64,000 nucleotides of DNA from Geothrix sp. 21YS21S-4 (GTDB taxonomy: Bacteria; Acidobacteriota; Holophagae; Holophagales; Holophagaceae). The stretch is from the NCBI RefSeq assembly GCF_030845995.1, contig NZ_CP132719.1, positions 1,798,001 to 1,862,000 of the forward strand, in the 5' to 3' direction. The notes beneath the pieces are model-generated. The model did not search any database, was not told the DNA's origin, and was given only the letters and a program-made list of their open reading frames with translations. Both the position numbers and the translations under genes were made by a program. The number at the start of each line of letters is the position of its first letter. Within the stretch, counting starts at the first letter, position 1. This document shows positions 1 to 64,000 of the stretch, piece by piece.

Positions 1-151
1 GGCGTCCGGCGGCCTCAAGAGCCTCGCCGACCTGGAGCCCCTGTCCCGCCTGGCGGGCGTGGTGGGCGCCATCAGCGGGAAGGCCCTGATGGAGGGGCAC
101 ATCGCCCTGGACGATCCGGCCACCCGGACCGCCCTGGAAGGAGGGGCCTGA
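1..151 (+). CDS. hisA: HisA C-terminal end (phosphoribosylformimino-AICAR-P isomerase), partial
   Basis: Reading from base 2, the window opens with about 49 codons that begin ASGGLKSLADLEPL and end at a TGA overlapping the hisF start (TGATG). The ASGG...L...G..GAI.GKAL pattern is the last beta/alpha unit of the HisA barrel, including the second phosphate-binding loop. HisA isomerises ProFAR to PRFAR, the substrate of HisF. The 5' part lies outside the window. The assignment rests on this short tail plus the adjacent hisF. Confidence 0.85.
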   Translation, partial: ASGGLKSLADLEPLSRLAGVVGAISGKALMEGHIALDDPATRTALEGGA

Positions 152-903
152 TGCCCGCCAAGCGCGTGATCCCCTGCCTCGACGTGAAGGAGGGCCGGGT
201 GGTGAAGGGGGTCCAGTTCCAGGGCCTCCGCGACCTCGGGCATCCGGTGGACCTCGCCCGCCGCTACGATGCGGAGGGCGCGGACGAGCTGGTCTTCCTG
301 GACATCGCAGCGTCGCTGGAGAACCGGGGGACGCGGGAGGCCTGGGTCCGGGCCGTGGCGCGGGAACTCAGCATCCCCTTCACCGTGGGTGGCGGCGTGT
401 CCAGCGTGGAGGACGCCCGGTCCCTGCTTCGGGCGGGCGCGGACAAGGTGGCCGTCAACACCGCAGCCGCCCTGCGTCCCTCGCTGGTTTCCGAACTGGC
501 CGCCGCCTTCGGCCGCCAGTGCGTGGTGGCCGCCGTGGACGTGAGGCGCGATCCCGACCTGGGGTGGCGGGTCCACCTCAAGGGCGGGACGGAACCCACC
601 GGCCGCGCGGCCCTGGACTGGCTGTGGGAACTCGCGGACCTCGGCGCCGGCGAGTTCCTGCTCACCTCCATGGACCGGGACGGCACCGGCGACGGCTTCG
701 ACCTGCCCCTGCTGGACCTGGCGTCCCAGATCCCCATTCCCCTCATCGCCTCCGGCGGCGCCGGCACGGCCGCCCATTTCGTGGAAGCCCTGGAACACGG
801 TGCGGACGCGGTCCTCGCCGCCACCCTCTTCCACGAGAACCGCCTTCCCATTCCCCGCCTCAAGGCCCGCCTCGCCCAGCACGGGCTCACCGTACGGATC
901 TGA
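151..903 (+). CDS. hisF: Imidazole glycerol phosphate synthase, cyclase subunit HisF
   Basis: A 250-residue (beta/alpha)8 barrel of normal family length. It starts MPAKRVIPCLDVKEGRVVKG, placing the catalytic acid/base Asp at residue 11; the second catalytic Asp is residue 130 (AAVDVRR). Phosphate-binding glycine loops are visible at VGGGVSS (about 79-85) and ASGGAG near the C-terminus. HisF uses ammonia from HisH to convert PRFAR to imidazole glycerol phosphate and AICAR. The ATG overlaps the hisA stop, and hisIE begins one base after its own stop, so translational coupling is likely. hisH is not in the window; it probably lies upstream. Confidence 0.97.
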   Translation: MPAKRVIPCLDVKEGRVVKGVQFQGLRDLGHPVDLARRYDAEGADELVFLDIAASLENRGTREAWVRAVARELSIPFTVGGGVSSVEDARSLLRAGADKVAVNTAAALRPSLVSELAAAFGRQCVVAAVDVRRDPDLGWRVHLKGGTEPTGRAALDWLWELADLGAGEFLLTSMDRDGTGDGFDLPLLDLASQIPIPLIASGGAGTAAHFVEALEHGADAVLAATLFHENRLPIPRLKARLAQHGLTVRI

Positions 904-904
904 C

Positions 905-1528
905 ATGAACCCCGAGACCCTCCGCTTCGGCCCCGACGGCCTCATTCCCGGCATCGTCCAGAGCCTCGCCGGCGAGGTCCGGATGCTGGCCTGGCTCAAC
1001 CGCGAAGCCCTCCAGCGCACCCTCGACACCGGCTTCGTCACCTTCTGGAGCCGCTCCCGCCAGGCCCTCTGGGTGAAGGGCGCGACCAGCGGAAATCGGC
1101 TGCGCCTGCTCCAGATCCGACCCGACTGCGATCGCGACGCCCTGCTCATCCTGGCCGAACCCGAAGGACCGACCTGCCACCGCGGCACGGAGAGCTGCTT
1201 CGACGGCGAAGCGGCGCCCGCCACGCTGCCCTGGCTCGGCCGGCTGGAAGCGCTGCTGAAGGCGCGGAAGGCCGCGGCGGATCCCGCGGGCAGCTACACG
1301 CAGAAGCTCTTCGCTCAGGGCGTGGACCGCATCGCCAAGAAGGTGGTGGAGGAGGCCGGAGAAGTGGTGATCGCCGCGAAGAACGACGACCGCGAAGCGT
1401 TTCTCGGCGAGGCGGCGGACCTGCTGTTCCACCTGGAGCTGCTGCTGCTGGACCGCGGCGCGAGCCTGCTGGACGTGGTGGAGACCCTCCACCGCCGCCA
1501 CGCGGATCGGGCCGGAGGAACGGCCTGA
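905..1528 (+). CDS. hisIE: Bifunctional phosphoribosyl-AMP cyclohydrolase / phosphoribosyl-ATP pyrophosphohydrolase HisIE
   Basis: 207 residues beginning MNPETLRFGPDGLIPGIVQ; an upstream in-frame start would overlap hisF deeply, so the ATG one base after the hisF stop is chosen. The N-terminal half is HisI: MLAWLNREALQRTLDTG, FWSRSR, and the zinc site region (PDCDRDA, EGPTCHRGTESCF). The C-terminal half is HisE, an all-alpha MazG-like pyrophosphatase (KKVVEEAGEVVIAAK, with EAADLLFHLELLL). It catalyses steps 2 and 3 of histidine synthesis. Its TGA overlaps the hisZ ATG. Confidence 0.96.
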   Translation: MNPETLRFGPDGLIPGIVQSLAGEVRMLAWLNREALQRTLDTGFVTFWSRSRQALWVKGATSGNRLRLLQIRPDCDRDALLILAEPEGPTCHRGTESCFDGEAAPATLPWLGRLEALLKARKAAADPAGSYTQKLFAQGVDRIAKKVVEEAGEVVIAAKNDDREAFLGEAADLLFHLELLLLDRGASLLDVVETLHRRHADRAGGTA

Positions 1529-2493
1529 TGCCCGTCCGCACGCCCCACTTCCCCGACCTCCTCTTCGGGGCCGCCGCCCGCCTCCGCCGCTGGGAGGCCG
1601 CCCTGATGGGCCTTCTTGAAGCCCACGGCTACCGGGAACTGCACCCTTCCCTCGTCCTGCGCGAGCCGGTTTCCGCGACCGCCCTGCGCTTCTTCGACGG
1701 CGACGAACTGGTGGCCCTCCGCTGGGATTTCACGGTGGCCCTGGCGGGCCTCCTCGCCCGGAGCTTCGCGGAGCCGCCCGCGCGGGTGTCCTATGCGGGC
1801 GCCGTCTTCCGCCGCCCCGTGCAGCCCTGGGAAGCGGCGGAGCGCTTCGAGGTGGGTTGCGAGCGCATCCAGCCCGAGGGCGAGGCGACCGCCGAAGGGG
1901 ACGTGGAACTGGCGCGCCTGCTGATGGCCGTCCCGGCCGCCCTGGGCCTCAAAGGCGCGATTCTGCAGGTGGGCAACGCGGCCCTCGTTCGCCGCCCGCT
2001 CGAAGCGGAAGGCCTCGCAGGAGAAGCCGCGGAATCCGTGGTGGCGGCCCTCTCCCGCCGGGCTCCGCACCGCGTGCGCGAGGCCTTGGAAGGCCATCCT
2101 GCGGCTGGACGGCTCGCCGCCCACGCCGAAGCCCTCCTTTCTGGACCAGATGGACCGGACACGCTCGGGGCCCTGGGTGCCAGCCCCTATGCGGGCCTGC
2201 TCGAAGAGGAGCGCGAGCGCATGGCCCAGGCCCTCGACGCGCTCCTGCCCTTCGTTCCCCCGACCCTGGAGCTGCGGGTGGACCTCGCGGACGTGGCGGG
2301 CCTCGGGTTCTACACGGGCCCGACCCTTCGCCTGTGGGCTCCCGGCGCCCAACAGGAACTGGCCGCCGGCGGGCGCTACGACCGGCTCTTCCCAGATCTG
2401 GGCCGCCCCTGGCGGGCCGCGGGCTTCTGCGTGCGCCTGTCCCGCCTCCTCGACCTGGCCGAGACCCGGCCCGACCTCTTCGAGGCCCCATGA
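1528..2493 (+). CDS. hisZ: ATP phosphoribosyltransferase regulatory subunit HisZ
   Basis: 321 residues resembling the catalytic core of class II histidyl-tRNA synthetase: motif 2-like region (LVALRWDFTVALAG...VSYAGAVFRR) and a late motif (GLGFYTGPTLRLW, AAGGRYDRLF). It lacks a HisS anticodon-binding domain and is too short to be HisS. HisZ is the obligatory partner of short-form HisG and carries the histidine feedback site. The next gene is exactly a short HisG, overlapping by ATGA, which strongly supports the call over a stray hisS fragment. Confidence 0.93.
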   Translation: MPVRTPHFPDLLFGAAARLRRWEAALMGLLEAHGYRELHPSLVLREPVSATALRFFDGDELVALRWDFTVALAGLLARSFAEPPARVSYAGAVFRRPVQPWEAAERFEVGCERIQPEGEATAEGDVELARLLMAVPAALGLKGAILQVGNAALVRRPLEAEGLAGEAAESVVAALSRRAPHRVREALEGHPAAGRLAAHAEALLSGPDGPDTLGALGASPYAGLLEEERERMAQALDALLPFVPPTLELRVDLADVAGLGFYTGPTLRLWAPGAQQELAAGGRYDRLFPDLGRPWRAAGFCVRLSRLLDLAETRPDLFEAP

Positions 2494-3137
2494 GTTCCGC
2501 GCCCTGCCTGCTCCTTGCCCTTCCGAAGGGCCGTCTCGGCGACGACATCGTGCCCCGGCTGGCGGGGACGCCCCTCGCCCTCGATCCCGCCGCCCTGCGT
2601 TCCCGCGCCCTCCAAATCCCCACCGCGACGCCCGGCGTGGAGGCGCTCCTGCTCAAGGGCGCGGATCTCCTGCGCTACGTGGCGGCGGGCGTCGCGTCCC
2701 TGGGCATCGTGGGCTCGGACACCCTGGATGAAGCGGATGTGGATCTGCTGGAGCTGGCGGATCTGGGCCTGGGCGCCTGCCGCCTGTCCCTCTGCGCGCC
2801 CGCCGGCGTCGGCCTCGCGCAGCTCCGCGCCCGGCCCCACCTCCGCCTGGCCACCAAATTTCTCCGCGTGACCGAAGCGTGGCTGGCGCGGGAGGGGCTC
2901 ACCGCCGAGCTGGTGCCCCTCAGCAGCAGCATCGAGCTGGCGCCGCTCCTGGGCCTGGCCGACGCCATCGTGGACTTGGTACAGACCGGCGGCACGCTGA
3001 AGGCCCATGGTCTGGTGGAGACCGCGGTGCTGGGCCGCTCCTCCGCCCGCCTGGTGGCGGCCCGCGGCGCCTACCTCAGCGAGCCGGCCCGGATCCGCCC
3101 GCTGGCGGACATCCTCACCGCCGCCCTGGCGGGTTAG
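2490..3137 (+). CDS. hisG: ATP phosphoribosyltransferase catalytic subunit HisG, short form
   Basis: 215 residues starting MSSAPCLLLALPKGRLGDD; the ATG overlaps the hisZ stop (ATGA). LALPKGRL, the VGSDTLDE segment and the PRPP-loop-like DAIVDLVQTGGTLKAHGL are hallmark HisG elements. The C-terminal regulatory ACT-like domain of long HisG is absent, so this is the short form that needs HisZ. It condenses ATP and PRPP, the committed step of the pathway. Its placement last is unusual, since hisG often opens his operons. A repeat element follows within four bases of the stop. Confidence 0.95.
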   Translation: MSSAPCLLLALPKGRLGDDIVPRLAGTPLALDPAALRSRALQIPTATPGVEALLLKGADLLRYVAAGVASLGIVGSDTLDEADVDLLELADLGLGACRLSLCAPAGVGLAQLRARPHLRLATKFLRVTEAWLAREGLTAELVPLSSSIELAPLLGLADAIVDLVQTGGTLKAHGLVETAVLGRSSARLVAARGAYLSEPARIRPLADILTAALAG

Positions 3138-3140
3138 GAT

Positions 3141-3323
3141 CTGTTTTCAAAATAGGGCGCGGCCACGCCCCACTTTGCATTCAAAAGATAAGGATCACCA
3201 CCAAGCCGCGAAGGGCACCAAGAACCGCATCCGCCATGAGGAGAGCTTTCTTGGTGCCTTGGTGGTGAAAAGAAAACCTTGGGCCTTGATCGCCCATTGG
3301 TATCGCATCCACTTTGAAAACAG
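3141..3323. repeat. Dispersed palindromic element, copy 1, in a convergent junction
   Basis: Bounded by an 11-bp perfect inverted repeat, CTGTTTTCAAA (3141-3151) and TTTGAAAACAG (3313-3323). Inside is an imperfect palindrome: CACCACCAAG...GGCACCAAGAA (3196-3223) against TTCTTGGTGCCTTGGTGGTG (3248-3267). Read on the minus strand, the outer segment is CTTGGTGGTGATCCTTATCTTTTGAA, nearly the same as the copy near 51.6 kb. It fills the whole gap between the hisG and amidase stops. It may act as a bidirectional terminator; there is no open reading frame of note. Confidence 0.75.
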
Positions 3324-3325
3324 CC

Positions 3326-4996
3326 CTAGGTCCGGTAGTAGGCTCGGATGGCCTTCACCACGGCGGCGGCGTAGCGCTCGCGGAATTCGGGATCCCGCAG
3401 GTTCGCGGCGTCGTCCTCATTAGTGAGGTTGGCCACTTCCACCAGGACCTTGGTCGCCCCCGCGCTGTACCGGATGACGGCGGGGACCCACTTTCCCCGG
3501 CCCCGGTAGACGACGTTGCGGATGGGCCGGTTGGCGTGGACCGGGATGCGCTCCGCCTGCAGCACCTTCAGCAGGGTCTCGGAGAACTGGCGGCTGCGGG
3601 CCTCCCCCTGCAGCTTCTCGCGGCCGGTGAAGGCCACCTGCGCGGAGCGCTTGGCTTCCACCACGCGTCGGGCCGCGGGCGTTCCCAGGGAGAACGAGGC
3701 TGGCACCAGCGCTGCGCCCGGCACGTAGACCATCGAGCCCCGGGCGGAGGGATGCAGGCTGTCGGCGTGGAAGCTGACGAACAGGGTCTTCTGGGCGTCG
3801 CCCTTCGCCCGGCGGAACGCCACGAACAGGTCGTTGGCGAGCACCCAGCGGAGGTGGACGCTGACGGCCGAGGGGCTCTCGCCATCCACCGCGAAGGGCG
3901 GCGTGGTGAGGATCTCCGCGGCGCGGCTGGGGACGCGGATCTCGTCCCGCGCCTTGAAGCCCAAGCCCGGGTAGCGGATGGTGCTGCTCACCTGGGCCTC
4001 GGTCTCCAGTTCGAGGAGCCGCTGGACCCGCATGGCGATGTCGTACACGAAGTCGGATTCCCACAGGCCGTTGGCCCGGGCGCCGGGATCCACGCCCCCG
4101 TGGCCCGCGTCCAGGACAATGCGGACGCCCTTCAGCCGCGGCCCCGCCTCTACCCGCGCGGTCCGCCGCACCTCCGCCCGTACTTCGCGCTCCTCGGCCA
4201 ACTCCGAGCTGCCCTCGGGCTGGAAGGGATCCGCCAGGAAGGCGATGGGGATCTTGATGAGCTGGCCCGGCTGGATCACCCGGACATCCCCGATCCCGCT
4301 CCGCTGGGCGATGCGCTCGGCCAGCTCGTTCACGCCCTTGGGATCCACCCGATCCGTGTAGCGGATGACGACACTGGAATAGAGCGCCTCGCCCTTGCGC
4401 AGGCGGTAGGCGGCGTAGCGCCCCTGGGCGTCGTCGCCGAAGGACAGCAACCCGCGGTAGGTCGCCACCCGGGCCTCGTCGTCCAGGTCGTCCTCGGGAT
4501 GGGAGCGCCCCGGGGTCCGCCCCGTCCCGCCCAGACTGGCCGACAGGAGCGTCCGGGGGATGCGCCACACGTCGCCTTCCCGCAGCTTCTCCGGCAGGTC
4601 CGGGTTCTCGGCCATCAGCCGATCGTAGTTCTGCCCGTGCCCCGTGAAGAGCGCGGCCAGGGTCCACACCGATTCCACGTCGGGATGGCGGACCACGTGG
4701 CGCACCTCCTCCCCGCGCCACTGGTCCGCGGGAAAGAGCGCAGCCAGGGCCCATCGCTTGCCGTCGGGACTGAGGCCGTCGAAGGGAACCCATCCGCTGG
4801 GATCCGTTCCCTTCGCCAGGAACGCGCGCGGGAGGGCCTTCCCCTCCGCGCTGAGCCCCTTCTTGAACTGGAACCGCAGCAGGATGGGCCGACCCTCGGG
4901 CGTGACGGCGTGCGCCAGAATGGGCGCGGGCTCCTGCGCCGCCGGAGCGGCCAGGGCCGCCGGCAGGAGCAGGAGGCTCGCCTTCAGGCCTCCCAC
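3326..4996 (-). CDS. Secreted N-acetylmuramoyl-L-alanine amidase (Amidase_3) with LysM-like region
   Basis: A 556-residue protein from a GTG start at 4996, which gives a signal peptide (MGGLKASLLLLPAALAAPAAQ) and a 13-base overlap with the upstream gene; the frame stays open further upstream but runs antisense-like into that gene. The N-terminal half contains two LysM-like stretches (YDRLMAENPDLPEKLREGDVWRIP; ERIAQRSGIGDVRVIQPGQLIKIP). The C-terminal third is a zinc amidase: VLDAGHGGVDPGA (His), a glutamate in LWESDFVYD, VSFHADS (His), and the catalytic Glu in LVEVANLTN. It would cleave the peptide stem from peptidoglycan MurNAc in the periplasm. It is last in a minus-strand operon with a PP2C phosphatase and an RdgC-like pair. 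Confidence 0.9.
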   Translation of the reverse strand: MGGLKASLLLLPAALAAPAAQEPAPILAHAVTPEGRPILLRFQFKKGLSAEGKALPRAFLAKGTDPSGWVPFDGLSPDGKRWALAALFPADQWRGEEVRHVVRHPDVESVWTLAALFTGHGQNYDRLMAENPDLPEKLREGDVWRIPRTLLSASLGGTGRTPGRSHPEDDLDDEARVATYRGLLSFGDDAQGRYAAYRLRKGEALYSSVVIRYTDRVDPKGVNELAERIAQRSGIGDVRVIQPGQLIKIPIAFLADPFQPEGSSELAEEREVRAEVRRTARVEAGPRLKGVRIVLDAGHGGVDPGARANGLWESDFVYDIAMRVQRLLELETEAQVSSTIRYPGLGFKARDEIRVPSRAAEILTTPPFAVDGESPSAVSVHLRWVLANDLFVAFRRAKGDAQKTLFVSFHADSLHPSARGSMVYVPGAALVPASFSLGTPAARRVVEAKRSAQVAFTGREKLQGEARSRQFSETLLKVLQAERIPVHANRPIRNVVYRGRGKWVPAVIRYSAGATKVLVEVANLTNEDDAANLRDPEFRERYAAAVVKAIRAYYRT

Positions 4997-5532
4997 GGCG
5001 CCTCGCCGGTGGGGAGGGCTTCCCCGGCGCGGCCGGCGCGGACCCAGGCCCGCAGGGATTCCTGGAGGTCCTCCGCCTCCTCGGCGCGCATGCGGAGGAA
5101 GCGCTTCAGGCGGCGCTCCAGATGTCCCGCCCCCTCCTCCAGCAGGAAGAGCCGGTCGTGGAGGCGCTCGTGGGGCGCCTTCCCGGTGCTGGGCGGCAGC
5201 TTGAGCGTGCCCATGTCCAGGGTGGCGGCGTTCAGGACGCACACCCACTCCAGGTCGCCGGACAGGATGCGGAGCTTCATCTTGGCGGGCCGCATGCCGC
5301 GGGCGAGGGCCTCGAAGGCCTCGCGGCTCTCCGAAGGATTGCCTTTGCGGAGGCTGATCTCCTTCACCTCGCCGCGTTCGGACGTGAGCTGGATGGCGTC
5401 GTCCACGAAGCAGCCGGAGCCGTCCCCATCCTCGCCGCTGGCGCCGCCCTCGGTCATGCTGCGCATCCAGAGCCACAGCAGGAATTCCTCACCGAGGAAG
5501 CGTCCTTGTTCCATGAGTTCAAGAGGCTTCAC
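4984..5532 (-). CDS. Conserved protein, partner of the RdgC-like gene
   Basis: 182 residues from a GTG start, one base after the RdgC-like stop. It begins MKPLELMEQGRFLGEEFLLWLWMRS; the FLGxEFLxWLW opening followed by an acidic, Leu/Lys-rich body (LKLPPSTGK, LERRLKRFLRMRAEEAEDLQ) matches, from memory, proteins encoded next to RdgC-like genes in Geobacter-type genomes. No catalytic motif, signal peptide or membrane segment is visible. Predicted cytoplasmic. Function unknown; the tight spacing suggests it acts with the preceding gene product. Confidence 0.6.
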   Translation of the reverse strand: MKPLELMEQGRFLGEEFLLWLWMRSMTEGGASGEDGDGSGCFVDDAIQLTSERGEVKEISLRKGNPSESREAFEALARGMRPAKMKLRILSGDLEWVCVLNAATLDMGTLKLPPSTGKAPHERLHDRLFLLEEGAGHLERRLKRFLRMRAEEAEDLQESLRAWVRAGRAGEALPTGEAPWEA

Positions 5533-5533
5533 C

Positions 5534-6145
5534 TCAGGCCTCCTCGAGTTCGAGATCCAGGGGATCCAATGCCATCAATGCTTCCACGGACAGGTCGTGG
5601 CACAGCCGTCCCGCCAGAACCAGCGGCGCCAGAGGATGGATCTCGCAGCCGAAGGACTTGATGAAGAGGCTGGTCAGCGCGCCCTGCGCCTTGCTGGAGG
5701 AAGCGGTCGTCCACAGGATGCCGCCCTTCAGGTCCCAGGCCACCTCCACCACCTTGGGCGTGGGCAGCACCTTCCGCAGCAGTTCCACCTTCACTTCGTC
5801 CGCCAGGGAGATGCGGGCTTCCTTGCCGATGAAGGCCAGATCCTTCTCCTTCTGGAGCGTCTGGAGGCGCAGGTCCACGTGCGCCTTGAGCAGCGCCGAA
5901 GGGACGCGGCGCGTGTCGATGCGGAGGGCGAACACGGCGAACCGCTCCTGCCCGACCCAATCGCCGTCCGGCGGGATGATCAGCGGGTTGCGCCAGTCGC
6001 ACCACCCCATCCGCTCTTCCTCGGTGCCGTCCTGGAAGGGCCGGAACTGGTCCTGATCGAGCCCCGCCTGGAGGTCCGCCGGATCCGGGACCGGTCCCAG
6101 GACCAGGAAGCGTTTGAGGGACACGGTCCCCTGGAGCATGCTCAT
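5534..6145 (-). CDS. RdgC-like protein (putative recombination-associated, DNA-binding)
   Basis: 203 residues from an ATG overlapping the upstream phosphatase stop (ATGA). It opens MSMLQGTVSLKRFLVLGPVPDP, then has GWCDWRNPLI, FALRIDTRRVPSALLKAHVDLR and LADEVKVELLRKVLPTPKVVEVAWDL. The order (beta-strand 'xxSxxRFxVxG', 'F.LRIDxxxVPxALLK', 'LxxxxLPxPxxxEVxWxL') is the RdgC-like pattern, but the protein is shorter than E. coli RdgC (about 300 residues); the following gene may supply the missing portion. Family members bind double-stranded DNA and limit RecA. The assignment is by pattern memory and is moderately sure. Confidence 0.6.
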   Translation of the reverse strand: MSMLQGTVSLKRFLVLGPVPDPADLQAGLDQDQFRPFQDGTEEERMGWCDWRNPLIIPPDGDWVGQERFAVFALRIDTRRVPSALLKAHVDLRLQTLQKEKDLAFIGKEARISLADEVKVELLRKVLPTPKVVEVAWDLKGGILWTTASSSKAQGALTSLFIKSFGCEIHPLAPLVLAGRLCHDLSVEALMALDPLDLELEEA

Positions 6146-7053
6146 GAGGCGCCCCCTCCGAAAAATCCGCGCAGGCGATCCCAGCATCCGGCGGACGCGA
6201 GGCGCGGCCGGGGATGCTGGAGGTCGAGCGCTTCCCCATGCACGGGAAGGGGAAGGCTGGGGTCATCGAGGGCCACCACGACGCCGGTGACGTTGTCCCG
6301 GGCGCCCCGGGCGAGGGCATCCTCCAGGAGGCGCTCCAGCCCCTGGCGGGGCGTGGGCGCATCGCCCAGCACCTCGCGGATCCGCCCGTCCTCCACCTCG
6401 CCGTGGAGCCCGTCGGAGCAGCACAGCAGGCGGTCGCCCCGTCGGAGGGAGATCCGGGACAGGGCCACCTGCAGGGGACGCGGGGAGCCCAGGGCCTGGG
6501 TGATCATGTTCCGCTGGGGATGGGTGCGGGCCTCCTCGGCGGTGAGGGAGCCCTGGCTGATCAGGTCGTTCACCAGGGTCTGGTCCACGGTGATCTGGTG
6601 GAGGTGCCCCTGGCGGAGGAGGTAGGCCCGGGAATCGCCGATCTGCGCCACGTAGACCCGCCCGCCCCACAGCACCGCCGCCGTAAGAGTGGAGCCCATA
6701 CCCCGGGCCGTGCGGTCGTCGTCCGAATACCGCAGGACGGCGTCGCTGGCCTCCTTCACCGCGGCTTCCAGGGCCCGCAGCAGGTCCGACTCGCCGCCGG
6801 GAGCCAGACCCCAGTGGCCGAACAGGTGCAGGGCCATGGCCGCCAGCCCTTCCCGGCTGGCCACTTCCCCCGCGGCGGCGCCGCCCATTCCGTCCGCCAC
6901 GGCCACCAGGAGGCCCGCGTCCTTGGCGTTGAGGGATTGCGACGGCCCGTTGATGATGGGCTCCTCGCCGTCCAGCGCGCTCAGAAGGTAGGCGTCCTCG
7001 TTGTTCTTCCGGACTTTGCCCGGATGGGTGATGGCGGCGTAGTCGATGAGCAT
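6142..7053 (-). CDS. PP2C-family serine/threonine protein phosphatase (Stp-like)
   Basis: 303 residues with the full PP2C motif series: THPGKVRKNNEDAYL (metal-binding Asp), LVAVADGMGGAAAGEVAS, TARGMGSTLTAAVLW, VAQIGDSRAYLLR, DRLLCCSDGLHGEV and ARGARDNVTGVVVAL. It dephosphorylates Ser/Thr residues using two Mn/Mg ions and normally opposes Hanks-type kinases; none is visible in the window. No membrane segment. It is first in the operon that continues with the RdgC-like pair and the amidase. A second PP2C lies near 14.7 kb. Confidence 0.93.
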   Translation of the reverse strand: MLIDYAAITHPGKVRKNNEDAYLLSALDGEEPIINGPSQSLNAKDAGLLVAVADGMGGAAAGEVASREGLAAMALHLFGHWGLAPGGESDLLRALEAAVKEASDAVLRYSDDDRTARGMGSTLTAAVLWGGRVYVAQIGDSRAYLLRQGHLHQITVDQTLVNDLISQGSLTAEEARTHPQRNMITQALGSPRPLQVALSRISLRRGDRLLCCSDGLHGEVEDGRIREVLGDAPTPRQGLERLLEDALARGARDNVTGVVVALDDPSLPLPVHGEALDLQHPRPRLASAGCWDRLRGFFGGGAS

Positions 7054-7142
7054 CTGCGAAGTGGGCCCTCACGGGCGCGGGGGATAACGGTGGCGCGCTG
7101 AAAGCCCTTTCTGCTCATCATAACGGGTGAAGGGGGGAATCG

Positions 7143-8165
7143 ATGAGCGAAAGACCTGTCGACAAGGATCTCCTGGACTTGCTGATCGTGGGCGCCGGGC
7201 CCGCCGGAATCGCCACCGCCGTCGAAGCGCGGGAGGCGGGCATCGAGCGGATCCTGCTGCTCGAGAAAGGCCCCGGCCACAGCTTCTCCATCGAAAAGCT
7301 GTACACGCCGGGCAAGCGGGTGGACAAGGTCTACCTGGGCCAAGAGGTGGAATGCGAAGGGGCCGTGTGCATCGTGGACGGCACCCGGGAAACCGTGCTG
7401 GCGACCCTGGACGACTTCGTGCGGCAGTACGGCCTGGAGATCCGCAACAACACGGAAGTCACCCGAATCACGCCGCTGGAAGAAGGCGGATTCGAGGTGC
7501 AGGAAGGCCGGGGCACCTCGCTCTGGACGCGGACGGTGGTCATAGCCATCGGCGTCTACGGCCGCCCCAACCGACCCGACTACCCCATTCCCTCCACCCT
7601 GAAAGCCTTCGTCCGCTTCGATCTGACGGAGGACATTCCCGCCGGCGAAGGGGTGCTGGTGGTGGGCGGCGGGAACACCGCGCTGGAGTACGTGGCGTTC
7701 CTGTACGCGGACCATCCCGTCACCCTGGCCTACCGCGGCGCCGAGTTCGCCAAGGCCAATGAGGTGAACCGCCGCATTCTCCAGAACCTGGAAGAGGGCG
7801 GCCAGGCCACGGTCTGGCGCAATGCCGACATCGCCTCCCTGCGCGACGCGGGCGAGGCCCCGCGGATCGAAGCCACCTTCAAGGACGGCCGCGTGGCGCG
7901 ATTCCACCACGCCGTCCTGGCCCTGGGCGGCGCCACGCCCGAGGGCTTCCTCCGCGAGGCGGGCGTGGAACTGGACGGCAAGAAGCCGCGCGTCGACCAC
8001 CGCTTCCAGAGCGGCGTGCCCGGCTTGTACCTCGCCGGGGATCTGGTGGCCGGCGGGAAGGGCTCCATCGTGAAGGCCTTCAACACCGGCCGGACCGTGG
8101 TGTGGGAAGGGCTCTGCCAGGACCACCTGGAGTGCCGCATTCCCGGCGCCGGAGAAGCCCATTGA
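7143..8165 (+). CDS. Thioredoxin-reductase-like FAD/NAD(P)-dependent oxidoreductase
   Basis: 340 residues with two dinucleotide-binding motifs: FAD site LLIVGAGPAGIATAVEA near the N-terminus and NAD(P) site VLVVGGGNTALEYVAF around residue 180, plus the late FAD motif GLYLAGDLVAGG. The CxxC redox pair of true thioredoxin reductases is absent between the two domains, so electrons must pass to something else. The KRVDKVYLGQEVE region resembles uncharacterised TrxB-like proteins of anaerobes. Its stop overlaps the next start (TGATG). Electron acceptor unknown. Confidence 0.8.
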   Translation: MSERPVDKDLLDLLIVGAGPAGIATAVEAREAGIERILLLEKGPGHSFSIEKLYTPGKRVDKVYLGQEVECEGAVCIVDGTRETVLATLDDFVRQYGLEIRNNTEVTRITPLEEGGFEVQEGRGTSLWTRTVVIAIGVYGRPNRPDYPIPSTLKAFVRFDLTEDIPAGEGVLVVGGGNTALEYVAFLYADHPVTLAYRGAEFAKANEVNRRILQNLEEGGQATVWRNADIASLRDAGEAPRIEATFKDGRVARFHHAVLALGGATPEGFLREAGVELDGKKPRVDHRFQSGVPGLYLAGDLVAGGKGSIVKAFNTGRTVVWEGLCQDHLECRIPGAGEAH

Positions 8166-9031
8166 TGGAAGTCCTGGCCATTCTGGGGCCCGGAGCCCTG
8201 GGCCGTTCCGCTGCACAGTGGGCCGCCGAATGCGGATTGGAGGTGCGCCTCCTGGGGCGGAACCTCGCCCACGCCCAGCGCGCTGTGGATGACCTGACCG
8301 GCGCCTGGGACCGGGCGGTCCATCGGGGGAGCCTGAGCAGCGATGAAGCCGAGCGGGCCAAGGGCAGGATCCGGGCTCACGCCTTCGATCGCGCCGCTCT
8401 GGAGGGCGTGTCCATCCTTCTGGAGGCGCTGCCGGAGGATCTCAGCCAGAAGGCCCCGGCCCTCGCGCAGGCGGTCCAATGGGGAGGAAAGGACCTTCTT
8501 CTGCTGTCCGGAACCTCCGCCCTGCCCATCTCCCGTCTCGCCGCCGCGGCGGGAATTTCCTGTGGGCTGCTGGGGTTCCACCTGTTCGTCCCCGTTCCCC
8601 AGATGGGCGTGGTGGAACTCGCCGTTCCGCCAGGCGCACCGGAAGCGAAGGTGGGCCAGGCGCGGGGGTTGGGCGAGGCGTTGCGCAAGCGGGTCGTCAT
8701 CGTCGCCGATCAACCGGGCTTCGCCGCGGCCCGCATGGCGCTGGCCCAGGGACTGGAGGCCATCCGGCTCCTGGAATCCGGCACGGCCTCCGCCGCGGAC
8801 CTGGATGCCCTGATGACCCTCGGCTACGGCCATCCCGTGGGTCCGTTGGAACTGTCCGACCGCGTGGGATTGGACCTGCGGTTGCGGATCGCCGAGAACA
8901 TCTTCGAGGCGTCGGGCGATCCCGCCTTCGCGCCTCCCGTCCTGCTCCGCGAAAAGGTCGCCGCCGGGCACACGGGCCGCAAGGCCGGGCGAGGCTTCTT
9001 CGTATGGGATCCCCAGGGGAGACGGATGTGA
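8165..9031 (+). CDS. 3-hydroxyacyl-CoA dehydrogenase (HBDH type)
   Basis: 288 residues. The Rossmann motif is LGPGALGRSAAQWAAECG at the N-terminus. LSGTSALPISRLAAAA followed by GFHLFVPVPQMGVVELA corresponds to the family's catalytic segment (usually HFFNPVPxMxLVE), so the His and Glu are kept but the usual Asn is Val here. The C-terminal dimerisation domain is recognisable from LGYGHPVGPLELSDRVGLDL and GRKAGRGFFVWD. It would oxidise (S)-3-hydroxyacyl-CoA with NAD+ (beta-oxidation or butanoate metabolism). The ATG overlaps the upstream stop and its own end overlaps the next small gene. Confidence 0.88.
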   Translation: MEVLAILGPGALGRSAAQWAAECGLEVRLLGRNLAHAQRAVDDLTGAWDRAVHRGSLSSDEAERAKGRIRAHAFDRAALEGVSILLEALPEDLSQKAPALAQAVQWGGKDLLLLSGTSALPISRLAAAAGISCGLLGFHLFVPVPQMGVVELAVPPGAPEAKVGQARGLGEALRKRVVIVADQPGFAAARMALAQGLEAIRLLESGTASAADLDALMTLGYGHPVGPLELSDRVGLDLRLRIAENIFEASGDPAFAPPVLLREKVAAGHTGRKAGRGFFVWDPQGRRM

Positions 9032-9180
9032 ATACAGCTACGCTCGTCGGCGCCGGACTGGCCGCACTGGTCGTGATCTACGTCGCATATCGGATCGGCA
9101 AGGTGCTGTTGCGGGTCTTCGTGGGCCTCGCCGCCCTGGCTCTGGTAAGCTGGGGGCTCTGGAAAGTCCTTCATTCCTGA
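9028..9180 (+). CDS. Small membrane protein, 50 residues
   Basis: A GTG start overlaps the dehydrogenase stop. The product (MNTATLVGAGLAALVVIYVAYR... to WGLWKVLHS) is almost wholly hydrophobic, with two likely short membrane segments (about 5-22 and 28-46) separated by RIGKVLLR. There is no recognisable family. The overlap with the preceding stop and the hydrophobicity pattern argue for a real gene. There is no independent SD; translation would rely on coupling. Confidence 0.5.
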   Translation: MNTATLVGAGLAALVVIYVAYRIGKVLLRVFVGLAALALVSWGLWKVLHS

Positions 9181-9206
9181 CGTCCCCAGCTTTTCGAGGA
9201 GCCAGC

Positions 9207-9407
9207 ATGGCCGCCATCTCCTGCACCCACTGCGGCGCCGACCTGACCGCCCCCCAGAGCGTGCGCATCGCCGAGTACCAGTTCGGTCGCCTGGAGAAGG
9301 TCGCCGAGGATCCCGGCTTCAAGTACCACTTCGAGCAGGCGGACAACTTCACCATCCTGTGCAGCAGCTGCAAGCGCCTCGTCCGGACCCTCCCCATCCC
9401 CAAGTAG
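9207..9407 (+). CDS. Small zinc-ribbon protein, 66 residues
   Basis: Starts MAAISCTHCGADL after a GAGGAG Shine-Dalgarno. It has two CxxC knuckles (CTHC at residues 6-9 and CSSC near 52-55) about 43 residues apart, typical of a four-cysteine zinc ribbon. The rest is charged, with no membrane segment. Function unknown. It is followed by a perfect bidirectional terminator hairpin, so it is the last gene of the rightward group. Confidence 0.7.
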   Translation: MAAISCTHCGADLTAPQSVRIAEYQFGRLEKVAEDPGFKYHFEQADNFTILCSSCKRLVRTLPIPK

Positions 9408-9420
9408 GTTCCGATCTCCA

Positions 9421-9460
9421 TCAAAGAAAACGGCCCCGATTCCGGGGCCGTTTTCTTTGA
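9421..9460. terminator. Bidirectional intrinsic terminator between the zinc-ribbon gene and pilQ
   Basis: A perfect 17-bp stem (TCAAAGAAAACGGCCCC / GGGGCCGTTTTCTTTGA) with a 6-base loop. A-tract and T-tract flank the GC core on both sides, so it can terminate transcription from both convergent genes. Confidence 0.92.
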
Positions 9461-9474
9461 TCGGGGTCCGGCGC

Positions 9475-11515
9475 CTATTGGCGCAGGACCCGGGGCGTGA
9501 TGAAGATCAGCAGCTCGGTGTTCTTCTCGGACTTGGTGTCCTTGCGGAACAGGAAGCCCAGGAGGGGGATCTTGGCCAGGAAGGGCACCCCCCACGGTCC
9601 CAATGGTGGAATTGGTGACATAGACTCCGCCCAGAACCGCCGTCCCGCCATCCCGCACGAGCATCTGGGTCTCCAGGGCCTTGCGCAGAATGGTGGGCGT
9701 GCCTTGCACGGTCCGGCTGAAGTCCGCCTCGGCCTTCTCCAGCTTGATGTCCATGATGATGGTCCCCTCGTTGGTGATCTGGGGAGTGACGTCGAGCTGA
9801 AGGTTAGCGTCCACGAAGGACACGGTGATGGCGCCGCCTTGCGCCCCGCCCTGCTGGGTGGGATAGGGAATCTTCTCGCCGCTGAGGATGGTGGCCTTCC
9901 GGTTGTTCTGGGTGACCACCTTCGGCGAGGAGACGATCTTCACGGTTCCGCTGGATTCCAGGGCCTGAAGCACCGCGTTGATGCTGAAGCGGTTGCTGAG
10001 GAAGGAGAGCCATACTTCCCCCGCGGGCGCCGACAGCGACGTCACGCCGTCGATTCCGGGCGCCCACGCCACAGCTGCGCTCTGCCCCGACACGGGCCGG
10101 TTGAAGCCCTGGGTGCCGTTCCAATAGGGGGACTGACCGCCCACCCACGGAGTGCTCGTGGTGGTGCTCCCGCTGCTGGTGAGGGAAACGGAGCCGTTGT
10201 TCGACTGGGGCCACTTCACGCCGAACTCGCGCTGCCAGTCCTTGTTGGCTTCCACCACGCGGGCCTCGATCTGGACCTGCTGGATCTGCACGTCCAGGGT
10301 CTGGATGAGGTCGTCGATCAGGGAGATGTTCCGCGGCAGGTCCGTGATGATCAGCGTGTTGGTGCGGTCGTCCAGGATGGCGGACCCGCGCTTGGTGAGC
10401 ATGTCCTTGAGGATCTTCTGGACGTCGCTGACCTTGGCGTAGGAGAGCGGGCGGGTGATGGTCTGGAGTTCTCCGCCCAGGGCCTTGGTCTCCTCGAGCT
10501 TCTTCCGCTCCTCCTCTTCCTTCTGGAGCTTCTCCGTCTTGGCGACGCGGAGGACGCCGTTCTGGATCTCCTTCCCGAGTCCGGCGTTCTTCAGGACCAC
10601 GTCCAGGACCTGGTCCCAGGGCGTGTCCGTGAACCGGAACCCGAAGGTCCCCTGGACGTCCGGGTCCATCACCAGGTTCAGCTTGCCGGTGTCGGCGAGG
10701 ATCTGCAGGAAATCGCGAATGTCGGCGTTCGACAGGGCGATGGTGATCTTGGAACCCGTGTAGCGGGTCGCGGAATCTCCCAAAGTTCGGCCGACCGGTC
10801 GGGAAGAAACGCGGGGTTTGTCGACGTCGGGCACCTGGACGGCTTCCGGCGCGGCCGCGGGCAGGAGCGTGGAAGCGGCCAGCTGGGGAAGGAGCGGGAA
10901 GCTGCCTCCGACAGCGGGGATGGGCGCCAAAGACTTGGCGAGGGTGGGAGCGGCAACCGGAGCCTGATCGGTGGGAACCGCAACCGAGGCCAGAACCGCC
11001 TCCGCGGGAGCAGGCGCGGGAAGCGCGATGAGGGGCACGGACCGAACGCCCTCTTCGAGGCGGGCCTGGACGCGGCCTTCGCCGGGATTCAGGGTCAAGT
11101 GCACGCCATCGGCATCGGAGCCCACGGACACCTGGGTGCCAGGCGCCACTTCGAGCACGAGGCGGGTGATGGGGCGGGGCGTGGTCGCGAACTGGGCGAG
11201 GCGGGCCTTCCGGATCAGGGGATGGGCCAACTGGCGCAGCTCGTCCCGCTTGACGGCGGAACCCCGTTCGACGCCGGGCAGATCCACCACGACGCGCAGG
11301 GGGCCGGAGAGCACCTGGACGCCGGGCTGAACGGCCGCGCCGGGAATCCCCAGGAGGATCCGAGCGCCCGTCGCCGTCGGCTGGAGGGTGGCGGAGACGA
11401 GCGTGGCTTTGGCCGAGGCCATCTCCGCGGCTGGCGAAGCGTGAAGGGATCCCGGGTGGATCCCCGCCAGGACCACGCCCCCTGCGACCAGCAAGGAACT
11501 CAGGCGAGCATTCAT
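9475..11515 (-). pseudogene. pilQ: Type IV pilus secretin PilQ, frameshifted near the C-terminus
   Basis: Starts MNARLSSLLVAGGVV (signal peptide) with an ATG overlapping the pilP stop. It contains an AMIN domain (about 35-150), a proline/alanine linker, STN/secretin N-domains (ITIALSNADIRDFLQILAD; TRPLSYAKVSDVQKILKDML) and the secretin core (VKIVSSPKVVTQNNRKATI; LQLDVTPQIT). At residue about 641, after GGVYVTNSTIGTV, a run of six G (9588-9593, read as C on the plus strand) shifts the frame. With five G the sequence continues VPFLAKIPLLGFLFRKDTKS...TELLIFITPRVL and stops at 9475, the standard secretin end, giving 679 residues. As read, the frame instead runs on to 9038 with an unrelated tail. 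PilQ forms the outer-membrane pore for the pilus. This is either a sequencing error or a real, possibly phase-variable, lesion. Confidence 0.88.
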
Positions 11516-11967
11516 CGTGTACCCTCCTCGCGTTTGAACGTCTTCGTGATGGTGCGGAATACGGAACGGTTGGTGGTGTTCAGTTCCCACTGGCGGAACG
11601 TCACCGACTTCTCCGTGATGGCGGTGATCTCCCCGTCCTTGAAACGGTGGCCCACCGGCAGCCAGCGGACGTTGCCCCGGCTATCGGAGACGATCGCGAA
11701 ATTCTTCCCGTCCTTCCGGATCATCCCCTTCACCCCGATGTCGTCGATCAGGTCGAGGGCGTCCACGGGACGATTGTCCTGGGGAGCGGAGAAGGGATCG
11801 CGGAGCATGGAGGGCTTGTAGGGAGTCGTCTTGATCATCGCCACGTCCGGAACCTGGACGGAATCGGCGGCCTTGGGAGCGACATCGGCCGGCTTGGGAG
11901 CCGGCGGAGCCTGCGCGGCCAGAAAGGCGCAGGCCAGGAGGGAAAGGGAAACGCGTCGGCTGGTCAT
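11512..11967 (-). CDS. pilP: Type IV pilus inner-membrane lipoprotein PilP
   Basis: 151 residues. The N-terminus MTSRRVSLSLLACAFLAAQ gives a signal peptide with a possible lipobox (LLAC). It is followed by a Pro/Ala linker and the folded PilP domain: YKPSMLRDPFSAPQ, LDLIDDIGVKGMIRKDGKNFAIVSDSRG and VRWLPVGHRF. The order pilM-N-O-P-Q is the canonical alignment subcomplex order, and PilP links PilNO to PilQ. The stop overlaps the pilQ ATG. Confidence 0.9.
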   Translation of the reverse strand: MTSRRVSLSLLACAFLAAQAPPAPKPADVAPKAADSVQVPDVAMIKTTPYKPSMLRDPFSAPQDNRPVDALDLIDDIGVKGMIRKDGKNFAIVSDSRGNVRWLPVGHRFKDGEITAITEKSVTFRQWELNTTNRSVFRTITKTFKREEGTR

Positions 11968-11974
11968 GGCTTCC

Positions 11975-12592
11975 TCAATCCTCCTTCACGCCGCCCTTGG
12001 GGGCGGGCGCCGGGGCCGGGGCGGGAGCCGGCTTCTTTTCAGACGGGGGAGGTTCGGGATTGTAGACGAAAGCGCTGATGTTGCACTTGAGGGTGGCGGG
12101 ATAGACGCTGCGGTTGTCCGTCTTGCGGGTGAACTCGATGTTGGAGATGTTGATGATCTTGTCGTAGCCCGACACCAGCGACGCGAACTGCCCGAAGGAG
12201 TGGTAGCCCACGCGGAACTCGAATTCCACAGGCTTCTCGGTGTAGTAGACGTCCTTGCGCTCGGGCTTGAGGGCGAAGGCCACCTGGTCGATGCCGGCGT
12301 CGTCGGCGATCTTCTTGATGCGGTAGGGGATCTCGCCGTAGTCCGCATCGGAGGGCATGATCTTGATCAGCTCTTCGATCCGCTTGTCCTGCTTGGCCAC
12401 TTCCTCGCGGAGCTTCTCGTAGTTGGCCTTCAGGAGCTTGCCCTTGTCCACTTCGGCCTGGAGGGTGTTCACGTCCGTCTGGACGGCCTCCAGCTCGGTC
12501 CGCTTCCCGCCCAGCAGGAAGTAGATCAGCCCCGCCAGGACGATGCCGGCCAGGGCGCCCACGCCGATCTGTTTCTGAAGCTGGGGATTCAT
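11975..12592 (-). CDS. pilO: Type IV pilus assembly protein PilO
   Basis: 205 residues: a short cytoplasmic tip, one membrane helix (about 10-28, VGALAGIVLAGLIYFLLG), a coiled-coil stretch (LEAVQTDVNTLQAEVDKGKLLKANYEKL), the 'lever' segment ELIKIMPSDADYGEIPYRIK and a C-terminal ferredoxin-like domain, ending in a Pro/Ala/Lys-rich tail. PilO pairs with PilN in the inner membrane. It lies 8 bases after pilN and 7 bases before pilP. Confidence 0.92.
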   Translation of the reverse strand: MNPQLQKQIGVGALAGIVLAGLIYFLLGGKRTELEAVQTDVNTLQAEVDKGKLLKANYEKLREEVAKQDKRIEELIKIMPSDADYGEIPYRIKKIADDAGIDQVAFALKPERKDVYYTEKPVEFEFRVGYHSFGQFASLVSGYDKIINISNIEFTRKTDNRSVYPATLKCNISAFVYNPEPPPSEKKPAPAPAPAPAPKGGVKED

Positions 12593-12600
12593 GGCCTACC

Positions 12601-13200
12601 TCAGACGGCGTTCTGGAGTTCGAAGGAGATCGTGAAGTCGAAGGAACCGGAGGTCCCTCGCTTCGCCCCTGGGTAGTTGATCTTCTTGAACCAGCGGGTC
12701 CGGGACTGGAGATTCCCGTAGAAGGCGTTGATGGCCTCGAAGTTCCGGCCTTCGCCTTCGATGGTGATGGTGGCGCCCTTCTGGGAGATCTTCCGGAACC
12801 ACACGTCGTCCGGCAGGCTGTTGGCCAGTTCCTCCAGGAAGTGCACCGGCAGCGACTGCTGGCGCTTCAGGGCGAGCATCACCTCTTCCTTCTTCTGGAG
12901 GGCCTCCTTCTTCTCACGGAAGCTCTTCTCCAGCGCGATGTAGGGCTCGTACTGCTTCTTGTCCCGCTCCAGGTCGGCCTTGCGCTTCTCCGCCCGCGTG
13001 TACTCGCTGTTCAGCCAGATGTAGTAGACGCCCCCCACGGCGGCGAACAGGAGTCCCACCACCACGCCGGCGATGGGCAGGCTGGAGCGGCTGCCGCCCT
13101 CGCCCGTATAGATCTGGACGGGCTCCGCGGTCCCCTTGTCCGAGCCCTTCTTGGCCCCGCTTTGGGCCAGCGCGTCACCCAGGAGGTTGATCTTGATCAT
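12601..13200 (-). CDS. pilN: Type IV pilus assembly protein PilN
   Basis: 199 residues. The N-terminal MIKINLLGD is the conserved PilN peptide that docks into PilM. A membrane helix lies near residues 40-62 (AGVVVGLLFAAVGGVYYIW), followed by a long charged coiled coil (EYTRAEKRKADLERDKKQYEP and beyond) and a C-terminal domain. Its ATG overlaps the pilM stop (ATGA). Confidence 0.93.
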   Translation of the reverse strand: MIKINLLGDALAQSGAKKGSDKGTAEPVQIYTGEGGSRSSLPIAGVVVGLLFAAVGGVYYIWLNSEYTRAEKRKADLERDKKQYEPYIALEKSFREKKEALQKKEEVMLALKRQQSLPVHFLEELANSLPDDVWFRKISQKGATITIEGEGRNFEAINAFYGNLQSRTRWFKKINYPGAKRGTSGSFDFTISFELQNAV

Positions 13201-14279
13201 CGGTCCCCCACTTGGCGCAAGGCGAGCCCCACGACGACGGCCGCGCCGCCGCCGATTTCCCGGACGGTGGCGGGATCTTCGGTCCGGCCGTCGATCTCGA
13301 TGAGCTGGAAGGGATTGAATCGGTCCACGGGCACCCGCAAGCGGTCGCCCAGGACGTCGATCAGTCCGTGGATCATGGAGCCGCCGCCGCTGACCAGGAC
13401 GCGATCCAGGCGGTCCACCTTGAAGCTGCTCTTGAAGAAGTCGAGGGTTCGGCTGAGTTCGTCGGCAAAGGCGTCCGAAGCCGCGTTGATGGAAGGCTGG
13501 ACTTCCTCGGGCTCGCGGCCCTCGGCGCCCCGATTGCGCTTCAGGTGGTCGGCGGCCTCGCGGCTGACGCCCCAGTCCTCCATCAGCTTCTCGGTGTACC
13601 GCCCGCTGCCCCAGGCCATGTCGCGCCAGAAGACCGATTTCCCGCCCACCATCATGGTGAGGTTGGTGAAGGTGGCGCCCATGTTCACCAGGGCCACCAC
13701 CTCTTCCCGACCCGCGCCGGAGGTATTGATCTCGTAGGCGTTCTGGACCGCGAACACGTCGACGTCCACCACTTTGGGAGTGCAGCCCGCCTGGGCCACG
13801 CAGCTGACGTAGGCCTCCAGCTTGTCCTTCCGGCAGGCCACCAGGACCACGTCCATGTTCCCGTCCGAGGCCCGCTCCTCAATGAGGTAGTAATCCAGGG
13901 CGTAGGAATCCAGGCCCTGGCCAGCCGGGAAGAAGCTCTCCGCCTCCCACCGGACCGATTCCGCCAATTCCGCCTGGCTCATCAGGGGGAAAGTCACTTT
14001 CTTGACCATCACCTGCTGCCCGGACACGGAAATGGCCACGTCCTTGGCCTTGATCTTCTGTTCCGCCAGCGCCTGGCGGATGGCCGAGGACACGGCGTTG
14101 CTGTCCATGATGTCGCCGTCCACGATGGCGTCGGAGGGAAGGAGCACCTGCCCCAGCTTCTGGAGGCGGTAGCGGATGTTGCTCCCCTTCCCCAACTGCT
14201 GCAGTTCGCAGACTTTCACCGAGCTGGACCCGATATCCAAACCGACAAGACTTTTGGTTTTGCTTCCGAAAAGACCCAC
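13197..14279 (-). CDS. pilM: Type IV pilus assembly ATPase-fold protein PilM
   Basis: 360 residues, GTG start. It has an actin/FtsA-like fold with phosphate loops SLVGLDIGSSSVKVCEL (about 10-26), VVALVNMGATFTNL and VLVSGGGSMIHGL. The cytoplasmic protein binds ATP and the PilN N-terminal peptide. It is the first gene of the pilMNOPQ operon, so the promoter should lie in the 80 bases between it and the PP2C stop; that stretch is AT-rich (TTTAATTATG) but no clean -35/-10 pair is apparent. Confidence 0.94.
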   Translation of the reverse strand: MGLFGSKTKSLVGLDIGSSSVKVCELQQLGKGSNIRYRLQKLGQVLLPSDAIVDGDIMDSNAVSSAIRQALAEQKIKAKDVAISVSGQQVMVKKVTFPLMSQAELAESVRWEAESFFPAGQGLDSYALDYYLIEERASDGNMDVVLVACRKDKLEAYVSCVAQAGCTPKVVDVDVFAVQNAYEINTSGAGREEVVALVNMGATFTNLTMMVGGKSVFWRDMAWGSGRYTEKLMEDWGVSREAADHLKRNRGAEGREPEEVQPSINAASDAFADELSRTLDFFKSSFKVDRLDRVLVSGGGSMIHGLIDVLGDRLRVPVDRFNPFQLIEIDGRTEDPATVREIGGGAAVVVGLALRQVGDR

Positions 14280-14359
14280 CGGACGCCTCGCTTGGAGAAT
14301 TTAATTATGTGAGAAGGGTACCGCCGGATTGAATTAGGTCAAGGTTAACTGCGCTTGCG

Positions 14360-15130
14360 TCATTTTTCGTCCTCGCTCCGGGCGACCAGGACAGCGGTGA
14401 TGTTGTCTTCCCCCCCCTGTTCGCGCGCCATGGAAATCAACGAATCCACCGCGGATTGGACATCCTGCGTCCCTTCCACGATGTCCAGGATCTGGGGATC
14501 GCTGACCATCCCCGACAGACCATCGGAACAAAGCAAGAGTCGATCCGTTTTTCCCAGGTCGAGGTTCTGGATTTCAATGTCCAGCTCGCCGCCGTTGCCC
14601 AAGGCCTGGGTGATCACGTTGCGGAACGGATGGACCCGCGCTTCGGAGGGCGTCAGGATCCCGTTCGCCACCTGCTCCGCCACCCAGCTGTGGTCGCGGG
14701 TGATCTGGCGGATTCCCCCCGGGCCGAGGACGTAGGCCCGGCTGTCTCCCACGTGGGCCAAGGTCACGGTGGTGCCGTGGACCAGGCCGGCGACCACCGT
14801 CGAGCCCATGGTCTCGCGCTCCGGGTGCCGGCGGATGTCCTCTCCGATGGCCTGATCCGACAGGAGGAGCGCCGCCTTGAGGCGGTTCCCGTCGTAGGAG
14901 AGGGAGGGATCGTACTCCAGAGGCCAGGTACGGTCCTTCTCCAGGGTCTCGCCCACGAACCGGGCTACGGTCTCCACCACGATCCGGCTGGCCACTTCAC
15001 CCGCCGCGTGACCGCCCAGCCCGTCCGCCACCACGAACAGGCCCAGGGCCTCGTCCACCAGGAAGCTGTCCTCGTTGTGCTTCCGCACGCACCCGACGTC
15101 GGTCTTGCCTGCGGCGCGGATTCCCATCAT
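14360..15130 (-). CDS. PP2C-family serine/threonine protein phosphatase, second copy
   Basis: 256 residues from ATGATG overlapping the DnaJ-like stop; an earlier in-frame ATG would lie inside that gene. Motifs are complete: GKTDVGCVRKHNEDSFLV, LFVVADGLGGHAAGEVAS, TMGSTVVAGLV, LAHVGDSRAYVL, DRLLLCSDGLSGMV and GGEDNITAVLVAR. It is more compact than the PP2C near 6.5 kb, and the two are clear paralogues. Translational coupling to a DnaJ-TPR protein is notable. It lies directly upstream of pilM in the same direction, but the 80-base gap suggests a separate unit. Confidence 0.93.
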   Translation of the reverse strand: MMGIRAAGKTDVGCVRKHNEDSFLVDEALGLFVVADGLGGHAAGEVASRIVVETVARFVGETLEKDRTWPLEYDPSLSYDGNRLKAALLLSDQAIGEDIRRHPERETMGSTVVAGLVHGTTVTLAHVGDSRAYVLGPGGIRQITRDHSWVAEQVANGILTPSEARVHPFRNVITQALGNGGELDIEIQNLDLGKTDRLLLCSDGLSGMVSDPQILDIVEGTQDVQSAVDSLISMAREQGGEDNITAVLVARSEDEK

Positions 15131-15834
15131 CGGCCCCTTCCCGTCAATCGGCTCCAGAGATCGTTCCACTGCTCCTTGAGGCTCGGCTGAGCCGGAACCG
15201 CCCCCTTGCCCTTCGGGCCGCGTCCCCGCTCCCCTTTAGGAACGGCGGCGCGGAACTTGGGGTGGTCCGGGGCGATCTCGCGGGCGGTCTGGAGGTGACC
15301 CTGGGCCCGGGCCTGCATTCCCAGCGACTGGAAGTGCGTGGCCAGGCGGAGGTGGCTGTCGACATCCCGAGGATCCAGCCGGACCGCGGCCTCCAGGGCC
15401 TTCACCACCGCCCGGAGGTCCTCGCCTTCCCGCTCCAGCACGGTGGCCAGAAGGGCGTGGTAGGGGGCCTTCGTGCCGTCCATGCGGATGGCGTAGTGGA
15501 TGAGCGCCCGGGCCTGATCCAGCTGCCCTTCCTGAAAAGCGCTCCGGGCCATGGCGGCCCAGTCCTCGGGCGTCCGTTCCATGGGCGATTCGAAGGGCGC
15601 CGCCACGGTCCCCACCGGAGGCACGGCGGCCTTCTGCTGGAAACTCGCCCGCTTCGCCGGATCCTTCAGAAGACTGAACGCCTCGGCCAGTTCCCGGAAC
15701 TTCGCTTCCGCCTCCGCCTTCTCGGCGCCCTGGTACCGGTCCGGATGCCACTGCTTGGCAAGCCGGTGGTAGGCCGCCTTGATGTCGTCAGGGGAGGCCT
15801 CCGGGGAGATGTCGAGGACTTCGAAAGGATTCAT
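15127..15834 (-). CDS. J-domain protein with TPR-like repeats
   Basis: 235 residues. The N-terminal J-domain (about 1-70) reads NPFEVLDISPEASPDDIKAAYHRLAKQWHPDRY and contains the HPD motif needed to stimulate DnaK. Glycine-rich and zinc-finger regions of DnaJ are absent. From about residue 90 there are helical TPR-like repeats (WAAMARSAFQEGQLDQARALIHYAIRM; LLATVLEREGEDLRAVVKALEAAVRLDP; ATHFQSLGMQARAQGHLQTAREIAPDHP), then a basic tail. It probably delivers specific clients to Hsp70. Confidence 0.87.
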   Translation of the reverse strand: MNPFEVLDISPEASPDDIKAAYHRLAKQWHPDRYQGAEKAEAEAKFRELAEAFSLLKDPAKRASFQQKAAVPPVGTVAAPFESPMERTPEDWAAMARSAFQEGQLDQARALIHYAIRMDGTKAPYHALLATVLEREGEDLRAVVKALEAAVRLDPRDVDSHLRLATHFQSLGMQARAQGHLQTAREIAPDHPKFRAAVPKGERGRGPKGKGAVPAQPSLKEQWNDLWSRLTGRGR

Positions 15835-16031
15835 GAAGGTCTGCGGGGCGGAGGCGCGCGTGACGCATGCGAGTGGAGGAACAGGGCTTGAGTTGAGGAT
15901 GGTAGCCTATTTCCGATCCGGGCGCAGGTCCAGGGCGATCGGGAGCTCCAGCGGGAAGGTCCTTCCCGGGACACGCGAGGGTGGAAGAGCCCCCCTCGGA
16001 ATGGCAGAGTAGAAAGTCCCGGAGAGCGCGC

Positions 16032-17489
16032 ATGGCGGTGGGCACAGCGATGGACGAGCGCAGGAACCTGGACGCCGGCACGCAGTCCTGCGAAGCGCTG
16101 GTGCGCGCGGCCTTCGACCGGATCCGCGCCCTGGACGGGGAACTTCACGCCGTGCTCGCGATGGACGAAGCCCGCAGCCTGGACCTGGCGCGCCAGGCGG
16201 ACGCCCGGCTGCGGGCCGGAGAGCGGACGCCCGTCCTGGGACTTCCGGTGGTCCTCAAGGACAACTTCAACTGGAGCGGCCTGCCCGTGACCTGCGGCTC
16301 CCGCGTTCTGGACGGCTACGTCGCCCCCTACGACGCCACCGTGGTGAGCCGGCTGATCCAGGCCGGGGCCGTTCCCCTCGCCAAGGCCAACCTCGACGAG
16401 TTCGCCATGGGCTCCAGCGGGGAATACAGCGCCTTCGGCCCCGCCCGCAACCCGTGGGATCCCTCGCGGGTTCCGGGCGGAAGCAGCAGCGGGTCCGTGG
16501 TGTCCGTGGCCGCGGGCTACGCGTCCCTCGCCCTGGGAAGCGACACCGGCGGATCCGTGCGCCTTCCGGCCAGCTTCTGCGGCGTGACTGCCCTTCGGCC
16601 CACCTACGGCGTTCTGAGTCGCTACGGACTCACGGCCATGGCCTCCAGCCTGGACCAGCCCGGACCCATCGCCGCCACCGCCGAGGATCTCGCGCTCGCG
16701 TTCAGCGTGATGGTCGGGGCCGATCCCCGGGACAGCACCTCCGTCGACCTCCCCGGTTCCGAGCGGCTGGCGTCCCTGCGATCCGCGGACCTGCGGGGAT
16801 TGCGGATCGGCCTTCCGCGGGAATATTTCGGAGAGGGCCTGGAGCCCGGCGTCCGAAGCTCACTCGAAGCGGCCCTCCGAGTGTTCGAGGAACAAGGTGC
16901 TCGCCTGGTGGAGGTCGACCTCCCCCACACGCGCTACGCCATCGACGCCTACTACCTGCTCTGCACCAGCGAGGTCTCGAGCAACCTCAGCCGGTTCGAC
17001 GGCGTGCGGTATGGCCTGCGCGTTCCCGATGCGGGCGGCTTTCCCGGGATGGTCGCCGGGACCCGCGACCGAGGCTTCGGGCCCGAGGTCAAGCGCCGCA
17101 TCCTCCTGGGGACATTCTGCCTCTCCAAGGGCTACTACGACGCCTTCTACGTGAAGGCCCTCAAGGCTCGGGCCCTGATCGCCGCCGACTTCGACCGGGC
17201 CTTCGCCGAAGTGGACGTCCTCGCGGGCCCCGTCAGCCCCGGCGTCGCGTTCCCCTTCGGCACCAAGACCGGGGACCCCCTGGCCATGTACCTCGCCGAC
17301 GCCTTCACCGTCCCCACCGCCCTCGCGGGCGTGCCCTGCCTGTCCGTCCCCGCGGGCCTGTCCGAAGGCCTGCCCGTGGGCATCCAGCTGATCGGTCCGG
17401 CCCTGTCGGACGTCCGCCTGCTGGAAGTGGCCCACGCCTTCCAGTCCGCCACCGCCCACCATCTCGCAACCCCGACCCTGTCCGCATAG
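16032..17489 (+). CDS. gatA: Glutamyl-tRNA(Gln)/Asp-tRNA(Asn) amidotransferase subunit A
   Basis: 485 residues from an ATG preceded by GGAG about 8 bases upstream. Amidase-signature catalytic triad: Lys in PVVLKDNFNWSG, cis-Ser in PGGSSSGSVVSVAAG and nucleophile Ser in LGSDTGGSVRLPASFCG. KANLDEFAMGSSGEYSAFG is GatA-specific. GatA releases ammonia from glutamine for tRNA-dependent amidation with GatB and GatC, which are not in the window. It lies 9 bases upstream of the E2 gene on the same strand. Confidence 0.92.
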   Translation: MAVGTAMDERRNLDAGTQSCEALVRAAFDRIRALDGELHAVLAMDEARSLDLARQADARLRAGERTPVLGLPVVLKDNFNWSGLPVTCGSRVLDGYVAPYDATVVSRLIQAGAVPLAKANLDEFAMGSSGEYSAFGPARNPWDPSRVPGGSSSGSVVSVAAGYASLALGSDTGGSVRLPASFCGVTALRPTYGVLSRYGLTAMASSLDQPGPIAATAEDLALAFSVMVGADPRDSTSVDLPGSERLASLRSADLRGLRIGLPREYFGEGLEPGVRSSLEAALRVFEEQGARLVEVDLPHTRYAIDAYYLLCTSEVSSNLSRFDGVRYGLRVPDAGGFPGMVAGTRDRGFGPEVKRRILLGTFCLSKGYYDAFYVKALKARALIAADFDRAFAEVDVLAGPVSPGVAFPFGTKTGDPLAMYLADAFTVPTALAGVPCLSVPAGLSEGLPVGIQLIGPALSDVRLLEVAHAFQSATAHHLATPTLSA

Positions 17490-17498
17490 GAGCGAACC

Positions 17499-18875
17499 AT
17501 GGCCTTTGACGTCGTCATGCCCCAGATGGGCGAGAGCATCGCGGAAGCCACCGTCCTGAAGTGGCACAAGAAGGCCGGCGATCCCGTCGCCAAGGACGAG
17601 ACCCTGTACGAGATCAGCACCGACAAGGTGGATGCGGAAATCCCCGCCCCCGCGGCCGGCACGCTCCTGGAGATCCTGGTGGACGTGAACGCCACAGTTC
17701 CCGTGGGGACCGTGGTGGCGCGCATCGGCGATGCCTCCGAAAAAGCCGCCGGCGCCCCTGCTGGCGGTGCCACCGCAACTGCGGCACCCGCCCAGGCGAA
17801 GGAGCAACAGGCGGTCGCCGCCCCTTCCGCGCCCGCGCCCCAACCAGACGAGGACGACAACAGCCTCGAAGGCCGCCTCCGCACCAAGAGCAGCCCGCTC
17901 GTCCGCGAGATGGCCAAGCAGCACGGCGTCGATCTGGCGAAGGTCGAGGGCAGCGGCCAGTCCGGCCGGGTGACCAAGGAGGACCTGGAGGCCCACCTGG
18001 CGAAGGCTCCTGCCTCCCGTCCCGCGCAAGGGCAGCCCTCGAACCAGCCAACGCCTTCCGTGGCGCCCGCCCTCCCCGCGGTCCACGATCCCTCCGCGCC
18101 CACCATGGGCCTGACGCCCGCCATCTCCGTGGCGCCCGCCCCCGCCATGCCCGCCTTCGCTTCCGGCGAGCGGGTGGTGGTGGAGCCCATGAGCCGCATG
18201 CGGAAGATCATCGCGGACAACATGGTGGCCAGCCGCCGCACCTCGGCCCACGTCTACACGGTCTTCGAGATCGACATGACCCACGTGGCCCAGCTGCGCC
18301 ACAAGCACAAGAAGGCCTTCGAGGCGCAGTTCGGCACCAAGCTCAGCTTCATGCCCTTCGTGATGATGGCCGCCTGCAAGGCGCTGCGCGCCTATCCCGT
18401 GGCCAACGCCTCCGTGGACGGCGACAACGTCGTCTACAAGCAGGACATCAACCTGGGAATCGCCGTCAGCCTGGACTGGGGCCTCATCGTTCCCGTGGTG
18501 AAGAACGCCGACATGATGAACCTCGGCGGCCTGGCGCGGAGCCTCAACGACCTGGCCGAACGCGCCCGCGGCAAGCAGCTCAAGCCGGATGAGATCAGCG
18601 GCGGCACCTTCACCATCACCAATCCCGGCGTCTACGGCGACACCTTCGGTCTGCCCATCATCAACCAGCCTCAGGTGGCCATCCAGGGCGTCGGCGCCAT
18701 CGTGAAGCGCCCCGTGGTCGTCACCGGCCCCGACGGCACCGACTTCATCGCCATCCGCCAGATGATGTTCAGCAGCCTCGGCTTCGACCATCGGATCATC
18801 GACGGCGCCGTGGGGGATCTGTTCATGGCCTTCGTCAAAAAGGAGTTGGAGAACTCCACCTTCGGGCTGGAGTAG
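17499..18875 (+). CDS. 2-oxo acid dehydrogenase complex E2 component (dihydrolipoyl acyltransferase)
   Basis: 458 residues. Lipoyl domain 1-76 with lipoylated Lys43 (EISTDKVDAEIP); Ala/Pro/Gln linker; peripheral-subunit-binding domain about 125-165 (SSPLVREMAKQHGVDLAKVEGSG); second linker; catalytic domain from about 225 (VVVEPMSRMRKIIADNMVASRR) ending FSSLGFDHRIIDGAVGDLF with the HxxxDG active-site His and Asp. It transfers acyl groups from E1-bound ThDP to CoA. The MPQMGESIAE start suits SucB or branched-chain/pyruvate E2; the substrate cannot be decided and no E1/E3 genes are adjacent. A second copy of the last 26 codons lies 126 bases downstream. Confidence 0.92.
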   Translation: MAFDVVMPQMGESIAEATVLKWHKKAGDPVAKDETLYEISTDKVDAEIPAPAAGTLLEILVDVNATVPVGTVVARIGDASEKAAGAPAGGATATAAPAQAKEQQAVAAPSAPAPQPDEDDNSLEGRLRTKSSPLVREMAKQHGVDLAKVEGSGQSGRVTKEDLEAHLAKAPASRPAQGQPSNQPTPSVAPALPAVHDPSAPTMGLTPAISVAPAPAMPAFASGERVVVEPMSRMRKIIADNMVASRRTSAHVYTVFEIDMTHVAQLRHKHKKAFEAQFGTKLSFMPFVMMAACKALRAYPVANASVDGDNVVYKQDINLGIAVSLDWGLIVPVVKNADMMNLGGLARSLNDLAERARGKQLKPDEISGGTFTITNPGVYGDTFGLPIINQPQVAIQGVGAIVKRPVVVTGPDGTDFIAIRQMMFSSLGFDHRIIDGAVGDLFMAFVKKELENSTFGLE

Positions 18876-19001
18876 TCGCTGATCCTCCGCGGCTGAGCGC
18901 GCGCTCCGCTGGCGCGCACGCCGCTTCTGGCAGCCCCCGAACGCGGGCCCCACCGGGGCCCACTTCCATTCAGCCTTCGGCTTCACGGAGGGGGACCCCC
19001 C

Positions 19002-19079
19002 ATCGACGGCGCCGTGGGCGATCTGTTCATGGCCTTCGTCAAAAAGGAGCTGGAGAACTCCACCTTCGGCCTGGAGTAG
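19002..19079 (+). pseudogene. Orphan second copy of the E2 gene 3' end (26 codons with stop)
   Basis: These 78 bases repeat 18798-18875 in the same orientation and encode the identical peptide IDGAVGDLFMAFVKKELENS... to the TAG. Only three bases differ (GGG/GGC, TTG/CTG, GGG/GGC), and all three are synonymous. There is no start codon or upstream coding part. The 126 bases between the two copies hold no gene; they include a small GGGCCCC/GGGGCCC hairpin. It looks like the tail of a second, functionally constrained E2 allele left by recombination. Confidence 0.85.
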
Positions 19080-19095
19080 GCCTCTCCGCTTCCAC

Positions 19096-19123
19096 GAAAA
19101 GGGCGGCTCCGGCCGCCCTTTTC
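19096..19123. terminator. Intrinsic terminator after the duplicated E2 tail
   Basis: A perfect 12-bp stem GAAAAGGGCGGC / GCCGCCCTTTTC with loop TCCG, flanked by A and T runs. It lies just after the orphan E2 stop and so would have been the terminator of that copy. It can also act on the dnaB strand. Confidence 0.85.
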
Positions 19124-19130
19124 ATTCCAA

Positions 19131-19207
19131 AGAACCACCGCGAAAAACATCCAGAACCGGATAGCGCTTTTCTTGGCGCCCTTGGCGGTCAACCTTCGTC
19201 TTTTGGC
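19131..19207. repeat. Dispersed palindromic element, copy 2 (diverged)
   Basis: The right arm TTCTTGGCGCCCTTGGCGG (from 19170) followed by TCAACCTTCGTCTTTTGG matches the consensus arm TTCTTGGTGCCTTGGTGG plus TGATC..TCTTTTG of the other copies with several substitutions. The left arm AGAACCACCGCG...CCAGAA is degraded. It fills the junction between the E2 terminator and the dnaB stop, again between convergent genes. Confidence 0.55.
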
Positions 19208-19213
19208 ACCGGA

Positions 19214-20578
19214 TCAGTTCGTGTACCGCTCCAGCTCGCGGTACATCGCGTATTCCCCCTGGAAGTGCAGCGGGATGATCGCGGTGGGGCCGTTGCGGTG
19301 CTTGGCGACGATCAGTTCGGCGGAGTTGTCGGGCTCTTCGTTGGCGGAGGGGATCATCTTCCGGTGGATGAAGGCCACCATGTCCGCGTCCTGCTCGATG
19401 GCGCCGGAATCGCGCAGGTCGCTGAGCTGGGGCCGGCCGCCGGTGCGGTGCTCCACCTCGCGGTTCAGCTGGGACAGCACCACCACAGGGATCCCGAAGT
19501 CCTTCGCCATGAGCTTGAGTCCGCGGCTGATCTCGCCGATTCGGATGGCCTCGTTCTGCTTGGCGCCGCGGCTGCCTTCGGGACTGCTGAGCAGCTGAAG
19601 GTAGTCGATGATGACGAACTCCACTCGCCGGTTGCTCTGGCTGCCCTGCTTCACGACCATGTTCTGGATCTGGGGCACGGTGATCGACGCCTGATCGCAG
19701 ATGAACAGCGGCATCTGAACGAGTTCGTCCCGCGTCTGGAGGACGTGCTCGATCCGGCCCGCGGCGCGCCCGGCCTGGAGATCCTTCATGTTGGTCTGGC
19801 TCTTGGCGGAGAGGAGGCGCATGAAGACCTCCTCGTGGCTCATTTCCAGGCTGAAGAAGGCGCCGCAGTGGCCCGAGCGCCCGTCCCGTTCCTGGGCCGC
19901 CCGCAGGATCCAGTTCAGCGCCAGGGCCGTCTTGCCGATGCCGGGACGGGCCGCCAGCACGATGAGGTTGCCCGGCTGGAAGCCCTGGGTCAGCTCGTCG
20001 AAGCGGCTGAAGCCCACGCGGACGCCCGGCGACAGCCGGCCTTCCAGCCGCTCGTGCAGCCGCTCCATGGCGTCGTCCGCCACGCTCTGGATGGACAGCA
20101 GCCCGCGGGCCTTGGCGTCGCCCTGGGCTAGGTGGAAGAGGCTCTGGGCTGTCTGGTCTACCAGGACTTCCGGAGATTCGTCCTCCTCAGCCGCCTGCCG
20201 CACCAATTGGGCGCCCAGGTGCACCAGCCGCCGGAGCTTCGCCTTGCGCCGGATGACGTCCGCCAGCACCTGGGGGCGCTCCACGTCCTCGCCCGCCAGC
20301 AACTCCACCAGCCCCGGATAGCCGCCCACCTTGTTCAGGCTGTCGTCCTGGTCGAGGGCGTCCTTCAGAGTGAGGGAGTTGACCTCCACCTGCGCTTCGA
20401 TGAGCGTCCGGAGGGCCCGGAACACCGCGCGGTGGGCGGGGTGGACGAAGTCCTCCTCCGCCAGGGCGAACACCGCCTCGCTGGCCACGAAGCCCGCGCC
20501 CGGCGCGCAGCAGGTGGCCAGAAAGGACCGCTCCGCGTCGATATCCTCCGGAAGCCGCTCCGGAAGCCAATCCGCCAT
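19214..20578 (-). CDS. dnaB: Replicative DNA helicase DnaB
   Basis: 454 residues, normal length. The N-terminal DnaB domain starts LPEDIDAERSFLATCC. The RecA-like helicase domain has Walker A AARPGIGKTALALN (near residue 215), ACGAFFSLEMS-type H1a segment, Walker B VEFVIIDYLQLLSS, the QLNREVEHR arginine-finger region and LRDSGAIEQDADMVAFIHR. It unwinds DNA at the replication fork. No intein or insertion. It is a single-gene unit; the lipoprotein gene upstream ends 17 bases before its start. Confidence 0.97.
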   Translation of the reverse strand: MADWLPERLPEDIDAERSFLATCCAPGAGFVASEAVFALAEEDFVHPAHRAVFRALRTLIEAQVEVNSLTLKDALDQDDSLNKVGGYPGLVELLAGEDVERPQVLADVIRRKAKLRRLVHLGAQLVRQAAEEDESPEVLVDQTAQSLFHLAQGDAKARGLLSIQSVADDAMERLHERLEGRLSPGVRVGFSRFDELTQGFQPGNLIVLAARPGIGKTALALNWILRAAQERDGRSGHCGAFFSLEMSHEEVFMRLLSAKSQTNMKDLQAGRAAGRIEHVLQTRDELVQMPLFICDQASITVPQIQNMVVKQGSQSNRRVEFVIIDYLQLLSSPEGSRGAKQNEAIRIGEISRGLKLMAKDFGIPVVVLSQLNREVEHRTGGRPQLSDLRDSGAIEQDADMVAFIHRKMIPSANEEPDNSAELIVAKHRNGPTAIIPLHFQGEYAMYRELERYTN

Positions 20579-20595
20579 CGCCCGCTCCCCTGGAT

Positions 20596-23500
20596 CTAGA
20601 GTCCCGGAGGAGTGTATCCCCCGCCGTTCACGTCCACAAAGACCGGGTTGGTCACGGCCACGGGGTAGATGCCCCGCATGATCCGGTTCCAGGGCGTTCC
20701 CGTCCGGTAGGCGCCCGTGGTGGACAGGGACACCCCGGCCTCGACCACGATCCAGGCGTCCTGACCGGCGGGCATCGCCACGCTAGCCAAGGTGGCCGTG
20801 CGGAGCCGGCCGTCCACGGTGGAGGCGGTGAAGCTGGCGAGAGGCACCACCTGGGCGACCCCGTTCACCACCACCCGGACCTCGTCCACCGGCACCCAAT
20901 CCGGGGCGTAGAGCGAGATGGAGATGGAAACCGTCGCCGCGGGACCGGCCACCAGCCCGCCGGGATGGGTGCCATTGACGGTCACGTCGAGGAGGGGCCC
21001 CGTGGAGGCCACAGCCGCGCCACTGCGGAGGGCCTCCAGGACCGGCGTCAAGGTGTCCTGGGTAAGGGTCGCCGAGCCCAACCGAAGGTAGGTGCGGGCC
21101 AGACCCACGGGCGTATCGAAGCTGTATTTCGCGGCGGACAGGCCCAGCGCCTTGGTGAAGGCCCCCGGAGCCTGCTGCTTCAGGAGCGAGAACCAGTCGG
21201 CACGCACGGCCTTGAATTCGGCGAACCACGCCGTGGGATCCGCGGGATCGCAGCCCTCGGCGCGGAGGAGCTCCAGTGCATCGAAATCGCCATGACGCTT
21301 ACCGAGGGACATAGCGCCCGTCTGGGTCCACCAAGCATTGGCACCCAATCCGAGGGCCACCGCAGGATTGAAGCCGCGCACCGTGAACAGCCCCTGGGGA
21401 CCGCGGGGACGGTGGATCACCGTGTAGCCGCCCTCCGCTTGGGTGATGAAATCCGCCAGCGTCCAGCCCTTGGAGGGCCGCGCGCCGCCGTTGCGATCAC
21501 CGGTGGGCGTGGGGATGAAGAGGGCGGTGGTGAACCCATCGGTCAGACTGGAACTGCGGGCGCCCACCACGAAGGGATCCAGTCCCACCGATTCCCGCTG
21601 GGCGTCGCTCAACCCCGTGTTCTCAATCTCCTGACGAAATTCCGTGCGCAAGACCGCCGGATCGGTCACCTGATCCTCTTCCGTGCGGCCCACGACCTGA
21701 ATCCCATTGGCCAAAGCTGAACTGAGCAGCTCGCCAGGGTTGAGGCCTCCGGTCGTCGCCTGCGTGGGACTGGGCAGGTCGAAAGCGCTCCAGCCCGAAG
21801 GCAGCGGCGAATCCAGGGCTACGAACGCATGGCTGATGTCCGTCTGCCCGTCGAAGGACTTGATCGGCAGGACGTCCAGGTAGGACTGGGGTCCGCGGGT
21901 GCTGTAGGTCAGGTAATCCCCCGCCGGAAAGTAGGCGGTTGCTACACCGTAGGGGGAGGCGAAGGAGGTGCCGAACACTTCGTTCCCCGCGGTGTACTGG
22001 TAGATGGCGGAACTCGCGCCAAGGACCACCTTTCCCTTGTAGACGGGATCGTAGTAACTCGACATATGTCGGCTTCGCTGCATTCTCGGATCCGCAGTCG
22101 TGCCCAGCCCCACGAAGGTCAAGCGGCGGGGATTGAGACCGGCGAATTCCAGGGTGCCCGCCTGACGCACCGAGAAGACGTGGGCCAGCTGCTTCTGAGT
22201 GATCACGTTGCCGTTGGCGTCGAGCACTTCGCCCCGCTCGGGAGCCAGGCTCTCCGCAAGACTCCACGCCTGGTCTTTGGAGGGCGTGATGGCCGTCTGG
22301 AGGTAGAGACGATCCGTATTCAGGCTATTGGTACCCAGGTAGAGGGTGTAGCTCTGGGTGGCGTTGGAAGCGGTCACGCGGTACTGCTGCGTGCGGCCCG
22401 TGAATCGAGGATCGGCCACGGCGGGCAGAAGCACCGGCAGGGCTCCGCTGCTGGCGGCGATGTCGCTGGGCTCCCGCCACTCCACCCGCTCCAACGTCCA
22501 ATGGGTAGGGTCCACGTCGATGGCCGGATCCACGGCCGCATTGGTGCCCGTGTAGCGCTCGAACCGGAACTCCGTCTGGAGCGGACCGCCGTGATAAGCC
22601 GTTCCGAAGGAATCGAAGGCCAGGACGCCCACTTCCCCGCTCTGGAAGCCGCTGCGGGCCTGGGTCATCTCGTTCTGCAGGAGGGTCGCCTGGCTGGGGT
22701 AGTAGGGATTCGCGACGGTACCCAACGTAGAGAGCACCGCATCGGCACCTCCCACCACATACAGCCGCCGACGGTACGCCAGGGAACCACCCGCCGGAAG
22801 ATTCGCCGAGGCGGGGCTGCCCACCACCACCCGGGCCGGCACCAGGGGACGCAACTCGGTCAGGGGGTGGACGGGGTCCGATGCCACGAGGACCCGCTCC
22901 ACATCCAAGGGAAGAATGCCCAGGGAGGAATGCGAATCCAGGCTGCTGCCGGAGGATTCGGTGCCCATCAGGGCCACCATGGGCGCCTGGACGCTGGTGG
23001 TCAGGGGCGCAGCGAAATCGGATCCGGGGATCTCCACGCCCCAACTGCTGAGGGGCGTGCCGTCGAAGGCCTGGACCGCGGGAACGAGTGGGCGGTACCC
23101 GCCGCCGTGCTGGGACAGGGCGTCAGCGATGTTGCGGAGCGGAAGGGCCGAACTGCCGGCATTGGCGAGGGTGGTCTCCACCGTGTAGAACGTCTCGCCC
23201 TTGTTGAGGGTGAGACGGTGGACGGCGGTCACGCCCGCCACCCGGCCCTGGGCATCCGTCGCCACGCCGAGCTTGGCCTTGGGATCCAAGAGGTAGCCGC
23301 GCATCTCCAGGCTCACGGAGTTCACGCCGGCGGTGGGGACATATTGATCGAAGACCAGCGGCAGGTCGGGGTCCTGGTTCGCCACGGGCCCCAGGCGCTC
23401 CAGCATGTCGGTGGGCGGGGAGACCCGCTTGTAGCTCTGGTCGAGGGAGATACTGCCGATGTCGAGGATGGCGCCGCCGGATGCCGCGCCGAACTGCCCT

Positions 23501-23769
23501 TCGCGATTTCCGAATGCGGCGCCGTCCACCGCGAGCTGGACCGAGTCGTTGCCGAGATAGAAGTCCCCCGCGCTGGAAGTGGCCTTCAGGCCGTAGATGC
23601 GGTCGCCGCCGACGGCGGGGATCTCCTCCACCGCGACGGAAGGTCTCGCGATTCCCGTGGCCCGGAAACAGCCGGATGCCAGAAGGAGGGCCAGCGGGCC
23701 CAGGACCAGCGGCGCGCGGCGGGAGATCCGCCGAGACAGAAGGACCATGGGGGCAAGGCTCATGTTCAT
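20596..23769 (-). CDS. Large lipoprotein, CehA/McbA-like metallohydrolase fold with metal ligands missing
   Basis: About 1057 residues (ATG chosen; a TTG lies one codon earlier). Signal peptide with lipobox LLLASGC, lipidated Cys at about 34. The first 650 residues are beta-rich with no family I recognise. From about 680 the order matches CehA/McbA proteins: a PHP-like segment, then TVIHRPRGPQGLF, FDALELLRAEGC, VGLARTYLRLGS, LEALRSGAAVASTGPLLDVTVNG and a C-terminal beta-sandwich ending in IMRGIYPVAVTNPVF. Where active relatives have DFHxH and TEHNH, this protein reads FDLPSP and TEEDQVTD, so the metal-binding histidines appear lost. Likely a cell-envelope protein with a structural or binding role. 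Confidence 0.6.
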   Translation of the reverse strand: MNMSLAPMVLLSRRISRRAPLVLGPLALLLASGCFRATGIARPSVAVEEIPAVGGDRIYGLKATSSAGDFYLGNDSVQLAVDGAAFGNREGQFGAASGGAILDIGSISLDQSYKRVSPPTDMLERLGPVANQDPDLPLVFDQYVPTAGVNSVSLEMRGYLLDPKAKLGVATDAQGRVAGVTAVHRLTLNKGETFYTVETTLANAGSSALPLRNIADALSQHGGGYRPLVPAVQAFDGTPLSSWGVEIPGSDFAAPLTTSVQAPMVALMGTESSGSSLDSHSSLGILPLDVERVLVASDPVHPLTELRPLVPARVVVGSPASANLPAGGSLAYRRRLYVVGGADAVLSTLGTVANPYYPSQATLLQNEMTQARSGFQSGEVGVLAFDSFGTAYHGGPLQTEFRFERYTGTNAAVDPAIDVDPTHWTLERVEWREPSDIAASSGALPVLLPAVADPRFTGRTQQYRVTASNATQSYTLYLGTNSLNTDRLYLQTAITPSKDQAWSLAESLAPERGEVLDANGNVITQKQLAHVFSVRQAGTLEFAGLNPRRLTFVGLGTTADPRMQRSRHMSSYYDPVYKGKVVLGASSAIYQYTAGNEVFGTSFASPYGVATAYFPAGDYLTYSTRGPQSYLDVLPIKSFDGQTDISHAFVALDSPLPSGWSAFDLPSPTQATTGGLNPGELLSSALANGIQVVGRTEEDQVTDPAVLRTEFRQEIENTGLSDAQRESVGLDPFVVGARSSSLTDGFTTALFIPTPTGDRNGGARPSKGWTLADFITQAEGGYTVIHRPRGPQGLFTVRGFNPAVALGLGANAWWTQTGAMSLGKRHGDFDALELLRAEGCDPADPTAWFAEFKAVRADWFSLLKQQAPGAFTKALGLSAAKYSFDTPVGLARTYLRLGSATLTQDTLTPVLEALRSGAAVASTGPLLDVTVNGTHPGGLVAGPAATVSISISLYAPDWVPVDEVRVVVNGVAQVVPLASFTASTVDGRLRTATLASVAMPAGQDAWIVVEAGVSLSTTGAYRTGTPWNRIMRGIYPVAVTNPVFVDVNGGGYTPPGL

Positions 23770-23834
23770 CAAGGCGTCTCGTTCGGCGGGAGGTCCATGG
23801 GGCTGGGCGGACGAAAGGTCTATGCTAACTCACG

Positions 23835-24518
23835 ATGCCGATCTCCGCCTTCCTTCATCGCTGCTGGGCGCACCGGCGGTCCTTGCTCGTGATTCCAGCA
23901 CTGGCCCTCTTCGGAGACCTGCTGTGGACGCTGGGAAGGTTCCCCGCCATGCACCACCAGCAGATCCACCGGGCGGACGCCATCCCCGCCGTGAACGGGC
24001 CGGTGCTGGTGCTGGGAGCGGGCGTCTACGGCGACGGAGAGCCCACGTCGATCCTGGAGGGCCGGCTGCGCACCGCCCTGTCCCTCTATCGGGCCGGAAA
24101 AGTCCGGTGGTTTCTCGTCTCGGGCGACAACCGCCACGCCTCCTACAACGAACCCCAGGCCATGCGGCGGTGGCTGGTGAAGCAGGGCGTGCCTCCCAGG
24201 CGGATCGTCAGCGACTACGCGGGCCTGCGGACCTGGGACAGCCTGAAGCGCGCCCAGGCGGTGTTCGGCCAATCCCAGGTGGTGATCGTCACCTCGGATT
24301 TCCACCTGCCCCGCGCCCTCTACCTCGCCGACCACATCGGCCTCCGCGCCTGGGGCGTGCCGGCCCTCACCGACGATCGTCCGCCCCTGTCGCGGTTCCG
24401 CTTCTGGATGCGCGAGTACGTCGCGCGCCACCTGGCCCTGTGGGATGCGTGGTTCCCACCCAACGCCCGCCTGGGCCCGCGGGAACCCACCCCCGACGAC
24501 TGGGAGCCGGCGCGGTGA
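23835..24518 (+). CDS. SanA/YdcF-like DUF218 membrane-anchored protein
   Basis: 227 residues. One N-terminal membrane helix (RRSLLVIPALALFGDLLW), then a DUF218 domain: PVLVLGAGVYGDGEPTSILEGRLRTALSLYRAGK, FLVSGDNRHASYNEPQAMRRWLVKQGVPPRRIVSDYAGLRTWDS and VVIVTSDFHLPRALYLA. This matches SanA, which affects envelope barrier function and vancomycin sensitivity in E. coli; the biochemical activity is unknown. Its stop overlaps the thiolase GTG. It is transcribed divergently from the lipoprotein gene. Confidence 0.85.
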   Translation: MPISAFLHRCWAHRRSLLVIPALALFGDLLWTLGRFPAMHHQQIHRADAIPAVNGPVLVLGAGVYGDGEPTSILEGRLRTALSLYRAGKVRWFLVSGDNRHASYNEPQAMRRWLVKQGVPPRRIVSDYAGLRTWDSLKRAQAVFGQSQVVIVTSDFHLPRALYLADHIGLRAWGVPALTDDRPPLSRFRFWMREYVARHLALWDAWFPPNARLGPREPTPDDWEPAR

Positions 24519-25669
24519 AGGCCGGCGCCGTGAAGAATCGGGACGACCTGCTCGTCCTGGCCGCGGGCCGCCTGCCCCAGGGGCGGTACGGCGGGAGCTT
24601 GGCCGGCCTCGGGGCCGTCGCGCTGGGCCGCGCCGCCGTGGAAGAACTGCTCCGGGACGGCGCCCTGCCCCGGCCCGGAAGCGCCCTCTGGGGCATGGCC
24701 CGCAGCCACACCCAGGGCATGAACCCCGCGCGCACACTCGCGCTGGAAGCCGGCCTGCCACCGGAAACGACCGCCTTCACCGTCAACATGGCCTGCGGCT
24801 CCAGCCTCCAGGCCCTCATCGTCGCGTGCCAGCGGCTGCGGGACGGTGCGGAAGGGGCGATCCTCGCCGGAGGCAGCGAGGCCATGTCCGACACGCCCCA
24901 CCTCGTGCCGGGGCTGCGCTGGGGCTTCCGCATAGGCCACCGCCAGGCGCCTGACGTCATGCACCAGGACGGACTGCTCTGCCCCGTCACCGGCCTGTTG
25001 ATGGGCGAAACCGTCGAACGCCTGGCCGCCAAGCGGGGAATCGCGCGCACCGAGGCCGACGCCTGGGCGGCGGAGAGCCACCGCCGCGCCGCGGCCGCCG
25101 ACTTCCGCGCGGAACACCTGCCCCATCCCCAGCTCGACCGGGACGAATGCATCCGGGAGGGCGTGAGGGAGGAGAGCCTCGCCGCCCTGCCGCCGGTCTT
25201 CGCTCCCGGGGGCCAGATCACGGCGGGAAACGCCTCCGCGCTGGCGGACGGCGCGGCCTGCCTGCTCGTGGCGCGGCGGGAACAGGCCGGCGACGCGCGG
25301 CCCCTGGCCCGGATCCTGGGCTGGGTCGAGGCCGGGGTGGATCCCCTCGACATGGGCGAGGCGCCCGTCCCCGCCGTCCGCCGCCTCCTGGCGGACCATG
25401 GGCTCAGAGTCGCGGACATCGACCTGTGGGAGCTGAACGAGGCTTTCTCCGCCCAGTTACTGGTCTGCCAGCGGCAGCTCACCCTGCCCCCGGAGCGGCT
25501 GAACGTCACAGGCGGCGGCGTGGCCCTGGGCCACCCCATCGGCGCCAGCGGCGCGCGGATCGCGGTCACCCTCATCCACCAGTTGAGGACCCGGGGCGGC
25601 GGACTGGGAGTTGCCACCCTGGGGATCGGGGGCGGGCTCGGACTGGCCGTCCTGTTCGAGGTGGTCTAG
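24515..25669 (+). CDS. Thiolase-family protein (acetyl-CoA acetyltransferase-like) with altered active site
   Basis: 384 residues from a GTG overlapping the SanA-like stop; a GTG five codons later is possible. Nucleophile Cys94 is present (NMACGSSLQAL), with GGSEAMSDTPHL, the WELNEAFSAQ motif and GGGVALGHPIGASGAR (catalytic His). The usual C-terminal CxGGG motif reads TLGIGGGLGLA, so the second catalytic Cys is Gly370. It could still bind CoA thioesters or act as a degradative thiolase of reduced activity. Thiolase-like proteins lacking this Cys are known. Its stop shares CTAG with the convergent acyl-ligase stop. Confidence 0.87.
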   Translation: MKAGAVKNRDDLLVLAAGRLPQGRYGGSLAGLGAVALGRAAVEELLRDGALPRPGSALWGMARSHTQGMNPARTLALEAGLPPETTAFTVNMACGSSLQALIVACQRLRDGAEGAILAGGSEAMSDTPHLVPGLRWGFRIGHRQAPDVMHQDGLLCPVTGLLMGETVERLAAKRGIARTEADAWAAESHRRAAAADFRAEHLPHPQLDRDECIREGVREESLAALPPVFAPGGQITAGNASALADGAACLLVARREQAGDARPLARILGWVEAGVDPLDMGEAPVPAVRRLLADHGLRVADIDLWELNEAFSAQLLVCQRQLTLPPERLNVTGGGVALGHPIGASGARIAVTLIHQLRTRGGGLGVATLGIGGGLGLAVLFEVV

Positions 25670-28296
25670 GCGGAAACATCCGCCAGCAGGGCCTTCAGGG
25701 CGCGATAGTCGGTCTTGCCGGTGCCGAGGGTGGGGATCTGATCGATCTGGCGGACGACGCGGATGTTGTGGAGGGAGGACAGGCCCGCGGCGCGGATGGC
25801 CGCGTTGGCTTCGTCCCGGGCGATGCCCGCCACGGAGAACAGGATCAGGTCGGGGTTCAGTTCCTCGGGCATGGCTTCCACCGCCAGCAGCGGCTCGGTC
25901 TCGTCCTCGCCCTGGAACTTCTGCGACAGGGCCTCCTCGATGGCCGGCAGGGACACCATCTCGCCCCCCAGCTTCACGAAGCGCTTCAGCCGGCCCGTGA
26001 ACACCAGGACGCCCCGGTCCTGGCGCACCAGGTCGCCGGTGCGGTACCAGTCCTTGCCTTCGAAGGTCTCAAAGGGCGAATCCACGTCGGGATTGAGGTA
26101 GCCGGAGAACACGCTGGGGCCGCGCACGAGCAGCATCCCCGATTGGCCGGGTTCCGCCCGGCGACCGCTCTCCAGATCCACGATCGCCCACTCCACGGAC
26201 AGCAGCGGCTTCCCGATGGTCCCGTTCCGGGGATCCTCCTCCCGGTTCACCGAGACGACCGGAGAGCATTCGGTGATCCCATAGCCTTCCAGGACGGCGG
26301 TGTTCGGCCAGCGGCGGGCCAGGGTGGCGTAGATCTGATCGGGGCACTTCTCGGCCCCCGACACGACGATCCTCAGGGATTCCAGGTGGCGATCCTCGGC
26401 GGTGCGGAGGATCCCGCCCAGGAAGGTGGGCGTGCCCACGAGCAGGGTGGCGTGGTAGGCCTCGATGATCCGGGCCAGCATCCGTCCTTCGGTGGGATTG
26501 GGGTGGTAGACCACCCGCAGCCCCACCAGCAGGGGCAGGATCGTGGTGGTGGTCAGGCCGAAAGCATGGAAGGGCGGCAGGCAGCCCATCACCCGCTCGT
26601 CCTGGCGGAAATTCAGGGCCTGGGCCGCGTCCCGGATGTTGGTGAGGATGTTCCCGTGGCTCAGGGGCACGGCCTTGGGATGGCTCTCGCTCCCGCTGGT
26701 GAACAGCACCGCCGCCGTGGCGGGGGGCCGGGCGGCCTGGAGGGAGGTCCAGTTGAAGCGCGCGCTGAAGGCGGCGGCCAGTTTCGTCCCCAGCCCGATC
26801 CGCTTGCCCGCTTCGTCCAGGAGGAACAGCCGCGGCTTCACGGCGGAGAGATCCACGCCCTGCGCATCCAGCCGGTTGATCAGGGTCGAGACCGTCACCA
26901 CGTGCCGGACGTCCACCAGATCCAGCCCGTAAGCCATGCTGCGGGCGCCGGCGGTCCAGTTCACGAGCACCGGCGTCTTCCCGGCGAACAGGAGGGCCAG
27001 ATAGATGATGCTGGCGCCGCCCGAGGCCGGGAGCATGAGGCCCACGTGGGTTCCCTCCAGGGCCTCGAAGATGGGCTTGAGGACCAGGACGGCGGTGAGG
27101 ACGTCGCGGTAGGTCTTCACGCCGCCCACCTGATCCGCGAGGACCACCCGGCGGGGGTCGCGGCGCGCCTGCTTGAGGAAGACCTCGGGGATGGTCTCCC
27201 CGTCGGGCATCTCGATGGCCAGGTCCGTCCGGGAATGAAACCAGGCGGGTGGGACGGCTTTCAGTTCGCCCTGGCGAAGGGACACGGCGGCGCCGGTGGC
27301 CGCCAGCAGCAGGTCGCCCACCGTCTGCACCGCGGCGGGATCGCCGGGGGGATAGCCGTAGGCGCGCTGGATCCAGAACTCCAGCTCCCGGCGATCCAGG
27401 GCGTCCAGATGGAGATCCGCCACCAGCCGCTGCTCATCCTTGATCTCGCTCCGACCCGTCAGCGCCTGAAGGTGGCGCTTCACCGCCTCGCGCACTTGGG
27501 GGGGCACGGACCGGGGATTGCCCTCCACCCGGGGCCGGGGCGGTTCCGGCAAAGTGCGGGGCGCGCGGTCCTTCCCCCGGAGATAGGGGACGAAGGTCCG
27601 GGGCGTAGCGCCGGCATTCAACCGAACCTCCAGAGCCTGGTTGAGGACGGGACGACCGTCGGCCAAAGGCAGGCCGTGGAGTTCCTCGAAGACCAGCCGC
27701 ACGTCGCGGCGGGGCATGAAGAACAGGCCGTTCGCCAGCAAATAGCCGAGTCCCTTCAGCAGTTCGGTCCCGACGGAGGGCCGCCGGCCGGAGGCGGCGC
27801 TGAAGCGGCTTCCCCACAACCCCTGCAGATGGATCACGACCACCCGGGCGCCGGGCGCCTGGCGGAGAAGGGCCTCCACGGTGCTGTTGTCCGACAGGTC
27901 CTCGGTCTTCTGCCGCGCCAGGCGTGCGCCCGGGAACAGGACGAGGTGGCCCCCCGAGGTCAGGTGGGTCGCCAGAGCGGCGATCTCCCGGTCCAGGATC
28001 TCCCGGGCGCGTTCGCCGTGCTGGGCGGGATCGGAGAGGGGCCGGCAACCCAGCAGCCGGGCCAGCCACCGGAGCGGGGCGGACGCGGCGTGGTCCCGCC
28101 CGGCCACCAGCACCGGCGCGAAGTGGCCGTGGAGTTCCGCCGCCAACAGGAAGGGATCCACCAGGGTGGGGTGGGCGGCCAGGAACAGGATGCCTGGCCC
28201 CCCCTGCGAGGGAAGGGCGTCCAAGCCTTCCACCTGGATGCGATACCGCAGCCGCAGCAGCGGCCGACCCAGGGCGCGGATCAGGGAAGCAATCAT
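25666..28296 (-). CDS. PlsC-type acyltransferase / carrier-like domain / acyl-CoA(ACP) ligase fusion
   Basis: 876 residues from ATG at 28296; the frame is open 29 codons further but has no better start. Domain 1 (about 1-230) is a glycerolipid acyltransferase: AAHPTLVDPF supplies HX4D (His42/Asp47) and FPGARL the glycine motif. Domain 2 (about 265-335) looks like an acyl carrier: LVADLHLDALDRRELEFWI, but the phosphopantetheine Ser is Ala299. Domain 3 (about 370-876) is an AMP-forming ligase: VLFTSGSESHPKAVPLSHGN, GYGITECSPV, YRTGDLVRQD and the catalytic Lys in LGTGKTDYRAL. It resembles Aas, which re-acylates lysophospholipid, but lacks the MFS part and has this extra domain. Confidence 0.87.
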   Translation of the reverse strand: MIASLIRALGRPLLRLRYRIQVEGLDALPSQGGPGILFLAAHPTLVDPFLLAAELHGHFAPVLVAGRDHAASAPLRWLARLLGCRPLSDPAQHGERAREILDREIAALATHLTSGGHLVLFPGARLARQKTEDLSDNSTVEALLRQAPGARVVVIHLQGLWGSRFSAASGRRPSVGTELLKGLGYLLANGLFFMPRRDVRLVFEELHGLPLADGRPVLNQALEVRLNAGATPRTFVPYLRGKDRAPRTLPEPPRPRVEGNPRSVPPQVREAVKRHLQALTGRSEIKDEQRLVADLHLDALDRRELEFWIQRAYGYPPGDPAAVQTVGDLLLAATGAAVSLRQGELKAVPPAWFHSRTDLAIEMPDGETIPEVFLKQARRDPRRVVLADQVGGVKTYRDVLTAVLVLKPIFEALEGTHVGLMLPASGGASIIYLALLFAGKTPVLVNWTAGARSMAYGLDLVDVRHVVTVSTLINRLDAQGVDLSAVKPRLFLLDEAGKRIGLGTKLAAAFSARFNWTSLQAARPPATAAVLFTSGSESHPKAVPLSHGNILTNIRDAAQALNFRQDERVMGCLPPFHAFGLTTTTILPLLVGLRVVYHPNPTEGRMLARIIEAYHATLLVGTPTFLGGILRTAEDRHLESLRIVVSGAEKCPDQIYATLARRWPNTAVLEGYGITECSPVVSVNREEDPRNGTIGKPLLSVEWAIVDLESGRRAEPGQSGMLLVRGPSVFSGYLNPDVDSPFETFEGKDWYRTGDLVRQDRGVLVFTGRLKRFVKLGGEMVSLPAIEEALSQKFQGEDETEPLLAVEAMPEELNPDLILFSVAGIARDEANAAIRAAGLSSLHNIRVVRQIDQIPTLGTGKTDYRALKALLADVSA

Positions 28297-28427
28297 CGGG
28301 AATGAGGACCTGTAGCTCGAGACAAGGCGAACCCGTGATTGTAGCGGGATTCCCTTCGATGCCCTAAACCCCTTCCCGGACATCTGCGAAGATGGAGCAG
28401 GGCCCTGGCGGGCCGCCCGGAGATTCC

Positions 28428-29159
28428 ATGACCGACGCCCCCCTGATCCGGCTCACCGACATCACCAAGATCTACCAGATGGGCGACATGGAAGTGCGGG
28501 CCCTGGACGGCGTTTCCCTGGAGATCCACCGCGGCGAGTACGTGGCCATCATGGGGCCTTCAGGTTCCGGCAAGTCCACGATGATGAACGTGATCGGCTG
28601 CCTGGACACGCCCACCACCGGCACCTACGAGCTGAACGGGAAGCTGGCGTCGGCCATGAGCGACGACGACCTGGCCCAGATCCGCAACGAGGAGATCGGG
28701 TTCGTCTTCCAGACCTTCAACCTCCTGGCCCGGACCACCTCCCTCCAGAACGTGGAACTGCCTCTCATCTACGCGGGCAAGACGCCCCACGAACGGCACC
28801 AGATGGCCCAGAAGGCGCTGGAGAGCGTGGGCCTCGGGTCCCGCAGCGACCACATGCCGAACCAACTGTCCGGCGGCCAGCGCCAGCGCGTGGCCATCGC
28901 CCGCGCCCTGGTGAACGACCCCTCCATCCTCCTGGCCGACGAGCCCACCGGCGCCCTGGATTCCAAGACCAGCATCGAGATCATGGCCCTGTTCGAGGAC
29001 CTCTACCAGAAGGGCAACACCATCATCCTCGTCACCCACGAGGAGGACATCGCCCGCCACGCCCACCGGATCGTGAAGCTGAGGGACGGCAAGATCATCC
29101 ACGACGAGCCCAACACCCCCATCACCTCCGAAGAGCACCTGGCCAACCTGACGTTCTGA
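28428..29159 (+). CDS. ABC transporter ATPase, MacB/LolD type
   Basis: 243 residues starting [33 protein letters not shown]. Walker [17 protein letters not shown]-loop [11 protein letters not shown], signature [17 protein letters not shown], Walker [16 protein letters not shown] and switch His in [12 protein letters not shown] are all intact. The sequence style is that of LolD/MacB mechanotransmission ATPases, which normally sit beside a FtsX-like permease gene; none is adjacent here, so the partner is elsewhere. Divergent from the acyl-ligase gene. Confidence 0.92.
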
Positions 29160-29190
29160 GGTCGAGCCTGCCCTTGGGTAGACTGGTTCG

Positions 29191-29859
29191 ATGCAGAGAC
29201 TCGTCCAGGGCATCCACCAGTTCCAGACCCAGATCTTCAGCTCCCACAAGGACCTGTTCGAGCGCCTGGACCAGGACCAGACGCCCGAGACCCTGTTCAT
29301 CACCTGCTCGGACTCCCGGATCAGCCCCAACCTGATCACCCAGACCCAGCCGGGGGAGCTGTTCATCCTGCGGAACGTGGGCAACCTCGTCCCGCCCTAC
29401 GAGCAGATGGGCGGGATGGCAGCGGGCATCGAGTTCGCCGTGGCCAGCCTGCGGGTGAAGGACATCATCGTGTGCGGCCACTCCAACTGCGGCGCCATGA
29501 AGGCCCTGCTGGAGCCCGAGCAGTTGGGAGAGCTTCCTGCCACCAAGGCCTGGCTGGCCCACGCCCGCAAGACCGAGCGGATCATGTGGGAGAGCTACGG
29601 CCACCTCCACGGGAACGAACTGCTCCATGCCACGGTGGAAGAGAACGTCCTGGTGCAGTTGGAAAACCTGCGCAGCCACCCGGCCGTGGCCAAGGCCATG
29701 GCCAGCGGGATGCTCCACCTCCACGCCTGGGTCTACAAGATCGAGACCGGCGAGGTCTTCGCGTTCGATCCGGACCGCGGGCAGTACACCTCCGTCACCG
29801 GCACCGAGGGCTTCATCGCCCTGGACGCGGAGCACCGGGCCACGGACCTCTCGATCTGA
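29191..29859 (+). CDS. Beta-class carbonic anhydrase
   Basis: 222 residues. Zinc ligands Cys39 and Asp41 (ITCSDSR), His97 and Cys100 (CGHSNCGAMKAL), with the Asp/Arg dyad in SDSR. FILRNVGNLVPP and GIEFAVASLRVKDIIV are family signatures. It interconverts CO2 and bicarbonate in the cytoplasm. It lies 31 bases after the ABC ATPase and ends at a strong terminator. Full length, no signal peptide. Confidence 0.95.
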   Translation: MQRLVQGIHQFQTQIFSSHKDLFERLDQDQTPETLFITCSDSRISPNLITQTQPGELFILRNVGNLVPPYEQMGGMAAGIEFAVASLRVKDIIVCGHSNCGAMKALLEPEQLGELPATKAWLAHARKTERIMWESYGHLHGNELLHATVEENVLVQLENLRSHPAVAKAMASGMLHLHAWVYKIETGEVFAFDPDRGQYTSVTGTEGFIALDAEHRATDLSI

Positions 29860-29897
29860 ACAGGAGGGCGCCGCCCGATCGGCGGCGCCCTCCTGTT
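29859..29897. terminator. Bidirectional intrinsic terminator after carbonic anhydrase
   Basis: A perfect 17-bp stem AACAGGAGGGCGCCGCC / GGCGGCGCCCTCCTGTT with a 5-base loop CGATC. It overlaps the carbonic anhydrase stop and lies 12 bases from the stop of the convergent PAS-like gene. Confidence 0.88.
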
Positions 29898-29908
29898 GAT
29901 TCATCTAT

Positions 29909-30277
29909 TCAAGCCTGGGGAGCGCAGGCCGCCGCGTTCTGGGCCAGGGCCTCGGCGGTTCCGATCCCGAAGTGGACGTACAAATCCGGGGCTTCGGTCA
30001 GGGGCATCCAGTAGCCGCGGATGTAGCGGTCCCCCATCAGCTCTTCCTTGCACACGGTCTTGCCGGAATTGAGGGCCTGGTTCGCCTTGCAGTGCTGGCA
30101 GTGCTTCCCCTCGGCCAGGGGATTCAGCGTGTGGCACTTGATGCCCGTGGGGATCCCGATCTGGCGGGCTAGGTCGTTCGCTGCGAGGACGGTGCGGTCC
30201 CGGTGGACCAGCATGACGGGCTCCGGGAAGGGCCCCCACATCGTCTGGAAGGCTTCCAGGATTCTCGGTTCGGTCAT
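29909..30277 (-). CDS. Small PAS-like protein with a four-cysteine cluster
   Basis: 122 residues; ATG at 30277 is preceded by AGGAG six bases upstream. The N-terminal part (PEPVMLVHRDRTVLAANDLARQIG) is the opening of a PAS fold. Cysteines at 48, 60, 63 and 76 (KCHTLNPLAEGKHCQHC and TVC) match the Cys-containing loop of some redox/metal PAS sensors. The second half continues as PAS strands (GDRYIRGYWMPL, LYVHFGIGTAEAL). No output domain, so it probably signals through a partner or carries a cofactor. A CRP/FNR-type palindrome lies about 110 bases upstream. Confidence 0.7.
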   Translation of the reverse strand: MTEPRILEAFQTMWGPFPEPVMLVHRDRTVLAANDLARQIGIPTGIKCHTLNPLAEGKHCQHCKANQALNSGKTVCKEELMGDRYIRGYWMPLTEAPDLYVHFGIGTAEALAQNAAACAPQA

Positions 30278-30378
30278 CGGAAAGCTCCTGGGCGGGGCGC
30301 GGAGCAGGGGGGATCCGGTCGCGCGGGTTCGTCTCCAAGACGGGACGGGTCCGACGTTATTGCCGGCGCGAAAAAGGG

Positions 30379-30394
30379 TGTGCGGTCGATCACA
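30379..30394. promoter_or_regulatory. Candidate CRP/FNR-family operator
   Basis: TGTGC-N6-TCACA, one mismatch from the CRP consensus TGTGA-N6-TCACA. It overlaps the last codons of the small membrane-protein gene and lies about 110 bases upstream of the PAS-like gene start (minus strand). Single site, no experimental support; chance occurrence is possible. Confidence 0.3.
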
Positions 30395-30776
30395 GCCCCG
30401 GCTGGCCGCCCTTCTCTTCTCCCTCGGAAGTGCCCCGGAAGGAGGACTTGCCGGAGCCCTTCCACCAGGCGTCGTACTCCCGCCAGCTGTGGCCGGTCCC
30501 CCGGGATTCCCGGCCGTGGCCGTGATGGCTGCCACCGTGGGAGAAGCTCCCGACCAGCAGCCTCGTCAGGACGAGCAGCCCCACGGCCTGCCAGTAGGAG
30601 ACCGCACGCGCGCCGACGATCTGCGGCATCAGGTGGTTCCACAGCTGCATCACGGCGAATCCGAAGATCAGCGCCAGGGCCGCGGCGAACGCGCCCCCGA
30701 AGACGACGTGGATGAGGATCAGGCGGGCGCGGCTGCGCGGGACGGGAGGCGTGGAAGGATCGGGGCCGAAGGTCAT
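30390..30776 (-). CDS. Membrane protein encoded with the ECF sigma factor (possible anti-sigma-type regulator)
   Basis: 128 residues. Two hydrophobic helices (about 20-44 LILIHVVFGGAFAAALALIFGFAV and about 62-78 YWQAVGLLVLTRLLVG), joined by MQLWNHLMPQIVG, then a Gly/His-rich segment and WREYDAWWKGSGKSSFRG. The pattern 'LWNxLMP...xWQAxGLLxLxRLL...GG' is common in small membrane proteins encoded directly after ECF sigma genes. Its ATG overlaps the sigma stop. Role as sigma regulator is inferred from position only. Confidence 0.65.
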   Translation of the reverse strand: MTFGPDPSTPPVPRSRARLILIHVVFGGAFAAALALIFGFAVMQLWNHLMPQIVGARAVSYWQAVGLLVLTRLLVGSFSHGGSHHGHGRESRGTGHSWREYDAWWKGSGKSSFRGTSEGEEKGGQPGL

Positions 30777-31330
30777 GGCAACTCCTGCGTTCGGGTTCGG
30801 TAGTCGGAAAGGAGGTCGCGGAGCCGGCCCGAGGCCCGGCTCTTGCGGGAGAGGAGGGTTCCGATGGGCTCGCCCCAGTCCTCGGCCAATTCGCGGAAAC
30901 TGCGGCCGTCGATCTCGGTGGCGATCCAGATGGCCCGTTCGCGAGGCCCCAGCTGGTCGAGGGCTTCCGCCAGCCGCTCCCGCAACTGGGCCTGGTCGTA
31001 GCTCTGCTCGGGGGTGGGTCCGCGGTGCTCGGGGTCCAGGGGGCCCGTTTCCTCCGCGGAAAGGCGGGTGGGATGGTCGAGGGAGAGGGGGGGCGTTCCC
31101 CCGCGCCGGTGGTCGGTGACGCGGTTGGCGACGGAGCGGTAGAGGTAGGCCGTCAGGTTCTCGATCTCCCCGATGACGTCGGCCCGCCGCAGCAGGTTGT
31201 AGACGGCGTCGGACACGATGTCCTCGGCCTCCGCTCCGGAGAAGCCGGCGAGCTGGCGCCGCACGTAGCCGAGGAGGCGGGACTTCTCCCGCTCGAACAC
31301 CTCGGCCAATCGCGCGGAGCCCTCCGTCAT
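30773..31330 (-). CDS. ECF-type RNA polymerase sigma factor
   Basis: 185 residues. Region 2: FEREKSRLLGYVRRQLAGFSGAEAEDIVSDAVYNLLRR, then YLYRSVANRVTDHRR. Region 4: ALDQLGPRERAIWIATEIDGRSFRELAEDWGEPIGTLLSRKSRASGRLRDLL, a helix-turn-helix. The 2-4 linker is acidic/proline-rich. Both sigma regions are intact. It heads a two-gene unit with the membrane protein. Regulon unknown; the nearest divergent target is wza. Confidence 0.9.
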   Translation of the reverse strand: MTEGSARLAEVFEREKSRLLGYVRRQLAGFSGAEAEDIVSDAVYNLLRRADVIGEIENLTAYLYRSVANRVTDHRRGGTPPLSLDHPTRLSAEETGPLDPEHRGPTPEQSYDQAQLRERLAEALDQLGPRERAIWIATEIDGRSFRELAEDWGEPIGTLLSRKSRASGRLRDLLSDYRTRTQELP

Positions 31331-31617
31331 CCCTTTCCGGTCCTTTCTCCGCAGCCGCCCAAGCGAGGCGCCTCAGGGGAAATGACGCCGTCCCCCGGCT
31401 GTTATTGCGTGATCCACGTCATGGGCCGGAAGGGATCTCCCCCTTGCGGCTCCCTTCTCCGGACTGTACACCCCTGGCTCGCGGCGCCCAAAAACATACA
31501 CTGGACACAACCCCACCAGACCCTGTTAAGCTCTTGATCAAACTTGGTAATTTACGACACCAAAATCTAACCATCTCGCGCAATTCCCTTCCCGTGCATC
31601 CTCTATGGAGGCCATTC
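31331..31617. other. Divergent intergenic region upstream of the ECF sigma gene and wza
   Basis: 287 bases without a credible gene. The wza-proximal third (about 31500-31600) is much more AT-rich than its surroundings (CTGTTAAGCTCTTGATCAAACTTGGTAATTTACGACACC) and is the likely promoter of the polysaccharide operon. A short inverted repeat TTGGT...ACCAA occurs there, but no confident -35/-10 pair can be named. A GGAGG Shine-Dalgarno at 31607-31611 sets the wza start. Confidence 0.4.
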
Positions 31618-32802
31618 ATGCACCCTTCCCACTGTCCAACCCAGCCTCTCCCGCGATCGGGAGCAGCCCTCTCCCTCGGCAGCGGACGCCTCCGATTCGG
31701 CGCGGCCCTGTGCGGGCTTCTGCTGTTCGGCGCCTGCACGTCGCCGGGCATGAAGCTGAATGTGAAGCCGGGCAGTCGGGAGACGACCACCCAGGTGGAC
31801 GGCCTCAGCGTCACCCTCCGCCCCCTCAGCGCGGAGGCCCTCAAGCCCCTGCGCGCGCGGACCGTGGATCCCACGGCGGCGGAGCTGCTGGTGGCCGCGG
31901 AGAAGCTCCCCCCCTACCGCCTGGGCCCCCAGGACGTCCTGCTGGTGACCGTGTGGGACCACCCCGAGATCACCCTTCCCCTGGGCCAGTACCGCCAGGA
32001 TTCGGCGTCGGGAAGCGTGGTGGACGAGGACGGCCAGCTCTATTTCCCCTATGTGGGCAAGGTCAAGGTGGCGGGGATGACCGTCTCCCAGGTGCGGGAC
32101 GCCCTCACCGCCAAGCTGTCCCGGACGCTGCAGAATCCCCAGATCGACGTCAAGGTGATTGCCTACCGCTCCCAGAAGATCTACGTGGGCGGCGAGGTGA
32201 AGAGCCCCGCCGTCTATACGGTCACCGACGTGCCGTTCACGCTGGCTGAAGCGGTCAATCGCGCGGGCGGGTTCCTTCCCACCGCCGACGACAGCCGGGT
32301 CGTCCTCACCCGCGGCGACCAGGTGTGGCGGTTGAACTTCCAGTCCCTGGTGGCCTCGGGCAACCGCATCGGCCAGATCCTGCTCAAGGACGGTGATTCG
32401 CTGCACGTCCCCCACGCGCTGGAGAACCCCGTCTACATGATGGGAGAGCTGGTCCGCCCCGGGAACCTGCCCCTGATCCACGGCAACCTGTCGCTGGCCC
32501 AGGCGATCACGGAGACCGGCGGGATCCTGGGAGCCAGCGCCGACGCCCGCTCCATCTACGTCATCCGGCAGACGGGCAGCCCCAACGGCGTGGACGTCTT
32601 CCACCTGGACGCCCGCAATCCCACCTCGATGGTCCTGGCCGACCGGTTCCCTCTGAACCCCCGCGACATCGTCTACGTCGACGCCGGAACCCTCGTCCGC
32701 TTCAACCGCGTGATGAGCCTTCTCCTCCCCACCGTGACCGCCGTGACCTCCACCGCGATCGCCACGGGAGAAGTCCGCTACCTCGTCCGGCGCGAGCGCT
32801 GA
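31618..32802 (+). CDS. wza: Outer-membrane polysaccharide export lipoprotein Wza
   Basis: 394 residues. Start fixed by GGAGG six bases upstream. Lipobox LLLFGAC puts the lipidated Cys at residue 40. The polysaccharide-export (PES) domain begins YRLGPQDVLLVTVWDHPEITLP, followed by FPYVGKVKVAGMTVSQVRDALTAKL. Two SLBB-like domains follow (KIYVGGEVKSPAVYTVTDVPFTLAEAVNRAGGF; VYMMGELVRPGNLPLIHGNLSLAQAITETGG). The C-terminal helix that forms the pore is plausible at MSLLLPTVTAVTSTAIATG. First gene of the export unit wza-wzb-wzc. Confidence 0.93.
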   Translation: MHPSHCPTQPLPRSGAALSLGSGRLRFGAALCGLLLFGACTSPGMKLNVKPGSRETTTQVDGLSVTLRPLSAEALKPLRARTVDPTAAELLVAAEKLPPYRLGPQDVLLVTVWDHPEITLPLGQYRQDSASGSVVDEDGQLYFPYVGKVKVAGMTVSQVRDALTAKLSRTLQNPQIDVKVIAYRSQKIYVGGEVKSPAVYTVTDVPFTLAEAVNRAGGFLPTADDSRVVLTRGDQVWRLNFQSLVASGNRIGQILLKDGDSLHVPHALENPVYMMGELVRPGNLPLIHGNLSLAQAITETGGILGASADARSIYVIRQTGSPNGVDVFHLDARNPTSMVLADRFPLNPRDIVYVDAGTLVRFNRVMSLLLPTVTAVTSTAIATGEVRYLVRRER

Positions 32803-32839
32803 CGGCCTCCTTCCCCTTCCCTTCCCTCGGACCCTCCGC

Positions 32840-33313
32840 TTGACCCCGACTCCGTCCATCGATTCCGTGCTCGTCCTCTGCGAGGGGAACCACTGCCGCG
32901 CTCCCATGGCCGAAGCCCTCCTCGGGGCGGCCGTGAAGCCGGCGGTGCGGGTGGAATCGGCGGGGCTGAAGGCCCTGGTGGACTGCCCTCCCGATCCCGA
33001 GGCCGAGCGCCTGATGAAGGAAGCCGGCTGCGACATCTCGGGCCACCGGGGGCGGCAGTTCACCGTGGAGATGGCCCATCGCGCGGACCTGATCCTCGTG
33101 ATGGACGCGCTCCAGAAGGAATGGTGCACCGCCCTGGCTCCCGGCGCCCGAGGTCGGATCTTTCTCTTGGGACATTGGCTGTCCACACCTCCCCGCGACA
33201 TCCTCGACCCGTTCGGCCAGGGTCCGTCGGTCTTCCGACAGGTCTTCGAGGACATCCATCAATCCGTGGCGGCCTGGGTGCCGCATCTCCTTTCCGAACG
33301 AAGGTCTGCATGA
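32840..33313 (+). CDS. wzb: Low-molecular-weight protein tyrosine phosphatase Wzb
   Basis: 157 residues; the start appears to be TTG, with no ATG before the active site, so the exact N-terminus is uncertain. The P-loop VLCEGNHCRAPMAEAL has the CX5R motif (Cys nucleophile, Arg), and DPF at ILDPFGQG holds the general-acid Asp. It dephosphorylates the Wzc tyrosine cluster, cycling polymer export. The stop overlaps the wzc ATG. Confidence 0.9.
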   Translation: MTPTPSIDSVLVLCEGNHCRAPMAEALLGAAVKPAVRVESAGLKALVDCPPDPEAERLMKEAGCDISGHRGRQFTVEMAHRADLILVMDALQKEWCTALAPGARGRIFLLGHWLSTPPRDILDPFGQGPSVFRQVFEDIHQSVAAWVPHLLSERRSA

Positions 33314-35601
33314 CATCCTCGCTCCCCTCCGGGCTGCGGCCCGTTCCTCTCGGCTCCACGGGGGCCTTTTCCCGCTTGATGAGAACCGTCGACGAGGCCC
33401 GCGAAGTCGACCTCCGCGAATGGCTGCTCAACCTGTGGTCCGGACGCTACCTGATTCTAGGGAGCATCCTGGTCTTCCTCGCCCTGGGGGGCCTGTACAT
33501 CTGGCGGAGCACGCCCATCTACCAGGCCGAGGCGCTGCTCCAGATCGAGCCGCCGAAGGTCCTGCGGGATTCGGACGCGGCCTTCGCCCGGATGGAAAAC
33601 CTGTTCTCGGCACCCTCCGATGCCACCACCGAGATCGAGATCATCGGCAGCAACATGGTGCTCGGCCATACCGTGGAGGCCCTGAACCTCGACGTCGTGG
33701 CCAAGCCGGTGTTCTTCCCCGTCATCGGGGAGACCCTGGCCCGGGGCAAGGCCCACGCGCCCCGCATCGACGTGGCGGCTTTCGACGTCCCCGACAGCCT
33801 GCGGGGGCTGGAGTTCCACCTGATCGCCCTGCCCAACGGCACCTTCGAATGGAAGTCCCCGGAAGATCCGCCTTCCTACGTGAAGCCCGGCGTCGCCTAT
33901 CCCCAGGACGCGGTTCTCGCCGTGGGCCGGCCCGGCGACGCCCTCAGCGCCACCTATGGGGGGGAGGCCCTCAAGCTCCAGGTGCGGGCTCTCGCCGGCC
34001 CCTCCGGCCAGAAATTCACCCTCGTCCGGCGTCCCCTGCTGAGCGCCATCACCGACATGCGGAACGATCTGGAGGCCGCGGAAAAGGGCGTCACCCAGAC
34101 GAACAAGTCCACCAACCTCCTGGCCCTCGCCTTCCGCCACACCAACCCCTCCAGGGCCGCGGAGATCCTGAACGAGATCATGAAGCAGTACATCCGCCAG
34201 AACGATTCCCGCAAGGGCGAGGAAGTGGGCCGTACCCTGGCCCTTCTGCAGCAGCAGCTTCCGGAGGTGCACGCCCGGGTGGAGCAGGCCGAGACCCGCC
34301 TGAACCGCTTCCGGACCCAGACGGGCGCGGTGGACGTCCCGCGGGAAGCCGACCTCGCCCTCCAGCAGAGTTCGAGCCTCGCGAGCCAGATCACCGCCCT
34401 CAAGCAGAAGAAGGAGGAACTGCGGCGCACTTACCAGGAAGGTTCGGACGTGGTCGCGACCCTCAACGCCCAGATCGCCAAGCTGCAGAACGAATCCGCG
34501 GCGGTCAGCCAGAAGGTGCGGACCCTTCCCGCCACCCAGCAGGAACTGGTGCGCCTCTCCCGCGACGTCCAGGTCAACACGGAGCTGTACACGGCGCTGC
34601 TGAACAACATCCAGCAGCTCCAGGTCACCCGCACCGGCGAGGGGAACAACACCCGCGTGGTGGACTTCGCCATGGCGGGCCTCAAGCCCGTCAAGCCCAA
34701 GAAGGAGATGCTGCTGGCCGTCTTCTTCGTCCTGGGAACCTTCGTGGGCATCTCCCTCCTCCTCGGGAGGCGGGCCCTCCAGCGCGGGGTCGAGGACCAC
34801 CGGATCATCGAGGCCAAGCTGGGCCTGCCGGTGTTCGTCACCATTCCCCACAGCAAGCCCCAGGAAGCCCAGGATCGCGCCATCGCCCAGGGCCAGCCGG
34901 GGAACCACCTCCTGGCTCTGCGGGAACCCGACGACGTGGCTACCGAAAGCCTTCGCAGCCTGCGGACGATGCTGAGCTTCACGATGGCCTCCACGGCCAG
35001 CCGCACGATCATGCTCACCGGGCCTTCTCCCAAGATCGGAAAATCCTTCATCACCAGCAATTTCTCAGCCGTCCTCGCCCAGGCGGGCGCCCGGGTGCTG
35101 GTGGTGGACGCGGACATGCGGCGCGGCAACCTGCACAAGTACTTCGGCCTCCAGGACCGCCTCGGCGGGCTGTCCGAAGTCATCGCGGGACTGGTGCCCT
35201 GGAAGTCCGCGGCCCATCCCACGGAGATCCCCGGGCTGCACGTGATGAGCACCGGCGAGCTGCCCAAGAATCCCTCCGAGCTGCTGATGTCCCCTGGCTT
35301 TTCCGCCTTCGTGGCGGAGGCCTCCACGGAGTACGACTACGTGGTGATCGACGCTCCGCCCGTCCTGCCCGTCACCGACGCCACGGTCATCGGGTCGAAG
35401 GTGGGGACCGTCCTGCTGGTGGCGAAGTTCGGCCAGCACAGCCTGGACGAGCTGCGCGCCTGCCAGAACCGCCTGGAAGCCAGCGGAATCCCCTTGAAGG
35501 GCTGCGTGTTCAACGACCTCCTGCCCCTGGGCCTCGGCCGCTACGAGGACAACTACCGCTACGCCTACCACTACAAGTACAGCCGGGCCGACAACGCGTA
35601 G
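33310..35601 (+). CDS. wzc: Polysaccharide co-polymerase / tyrosine autokinase Wzc
   Basis: 763 residues. Wzz domain at the N-terminus with first membrane helix (YLILGSILVFLALGGLYIW, about 50-70), a long periplasmic coiled-coil region (LPEVHARVEQAETRLNRF; ALKQKKEELRRTYQEG) and second helix (MLLAVFFVLGTFVGISLLLG, about 475-495). Cytoplasmic BY-kinase: Walker A GPSPKIGKSF (about 571-580), Walker A' VLVVDADMRRGN and Walker B YVVIDAPPVLPVTDA. The C-terminal tail YEDNYRYAYHYKY has six tyrosines, the autophosphorylation cluster. It controls chain length and export with Wza and Wzb. ATG overlaps the wzb stop. Confidence 0.94.
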   Translation: MTSSLPSGLRPVPLGSTGAFSRLMRTVDEAREVDLREWLLNLWSGRYLILGSILVFLALGGLYIWRSTPIYQAEALLQIEPPKVLRDSDAAFARMENLFSAPSDATTEIEIIGSNMVLGHTVEALNLDVVAKPVFFPVIGETLARGKAHAPRIDVAAFDVPDSLRGLEFHLIALPNGTFEWKSPEDPPSYVKPGVAYPQDAVLAVGRPGDALSATYGGEALKLQVRALAGPSGQKFTLVRRPLLSAITDMRNDLEAAEKGVTQTNKSTNLLALAFRHTNPSRAAEILNEIMKQYIRQNDSRKGEEVGRTLALLQQQLPEVHARVEQAETRLNRFRTQTGAVDVPREADLALQQSSSLASQITALKQKKEELRRTYQEGSDVVATLNAQIAKLQNESAAVSQKVRTLPATQQELVRLSRDVQVNTELYTALLNNIQQLQVTRTGEGNNTRVVDFAMAGLKPVKPKKEMLLAVFFVLGTFVGISLLLGRRALQRGVEDHRIIEAKLGLPVFVTIPHSKPQEAQDRAIAQGQPGNHLLALREPDDVATESLRSLRTMLSFTMASTASRTIMLTGPSPKIGKSFITSNFSAVLAQAGARVLVVDADMRRGNLHKYFGLQDRLGGLSEVIAGLVPWKSAAHPTEIPGLHVMSTGELPKNPSELLMSPGFSAFVAEASTEYDYVVIDAPPVLPVTDATVIGSKVGTVLLVAKFGQHSLDELRACQNRLEASGIPLKGCVFNDLLPLGLGRYEDNYRYAYHYKYSRADNA

Positions 35602-35611
35602 GAAAGGATTC

Positions 35612-36826
35612 ATGGAGATCCTCTACGTCTCGCGGCTCTGCTCGGAATCGCGCCTCGCCCGCCTCATGGCGGAACAGCCGGTCAAGCCCCCCCTCCAGGA
35701 GCAGAAATTCCACGGCCTCCTGGCGCGGGGGCTCGCCGCCTTCGCCACCGGCGTCACCGCCCTGTCCCTCCTTCCACCGCCGCCGGGAAAGGCCGGCCCC
35801 CGCACGGAGGCCGAGACGGAAGAAGGGATCGCGTACCACTACCTGGCGCTGCGGCCCGTGCCTTTTCTCTCCCACGCGCTGGTCTTCGCGTGGAGTTTCC
35901 TCTTCTGCTTCCGGTGGTGCCTGGCCCGCCACGATCGCCCCCGCTTCGTGGTGTGCGACATCCTGGACCTCTCCATCTCCGCGGGCGCCCGACTCGCGTC
36001 GAAACTGGCGGGCGTTCCCGCCGTGGCGATCGTCACCGACATTCCCGACATCCTGCACGACTACATCGGCGGGGCGTCCTCCCCCCTCGGCCGGGCGGTG
36101 GTGGGCGCCTACCGGAGCCTCTCGACGTTCCTGATGCACCGCTACGACGCCTACGTCCTTCTGACCGAAGCCATGGATCCTCTGGTCAATCCCCGGCGGA
36201 AGCCCCACCTGGTGATGGAGGGAATGGTCGATCCGGGCATGGAGCAGGTGGCCAACACCCTGGACGGCAAGTTCCCCGAGCGGGTCGTCCTCTACGCCGG
36301 CGCCCTCTACGCCAAGTACGGCGTGGGCGCGCTGCTGGACGCCTTCCTGCGCGTCCCCCTCGGGGACGTGCGCCTGTGGCTGTACGGGTCCGGCGAACTG
36401 GAAGGGCGGATCGGCGACTGCGCGGCCCGGGATCCGCGCATCAGGTACTGGGGGGTGCAGCCCAACCGCGAGGTGGTGGCCGCGGAGGTCCGCGCCACGC
36501 TGCTGGTCAATCCCCGTCCCTCCCGCGAAGCGTTCACGCGGTTCTCCTTCCCCTCCAAGAACATGGAGTACATGGCCTCGGGCACGCCGGTCCTGGCTAC
36601 GCCCCTGCCCGGGATGCCGCCGGAATACCTGGATCACGTCTACACCTTCCAGGACGAGTCCGTCGCCGGAATGGCGGAGGCCCTGACCCGGCTGCTCAAC
36701 CGGCCCCGGGAGGAACTCCATCGCCGCGGCCAGGGCGCCAAAGCCTTCGTTCTGGAGCGGAAGAGCAACGTCACCCAGGCGGGGCGGATCCACGCATTCC
36801 TGGAGGCGATGGCGCCGCCGGCCTGA
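35612..36826 (+). CDS. Glycosyltransferase, GT4-like
   Basis: 404 residues. GT-B fold: N-terminal half with LSISAGARLASKLAGVPAVAIVTDIPDIL; C-terminal half with VVLYAGALYAKYGVGALLDAFLRVP, VRLWLYGSGELEGRI, RYWGVQPNREVVAAE and the donor-site segment PSREAFTRFSFPSKNMEYMASGTPVLATPLPGMP. No membrane anchor apart from a hydrophobic stretch near 90-105 (LVFAWSFLFCFRWC). Donor and acceptor sugars unknown. It lies 10 bases after wzc and is the last rightward gene before a repeat element. Confidence 0.85.
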   Translation: MEILYVSRLCSESRLARLMAEQPVKPPLQEQKFHGLLARGLAAFATGVTALSLLPPPPGKAGPRTEAETEEGIAYHYLALRPVPFLSHALVFAWSFLFCFRWCLARHDRPRFVVCDILDLSISAGARLASKLAGVPAVAIVTDIPDILHDYIGGASSPLGRAVVGAYRSLSTFLMHRYDAYVLLTEAMDPLVNPRRKPHLVMEGMVDPGMEQVANTLDGKFPERVVLYAGALYAKYGVGALLDAFLRVPLGDVRLWLYGSGELEGRIGDCAARDPRIRYWGVQPNREVVAAEVRATLLVNPRPSREAFTRFSFPSKNMEYMASGTPVLATPLPGMPPEYLDHVYTFQDESVAGMAEALTRLLNRPREELHRRGQGAKAFVLERKSNVTQAGRIHAFLEAMAPPA

Positions 36827-36842
36827 TTCCAAGGAGCGTCCA

Positions 36843-36945
36843 AAATCCCAGCCAAGACACCAAGGCCGCTAAGAACAAACCAGGCAGCGGACGGGGTTCT
36901 TCTTGGTGTCTTCGTGCCTTGGTGGTGATCCAGCTCTTTTCTCCG
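36843..36945. repeat. Dispersed palindromic element, copy 3
   Basis: Imperfect palindrome: left arm GCCAAGACACCAAGGCCGCTAAGAA (from 36851), right arm TTCTTCTTGGTGTCTTCGTGCCTTGGTGGTG (36897-36927), followed by ATCCAGCTCTTTTC, the same boundary as in the other copies. It occupies the gap between two convergent glycosyltransferase genes and could act as a transcription terminator for both. Confidence 0.75.
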
Positions 36946-36947
36946 AA

Positions 36948-37976
36948 TCAGCCGAGGTTCCACTGCTGGAAGTAGCGGTAGAGGGCCTCCGGCCAGTCGG
37001 GCAGCTCCTCCACGAGGATGTGGGGATGGGCGGGAATCCGGTAGCCGGACATGCCGAGGGGCGTGGAGATGAATGGCACGGCGGCCTTCAGCAGGTCGGC
37101 GACCTTCAGCTTGATCCCGCAGCCGTGGATGTCGGGGACGCAGAACAGGCCGTCGCCGTCGAATGGCAGGCCGTCGCCGGGAAACCGCCCGTGGCCGTGG
37201 ATGCCCCGGTCCGGAGCGTCGTAGCTCTCGGAGCCCCGGCCAAACAAGTGGAATTCCGCCGCGGGCACCCGCGCTCGGAGAGCCGGCACGACCTGGCGGC
37301 AGGTCATCTCCAATCCCACCGCGGTGTGGGAAGCGCCTGCGCTGCCCAGGAAGACCAGCCGTGGAGCCGATGGAGGACGGATCACGGGGGAAGCCTCCAG
37401 ATCCGGCGCCACCACCGGCCAGCACTCGCCGCGCATCAGCGGAAACAGGAGCTTCGCGAAGGCCAGTTCCTCTTCGGTGATGAGGATCAGTGTCGCCCGC
37501 TTGTCCCTGAGCACCTCTCCCTCCAGCGGGGAGTGAAGGCGCATGTTGACGTCGTGGCGGAAGCTGCTGGGGGGCCGCGTCAGCAGTTGCCGCGCCCGCG
37601 CCAGGCTGAAGAAGTTGTGGGACCGGACGCGGATCCGCGCCTGGGGGAAGAGGCGCCGGAGGGCGGGATAGAAGAAGATCTCGCCCGCGAAGATGTCGTC
37701 GAAACCCCCATCGATGCCCGCGAGGCAGGCTTTCATCGCCTCGACGGAGACTTCGTAGGGGGCCCTTCCCCGCAGGATGTTCCAGGCCTTTTCCCGCGCC
37801 GTGGGCATTCCCAAGGTCCGCACCGGCCCGGCCGCGGACGTCGGCGCATGGGTCCGGCACACCACGACGTCCTCGGGCCCCGGCGCGAGCCGCGCGGCAT
37901 CGGCGGTGGCGGCGATGCTGTAGCCGTCGGACAGGCCCAGCTCGCAGGGGAAGATCAGCAGCCGCCGTGTCGCCAT
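36948..37976 (-). CDS. Glycosyltransferase, GT-B type
   Basis: 342 residues starting MATRRLLIFPCELGLSDGYSIA. Rossmann-like segments: IRVRSHNFFSLARARQLL, ATLILITEEELAF, PRLVFLGSAGASHTAVGLEMT, FHLFGRGSES and VPDIHGCGIKLKVADLLKAAVPFISTPLGMSGY; the last resembles the nucleotide-sugar binding region of family 4 enzymes (GxxxKxxExxxxGxPxxxT). Specificity unknown. It is the distal gene of the leftward cluster that begins with capF. Confidence 0.75.
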   Translation of the reverse strand: MATRRLLIFPCELGLSDGYSIAATADAARLAPGPEDVVVCRTHAPTSAAGPVRTLGMPTAREKAWNILRGRAPYEVSVEAMKACLAGIDGGFDDIFAGEIFFYPALRRLFPQARIRVRSHNFFSLARARQLLTRPPSSFRHDVNMRLHSPLEGEVLRDKRATLILITEEELAFAKLLFPLMRGECWPVVAPDLEASPVIRPPSAPRLVFLGSAGASHTAVGLEMTCRQVVPALRARVPAAEFHLFGRGSESYDAPDRGIHGHGRFPGDGLPFDGDGLFCVPDIHGCGIKLKVADLLKAAVPFISTPLGMSGYRIPAHPHILVEELPDWPEALYRYFQQWNLG

Positions 37977-37992
37977 GTCGCCTCGCGGAAAG

Positions 37993-38697
37993 TCATTCGG
38001 GGACCCGGGTCAGGTGCGGCTCCAGGTCCTCCCGGCAGGAGGCGAGGAACCGCTCGATGTCCTGGAACAGGGGCGCGTGGATCCGCAGCCAGTCCTCGTC
38101 CCGGTCCCACCAGCGGAGTTTCAGAAGATGCTCGATGGTGGCGTCGTCGAACCGCTGGCCGATCTTGCGGGCGGGCACGCCGGCGTAGATCGCATAGGGC
38201 TCCACGTCGGACCGCACCAGGGAACCCGCCGCGAGGATGGCCCCGTCGCCCACCGTCACGCCTTCGAGCAGCTTCACGCCGTGGCTGATCAGGACGTCGT
38301 TGCCGATGACGACGCAGTACCGATCCTCCGGGTCCGCGAAGGCGTACTCGTCGAACAGCTGGGTCGGGGTGTAGGTGAAGCCCGCCTGCTTCTGCAGCGA
38401 ATAGAAGGCCGGATGGGTGGACACGAACGCGGCGGTGGGGTGCCGCCCCAGGATGGTGGCGACCTCGGCGCTGATCGAGCAGTAGCGCCCGATGGATCCG
38501 GAGATCCGGCAGCGCTCCCCCAGATAGGATCCGTAGCCCAGCCGGCCATCGAAGGTGGTCCCGTCCAGGATCGTGTTTCCGCCTTCCAGCTCGCTGTGGA
38601 ACCCGATGTGGCAGTGCTTCCCGATGCGGATGCCGCGCCGCCGCGCCAGGAGGGAGAACTTTCCCCACTTCACCAGCTTCTTGAGGACGCCCAGCAT
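37993..38697 (-). CDS. Hexapeptide-repeat O-acetyltransferase (CatB/VatD-like)
   Basis: 234 residues. Left-handed beta-helix repeats: IRIGKHCHIGFHSELEGG, YGSYLGERCRISGSIGRYCSISAEV, ISHGVKLLEGVTVGDGAILAAGSLV and VEPYAIYAGVPARKIG, with the loop containing THPAFYS. It would acetylate a sugar hydroxyl (or amino) group of the repeat unit from acetyl-CoA. The C-terminal helix RFDDATIEHLLKLRWWDRDEDWL is typical of this branch. Confidence 0.88.
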   Translation of the reverse strand: MLGVLKKLVKWGKFSLLARRRGIRIGKHCHIGFHSELEGGNTILDGTTFDGRLGYGSYLGERCRISGSIGRYCSISAEVATILGRHPTAAFVSTHPAFYSLQKQAGFTYTPTQLFDEYAFADPEDRYCVVIGNDVLISHGVKLLEGVTVGDGAILAAGSLVRSDVEPYAIYAGVPARKIGQRFDDATIEHLLKLRWWDRDEDWLRIHAPLFQDIERFLASCREDLEPHLTRVPE

Positions 38698-38701
38698 CGG
38701 A

Positions 38702-39856
38702 TCACCCCTTTCCCACGAGCTTGGCCCGGACCCGCCGCGCCGCCGCGCGCAGGGAATAGCGGAGAAGGGCCTTGTAGGACACGTTCCGGACGTCGTACTT
38801 CACGACGGCGTCCTCCACGGGCGACGGAACCGCGGGCGCCGCTGTCTTCGTGTCGTACAGGCGGATCGCTCCGCCGGGCAGGCCGTGGAGGACGTTCGCC
38901 TCGTGCGGCCGGAAGGCGAAGTCGAAGGACCTCACCAGCCGATAAGGCGCGGCCTCCAGGGTCAGCCAGTAGCGCGCACCGCCGCGGTTCCCCTTGATTC
39001 CGTAGAGGTCCACGCAGAGGTCATCGGCGTCGATGTCCAAAGCGCGGGCGAGGGCCTTCGACTCGAAGAACGCGTCGTACACCGCCCGCGACTCGTCGAG
39101 CCGGGGAAACCGGTAAGTCCTCGCGCCCTCCTGCAGGGGGATCTGATAGCCGTTCTCCTGCCCAGCGTTGTGCTGGCCCTTGTCGCTGAAGTTGGTGGAC
39201 AGCCCCGTGCGGGGATACACGAAGAAGCGCCCCGTCTCGATGCAGTAGCGGATGTGGTACTTCAGCCAGGAGTGCGCGGACCACTGCGTCACGTTGGGGG
39301 GAATCGCGGGATCCGGGCGGAAGTCGTCGGCGTGGCGGCCGTACCACGCGCGGAAAGGGGCCCATGTGTCCCGGGACCACACCTGCCCCCAGGAGCACGC
39401 GTACTGCATGAAGTGGGCGTCGCAGCCCTCGTCCAGGGGCAGGAAGGGGCGGTCGCAGGCCACGTTCCACAGGTGGGTGTAGAGGGCGATCCCGGCGATG
39501 CGGTCGTCGCCGCGGTAGAACTCCACCGCCTGCGCGGCGAACCGGTAGAGCTGGGGGGAGACGTACAGGTCGTCCTCCAGGACGACGAGGTGCTCGTACT
39601 CCTCCGTCAGATCACCGCAGGCCAGGATGTGCCGCTTGAGCCCCTGTCGCTCGGGAAAGGTGCGCACCCGCTTGTCGCCGTGCGGCCAGACGAAGTCCTC
39701 CGCCACGCGCTCCGTGGCCGCGTCTCCGGAGCGATCAAGGCTGATCACCAGCGGAACCCGCTGGCCGTCGAAGGCCACCCGGGTGAGGGAATCCAGCACC
39801 CGGGACAGGGAGTGGGGGCGATCGTAGCCGACGACGACGATGGCCAGATCCGTCAT
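38702..39856 (-). CDS. Glycosyltransferase, GT-A fold (family 2-like)
   Basis: 384 residues from ATG at 39856, chosen because MTDLAIVVVGYDRPHSLSRVLDSL is a typical GT-A N-terminus; an ATG 13 codons earlier would overlap wzy by 17 bases. The DxD-like motif is VVLEDDLYVSPQ, and LDRSGD lies in the nucleotide region. ACSWGQVWSRDTW and GLSTNFSDKGQHN resemble polysaccharide-cluster GT-A enzymes of the 'glycosyltransferase, sugar-chain' type. The C-terminal 100 residues are a separate beta-rich region. Specificity unknown. Confidence 0.82.
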   Translation of the reverse strand: MTDLAIVVVGYDRPHSLSRVLDSLTRVAFDGQRVPLVISLDRSGDAATERVAEDFVWPHGDKRVRTFPERQGLKRHILACGDLTEEYEHLVVLEDDLYVSPQLYRFAAQAVEFYRGDDRIAGIALYTHLWNVACDRPFLPLDEGCDAHFMQYACSWGQVWSRDTWAPFRAWYGRHADDFRPDPAIPPNVTQWSAHSWLKYHIRYCIETGRFFVYPRTGLSTNFSDKGQHNAGQENGYQIPLQEGARTYRFPRLDESRAVYDAFFESKALARALDIDADDLCVDLYGIKGNRGGARYWLTLEAAPYRLVRSFDFAFRPHEANVLHGLPGGAIRLYDTKTAAPAVPSPVEDAVVKYDVRNVSYKALLRYSLRAAARRVRAKLVGKG

Positions 39857-39878
39857 GGGGGAGGCGCTCCTCGGAAAG

Positions 39879-41366
39879 TCAGTGGATTCGGGCATCCGCG
39901 GGTTCCGTGCCGGCCCGGCTGGCGAAGAAGGCGTACCAGATCAGGGACCAGATCACGTTGAAGTACCAGCGGTTGGCGGTCATATGGTCGCCCAGCGAAT
40001 TGATGAGCATCACCGTGGTCACTCCCGCGCCCGCCAGGGCGAGGGCGAACCGCGCGGGATCCCCGCCCGGCGGGCGGAAGGTGATGAAGGAGAGCAGCAG
40101 GCCGGAGGGATAGAACAGGTAGACGAGGCCGCACACCACGCCGAAGGCGATGGCGTAGGTCAGGTAGTCGTTGTGGGGGTAGATGCCCAGCGGCTCCACG
40201 TACAGCGCCCAGCCCACGCCGCTGGGATTCTCCATCAGGTAGTTGAAGGACTTCTTCCAGCGCCAGGCCCGATCGCCCGTGGAGGAGCCCGAGTGCCCCA
40301 CCCGCAGCTCGTAGCGGTTGACCGCATACCGCTGCACGCCCTCCGGCAGGATGGTCCAGGTGGCGAGGGCCAAGCCGGCGCCGATGAACAGGAGGAGGAG
40401 GTAGCGCTTGATGGAGAAGTGCCGCTTCCCCAGGAACAGGATGAGTCCCAGGCCCGCGAGTCCCGCCAGGGTGCTGCCGACGCTTCCGGTCACCAGCAGG
40501 AAGTAGGCCGCCACCAACAGACAGGCCGTCGCCATCAGCCGCGTCATCCGCTGCACGGGAGAGATGGCCACTGCGAACGACGCGCAGATCAGGGCGGCGA
40601 GGATGATCCCCGACTGGGTCCGGATCATCTGGATGTCGATCTTCCCCAGGCGGAACGTGGAGACGTTCACCAGGTTCTCGCGCAGGGCGTTGGCGTCGAA
40701 GATGGGCCGCCCCAGGAACCGCGCCGCCAGGAACATCAGAAGCGTGGGCAGGATCAGGCCGTAGATCAGGCCCTTCAGCAGCAGGTCCGGATCCTGGCTG
40801 CGCCGCAGGCGGGAGAAGATCAGCGGGATGAGCAGGAACGGGCCCAGCAGGTAGTTCGTGATGGAGACGAACTGCGAGGACATGATCTCCATGGAGGCCC
40901 CGCCGGACCAGGTGATGAGGTAGGGCCGCGGCCGGGAGACGTCCGTCGTGTGGATGCTGGGAATGCTGAGGTCGGCCCACAGGGACGCGACGACGCTGAC
41001 CACCATCGACAGCATCACGATGAAGAAGGCCATCTGCGCGAGCCGGGGCAATCCCCGCCACGCCTCGCTGCGCGCCAGCAGCCCGAAGACGCCTGCGGCG
41101 TAGAGGTTGAGCGCGATGGACGTGGTGGTGTTGGCGGGATTGGCCGCCAGGATGGCGACGAACACCACCCAGCTGAAGGGCTTGTTGAGCCAGAGGAAGG
41201 TTCCCGCCAGCCCCACGGCCAGGCCCAGGGCCGCCATCCGGTAGGGATCGCCCACCGCGAGGGCCACGGCGTTCACCCCCATCCCCAGGAGGAAGGGCAG
41301 CCAGAGGGAGGGCGCGGAAGCCTCCAATGTGGCGGGGGATTCGAGGGCGGCATTGAGGGAGTTCAT
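39879..41366 (-). CDS. wzy: O-antigen ligase/polymerase-type membrane protein (Wzy candidate)
   Basis: 495 residues with about 12 hydrophobic segments from LWLPFLLGMGVNAVALAVG to FNVIWSLIWYAFFASRAG. A large periplasmic loop (about 360-420) holds RYAVNRYELRVGHSGSSTGDRAWRWKKSFNYLMENPSGVGW and PHNDYLTYAIAFG, the O-antigen ligase family pattern (R...W...P..G.G...HN..L). In a locus with Wzx and Wzc it most likely polymerises the repeat units. The ATG overlaps the flippase stop. Confidence 0.85.
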   Translation of the reverse strand: MNSLNAALESPATLEASAPSLWLPFLLGMGVNAVALAVGDPYRMAALGLAVGLAGTFLWLNKPFSWVVFVAILAANPANTTTSIALNLYAAGVFGLLARSEAWRGLPRLAQMAFFIVMLSMVVSVVASLWADLSIPSIHTTDVSRPRPYLITWSGGASMEIMSSQFVSITNYLLGPFLLIPLIFSRLRRSQDPDLLLKGLIYGLILPTLLMFLAARFLGRPIFDANALRENLVNVSTFRLGKIDIQMIRTQSGIILAALICASFAVAISPVQRMTRLMATACLLVAAYFLLVTGSVGSTLAGLAGLGLILFLGKRHFSIKRYLLLLFIGAGLALATWTILPEGVQRYAVNRYELRVGHSGSSTGDRAWRWKKSFNYLMENPSGVGWALYVEPLGIYPHNDYLTYAIAFGVVCGLVYLFYPSGLLLSFITFRPPGGDPARFALALAGAGVTTVMLINSLGDHMTANRWYFNVIWSLIWYAFFASRAGTEPADARIH

Positions 41367-42652
41367 GACACCTCGCGGCGGGTGAGGACGGCGATCTCCC
41401 CGTAGGCCACCAGCGTGCGCGCGGCCCGTCCGAGAAGGGAACCGAGCGCCACGGCCAGCATGCCGCCCACGGCGGGCTTGAGGAGGAGGGCGCTGAGGGG
41501 GAACACGATCAGGCCGACGATCACGCCCCGGCCGTAGAGCCAGGAGCGCCCCGTGGCGAACAGCGTGTTGAAGGGAAGCGCCGCGGCCTGGAGGACCGAG
41601 AACCACAGGCAGACCTTCATGAGGGGGATGCCCTCCACGTACTTGGGAATGGCCAGGGGGACCAGGAGCCCCACCAGCCAGGAGCAGACCGCCACCAGGA
41701 CGGCCATTCCCGCGGTGAGTCCGGCGGTGACCAGCAGGGACCGGGCGTTGGCGCTCCGCACGCTGCCTTCCCGGGCGTAGGCCTCCACCACCCGCGGCGT
41801 CATCACCTGGTAGACCGACTGCGGAAGGACGTTCATCCCGTCGCGCATCACCGCGGCCACGGCGAACAGCCCCAGCCCCGTCGTGCCGCCCAGGTACAGC
41901 ATCAGAGCGCTTTCCGTGGCCATCCAGATGGAGGTGTACAGGCTGCCCCACAGGCTGAAGGGCAGGCCCACGCGCACCACCTCGCCCAGGGCCTTCCGGT
42001 TGAACCGGAGCGGAATCCGCAGGGGCCGCATCCACTGGAACAGCGCCACGCCCACCGCCGCGGGCACCGCCATCCGGATGCACAGCCCGAAGAAGCCGAG
42101 GACGGGGATGATGAACACCAGGGCGAAGTTGACGACGGCCTGCACCAGCTGGACCTTCGCCAGGGTCACGAACTGGTGGATGGTGCGGTAGGTGGCGCTC
42201 AGGTAGCCGCCGTAGTAGATGCTCCAGCAGCACACGGCCTGGGACAGCCAGCCCGCCACGCCCCAGGCGTCCCCGCGCCCCAGGGAGACGAGGGCGCACA
42301 CAAGGAAGGCCACCGACGCCGCGCTGGAGACCAGGGCGTTCCACGCGCCCGCGGCCGATGCCAGGGCCTCCACCTTCTCGGGCATGGCCTTCCCCATGTA
42401 GAAGGGGATCTGGCGCCACAGCCCGTCGAAGGTGCCCAGGTGGAGGCAGGTGAGATACATCAGGGGAATCGTGAAGACGCGGAAGCGGCCCGTCTCCGCG
42501 GGCCCCAGGAAGCGCGCCACCAACAGGCCCCCCACGGCGCCCAGGAGCGAGGAGGTGATGTTCCCCCCGAAGAGCGCGGCCACGGAGCCCAGCACCTCCC
42601 GGTGGCGGGAGATCCGCGCCCGCTGGACGTCGAGAAAGGTCTCAACGGCCAC
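41363..42652 (-). CDS. wzx: Polysaccharide repeat-unit flippase (Wzx-like, MOP superfamily)
   Basis: 429 residues from a GTG start. About 12 membrane helices, starting GSVAALFGGNITSSLLGAVGGLLVARFLGPAETGRFRVF, the usual opening of Wzx proteins, and including GLPFSLWGSLYTSIWMATESALMLYLGGTTGLGLFAVA in the middle. Charged residues in helices are consistent with moving undecaprenyl-PP-linked oligosaccharide across the inner membrane. It lies between capF and wzy in the leftward cluster. Confidence 0.87.
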   Translation of the reverse strand: MAVETFLDVQRARISRHREVLGSVAALFGGNITSSLLGAVGGLLVARFLGPAETGRFRVFTIPLMYLTCLHLGTFDGLWRQIPFYMGKAMPEKVEALASAAGAWNALVSSAASVAFLVCALVSLGRGDAWGVAGWLSQAVCCWSIYYGGYLSATYRTIHQFVTLAKVQLVQAVVNFALVFIIPVLGFFGLCIRMAVPAAVGVALFQWMRPLRIPLRFNRKALGEVVRVGLPFSLWGSLYTSIWMATESALMLYLGGTTGLGLFAVAAVMRDGMNVLPQSVYQVMTPRVVEAYAREGSVRSANARSLLVTAGLTAGMAVLVAVCSWLVGLLVPLAIPKYVEGIPLMKVCLWFSVLQAAALPFNTLFATGRSWLYGRGVIVGLIVFPLSALLLKPAVGGMLAVALGSLLGRAARTLVAYGEIAVLTRREVS

Positions 42653-42687
42653 GGGCGGTCCGGGAAGCGGCAGAACGGCGCATCACG

Positions 42688-43803
42688 TCACACGGGCAAA
42701 GCATGGGTGTCGGGCCGTCCCGGATCGAAGGGCTCGCTGGCCCAGAAGAGGGTGACGAGGTCGGTGGCGCCGGTGTTGGTGATGCTGTGGGTGTAGCCCG
42801 GCGGGATGTCCACCACGCGGGGCTCGGCGCCGGACACGGGGTATTCGATCACCTCGCGGCCGTCCAGGGGACGGAAGCGGACCACCGCCTCGCCGCTCAC
42901 CACCAGGAACTTCTCGGTCTTGGTGTGGTGCCAGTGGTGGCCCCGGGCGATCCCCGGATGGGTCACCGACACGAAGATCTGCCCCAGGGCCGGGCTGCGC
43001 AGCACCTCCGCCAGCCAGCCACGGGGATCCCGCCGGATCTCCAGCGAGTACGCGAACTGGTCCTCGGGAAGGTAGCTCAGGTACATCGAATACAGCCGGC
43101 GGGACAGGTCGTCCCCCACGTCCGGGGTCTCCCGCGTCCGGCGGGTTTCGGGGAAGCGGCTGATCCGCTCCGCCAGATCACCCAGCGTCACGGTGAACAC
43201 CCGCGGCACGGTGGGCTCCCCATCCGGTCCCCGCTGGGGCGATCCGCGGAAGGCGGCGATGAATTCCGCCACCACGTCGTCCACGTGGACCAGGCTCACT
43301 TCCCGGGCGGGATCGTGGACTTCCAGCGGCAATCCGTGGGCCACGCGGTGGCAGAAGGTCGCCACCACCGAGTTGTAGGCGGGACGGGACCATTTCCCGA
43401 AGACGTTGGGCAGGCGAAAGACGAACACCGGCGCGCCGGTCTCCTGGCCGTAGGCACGGACCAGTTCCTCCGCCTGGCGCTTGCTCACGCCGTAGGGATT
43501 GTCGAGGGCCGCCTGGGTGGAGGAACTGATCAGCACCGGCACCGGACGGCCCGCGGCGCGAAGGGCCTCCAACAAGCGGCGCGTCACGTCCACGTTTCCT
43601 TCGATGAATTCCGCGGGATCCTGGGGCCGGTTGACGCCGGCGAGGTGGAACACGAAGTCCGCGCGGGCGGCCAGTTCCGGCAAGGTCTCCGGATCGTCCC
43701 CGCGGTCGAAGGAAAGGATCTCCAGGTCGGGCACGGCGGACAGCGTGGCGATCAGGTTGCGGCCGAGGAAGCCCTGGGCCCCTGTCACGACGACCGTTGC
43801 CAT
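42688..43803 (-). CDS. capF: CapF-like bifunctional NAD-dependent reductase with cupin domain (UDP-L-FucNAc pathway)
   Basis: 371 residues; ATG at 43803 has AAGGAG about 7 bases upstream. N-terminal SDR domain: VVVTGAQGFLGRNLIATL, FVFHLAGVNRPQ, LISSSTQAALDNPYGVSKRQAEE (YxxxK). C-terminal cupin from about 250: RGHHWHHTKTEKFLVVSGEAVVRFR and IPPGYTHSITNTG, with metal-binding histidines. CapF/WbjC/FnlB-type enzymes epimerise at C3 and reduce C4 of the CapE product to give UDP-6-deoxy-N-acetyl-talosamine. CapE and CapG are encoded about 6 kb away, on the other strand. First gene of the leftward cluster. Confidence 0.9.
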   Translation of the reverse strand: MATVVVTGAQGFLGRNLIATLSAVPDLEILSFDRGDDPETLPELAARADFVFHLAGVNRPQDPAEFIEGNVDVTRRLLEALRAAGRPVPVLISSSTQAALDNPYGVSKRQAEELVRAYGQETGAPVFVFRLPNVFGKWSRPAYNSVVATFCHRVAHGLPLEVHDPAREVSLVHVDDVVAEFIAAFRGSPQRGPDGEPTVPRVFTVTLGDLAERISRFPETRRTRETPDVGDDLSRRLYSMYLSYLPEDQFAYSLEIRRDPRGWLAEVLRSPALGQIFVSVTHPGIARGHHWHHTKTEKFLVVSGEAVVRFRPLDGREVIEYPVSGAEPRVVDIPPGYTHSITNTGATDLVTLFWASEPFDPGRPDTHALPV

Positions 43804-43935
43804 GTGCCTGCTCCTTGTCGAAGGTGAAGATGGATTCGGGGGCTGCGTCGATACTGGACCAGATGGAGGGTTCATCAAGCGCCGATCGGATCCGGACGCG
43901 CGGAGACGATTGGATCATGTCGCTGAGTGTAGCCA

Positions 43936-43941
43936 AGTATA
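43936..43941 (-). promoter_or_regulatory. Possible -10 box for the leftward capF cluster
   Basis: TATACT on the minus strand (AGTATA on plus) in the AT-rich part of the 187-base gap upstream of capF, about 130 bases before its start. No good -35 lies 16-18 bases upstream, so this is only a candidate. Confidence 0.3.
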
Positions 43942-43990
43942 ACGTATTTTTCTGAAGCCGCACCAGTCTCTATCGGACTCTGCCGACAAT

Positions 43991-46552
43991 TCACTTTCCC
44001 CATAGCAGGGCCGTGGCCGGACGGATTTCGCAGGCGCAGCGGCCCACCCGTTCGAGCGGAAGGGGCCGGAAGCCCAGCCGGAAAGCCGGGGAATCGGGAA
44101 GCAGCGCGAAGTCGTCGGCCGCCGGCCGGCGGAACCGGGGATCGGCCACGAGGGAGGCCGCGTCCTGGCCTCCCTGCCGCCACGTGCGGAAATCGACGCC
44201 TCCGCCCGAACCGAACGTCGGCGAGGCCCCCCGGGGCGGGAAGTAGAGATTCCGGTCCAGGCGGACCACGTCGCGGCCGAGGACATCGGCGGCCAGCGCC
44301 AGGGCCTCGGGATTGGAAAAGGCCAGGATGTTGGAGGTGATCTCCAGCCCCCTCGACTGTCCCTCGAAGTTGGCCACGGTGCCCTGGGAGACCCGTCCGT
44401 CCACGAAGACGTTGTTCACGACCCGGTTGTCGCGCCCACCCTGGAGCATGACCCCCCCGTTCCAGGCGCGGTACACGAGGTTGCCGCGCACCTCGTACCC
44501 GCTCGCGAAGGAATCCAGGTAGATTCCCCAGGCCAGAAAGTCCGGGCGGCCGAAGGTCGTGCCGTAGCCGACGGTATCGGCAACGACGTTGTATCGGATG
44601 GCGCTGCCGCTCCGGAAAGCGCGATCGTGCTGAGTGACTTCGATTCCGCCGGTGTCGGCGGTCTCCAGGTTGGTGTTCCGGATCCGGTTGAACTCGATGA
44701 CGTTTTCCCGCCCCGGGTTCTTGAGGGAGATCCCGTAGCGGGACGCGTCGTGGATGGCGTTGCCCGAGACGAGGTTCTTCGACGCGCCTGCGCCCGCAAG
44801 CACGACCCCGCCCACATGGTGGTAGGCCTCCCCCAGGTGGTGGAGGTGGTTGCCCGAGATGGTGTTCCTGCCGCTCTCCCGCACCAGGACGCCGCCTCCG
44901 CCCGCGTGGGCCACATCGCAGCCCTGGACGGCGTTCCCGCCGCCCCGCGTCACGCACACGGCGTAGGTCCCGATATTCACAAAGCGGCAATCCTCCACCA
45001 CGCAGGCCTCGGCATCCGTCAGTTGGACGGCACCCTCGTCGCCCATGCCGTAGCCGGCACTGGCGCCGGTCCGCGTCCAGTCCGTGTCGCGGAAGGTGAG
45101 GCCCGTGAAGCGCAGGTACCGTGCCGGAGCCAGGCGGCTCCCCTGGACCTGGATCAGCCGGGAGGTGCGCGGCGCGATGACCTCGCTGCGCGCGGAAAAG
45201 CCCGCCCGGGGAAGATACGCCACCGTGCCGGCCCCAGCGTCGAGGAACCATTCGCCGGGCGCGTCCAGTTCTTCCCGTACGTTCTCCACGTAGTAGCGGT
45301 CCCCGGGATTGAGGGCGGCGCGGGCTTCGGGCCCCCCGAGGAGGAGCCGTCGGCCCGCGGCGTCATAGCCGCGGAGCGACAGGATCTCGGAGAAGGCCCG
45401 GCAGTCCCCGGACGGAAAGATGCGCAGTTCGGCGTCCGGGGCCGTCAGCCAGCCGGGCCGCACATCCGAGGGCTCGCACTGGACGGCGTCCTTGGGTCCC
45501 TGCCCCGCCCCACTCACCTGAAGCCCCCGCGCCTCGCGGCGGCGGAAGTCCTTGGCGGAGAAAGTCACGAGACGCCCCTGGGACGGAGGCTGGAGAACGG
45601 TTCCATCCGGAACCCAGGCCGGATCGCCGGAGAGGGCCAGCACGTCGAGGACGAGCCCCCCACCCTGCCGGTTCTGCCAGCGGAGGGCCCGCTCTCCCGC
45701 ACCCAGGCGGAGGACGGCCGCCCGCGCCCACCGGACGGGGCTCCAGCTGCCGGTATCCGCCAGATCCGCGAGCGGAATGGAAGGGCCGCCATCCACGGCG
45801 ACGGCGGTCCGACCGTCCATGGACGCGAATCCGTACGGGGCGTTGCGGGCGCCGTAATGCAGCCACAGGACGTAGGTTCCGGCGGCGGGAACGTCCACGC
45901 GGTATTCCAGCCAATCGCCGGCGCCGTGGATCCCGCCCACGGTCACGCCGAAGGCCGGCGCATCGGATCCGCCCGCGTGCAGGAAACCCTTCCGAAAGGG
46001 ATCCGCTGGATCCACGTTGGGATAGCGCGCCCGCACCTCGCGCCGGCCGTCCACGAACAGGGAACGGAAGGTCCAAGGGTCGGTCCCCGCGCTCCGCAGA
46101 TCGAACAGGAGAGGGCTTCCCGAAGGAGCGGATGGGGGCGTCAAGCGCCTCCCCCCAACGAATTCCGGCCGCTCTCCGGGAAAGGCCTCGTAAACCACGG
46201 GGGCGGCTTCGGTTCCGGAATCGCGGGCATCGAAGCTGACCGGCGCGTCGAAGTAGTAGAGCCCGCCCCGGATCTGGACCGAGAGGCGCCTGGAGGACGA
46301 TCCCGCCGCCTTGAGCGCGCGAACCGCGTCCCGCGCCCGCTCCAGGGTGGCGAAGGGACCGTCGCTGCCGTCGGGGCTGGGCGCCGCCAGCCGGCCCGAC
46401 CAGGCATCCCGCCCTGCGGGGGACACGAAGAAAGTGCCCGCAGGAGGGGGCGGAACCCCGGCGGAATCCAGCGCACATCCGAGGAAGGCCACGCCCATCG
46501 CCCAGCGCCGGAACCCCGCAGACATGAGACTTCCTGTCCGGCCGGTCCTCAT
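43991..46552 (-). CDS. Secreted right-handed parallel beta-helix protein with CBM-like insert
   Basis: 853 residues from ATG at 46552 (GGAGAG upstream); an in-frame ATG 24 codons earlier is possible. Signal peptide with a lipobox-like AFLGC (MSAGFRRWAMGVAFLGC). The N-terminal part FFVSPAGRDAWSG...ATLERARDAVRAL...IRGGLYYFDAPVSF is the start of many pectate-lyase-fold proteins. GAGDWLEYRVDVPAAGTYVLWLHYG (about 240-330) resembles a family 6/35 carbohydrate-binding module. From about 500 there are repeated helix turns (GNAVQGCDVAHAGGGGVLVRES, NTISGNHLHHLG, NLVSGNAIHDASRYGIS, NVIEFNRIRNTN, YEVRGNLVYRAWNGG). Likely a lyase, epimerase or binding protein acting on the locus polysaccharide. It shares architecture with the protein at the right edge. 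Confidence 0.82.
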   Translation of the reverse strand: MRTGRTGSLMSAGFRRWAMGVAFLGCALDSAGVPPPPAGTFFVSPAGRDAWSGRLAAPSPDGSDGPFATLERARDAVRALKAAGSSSRRLSVQIRGGLYYFDAPVSFDARDSGTEAAPVVYEAFPGERPEFVGGRRLTPPSAPSGSPLLFDLRSAGTDPWTFRSLFVDGRREVRARYPNVDPADPFRKGFLHAGGSDAPAFGVTVGGIHGAGDWLEYRVDVPAAGTYVLWLHYGARNAPYGFASMDGRTAVAVDGGPSIPLADLADTGSWSPVRWARAAVLRLGAGERALRWQNRQGGGLVLDVLALSGDPAWVPDGTVLQPPSQGRLVTFSAKDFRRREARGLQVSGAGQGPKDAVQCEPSDVRPGWLTAPDAELRIFPSGDCRAFSEILSLRGYDAAGRRLLLGGPEARAALNPGDRYYVENVREELDAPGEWFLDAGAGTVAYLPRAGFSARSEVIAPRTSRLIQVQGSRLAPARYLRFTGLTFRDTDWTRTGASAGYGMGDEGAVQLTDAEACVVEDCRFVNIGTYAVCVTRGGGNAVQGCDVAHAGGGGVLVRESGRNTISGNHLHHLGEAYHHVGGVVLAGAGASKNLVSGNAIHDASRYGISLKNPGRENVIEFNRIRNTNLETADTGGIEVTQHDRAFRSGSAIRYNVVADTVGYGTTFGRPDFLAWGIYLDSFASGYEVRGNLVYRAWNGGVMLQGGRDNRVVNNVFVDGRVSQGTVANFEGQSRGLEITSNILAFSNPEALALAADVLGRDVVRLDRNLYFPPRGASPTFGSGGGVDFRTWRQGGQDAASLVADPRFRRPAADDFALLPDSPAFRLGFRPLPLERVGRCACEIRPATALLWGK

Positions 46553-46725
46553 GTCGGTTCGCTCTCCAGGCACTTGAACATTCCGCTCGACAGGCAATAC
46601 CATTGGCGTGTTTTTCACAATCATAGCACGTCTACCATTGACTTGAGCATCCTTCTTATAGAACCTGGTTCACACGATCACCCCACTCCGGTCCCTCCCG
46701 GAATCCCCTTTCGGCGGACCTTTTG
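46553..46725. other. Divergent intergenic region between the beta-helix gene and the CapK-like gene
   Basis: 173 bases, AT-rich in the middle (TGTTTTTCACAATCATAGCACG...CATTGACTTGAGCATCCTTCTTATAG). TTGACT and TATAGA occur on the plus strand but only 13 bases apart, and TATGAT on the minus strand has a poor -35. It must hold promoters for both directions, but they cannot be placed confidently. Confidence 0.35.
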
Positions 46726-48036
46726 ATGAAGGACGGCGCGATGCTCGCAGCACGAATTCGGAACTGGGGCTTCTGGACGAGCGATCTCCTCCAAGGGGCG
46801 CCCGTACGGAAGCACTGCGAGGACATCGAAGCCCGGCTGGTCTCCGGAAATCCCTCCGGCGAACGGCTGGAGGCGCTGCTCCGCTACGCCGTGGAGCACG
46901 TCCCCCACTACGCCCCCTTCCGCGGCTTCGGGTCCCTGCAGGACTTCCCCGTGGTGGACAAGACCGTGATCAAGGCGGATTACGAGGCCTTCCATTCCGA
47001 CGCCTTCGCCGGGGCCCACCTCCACCTCCTGCGCACCAGCGGGTCGACGGGAATCCCCTTCGCCGTCCTCCAGGACGAGGACAAGCGGCGGCGCGTGCTG
47101 GCGGAGATGATCTGCTTCGGGCGCCGCGCCCAGTACCACGTGGGCGACCGTTTCGTGTTCACCCGGGCCTGGAACGAGCACAACCGCAAGCGCTGGGACG
47201 TGGCCCTGCGCGAGAACGCGATCATGTTCGACGTCTCTTCCCTCGACGAGGCGCGGCTGGAATCCCTCCGCGCGCTCCTCCGAAGCGACACCGGGATCCG
47301 CTGCATCATGGGCTATCCCTCCACCTTCGAGCCCCTCATGCAGTACATGGAGCGGCGGGGCGACGACTTCGAAGCCGCCCATCTCCGGTCGATCATCACC
47401 ATCTCCGAGCGGCTGTCCGACGCGACGCGGAAGGCCCTCCAGGAGCGCTTCAAGTGCATCGTCGTCTCCCGCTACTCCAACCAGGAGAACGGGATCCTCG
47501 CCCAGCAGTGCCCCGAGCGGGGCGAATTCCACCTGAACACCGCCAGCTACTTCTTCGAGTACCTCAAGCTGGAGGAGAACCTGCCCGCCGCGCCCGGAGA
47601 GCGCGCCCGGATGGTGGTCACCGACCTCTTCAACCGCGCCATGCCGCTGATCCGGTACGACACGGGCGACATCGTGGTGCGCCAGCCCTCCGCCGCCTGC
47701 GGCTGGGCCACGGACGCGCTCTCCAGTGTGGAGGGCCGGAGGATGGACTTCATCTACGACACCATGGACCGCCTGCTGTCCCCCGCCGCCGTATGCAACC
47801 ACCTGTGGCCCTTCACCCGCCTGAAGCAGTACCAGTTCATCCAGGAGGCCAAGGGGCGCTACGAGATCGTGCTCAACGGCGCCGACGGGAATTACCGCGA
47901 CGAGCAGTTCGTCGACCTGATGAGGAACGTCCTGGGCTCCGACGCCGACGTGCGCGTCACCCACGTGGACCGCATCCCTTCGCACGCTTCCGGCAAGTTC
48001 ATGCAGATCGTCAGCCGCTACAGGCCTTCCGCATGA
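46726..48036 (+). CDS. PaaK/CapK-type AMP-binding (coenzyme F390 synthetase-like) protein
   Basis: 436 residues. The adenylate-forming signature LRTSGSTGIPFAVLQDE (about 105-120) is intact, with IRCIMGYPSTFEPLMQYM, ITISERLSDATRKAL, YSNQENGILAQQC, RMVVTDLFNRAMPLIRYDTGDIV and the C-terminal THVDRIPSHASGKFMQIV lysine region. Members of this family lie in many polysaccharide clusters, where their substrate is unknown; activation of an acid for sugar decoration is one possibility. The first rightward gene after the divergent promoter. Confidence 0.85.
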   Translation: MKDGAMLAARIRNWGFWTSDLLQGAPVRKHCEDIEARLVSGNPSGERLEALLRYAVEHVPHYAPFRGFGSLQDFPVVDKTVIKADYEAFHSDAFAGAHLHLLRTSGSTGIPFAVLQDEDKRRRVLAEMICFGRRAQYHVGDRFVFTRAWNEHNRKRWDVALRENAIMFDVSSLDEARLESLRALLRSDTGIRCIMGYPSTFEPLMQYMERRGDDFEAAHLRSIITISERLSDATRKALQERFKCIVVSRYSNQENGILAQQCPERGEFHLNTASYFFEYLKLEENLPAAPGERARMVVTDLFNRAMPLIRYDTGDIVVRQPSAACGWATDALSSVEGRRMDFIYDTMDRLLSPAAVCNHLWPFTRLKQYQFIQEAKGRYEIVLNGADGNYRDEQFVDLMRNVLGSDADVRVTHVDRIPSHASGKFMQIVSRYRPSA

Positions 48037-48103
48037 CGGAAATGCCCTTCGCGCACCACCCGGCGGGACGCCAGCGGCGGCCGCCCCTTCCGGATGCCCG
48101 CCC

Positions 48104-49357
48104 ATGAACATCCTCTACCTCACCCTCCGCTTCCCCCTGCCCACGCAGCCCGCCTCGCCTTCCGACCTGATGCAGCTCATGGAAGAGTTCTGCCGGCGGG
48201 GCCACCGGGTGGACGTGATCACCGTCGACGAGCGCAGGTACGGCCGTCCCACCCGGCTCGTGGAGGAAGGGCCCTTCCAGGTGCTCCGCGTCCGCACGGG
48301 GAACATCTACGACGTGGGCACCTACGAGAAGGGGCTGAGCATGGTGACCCTTCCCTGGCTATTCCGCCGCGCCATGGCCCAGTACCTGCCGGAGCGCCGC
48401 TACGACCTGGTGATCTACGCGGCACCGCCGGTCACCTTCTCCCGGGTCATCCGGGGGCTGCGGCGGGTCCAGCCCTGGGCGAAGACCTACCTGATGCTGA
48501 AGGACATCTTTCCCCAGAACGCCAAAGACCTCGGGATCATCCGGAATCCGCTGCTGTACGCCTTCTTCAAGCGGCAGGAACGCGAGCTCTACGCCGCGTC
48601 GGACGTGATCGGGTGCATGTCGCCCGCCAACGTCGCCTTCCTCCGCCAGCAGAGCCCGGAGATCGCCCCCGGCCGGCTGGAAGTGCTGCCCAATACCCGC
48701 ACGCCGGGCCCTGACCGGGGCCTGGGGAGGCCGGGACCCCTGCGCCGCAAGCACGGGATTCCGGAGGACGCCGTCGTGGTCCTCTACGGCGGCAACCTGG
48801 GCGTCCCGCAGGGCCTGGATTTCCTTCTCCGCGTGTTCGAGGCCAACCGCGACCGCCCGGGCCTCCACTTCCTGCTGGTGGGCCGAGGGACCGAGCGCCG
48901 CCGGCTGGCGGACGCCGTCGCCGCCAAGGGCCTCGCCAACGTGACCCAGATCCCCCACCTGCCCCGGCCCGAATACGAGGCGCTGGCCCGCGAATGTGAC
49001 ATCGGGCTGGTCTGCCTGGACCCCCGGTTCACCATCCCCAACTTCCCGTCCCGGGTGCTGTCCTACTTCGAGATCCGGATGCCCGTCCTCGCCGCCCTGG
49101 ATCACGCCACGGACTTCGGCCACATGCTGGACGACGCCCAGGCGGGGCTGTGGTCCCGCGCGGGCGACCTCGACCTCTTCCAAGCCCACCTGGACCGCCT
49201 CGCCGGCGATCCCGAACTGCGTGCGCGCATGGGCGCTGCGGGCCGGCGCTACCTGGAATCGCATTTTACTTCCGGCAAAGCATACGAAATCATCTCGAAA
49301 CACATCCCCCATTCCCAATCCGAGCCGGAGGACTCTTGTCCAGCCATCTCGATCTGA
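48104..49357 (+). CDS. Glycosyltransferase GT4, WbuB-like (putative L-FucNAc transferase)
   Basis: 417 residues beginning MNILYLTLRFPLPTQPASPSDLMQLMEEF. LVIYAAPPVTFSRVIRGL, KTYLMLKDIFPQNAKDLGI, VVVLYGGNLGVPQGLDFLL, LHFLLVGRGTERRRL and LDPRFTIPNFPSRVLSYFEIRMPVLA are characteristic of WbuB/CapM-side GT4 enzymes that add N-acetyl-L-fucosamine. That assignment is supported by the UDP-L-FucNAc genes that follow immediately; it overlaps capE by 22 bases. Confidence 0.8.
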   Translation: MNILYLTLRFPLPTQPASPSDLMQLMEEFCRRGHRVDVITVDERRYGRPTRLVEEGPFQVLRVRTGNIYDVGTYEKGLSMVTLPWLFRRAMAQYLPERRYDLVIYAAPPVTFSRVIRGLRRVQPWAKTYLMLKDIFPQNAKDLGIIRNPLLYAFFKRQERELYAASDVIGCMSPANVAFLRQQSPEIAPGRLEVLPNTRTPGPDRGLGRPGPLRRKHGIPEDAVVVLYGGNLGVPQGLDFLLRVFEANRDRPGLHFLLVGRGTERRRLADAVAAKGLANVTQIPHLPRPEYEALARECDIGLVCLDPRFTIPNFPSRVLSYFEIRMPVLAALDHATDFGHMLDDAQAGLWSRAGDLDLFQAHLDRLAGDPELRARMGAAGRRYLESHFTSGKAYEIISKHIPHSQSEPEDSCPAISI

Positions 49358-50388
49358 AGAACGCCACGCTCCTGATCACGGGCGGCACGGGCTCGTTCGG
49401 AAATGTCGTGCTGCGAAAGTACCTCGCCACGGACATCGGCGAGATCCGGATCTTCAGCCGGGACGAGAAGAAGCAGGACGACATGCGGCACTTCTACAAG
49501 GACAACCGGATCAAGTACTACATCGGCGACATCCGCGATCCGGGAAGCGTGTCCTCCGCATTGCGCGGGGTGGACTACGTCTTCCATGCCGCGGCCCTGA
49601 AGCAGGTGCCCTCCTGCGAGTTCTACCCGATGGAGGCTGTGCGGACCAACGTCCTCGGGACCTCCAACCTGCTCCAGGCCGCGGTCCAGTCCGAAGTGAA
49701 GCGGGTCGTCTGCCTCAGCACGGACAAGGCCGTCTACCCCATCAACGCCATGGGAATCTCCAAAGCGATGATGGAAAAGGTGGCCCTCGCCGAATCGCGG
49801 AACATCAGCGCCAAGGGGCCCGTGATCTGCGTGACCCGCTACGGGAACGTGATGGCCTCGCGGGGCTCCGTCATCCCCCTCTTCCTCGATCAGATCCGCG
49901 CGGGCAAGCCCCTCACCGTGACGGATCCGGACATGACGCGGTTCCTGATGCACCTCGACACCGCCGTGGAGCTGGTGGAATTCGCCTTCTCCCACGGGCA
50001 CCAAGGGGACACCTTCGTGCGGAAGGCCCCGGCCTCCACCATCGGGGACCTGGCCCTCGCCATCAAGGAGCTGCTCCAGTCCGACAGCGAGATCCAGGTG
50101 ATCGGCACCCGCCACGGCGAGAAGCGCTACGAGAGCCTGCTTTCCCGCGAGGAGCGCGTCCGCGCGGAGGACCTGGACGACTACTTCCGCGTCCCCGCCG
50201 ACTCCCGCGACCTCAACTATTCGAAGTACTTTTCCGTGGGCAACCTCGAAGTCTCCCAGAGCGAGGAGTACCACTCCCACAATGCCCAGCGACTCTCCGT
50301 TCCCGAGATCAAGGACCTGCTGCTGACCCTCGAATGCGTCCGCGAGGCCCTCGCGGAACGCGGGCTGCAGCCGGAGCCCGCGCGATGA
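49336..50388 (+). CDS. capE: UDP-N-acetylglucosamine 4,6-dehydratase/5-epimerase CapE
   Basis: 350 residues. The start is probably the TTG at 49336 with GGAGG just upstream; no ATG precedes the Rossmann motif LLITGGTGSFGNVVL. The SDR catalytic region is STDKAVYPINAMGISKAMMEK, where Met replaces the usual Tyr of YxxxK, as is typical of CapE. AALKQVPSCEFYPMEAVRTNVLG and RYGNVMASRGSVIPLF are family hallmarks. It makes UDP-2-acetamido-2,6-dideoxy-beta-L-arabino-hexos-4-ulose, the first step to UDP-L-FucNAc. Coupled to capG by ATGA. Confidence 0.92.
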   Translation: MSSHLDLKNATLLITGGTGSFGNVVLRKYLATDIGEIRIFSRDEKKQDDMRHFYKDNRIKYYIGDIRDPGSVSSALRGVDYVFHAAALKQVPSCEFYPMEAVRTNVLGTSNLLQAAVQSEVKRVVCLSTDKAVYPINAMGISKAMMEKVALAESRNISAKGPVICVTRYGNVMASRGSVIPLFLDQIRAGKPLTVTDPDMTRFLMHLDTAVELVEFAFSHGHQGDTFVRKAPASTIGDLALAIKELLQSDSEIQVIGTRHGEKRYESLLSREERVRAEDLDDYFRVPADSRDLNYSKYFSVGNLEVSQSEEYHSHNAQRLSVPEIKDLLLTLECVREALAERGLQPEPAR

Positions 50389-51515
50389 AGAAACTGCGCG
50401 TGCTCACGGTGGTGGGAACCCGGCCGGAGATCATCCGGCTGTCCCGGGTCATCACCCGCCTGGAGGAGACGACGGACCACATCCTCGTCCACACCGGCCA
50501 GAACTACGACTACGAACTGAACCAAGTGTTCTTCGAGGATCTCGGCCTCCGCCGGCCGGACCACTTCCTGGAGGCCGCCGGCGCCAGGCTGGCGGAGACC
50601 ATCGGGCACATCATCTCCCGCGTGGATCCCGTCCTGGAGGAGTGCCGCCCCGACGCCCTGCTGGTGCTGGGCGACACCAACAGCTGCCTGTCCGTGCTGC
50701 CCGCCAAGCGCCGCAAGATCCCCATCTTCCACATGGAGGCGGGAAACCGCTGCTTCGACCAGCGGGTGCCCGAGGAATCCAACCGCAAGGTGGTGGACCA
50801 CCTCGCCGACATCAACCTACCCTACAGCTCCCACGCCCGGGAGAACCTCCTCCGCGAAGGCCTGCCCACGGATCGCATCATCAAGACGGGCAGTCCCATG
50901 TACGAGGTGCTCCACGACTACCGCGACGGCATCGAGGGATCGGACGTCCTCGCGCGGCTGGGACTGAAGCCCGAGGACTACTTCCTCGTCAGCTGCCATC
51001 GCGAGGAGAACGTCGATTCCGACGTCAATCTGCCGAAGTTCGTCGCGCTGCTCAACCACCTGGCCGAGACCCACGGGAAACGGGTGATCGTCTCCGCCCA
51101 CCCCCGCACGCGGAAGCGGCTGGAGGCGACGGGCGCGGCCACGGCGGCGGGTGTGGAGCTGGCGAAGCCGTTCGGCTACTTCGATTACGTCAAGCTCCAG
51201 CAGAAGGCCCTGCTGGTGCTTTCCGACAGCGGCACCATCACGGAGGAATCCTCCATCCTGGATTTCCCCGCCATCAATATCCGGGAGGCCCACGAGCGAC
51301 CCGAAGGCATGGAGGAAGGGGCCGTGATTCTCGCGGGAATGGAGATCGACCGCGTGGAGCAGGCCATCCAGGTCCTCCGCTCCGCCTCCATCCGCGCCGG
51401 CCGCCGGACCCGGATCGTCAAGGACTACGACGCGCCGCAGGTTTCCGAGACCGTGGTCCGCGCCATCCACAGCTACGTGGACTACGTGAACCGCGTCGTG
51501 TGGCGGAAAGCCTGA
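50385..51515 (+). CDS. capG: UDP-N-acetyl-L-talosamine 2-epimerase CapG (UDP-L-FucNAc synthesis; WecB family)
   Basis: 376 residues. WecB-fold signatures: LTVVGTRPEIIRLSRVI, LVHTGQNYDYELNQVFFEDL, LLVLGDTNSCLSVLPAKRRKIPIFHMEAGNRCFDQRVPEESNRKVVDHLADINLPY, FLVSCHREENVDS and VLSDSGTITEESSILDFPAINIRE. The FDQRVPEESNRK form is that of CapG/WbjD/FnlC rather than housekeeping WecB (which reads RTGN.YSPWPEE-type). It performs the last step to UDP-L-FucNAc. Followed by a repeat element. Confidence 0.9.
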   Translation: MKKLRVLTVVGTRPEIIRLSRVITRLEETTDHILVHTGQNYDYELNQVFFEDLGLRRPDHFLEAAGARLAETIGHIISRVDPVLEECRPDALLVLGDTNSCLSVLPAKRRKIPIFHMEAGNRCFDQRVPEESNRKVVDHLADINLPYSSHARENLLREGLPTDRIIKTGSPMYEVLHDYRDGIEGSDVLARLGLKPEDYFLVSCHREENVDSDVNLPKFVALLNHLAETHGKRVIVSAHPRTRKRLEATGAATAAGVELAKPFGYFDYVKLQQKALLVLSDSGTITEESSILDFPAINIREAHERPEGMEEGAVILAGMEIDRVEQAIQVLRSASIRAGRRTRIVKDYDAPQVSETVVRAIHSYVDYVNRVVWRKA

Positions 51516-51569
51516 AGGCCCTCGACACCCCGGCTTTCATCCAGCGCCTTCTCATCATCCAGACACTCA

Positions 51570-51603
51570 GGTGTCTTGGTGGTGATCTTCATCTTTTGAA
51601 CGC
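51570..51603. repeat. Dispersed palindromic element, copy 4 (half element)
   Basis: GGTGTCTTGGTGGTGATCTTCATCTTTTGAACGC matches the outer half of copy 1 (read on its minus strand) over about 30 bases; the opposite palindrome arm is missing. Located between the convergent capG and phosphoglycosyl transferase genes. Confidence 0.65.
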
Positions 51604-51614
51604 GAATGCGTCCC

Positions 51615-52229
51615 CTACGCGATCCCGCCGTGGATCCGCGCGGGGGGGAACAGCCGGAGCGTGGCGAGGATCACCAGGAAATCCGACGCCACGCTGGCGC
51701 GGGAAGCGTAGGCGAGGTTGATCCGGATCTTGTCGGGAAGGAGCACCCGGACGTAGGTCTCGTCGGGGTTTTCCGCCTCGGCCAGCAGCTCGCTCTCGCT
51801 GCGGTACTTGATGGAGGCCAGGTCCGTGATCCCCGGGCGCAGGCCCAGGATCGCCTGCTCGGCATCGCTGTAGAAAGCCACGTAGCGCGGGACTTCGGGC
51901 CTCGGTCCCACCAGGCTCATCTCGCCCACGAGGACGTTCAGCAGTTGAGGCAGCTCGTCGAGCTTGGTGTCCCGCAGCCAAGCGCCCACACGGGTGATCC
52001 GCGGGTCCCGCCCCACGGTGATGGCGCGGCCCTGGCGGTCGGCATCCACCACCATGGTGCGGAATTTCCAGATGCGGAACGGCTTTCCGCCCCGGCCCAC
52101 GCGGACCTGGCGGAAGAAGATCGGCCCGCCGTCCTCCAGCTTCACCGCGCACGCCGCCACCAGCAGGAGGGGCCACAGGAGGGCCAACCCCAAGGCCGAC
52201 CAGAAGACGTCGAAGACCCGCTTCGCCAT
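51615..52229 (-). CDS. Undecaprenyl-phosphate phosphoglycosyl transferase (PglC/WbaP C-domain type)
   Basis: 204 residues. One N-terminal hydrophobic re-entrant helix (VFDVFWSALGLALLWPLLLVAACAV), then PIFFRQVRVGRGGKPFRIWKFRTM, RITRVGAWLRDTKLDELPQLLNVLVGEMSLVGPRPEVP and LRPGITDLASIKYR. The DE catalytic dyad is in TKLDELPQL. It transfers a sugar-1-phosphate to undecaprenyl phosphate and so starts the repeat unit. It is monotopic PglC-size, lacking the five-helix N-terminal part of WbaP. Two bases after the aminotransferase stop. Confidence 0.92.
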   Translation of the reverse strand: MAKRVFDVFWSALGLALLWPLLLVAACAVKLEDGGPIFFRQVRVGRGGKPFRIWKFRTMVVDADRQGRAITVGRDPRITRVGAWLRDTKLDELPQLLNVLVGEMSLVGPRPEVPRYVAFYSDAEQAILGLRPGITDLASIKYRSESELLAEAENPDETYVRVLLPDKIRINLAYASRASVASDFLVILATLRLFPPARIHGGIA

Positions 52230-52231
52230 GG

Positions 52232-53446
52232 TTACGCCAGGTTCGCCAGGACCAGGCGCCGGACGGCGTGGATGACGTCGTCCACATCCTCGTCCGTCAG
52301 CCCGGGATGGAGCGGCACGCTCAGCATCCGGGAATAGGCGTCGGCGGCCACGGGCAGGGCCTCGGGCAGGTACCCGTACTTATCGCGGTAGAAGGGGTGC
52401 ATGTGGACCGGCAGGTAGTGGACCGAGGTGCCGATGTTGCGGGCCTTCAGCTCATCGATGAACGCGTTGCGGTCGATCCGCAGCAGCTCCGGGCGCAAAC
52501 GCAGGACGTAGAGGTGCCAGCTGGATTCCGCCCAGGGCAGCTCCACGGGGAGCTGGAGGGCGGCCAAATCCGCGAAGCCCGCGGCGTAGCGGGCCACCAC
52601 TTCCCGCCGCCGCCGCTGGAACGCTTCGAGGCGCTTCAGCTGCTGGAGGCCGATGGAGGCCTGCACGTCGGTCATGTTGTACTTGAAGCCGGGCAGGACG
52701 ACCTCGTAGTACCACGAGCCCGACCGATCGAAGCGCTTCCACGCGTCGCGGTTCATCCCGTGGTGCCCGATGATGCGGCACTTCTCGACGAGGGCGGGAT
52801 CGCCCGTGACGCAGCCCCCTTCGATGGTGGTGAGGTTCTTCGTGGCGTAGAAGCTGAACGCCGCCAGGTTCGCGCGGGACCCGACGAGCCGGCCCTTGTA
52901 GTGCGTGGGAATGGCGTGGGCTGCGTCCTCGAGGACGGCGAGGCCGTGCTCCTCGGCAAGGGCGTCCAGCTCGTCCATCGCCGCCGGGTGGCCCGCGTAG
53001 TGGACGGGAAGTAGCACCTTGGTGCGGGGCGTGATGGCGGCGCGGACGGCCTCCGGCGACAGGGTGAGCGAATCGGGGGAGACGTCCACCAGCACGGGCT
53101 TCGCGCCGACGTGCTCCACCACGTTGGCGGTGGCGCAGAACGTCATGGAGGGAACGATCACTTCATCGCCGGGTCCCACGCCCAGCGCCACCAGAGCCAC
53201 GTGGAGCCCCGCGGTGCAGGAGTTGAGGGCCACCACGCCGGGAGCCTGGAGGTAGTCCTTCAGCGCCCCTTCGAAAGCGTGGGTCTTGGGGCCCGTGGTG
53301 ACCCAGGGCGACTGGAGGGTGTCCATCACCTCCGCCCGCTCGGCGTCGCCGATGGTGGGCGGATTGTAGGCGAGAAAGTCGGTCCGCGCGGGACGATCCT
53401 CGGAGACGGAGGCCCGGGGAGAGTCGGGGACGGAAAGGGGATTCAT
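52232..53446 (-). CDS. DegT/DnrJ/EryC1 family PLP-dependent sugar aminotransferase
   Basis: 404 residues. PLP site: Lys in AFSFYATKNLTTIEGGCV, Asp in VLEDAAHAIPTHYKG, and the GDEVIVPSMTFCATANVVEHVGAKPVLVDV segment. HMHPFYRDKYGY and PLHPGLTDEDVDDVI are the usual family tail. It adds an amino group to a UDP-4-keto sugar. Together with the PglC-type enzyme just downstream it may supply a 4-amino sugar as the first residue of the repeat unit. TGATG overlap with the upstream glycosyltransferase. Confidence 0.9.
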   Translation of the reverse strand: MNPLSVPDSPRASVSEDRPARTDFLAYNPPTIGDAERAEVMDTLQSPWVTTGPKTHAFEGALKDYLQAPGVVALNSCTAGLHVALVALGVGPGDEVIVPSMTFCATANVVEHVGAKPVLVDVSPDSLTLSPEAVRAAITPRTKVLLPVHYAGHPAAMDELDALAEEHGLAVLEDAAHAIPTHYKGRLVGSRANLAAFSFYATKNLTTIEGGCVTGDPALVEKCRIIGHHGMNRDAWKRFDRSGSWYYEVVLPGFKYNMTDVQASIGLQQLKRLEAFQRRRREVVARYAAGFADLAALQLPVELPWAESSWHLYVLRLRPELLRIDRNAFIDELKARNIGTSVHYLPVHMHPFYRDKYGYLPEALPVAADAYSRMLSVPLHPGLTDEDVDDVIHAVRRLVLANLA

Positions 53447-54705
53447 CAGATGCCTCCGGCGGGTTGGGCGAGAAGGTGGTCGAAGGTCTGGAGGTAGTGC
53501 CGGATCGCGGACCGGCGGGAGAGGTGGGCCTCCACGTAGTCGCGGCCCTGGCGGCCCTCCTGCCGCACGCGCTCCGGCGCGTTGCGGTATTCGAGGATCA
53601 CCTGCGCCAGGCGGGCGGGATCGCAGGGCGGAACGACCGCGCCCGAGCGGCTCTCCCGGATGGCGACGGCGAGGGGGCTGTCCTCCTCCACGCAGCCGAC
53701 GACCGGGCGGCCCGCGGCGAGGTAGTTCCAGGTCTTGCTGGGGACGGCGATCCGGGCCGCGCCGGGCTTGAGGGGGATCACGCCGAGGTTGCAGGCGTTG
53801 TAGACGAAGGGCACCTGGTCCAGGGGCTGGAGGGGGAGGAACACGCAGTTCGAAAGGCCCCGCTCCTTCGCCAGCTCCTCCAGGGCGCGCTTCGCGTTCC
53901 CATCGCCGATGAACACGAACCGGATGTCCGGGATCTCCTTCAGGCACTCCGCCGCCAGGACCACGGATTCGAGGTTCTGCATCAGGCCGATGGTTCCCGC
54001 GTACTGGACCACGAACACGCCGCCGCGGCGGAAAGCCGTGCTGGCGGGGCTGTCCCCCGGCTGGATGTGATCGGTGTCCACCCAGTTGGGGATCGTGGCC
54101 ACCTGCGTGCCCGGGACGGTCCGCTGGACGTAGTCCGAGAAGGCGGGGCTGATGGAAGCCACGAGGTCGGACACGCGGTAGGTGGCCTCCTCCGCCTTCC
54201 GCAGCCAGCGGTAGAGCCGGCCGTTTCCGGTGAGCAGCCCGGCCACCACCGCCGAATCGGGGAAGATGTCCTGGAGGTTGTAGACCAGCTTCGCGCCCTT
54301 CAGCCGGGCGAGCAGGGCCGCGGGCAGCCCCGCCAGGGGCGGCGTGGAGGCCACGAAGATCAGATCCACGTCCCGTACCGCGAGCCCCCGCAGCAGGAAG
54401 AAGGCCATGAACCAGAGGTATTCCCCGAACTTGTGGAACATGCCCAGGCGCCGGAGGAAGGGGTTCCAGGCCCGGTGGATCCGGCCCTTCAGCCGGGGAT
54501 GGTCCGTCATCACCGGACGGGCCGCCAGGGCGGGTCCGTTGGTCAGGACGGTGACTTTCAGTCCCTCCTCCGCCAGCCCCTCCGCCAGGGCCTTCATCAG
54601 GTCGGTGGAAGCACTGGGGATCGGCGCGAAATAGGGCGTGATGATCAGGACGTGGCCGAGGCCCGCCGCCGTTTCAAAGCGCTCGCGGAGTGGGGGAGAG
54701 GTCAT
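53446..54705 (-). CDS. Glycosyltransferase GT4, WcaI/WbuB-like
   Basis: 419 residues from ATG at 54705 (overlaps the upstream stop, ATGA). GHVLIITPYFAPIPSASTDLMKALAEGLAEEGLKVTVLTN at the N-terminus; AKLVYNLQDIFPDSAVVAGLL; VSDLVASISPAFSDYV; then FVVQYAGTIGLMQNLESVVLAAECLKEIPDIRFVFIGDG and PLKPGAARIAVPSKTWNYLAAGRPVVGCVEEDSPLA as donor-binding elements. Cytoplasmic GT-B enzyme acting on a lipid-linked intermediate. Sugar specificity unknown. Confidence 0.85.
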   Translation of the reverse strand: MTSPPLRERFETAAGLGHVLIITPYFAPIPSASTDLMKALAEGLAEEGLKVTVLTNGPALAARPVMTDHPRLKGRIHRAWNPFLRRLGMFHKFGEYLWFMAFFLLRGLAVRDVDLIFVASTPPLAGLPAALLARLKGAKLVYNLQDIFPDSAVVAGLLTGNGRLYRWLRKAEEATYRVSDLVASISPAFSDYVQRTVPGTQVATIPNWVDTDHIQPGDSPASTAFRRGGVFVVQYAGTIGLMQNLESVVLAAECLKEIPDIRFVFIGDGNAKRALEELAKERGLSNCVFLPLQPLDQVPFVYNACNLGVIPLKPGAARIAVPSKTWNYLAAGRPVVGCVEEDSPLAVAIRESRSGAVVPPCDPARLAQVILEYRNAPERVRQEGRQGRDYVEAHLSRRSAIRHYLQTFDHLLAQPAGGI

Positions 54706-56417
54706 GCTCGGGTTCCGTGGGAAAAGGTTCCGGGAGAAGTGAATTCGCCCCCTCGATCGCTGGCCCACACCGGCTGCGAGAGGGCCAAGTGGGGCAACCG
54801 GACCCGGGCCCGGCGCTCCCTCCGCTGGATGCCCGGGGCCGTCGCCTCTTCGGAAGGAAGGGGCGGACGCAACTCCAGGCGGAGGTGGATGAGGCGGTCG
54901 GTGCTCTGGGCGGGAACTTCGACGAAACCCGCGCGCTCGTTGAGCTGGCGGGCGCGGTGATTCTTGCGGCGGACCCCCGTGGTGACGGCCGCCATCCCGC
55001 GCTCGCGACAGACGCGGATCGAGGCGTCCTTGAGGGCCTTCCCCACCCCCAGCCTCCGGTAGTCCTCATCCACGGCCGTGAAGGCGATCTGGGCCACTTT
55101 CTGTTCCTGGGCCTGCGGCTTGCTCCGGGCGAACATGCGCAGCGCCCGCCCGACGATCTCCCGGTGGAAAAGGGCACCGGGATGGCGCAGGCAGCCCCGG
55201 ATGAGTTCGCGGCGGCAGGCCCGCATCATGGGCAGGTTGTAGGGCCGATCGGCCAGGGTGGTGAATCCGATGATCCGCTCCCCCTGCCGCGCCACCAGGA
55301 CGCAGATGTCGGGGGAGGCCAGGAACCACCGGTACACGGCCTCGATGAACGCCTTCCCCAGGCGGACCGGGATGTGGTCGTGCCCGGTGAAGCACCTCAC
55401 GTGGAGGTCCACCAGGGCGTTGAGGTCCAGGCGCGTGGCCGTGGTCACCTGGAAGCTCTTGGCGTCCGCCAGGAGCGCGGGCTCCGGCACCAACCGGCGG
55501 CGCTCGGGCTCAAGCCGCGGAGGCCACACCTGATCTTCCAGGGGCTTGAGGCCCTCGAGGTAGAAGCGCATCATCCCCTCCGCCTTGGCGAGGGAAGGAT
55601 TGGAGGGATCGCGGTCGAGCAGCCTCTGCGTCCAGCGGTGGACGGCAGGCAGGGCGAAGGGCCGGATCAGGGGATTGAAGTCGACGCACTGGCGGACCAG
55701 CTTGGGCCGGAGCCCCATCCGGAACTTGAACTCGTCCACGTTCGAGGGCGCGTCCAGGGACTGCACGGTGTAGAAGATCCCTTCCACGCCTTCGCGCTGC
55801 AGCAGCTCCCGGCTCACCGCGTAGAACAGCGCGTTGTTCACGTGCTCCGCCAGGAAGCGCCGGTGGCTGAGGGCGAAGGGGACGGAGAAGACCGTGCCCT
55901 GCCGCACGCTCATGAGGGCCGCGGCCAGCTCACCGTTGGAGGTCGCCGCCCAGGCCTCGAACCCCGGCAGTCCCGACGCGGCCGCGCAGGTCCGCCGCCA
56001 ATCCGCTTCGGTCATGCTGCGCACCCGCTCCTGGCGGGCCAAGGTGTCCTGCTGAAGGGCCCAGCCCTCCGTCGCCAGCCGCTCGAAGGAGATCCGCTCG
56101 ATCCCGAAGCGGCCCAGGCCTGCGCGGATCCCATTGCGAGCCTGGGGTTTCAGGTGATCCAGCGAATAGGGCTCGTTCACCACGACGTGGTAGCTGGCCA
56201 CTCCCCGCGGCGCGTCGAAGGGCGCGGAGTAGCGGAGGGCCAAGCCGCCGTGGCGGAGCATCAGCTCCCGGACTTCGGCTTCGCTGGGGGTGATGGTCCA
56301 GTGGTAGGGGAAGGCCTGGAACACGCCGGGAGCGGCGTTGTACCAGTGGCTGCTCTCCGTCCGCACCACCCGGTGGCCCCGGCGGCGCAGCCATTCTGCG
56401 AACAATTCCGTGTTCAT
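54702..56417 (-). CDS. FemAB/GNAT-like acyltransferase fused to a C-terminal GNAT N-acetyltransferase
   Basis: 571 residues; ATG at 56417 chosen because it aligns exactly with the start of the paralogue at 57.9 kb (MNTELFAEWLRRRGHRVVRT versus MTPETFAQWLRRLGHRVVRT). Residues 1-320 are this paralogous domain: WYNAAPGVFQAFPYHW, GIRAGLGRFGIERISFERLATEGWALQQDTLARQ, AEHVNNALFYAVSRELL and SLDAPSNVDEFKFRMGL. Residues about 350-505 are a GNAT domain with acetyl-CoA loop VDEDYRRLGVGKALKDASI and RKNHRARQLNERAGFVEV. The combination suggests acylation of an amino sugar in the locus polysaccharide. First gene of the leftward aminotransferase/transferase cluster. Confidence 0.7.
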   Translation of the reverse strand: MNTELFAEWLRRRGHRVVRTESSHWYNAAPGVFQAFPYHWTITPSEAEVRELMLRHGGLALRYSAPFDAPRGVASYHVVVNEPYSLDHLKPQARNGIRAGLGRFGIERISFERLATEGWALQQDTLARQERVRSMTEADWRRTCAAASGLPGFEAWAATSNGELAAALMSVRQGTVFSVPFALSHRRFLAEHVNNALFYAVSRELLQREGVEGIFYTVQSLDAPSNVDEFKFRMGLRPKLVRQCVDFNPLIRPFALPAVHRWTQRLLDRDPSNPSLAKAEGMMRFYLEGLKPLEDQVWPPRLEPERRRLVPEPALLADAKSFQVTTATRLDLNALVDLHVRCFTGHDHIPVRLGKAFIEAVYRWFLASPDICVLVARQGERIIGFTTLADRPYNLPMMRACRRELIRGCLRHPGALFHREIVGRALRMFARSKPQAQEQKVAQIAFTAVDEDYRRLGVGKALKDASIRVCRERGMAAVTTGVRRKNHRARQLNERAGFVEVPAQSTDRLIHLRLELRPPLPSEEATAPGIQRRERRARVRLPHLALSQPVWASDRGGEFTSPGTFSHGTRA

Positions 56418-57026
56418 GGGCACCCCGCGGCGGACGGGAAGGACTCGGCTCGATTCATGGGATCTCGGGCGTCGGCGGGTGGAGGGAATCGGCCCGGGGG
56501 AGATCCCCGGGGCCGGGTAGGTTGAGACAGAGATACCAAGACATGTTCATCCATTTTTTCCTCATGTAAACCTGGTTTGTCAACCTTCGCCAAAGATCCT
56601 TTCCGGATCCCATATGCTTCCGCCGCCTCCGCCGACCTCCCACCGGATGAATTTGCCTGGAGAGAAGAAGCATTTCGCTTTCCTCTGGCGAAGAGGACAT
56701 TCCACGCTAACCTTGGATAAGAAAAAATACACATATACCCCTTCCCGAGCGTGTAAGATCACATCGACCCCCCAGTTTCCCTTGGATGGACTCCGGTGCC
56801 CCGGGCGATGGTCGCTTGCGGCGCTCTTCTCTTCTCACCGATGTCCTCAGCGCTTCGCGAGGCCGAGCATGCTGATTTGCGGCGTCCCACCGCGCCCCCC
56901 GCTTCCCTGCGGGGCGGGCGAGGGATGGGTGCTCGACGCAAGCGGAACCGGCGCGGCTTCTCTCCGCCTCGTCCCCGCGCTTCAAGCCCGCCGCCCGGGG
57001 ATACCAGCCCCCTTCCTTGAGCTTCC
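56418..57026. other. Large divergent intergenic region (609 bases) between the acyltransferase fusion and proline dehydrogenase
   Basis: No credible gene was found here on either strand. The middle (about 56530-56760) is markedly AT-richer than the surroundings. On the minus strand a perfect -35 TTGACA lies at 56578-56583, followed at 19 bases by AAAAAT (weak -10). On the plus strand TTGGAT (from about 56713) is followed 15 bases later by TATACC. The right third (56800-57020) is GC-rich, with no recognisable RNA. Confidence 0.4.
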
Positions 57027-57941
57027 ATGATCCGCACCCTCGCCTCCGTCCTGGCTCGGCAGGCCTGGTTCCGCAAAGCCGTTCTGGGCACGCCCGTTCT
57101 GCGCGATCTCGCCGGGCGGTTCGTGGGTGGGGACGATCTTTCGGCGGGCCTGGCGGCGGTGCGCGGCCTCAATGCGCGGGGAATCCGGGGCTCCCTCAAT
57201 TTCCACGGGATGCACGCGACGGACCCGGCCGAGGCAATCGCCGCGGCGGACGAGGCCCTGGACGCCCTGCACCGGATCCGCGCGGAAGGCCTCGATTCCC
57301 ATGTCTCCGTGAAGCTCACCAAGCTCGGCCTCGACGTGGATCCGAACCTCTGCCTGGCGCAGCTCCGCCGCGTGCTCGACGGCGCCGCCGAGACGGGCGG
57401 ATTCGTGCGGATCGACATGGAGGAAGCGGTCTACGTGGACCAGACGCTGGGAATCTTCGAAGCCATGCAGGACCACTACGGCGCCGGGACCGTGGGCCTG
57501 GTGATCCAGTCCTACCTGCGGGGCCGCGAAAGGGACCTCGACCGCCTGCTGGAACGGGGCGCCCGCGTCCGCCTCGTGAAGGGGGGCTACCGCGAATCCG
57601 CGGCGGCCGCTTTCCGGTCGGCGGCGGAGGTGGACGCGGCGTTCCGGCGGGACATCGAGCGGCTGCTGGCGCGGGGCGTCTTCCCCGCCATCGCCACCCA
57701 CGACGCCGGAGCCGTCGCCTGGGCCCAGGAGCTCGCGGCCCAAATGGGAATGGAGAAGACGGCGTTCGAATTCCAGATGCTCTACGGCGTGAAGCCGGCC
57801 CTCCAGGACCGGCTGGTGGCGGAGGGCTACGCCGTCCGCTGCTATGTGCCCTACGGCGGCGACTGGGCCACGCACCTGGTGGGCTGCCTTCGCCGCCTGC
57901 CGGCGAGCGCGCTGGCCCACGCCCGGGGAGAGGCCGCGTGA
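57027..57941 (+). CDS. Proline dehydrogenase (monofunctional PRODH)
   Basis: 304 residues, the size of bacterial monofunctional PRODH. Conserved barrel elements are intact: SHVSVKLTKLGLDVDPNL, GFVRIDMEEAVYVDQTLGIF, GTVGLVIQSYLRGRERDLDRLL, VRLVKGGYRESAAAAF (FAD/substrate Lys region), FPAIATHDAGAVAWAQEL, and FEFQMLYGVKPALQDRL with GYAVRCYVPYGGDW. The N-terminal segment reads GIRGSLNFHGMHATDP, unlike the usual 'LGExV'. It oxidises proline to pyrroline-5-carboxylate with FAD. No P5C dehydrogenase is nearby; instead its stop overlaps the GTG of an acyltransferase-like gene. Confidence 0.9.
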   Translation: MIRTLASVLARQAWFRKAVLGTPVLRDLAGRFVGGDDLSAGLAAVRGLNARGIRGSLNFHGMHATDPAEAIAAADEALDALHRIRAEGLDSHVSVKLTKLGLDVDPNLCLAQLRRVLDGAAETGGFVRIDMEEAVYVDQTLGIFEAMQDHYGAGTVGLVIQSYLRGRERDLDRLLERGARVRLVKGGYRESAAAAFRSAAEVDAAFRRDIERLLARGVFPAIATHDAGAVAWAQELAAQMGMEKTAFEFQMLYGVKPALQDRLVAEGYAVRCYVPYGGDWATHLVGCLRRLPASALAHARGEAA

Positions 57942-58918
57942 CGCCCGAGACCTTCGCCCAATGGCTGCGCCGGCTGGGGCACCGGGTGGTCCGCACCCCC
58001 AGCAGCTACTGGTACGACCTGGGTCCCCGGGTGTTCCAGGCCTTCCCCTACCACTGGGTGATCCGCCCCCAGGAGGACGAGCTGCTGGATCTCCTCCGGC
58101 GGGAGAGAGCCATTGGCCTGCGCTACTCCACGCCCCTGGACGCCGAGGAAGGCTCGTGCAGCTACCACATCGTCTACGACCGCCCGGAGTACGGACTCAA
58201 GAACGTGGATCCCTCCATCCGCGCCAAGGTCCGCCGCGGGCTGGAAGCCAGCCACGTCGGTCCCATCTCCATGGAGCGCTACGCCCGGGAGGGCTGGTCC
58301 ATCGAGCAGGACACGCTCGCGCGGCAGCACCGCCACGCCCGCCGGGGCCAGAACCGCTGGGAACGGATGGTGGAGGCCGCCGCGGATCTGGAAGGATTCG
58401 AGGTCTGGGGGGCCGAAGTGGAGGGACGCCTCGCCGCGAGTCTGATGTTCGTGCGGATCGACGACTGCGTGGATCTCCTGTACCAGCAGTCCCTCCGCGA
58501 CTACCTTCCCCTGCGCGTCAACAACGCCTTGATCTTCGACGCCACCAAGGAACTGGTGGCGCGGCCGGGCGTGCGGATGATCCACAACGGGGTCCACTCC
58601 CTGGACGCGCCGGACACCGTGGACCGGTTCAAGGTCCGGCTGGGCTACACGGTGAAGCCCGTCCGCCAAAGAGTGGTGTTCCATCCCCGCCTGGCCCGGT
58701 GGTTCGGGCCCCGGGCCTCGAATCTCCTGGAACGCCTGGCCGCGCTATATCCCGCCAACGAGTTCATCCGCAAGGCCGAGGGCCTGACCCGCTTCTACTG
58801 CAACGGAAAGCTCCCCGCCGGCCGCCAGCAGCTTCCCGGACTGCTGGAGTCGCTGGGGACGGGTTTCGCCGATTCGGACTGCCAATTCCCCTGGATCCTG
58901 CCCAAGGAAGCTCCATGA
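57938..58918 (+). CDS. FemAB/GNAT-like acyltransferase, stand-alone paralogue
   Basis: 326 residues from a GTG overlapping the proline dehydrogenase stop. It matches the first domain of the fusion protein at 54.7-56.4 kb along its whole length: WYDLGPRVFQAFPYHW, RRGLEASHVGPISMERYAREGWSIEQDTLARQ, LPLRVNNALIFDATKELV, SLDAPDTVDRFKVRLGY and PANEFIRKAEGLTRFYCNG. No CoA loop of the classic GNAT kind is visible, so the donor could be aminoacyl- or acyl-linked as in FemAB-type enzymes. Its stop overlaps the next ATG. Confidence 0.65.
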   Translation: MTPETFAQWLRRLGHRVVRTPSSYWYDLGPRVFQAFPYHWVIRPQEDELLDLLRRERAIGLRYSTPLDAEEGSCSYHIVYDRPEYGLKNVDPSIRAKVRRGLEASHVGPISMERYAREGWSIEQDTLARQHRHARRGQNRWERMVEAAADLEGFEVWGAEVEGRLAASLMFVRIDDCVDLLYQQSLRDYLPLRVNNALIFDATKELVARPGVRMIHNGVHSLDAPDTVDRFKVRLGYTVKPVRQRVVFHPRLARWFGPRASNLLERLAALYPANEFIRKAEGLTRFYCNGKLPAGRQQLPGLLESLGTGFADSDCQFPWILPKEAP

Positions 58919-59961
58919 CCGCCCCCAATCCAATGACCGTCCATGGCGAGACCCGGGGCCGAGCCCTGTTCATCGACCGACTAAACCGGCTGTATGTAGC
59001 CCGCAAATACCGCATTTTTCGCTCCGACGACGGCGGCGCCAACTGGACATTGGATTGTTGGGTGCCTGCTTCCGGGTGGGCCCCATTAACCCTGAGTTCC
59101 TCTCTTACCGCTCGCCTGTTCAGAGTGAATATCCAGGCTTTTCAAGTGCTTGATGATGGAACTCGCATAGCCGTCGCTCGAGATGGAATCTATCGAGCAG
59201 CCCCAGGAGAGTCCCGTATGACCCGGACCTGGTCCGTAGTTCGCGGAGCTCGTCCGATCGCCCTTTCGGCCCATGGCTCCCGATTATTATTCGGTGAATA
59301 CGGTCGAATAGGGATGGAGCAATTAGCACTGCGCATCTACGTTTCCGAGGACGGTGGTTGCCATTTTGAACCCTTCTTTGAGTTTCCCAAGGGGGATATC
59401 CATCATGTCCACAATGTGGTCGTAGATCCTTATTCAGACCACTACTGGGTTCTGACTGGCGATTACGGAAGAACACCGGGGATCGCAGCTTTATCTAGAG
59501 ATGGTCGCTGCCTGGATTGGGTGGATCGGGGCCATCAAATGGTCCGAGCAGTCAACGCCCTGCCCCGTCCTGATTGCCTGATCTATGGATCCGATACAGA
59601 TCTGGAACCAAATTTTCTCATCCGATTGGACAAGAAGACAGGCCGTTGGGACCGCCTTCACCCGACGGAAGGAAGCGCGCTCTTTGCTGCTGACGCGGCG
59701 GGCATGGCACTTGTCTCTACCAGCTCAGAAGCGGTGACACGTGGAACGATCCCTTCCTGCAATCTCTATGGAAGTCGAGATGGTGAAAACTGGACTCGCC
59801 TTCTCTCTTTCACAAAAGACATCTGGTCCCCCATGCTTCATTTTGGCGTCGTCGTATTGCCTGCCGTTCAAGCCGCCAATATCTCGCGCTGGATGTTCAG
59901 TGGCCAAGCATTGGTCGACCATCATGACCGAGTCAGCGTGATGGGTTATCAACAGGGCTGA
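58915..59961 (+). CDS. BNR/sialidase-type beta-propeller protein, AT-richer than its neighbours
   Basis: 348 residues. Asp-box-like repeats typical of six-bladed propellers: IFRSDDGGANWTL, IYVSEDGGCHFEPF and LYGSRDGENWTRLL, with intervening blades (GIYRAAPGESRMTRTWSVV; WVLTGDYGRTPGIAALSRDG). No signal peptide. Whether it is an enzyme is unclear because the sialidase Arg triad cannot be assigned. From about base 58980 the DNA is visibly less GC-rich, with A/T-ending codons (TTATTATTCGGTGAATAC), unlike every neighbour, suggesting acquisition by transfer. Its ATG overlaps the upstream stop. Confidence 0.72.
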   Translation: MTAPNPMTVHGETRGRALFIDRLNRLYVARKYRIFRSDDGGANWTLDCWVPASGWAPLTLSSSLTARLFRVNIQAFQVLDDGTRIAVARDGIYRAAPGESRMTRTWSVVRGARPIALSAHGSRLLFGEYGRIGMEQLALRIYVSEDGGCHFEPFFEFPKGDIHHVHNVVVDPYSDHYWVLTGDYGRTPGIAALSRDGRCLDWVDRGHQMVRAVNALPRPDCLIYGSDTDLEPNFLIRLDKKTGRWDRLHPTEGSALFAADAAGMALVSTSSEAVTRGTIPSCNLYGSRDGENWTRLLSFTKDIWSPMLHFGVVVLPAVQAANISRWMFSGQALVDHHDRVSVMGYQQG

Positions 59962-60028
59962 CTTTCTGCCTTTATCACCGGAAGAGAAGAACCCAGCCGG
60001 CAAGATCGCACGTGAAAGGCCTCGCGTT

Positions 60029-63000
60029 CTATCGCTGGATCCCGATCTTGGAGACGTCGATTCCCGGGAAGCCGGGGATGCTGTACATCGGGCTGGAGGG
60101 CTGGAGGCGGAAGTCGAGGTTCGCCGGGTCGACGAACAGGGGGTCCGCCTGACTGAGGTTTGCGCCCACTTTGGTGAACCAGGTCAAGGGCGCGGCCAGG
60201 GACGTCGCAGAGTTGTGCTGGCGGTAGGCGTCTCCGGAACCGCCCTGCTGGAGGTTCCCGTAACAGGCCGAGCCCCCGGGCTCCAGCCAGCTGGTGCCCG
60301 CCAACAGGGACCAGGAGTTGGGAATGAGCGCCACGTGGGGATAGGCGGTCGCCCAGGCGCCCGACTGGTAGTTGAAGTGCTGGAGCTTGCCGAGCAGGTT
60401 CCAGGTGGAACCCGCGGTGTTGTTCACGAACTCGAAGCCCACGTTGCTGATGTCCACGCCGTACCAGTGGCCGCTGAAGACGTTGTATTGGGTCTCCACA
60501 TTGCGCCCGCCGTTGTGCTGGATGGCGTAGAGGGGAGCGACCTTGTAGAGGATGTTCGCCTCGATCTTCACGCCGCTCCCGACGCCGTCGATGTAGATCC
60601 CGGAAAGGGCCGTCCCCAGCGGGCTGCCGCAGTTGCGGATCAGATTGTTCTGGATGAGGTTCCCCTGCGTGCCCCACTCGCGGCCGGTGGTGTAGATGAC
60701 GCCCGCGTCGTTCGTCCACTGGGTGGCGTCGTAGATGAGGTTGTACCGGATGGTGTTTTCGTTCCCACTGTAGAGGATGGCCGCGTGCGGCGAATCGTGG
60801 ATCTCGTTGTTCTGGACGGTGATCCCGATGGCGTCGTTGTTGTAGGTGTAGTCGGTGAACGACTGGATGTTGACGGCGGGCTGGTAGGTCCAGAACAGGC
60901 GCCCGAAGGCCTGGAACTCGGAGTTCTGCACCACGGTCCCGCTGCGGGTCAGGCTCATCCGGTCGCCTCCGGCCACCCACACGCCGCCCTTCCCCAGGTC
61001 GCGGAAGTCGCAGCCGTCCACGAGGTTGGAAGAACCGCTCAGCAGCATCCCGTAGCCGCCGGCGTTGCGGAACGTGCAGTTCTTGAAGGCCACGGAGGTG
61101 CAGCTGCTGCCGTAGACCAGGCGGTCCCGCGCGCCCTCGAAGGTGATCCCGTCCCACGTGATCTGCTGGCACCCCTGCATCTGCACGAGCGGCGTCTGGA
61201 GGGTGGAGATGAGGACTTCGGTCGGCGCCTGGTCCTTCACGGGACGCAGGTAGAGCTTGGCGTTCGTGCGATCGATGAAGTACTCGCCGGGGGCCGTCAG
61301 TTCTTCCAGCAGGTTATAGACGAAGAAGGGCTGACCCAGCCGCAGGCCATAGGTGGGGGACGACGCGAGAACCATCGCTCCCGTCGTGGGATCGAGGGAG
61401 GTGAGCGCGCTGTGGCTGCCCGACCAGCTGTAGTAGCCCAGGCCGTAGTACATCGCCTCGGCCGCGCGCCACCGGGTCATCCGCGAATCCGGGGCGGTGA
61501 GCTGGTTGGTGCCGTTGGTGCTGCGGATCAGGAGGAAGCCGGGCACCGGATTCGAGCCGTCCGCCGGAGCCAGGAACGCCGTGCCCGAAGCGCCGGACAG
61601 GGGCGCGAAGGCGCCCACGGGCCCCGCGAAGGTATCCCAGGTTCCCCAGGTGGCGGTGGAAGAGCCCGTGCCGCCCAGATCCTTGCGGTTGGAGATCCGC
61701 CAGTCTGCTCCCGCCGCGATGGCGGCGATGGACCAGAGATTGCCGCCCTTGGAGAGCTGGTAGTAGGGCCGGCCGAGGCTGTCCAGGCCCTTGTAAGCGT
61801 AGTCGCCGGTCACGTCGGGCGACAGGGTGCCCGTCACGCGGATGGTGGTCTCCGTCGCCAGGTTCACGGAAGAGGCTTCCACCGCCTTGGGATAGCGGGC
61901 CAGGGTGAGGGGCACGCCGTTGACGAAGACCTCCATCGCCTGATTCACCGTGCCGCCGGAATCCGAGCGGCTGGTGAGGTTACCCAGGTTCGAGGCGTAG
62001 GCGGACAGATCCACCACGTAGATCTTGGAGCGCGTGGAGGAATCCAGCCGGGACCAGTTGACGTCCGTCCCATCCACCGGCTTGACGTTGGCGACGTTCA
62101 GCGCGACACCGCCCACCAGCCGGGGCGTCTCGTTGGGATAGGCCTGGTAGACCACCGGATTGGCGGAGGAGCCCGAATCCGAGGACGTGAGGCTGAAAGT
62201 GGAGGTGCGGGGGTAGATGCCGCCGCGGAGCAGGACGCGGAGCGTTCCCGCACTGGCCCGGCTGGCGCTCTGGAGAAGGGCCTTGGCCCCTTCCAGGGTC
62301 GTGGGGGCGGTGACGGTGCCCGCGTTCCCCTGGACGCCGTTGGGCGCCACGATGATGCCCGAGGGGATGGCCGCCGCCTGGACCGTGACGACCGCCGACC
62401 CCTTCTTGGTGGCATCCGTCAGGCTGGTGGCCGTGATGGTGTGGGTGCCGGCCGCAGTCGGCGCCGTGTACACCACCGCCGTCCCGTTCACGGCGAGGGT
62501 GCCCACAGTGGCGCTGCCGTTGGTGATTCCATCGACCGCCCAGGCCACGCCCGCGCTCGACCCGCTGACCGTCGCCGCGAAGGACTGGGTGGCCCCGGAA
62601 GCCAGGGTGGACGTGGTGGGACTCAGTGCCACGGTCACCACCGGCGCCTGGACCGTGATGGTCGCGGAAGCGCTCTTCGTGCTATCGGCGGAACTGGTGG
62701 CCACCACCGTATGGGTGCCCGCCGCATTGGGCGCGGTATAGGTGGCCGTCGTCCCGCTCCCGGCGATGGTTCCCGTGGTGGTGTTCCCCCCGGCGACACC
62801 GTCCACGGTCCAGGTGACGCCTGCCGTGGAGCCGGAAACGGTGGCGGTGAAGGCGAGGGTCGCGCCCGCGGCCACGGAGGATGTGGTGGGGCTCAGCGTG
62901 ACGCCCACCGGAGGGGCCTGGACCGTGATGGTCGCGGAGGCGCTCTTGGTCGCATCGGCCGAACTGGTGGCCACCAGCGCGTGGGTTCCCGCCGCCGTGG

Positions 63001-64000
63001 GGGCCGTATACGTCACGGTGTTGCCCGTCCCCGACACCGTGCCGGTGGTCGAGTTCCCCCCGGCGATACCGTCCACCTTCCAGGTGACGGCGGCGTTGGT
63101 GGCGTTGGACACCGTAGCGGTGAAAGAAGCCGTTCCCCCCGACGCGACCGTGGTGGCGGTGGGAGTGAGAGCCACACTCACCGGCGTGGGCGCCTGGACG
63201 GTGATGGTCGCGGAAGCGGATTTGGTCGTATCGGCGGTGCTGGTGGCCACGAGGACATGGGTCCCACCGGCCGCCGGAGCCGTATAGGTGACGGTGGCCC
63301 CTGTGCCGGAGACCGTGCCCGTCGTGGCGTTTCCACCGGCAACGCCATCCACGGTCCACGTGACGGTGGTCGTGGTCGCATTGGAGACGGTGGCCGTGAA
63401 GGAGGAAGTGCCCCCCGCGGCCAAGGTGGTGGCATTGGGATTCAAGGCGACGCTCACGGGCGTGGGAGCCTGCACCGTGATGGTGGCCGTGGCCGACTTG
63501 GTGGCATCCGCGGCGCTGGTGGCCTTCAAGGTGTGCGTTCCCGCGGCCGCCGGAGCCGTATAGGTCACCGTCGAGCCGGTCCCACTGATCGTGCCGGTGG
63601 TGGCGTTTCCGCCGGCTATACCGTCCACCGTCCACGCGACTCCGGCGGAAGATGCCCCCGTTACCGTCGCGGTGAAGGAGGCGGTGCTGCCCGCGAGAAG
63701 GCTGGCCGAAGCGGGATTGAGCGCGACTCCGACCGTGACCGGGACAGCCTGAACCGTGATGGCGGCGGAGGCCGACTTGGTGGCATCGGCCGTGCTCGTG
63801 GCGGTGAGCGTATGGGAGCCTGCCGTCCCCGGCGCGGTGTAGGTCACGGTGGCACCGGTGCCGGTCACCGTCCCCGTCGTCGTATTCCCGCCCACGACTC
63901 CATCCACGGCCCAGGTCACGGTCGTGGTGGAAGAGCCCGTCACGGCGGCCGTGAAGGAGGTGGTTCCTCCCGCAATCAGACTCGCCACGGTGGGGTTGAG
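60029..64000 (-). CDS. Giant secreted protein: tandem Ig-like repeats plus right-handed beta-helix, N-terminus outside the window
   Basis: At least 1323 codons with no start in the window: the frame is open at base 64000 (reads LNPTVASLIAGG). The visible order is six Ig-like repeats of about 90-93 residues, each ending TITVQA or similar, then from about 62.37 kb a beta-helix domain beginning GIIVAPNGVQGNAG...TLEGAKALLQSASRAS and VLLRGGIYPRTSTFSL. Helix turns such as FKNCTFRNAGGYGMLLSGSSNLVDGCDFRDLGKGGVWVAGG, VQNNEIHDSPHAAILYSGNENTIRYNLIYDAT and GNLIQNNLIRNCGSP follow. It shares the start (GGIYP/GGLYY, PVVYQAYP/PVVYEAFP) with the beta-helix protein at 44-46.5 kb. Probably a surface adhesin or polysaccharide-active protein. 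Confidence 0.85.
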   Translation of the reverse strand, partial: LNPTVASLIAGGTTSFTAAVTGSSTTTVTWAVDGVVGGNTTTGTVTGTGATVTYTAPGTAGSHTLTATSTADATKSASAAITVQAVPVTVGVALNPASASLLAGSTASFTATVTGASSAGVAWTVDGIAGGNATTGTISGTGSTVTYTAPAAAGTHTLKATSAADATKSATATITVQAPTPVSVALNPNATTLAAGGTSSFTATVSNATTTTVTWTVDGVAGGNATTGTVSGTGATVTYTAPAAGGTHVLVATSTADTTKSASATITVQAPTPVSVALTPTATTVASGGTASFTATVSNATNAAVTWKVDGIAGGNSTTGTVSGTGNTVTYTAPTAAGTHALVATSSADATKSASATITVQAPPVGVTLSPTTSSVAAGATLAFTATVSGSTAGVTWTVDGVAGGNTTTGTIAGSGTTATYTAPNAAGTHTVVATSSADSTKSASATITVQAPVVTVALSPTTSTLASGATQSFAATVSGSSAGVAWAVDGITNGSATVGTLAVNGTAVVYTAPTAAGTHTITATSLTDATKKGSAVVTVQAAAIPSGIIVAPNGVQGNAGTVTAPTTLEGAKALLQSASRASAGTLRVLLRGGIYPRTSTFSLTSSDSGSSANPVVYQAYPNETPRLVGGVALNVANVKPVDGTDVNWSRLDSSTRSKIYVVDLSAYASNLGNLTSRSDSGGTVNQAMEVFVNGVPLTLARYPKAVEASSVNLATETTIRVTGTLSPDVTGDYAYKGLDSLGRPYYQLSKGGNLWSIAAIAAGADWRISNRKDLGGTGSSTATWGTWDTFAGPVGAFAPLSGASGTAFLAPADGSNPVPGFLLIRSTNGTNQLTAPDSRMTRWRAAEAMYYGLGYYSWSGSHSALTSLDPTTGAMVLASSPTYGLRLGQPFFVYNLLEELTAPGEYFIDRTNAKLYLRPVKDQAPTEVLISTLQTPLVQMQGCQQITWDGITFEGARDRLVYGSSCTSVAFKNCTFRNAGGYGMLLSGSSNLVDGCDFRDLGKGGVWVAGGDRMSLTRSGTVVQNSEFQAFGRLFWTYQPAVNIQSFTDYTYNNDAIGITVQNNEIHDSPHAAILYSGNENTIRYNLIYDATQWTNDAGVIYTTGREWGTQGNLIQNNLIRNCGSPLGTALSGIYIDGVGSGVKIEANILYKVAPLYAIQHNGGRNVETQYNVFSGHWYGVDISNVGFEFVNNTAGSTWNLLGKLQHFNYQSGAWATAYPHVALIPNSWSLLAGTSWLEPGGSACYGNLQQGGSGDAYRQHNSATSLAAPLTWFTKVGANLSQADPLFVDPANLDFRLQPSSPMYSIPGFPGIDVSKIGIQR
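62375..64000 (-). repeat. Tandem ~276-bp coding repeats (Ig-like domains), six visible
   Basis: Six consecutive units (81+ partial, 93, 92, 92, 90, 90 residues) with shared TTxTVTWxVDGxAGGNxTTGTxxGTGxTVTYTAP and GTHxLxATSxADATKSASATITVQA cores. The first unit is cut by the window edge, so the true number is higher. Protein identity between units is high, which favours unequal recombination and length variation. Confidence 0.9.

Follow-up and report, generated by a model that had tools for sequence, protein, structure and literature searches.

Locus and genomic setting

The question raised by this locus is why a gene for a relative of proline dehydrogenase (PRODH) should be coupled to a gene for a Fem-like transferase, facing a polysaccharide cluster. 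The window, i.e. the whole 64,000-nucleotide stretch analysed (G000:C1:1798001-1862000), belongs to the chromosome of a Geothrix strain (Acidobacteriota), whose complete genome measures 3.08 Mb. The locus is formed by three genes, reported in Table 1 together with the other features discussed below. A preliminary description, made from the sequence, had them overlapping by GTGA and ATGA, and the coordinates confirm overlaps of four bases each at the gene 1/gene 2 and gene 2/gene 3 junctions, respectively. The cluster faced by the trio encodes Wzz/Wzc, Wzy_C, glycosyltransferases and a DegT/DnrJ-type aminotransferase, the latter being the likely source of an amino-sugar acceptor. A GNAT-fused paralogue of the transferase, previously placed across the 609-base divergent region, was found there on the minus strand, and is 46% identical to the gene 2 protein.

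No P5C dehydrogenase (P5CDH) gene adjoins the trio at the locus, as already described; this absence does not extend to the genome, which encodes a P5CDH-like aldehyde dehydrogenase, scoring below the TIGR01237 cut-off, at C1:2615567-2617117. A canonical PRODH is also encoded elsewhere in the genome (C1:1304951-1305769), and only one of the relatives searched lacks a PRODH of the canonical type. Given the separate canonical PRODH and P5CDH-like genes, proline catabolism is unlikely to depend on gene 1.

Three sister genomes have a gene for a CmcH/NodU-type carbamoyltransferase at the position of the divergent region, beside the dehydrogenase gene. It is absent from the window, where no carbamoyltransferase remnant was found in the divergent region.

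Table 1. Features of the locus and of related loci. Positions are those of the window, unless a locus is named.
Feature	Position	Strand	Notes
Gene 1, PRODH-like flavoprotein of the GC clade	57027..57941	+	304 aa; Pfam PF01619, 2ekg match, residue mapping
Gly286-Cys287 codons	57882..57887	+	canonical Arg-Arg site (T. thermophilus R288/R289; E. coli PutA R555/R556)
Gene 2, Fem-like (double-GNAT fold) transferase	57938..58918	+	326 aa, GTG start; AlphaFold, PDB matches
Lys232 codon	58631..58633	+	invariant among 12 relatives; position of catalytic Lys305 of Weissella FemX
Gene 3, Asp-box protein, probably beta-propeller	58915..59961	+	348 aa; weak Asp-box matches, GC/GC3
Divergent region, 609 bases	56418..57026	.	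between paralogue and gene 1
Paralogous Fem-like domain fused to GNAT domain	54702..56417	-	acetyl-CoA loop RRLGVG in GNAT domain
DegT/DnrJ-type aminotransferase of the polysaccharide cluster	52232..53446	-	~85% identical to G226 counterpart
Large Ig-like plus right-handed beta-helix protein gene	60029-63988		convergent with the propeller gene in 4/4 Geothrix loci having the propeller
CmcH/NodU-type carbamoyltransferase genes	L059:8327-10039, L058:4748-6460, L098:8662-10374		~80% identical among the three

A PRODH relative lacking the Arg-Arg pair

The gene 1 protein matches the Pfam Pro_dh family (2.8e-32, 112.8 bits for a cut-off of 27) and the T. thermophilus PRODH 2ekg (2.6e-50); its NCBIfam PRODH score is 220, against a cut-off of 500. 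With the monofunctional PRODHs (2ekg/2g37 from T. thermophilus, 4h6q from D. radiodurans) and the PRODH domain of PutA, it shares the barrel family, the catalytic Lys, Tyr and Asp and the FAD-site motifs. Residue mapping places T. thermophilus K99, D133 and Y275 on K96, D130 and Y273 of gene 1, and the FAD-site/barrel motifs THD (224-226 in gene 1) and VKG are conserved. Gene 1 differs from these enzymes in having Gly-Cys (G286-C287) in place of Arg-Arg (R288-R289) and an arginine (R290) in place of the partner glutamate (E292), and, within a polysaccharide cluster, in being paired with a Fem gene rather than with P5CDH. In PutA, the arginine pair binds the carboxylate of the substrate (PMC10651016). 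A shift in the alignment was considered as the cause of the apparent loss, and was rejected, as no gap occurs between YVPYG and the proline that follows. Two arginines are found three residues beyond the canonical pair, in the arrangement GCxRR: R289 is invariant in all nine members of the clade described below, R290 in eight (Gln in G122).

Judged from its sequence, therefore, gene 1 does not encode an ordinary proline dehydrogenase. Its earlier reading as a proline-oxidising enzyme is not supported, given the replacement of the arginine pair throughout the clade and the canonical PRODH encoded elsewhere. A catabolic enzyme lying by chance beside a polysaccharide cluster, whose P5C would pass to the P5CDH encoded at a distance, would agree with the Pro_dh family membership, the conserved catalytic Lys and Tyr and the P5CDH-like gene; the missing clamp, the second, canonical enzyme, the low NCBIfam score and the presence of Fem genes as neighbors, instead of P5CDH or P5C reductase, make it very improbable.

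The GC clade

The Gly-Cys replacement defines a small sample of nine loci, several of them from MAGs, distributed among Acidobacteriota, Planctomycetota and Chloroflexota: six Geothrix genomes, one genome of a neighboring genus (G122), one Planctomycetota MAG and one Limnocylindrales MAG. Gly-Cys is present in 9/9 of them and Arg-Arg in all canonical PRODHs examined; a tree built without the motif columns supports a single origin of the nine loci (SH-aLRT 99). Two other candidates were tried as members and rejected: G459, which retains the RR pair (L100) and has no detected Fem gene, and plasmid-borne relatives, whose identity is at the canonical level only.

Loss of the substrate-binding residues might also be expected of a catalytically dead flavoprotein, or of a scaffold. 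The catalytic Lys, Asp and Tyr and the FAD-site motifs are, however, invariant across a clade which has diverged to ~52% identity, rendering such a role improbable.

Proteins of the clade receive the label 'proline dehydrogenase' from automatic annotation, and the GC motif offers a simple rule to separate them from catabolic PRODHs. Within the limits of the library searched, no description was found in the literature of the GC clade, or of a link between PRODH, Fem proteins and polysaccharides.

Association with Fem-type transferase genes

A gene of the Fem/Acetyltransf_6 type is found within ~2.4 kb of the dehydrogenase gene at 9/9 clade loci. It directly follows the dehydrogenase gene in the window and at L059, L098, L099, L034 and L061, is divergent from it at L042 and convergent at L060, and lies ~2.4 kb off, past the carbamoyltransferase gene, at L058. 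At L099, L034 and L061 the transferase is of a second FemAB type, overlapping the dehydrogenase gene by four bases in the former two; its similarity to the FemAB family XrtA/PEP-CTERM system-associated protein (TIGR03019) is weak (1.7e-5, 24 bits for a cut-off of 260). By comparison, Fem profiles produced no matches at about 70 canonical PRODH loci, many of which were represented with 1.5-kb flanks only. Similarly, in a Pfam analysis of 82 neighbors from 21 canonical loci, both P5C reductase and aldehyde dehydrogenase are listed; the 25 commonest families include none of the Fem type.

Of 47 genomes from Geothrix, 5/6 with the clade dehydrogenase and 0/41 without it carry the window's Fem family (Fisher p = 4e-6, a value which overstates independence, the genomes being related). 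The closest Fem orthologue of G001 is unlinked, at a chromosomal site distant from the dehydrogenase gene, and its presence in that genome indicates that the association is more than one of neighborhood. The two genes are not strictly dependent on each other, since the Fem family is also found without the clade dehydrogenase in G007, where it lies beside a DegT gene, and in G119; for the same reason the dehydrogenase looks like an add-on to the Fem genes. Overall, the arrangement of genes 1 and 2 exceeds what chance would produce, that of gene 3 less clearly so.

At the loci with the second FemAB type two further genes were observed. In two phyla (L099:8832-9797, L034:8587-9570) the dehydrogenase-FemAB pair has a PylC-like ATP-grasp gene (PRK12767 type) divergently upstream. 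In G122 a PqqD-like gene (TIGR04353, HPr-rel-A system, below cut-off) adjoins the FemAB gene (L099:4501-4764).

Fold of the gene 2 protein

The gene 2 protein has no match at all in NCBIfam, and was evaluated through its AlphaFold model (pLDDT 86), which displays the double-GNAT fold of Fem proteins. A fold search, carried out with residues 1-282, gave as best PDB matches Sbb17 and Sba18 (Z 18.3-18.5), aminoacyl-tRNA-dependent peptide synthases, with the Sba18 entry and one of the Sbb17 entries solved with streptothrisamine; FemX follows with Z 17-18, MprF and ordinary GNATs ranking lower. In the FemX match, residues 87-233 of gene 2 are aligned to 155-306, which puts Lys232 on Lys305, catalytic in the Weissella enzyme; moreover, the rFK motif of a gene 2 relative aligns with Sba18. 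The predicted structure thus resembles that of the aminoacyl-tRNA-dependent Fem enzymes, with the catalytic lysine kept.

Sba18/Sbb17 and Orf11 (streptothricin-type antibiotics), FemX and the alanyl-PG synthase are all aminoacyl-tRNA-dependent Fem/GNAT transferases. Gene 2 resembles Sbb17/Sba18 and FemX in the fold (Z 17-18.5), the position of the catalytic Lys and the lack of a CoA loop, and differs from these transferases in identity, only 10-16%, in its polysaccharide-cluster context and in having orthologues with an extra, CoA-type GNAT domain. The CoA loop, absent from the Fem part, is present in this extra domain, both in the paralogue and in the orthologues. The latter measure 533-567 aa, with the GNAT domain, missing from gene 2, at the C-terminus; at L060 the domain is a separate gene, immediately before the propeller gene. 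A tRNA donor is inferred for the gene 2 protein; acyl-CoA or other molecules may also serve as donors for proteins of the Fem fold.

Aminoacyl-tRNA donors, typical of Fem-type enzymes (PMC12945691), also bear on the earlier proposal that proline oxidation feeds a P5C- or glutamate-derived group, through the transferase, onto a glycan. The recurrence of the transferase pairing would suit this proposal, which does not fit the altered free-proline site of gene 1 or the donor class; in addition, glutamyl-tRNA can be obtained without any dehydrogenase. A P5C- or glutamate-derived donor is accordingly considered improbable.

A possible role in polysaccharide tailoring

The reading that we prefer, to which a probability of about 0.45 is assigned, is that genes 1 and 2 encode tailoring enzymes for an amino sugar in the polysaccharide that the neighboring Wzx/Wzy-type cluster produces, by Fem aminoacylation followed by amine oxidation. 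The DegT aminotransferase, whose gene is found beside a Fem gene also in the absence of the dehydrogenase, would make the amino sugar; the Fem-like protein would move an amino acid from aminoacyl-tRNA onto its amino group; the PRODH-like protein, with FAD and the conserved catalytic Lys, Tyr and Asp, would then oxidise an amine in the product. A candidate substrate is a sugar-bound prolyl (pyrrolidine) amide, the oxidation of which would yield a pyrroline or, by ring opening, an aldehyde. Loss of the Arg-Arg clamp agrees with a substrate in which the carboxylate is already engaged, and the protein may thus oxidise an amine devoid of the free proline carboxylate, possibly that of an attached residue.

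Alternatively, the GCxRR arginines could hold a carboxylate one helical turn away, and the substrate could be a free amino acid, or another amine, larger than proline, with the Fem enzyme attaching the unusual product. The conservation of R289 in 9/9 and R290 in 8/9 clade members is consistent with this, and the divergent PylC-like ATP-grasp gene could, at its two loci, activate such an acid. Fem enzymes draw on tRNA, to which an unusual acid would first have to be charged by some route; besides, no ATP-grasp gene was seen adjoining the dehydrogenase gene at the trio loci of Geothrix. Oxidation of a free acid of this sort is conceivable, if rather unlikely.

A more specific form of the preferred, tailoring reading would make the clade a class of PRODH-fold flavoenzymes oxidising a residue (proline, or some other amine that is cyclic or secondary) attached by a Fem enzyme to a polysaccharide sugar, and leaving an imine or aldehyde on the surface glycan; this is doubtful. 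If true, such a group would provide chemistry for cross-linking or adhesion. Should the substrate of the clade be new, at least three phyla would share a new flavoenzyme activity linked to the aminoacylation of glycans.

Gene 3 and a possible variable site

Gene 3 probably encodes an Asp-box protein with a beta-propeller fold, as suggested by weak BNR matches in 4/6 of its relatives; the AlphaFold model has a pLDDT of 36, and no solved structural relative was found. The preliminary description took the overlaps to mean that the three products are needed together, and proposed a search for their conserved co-occurrence. One of the refuting outcomes named there, a trio confined to this genome, was not obtained: another Geothrix MAG (L059/L033) carries PRODH, Fem-GNAT and propeller genes in this order. 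What is supported is the recurrence of the dehydrogenase/transferase pair in polysaccharide clusters; the propeller gene is absent from 6/9 clade loci, and both G239 and distant Acidobacteriota have it without the dehydrogenase. An obligate, conserved third member was therefore rejected, also in view of codon usage, and the propeller gene is regarded as the neighbor of a variable cassette.

In composition, gene 3 (GC 55%, GC3 0.55) departs both from genes 1 and 2 (GC3 0.89) and from its own orthologues (0.87-0.91), the drop in GC3 coinciding with its start; the pattern points to recent import or recombination, with a lower-GC lineage as the source. Together with the occurrence of the gene, this codon usage makes the gene 2/gene 3 junction of the window look like a recombination point, at which the GNAT domain would have been lost.

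In G239 (L120:1-8882) the propeller gene adjoins, in place of the dehydrogenase/Fem pair, a cassette of genes resembling, by sequence, those for an ACP, an acyl-AMP ligase and an asparagine synthase. The spot next to the propeller gene may be a site for variable tailoring cassettes.
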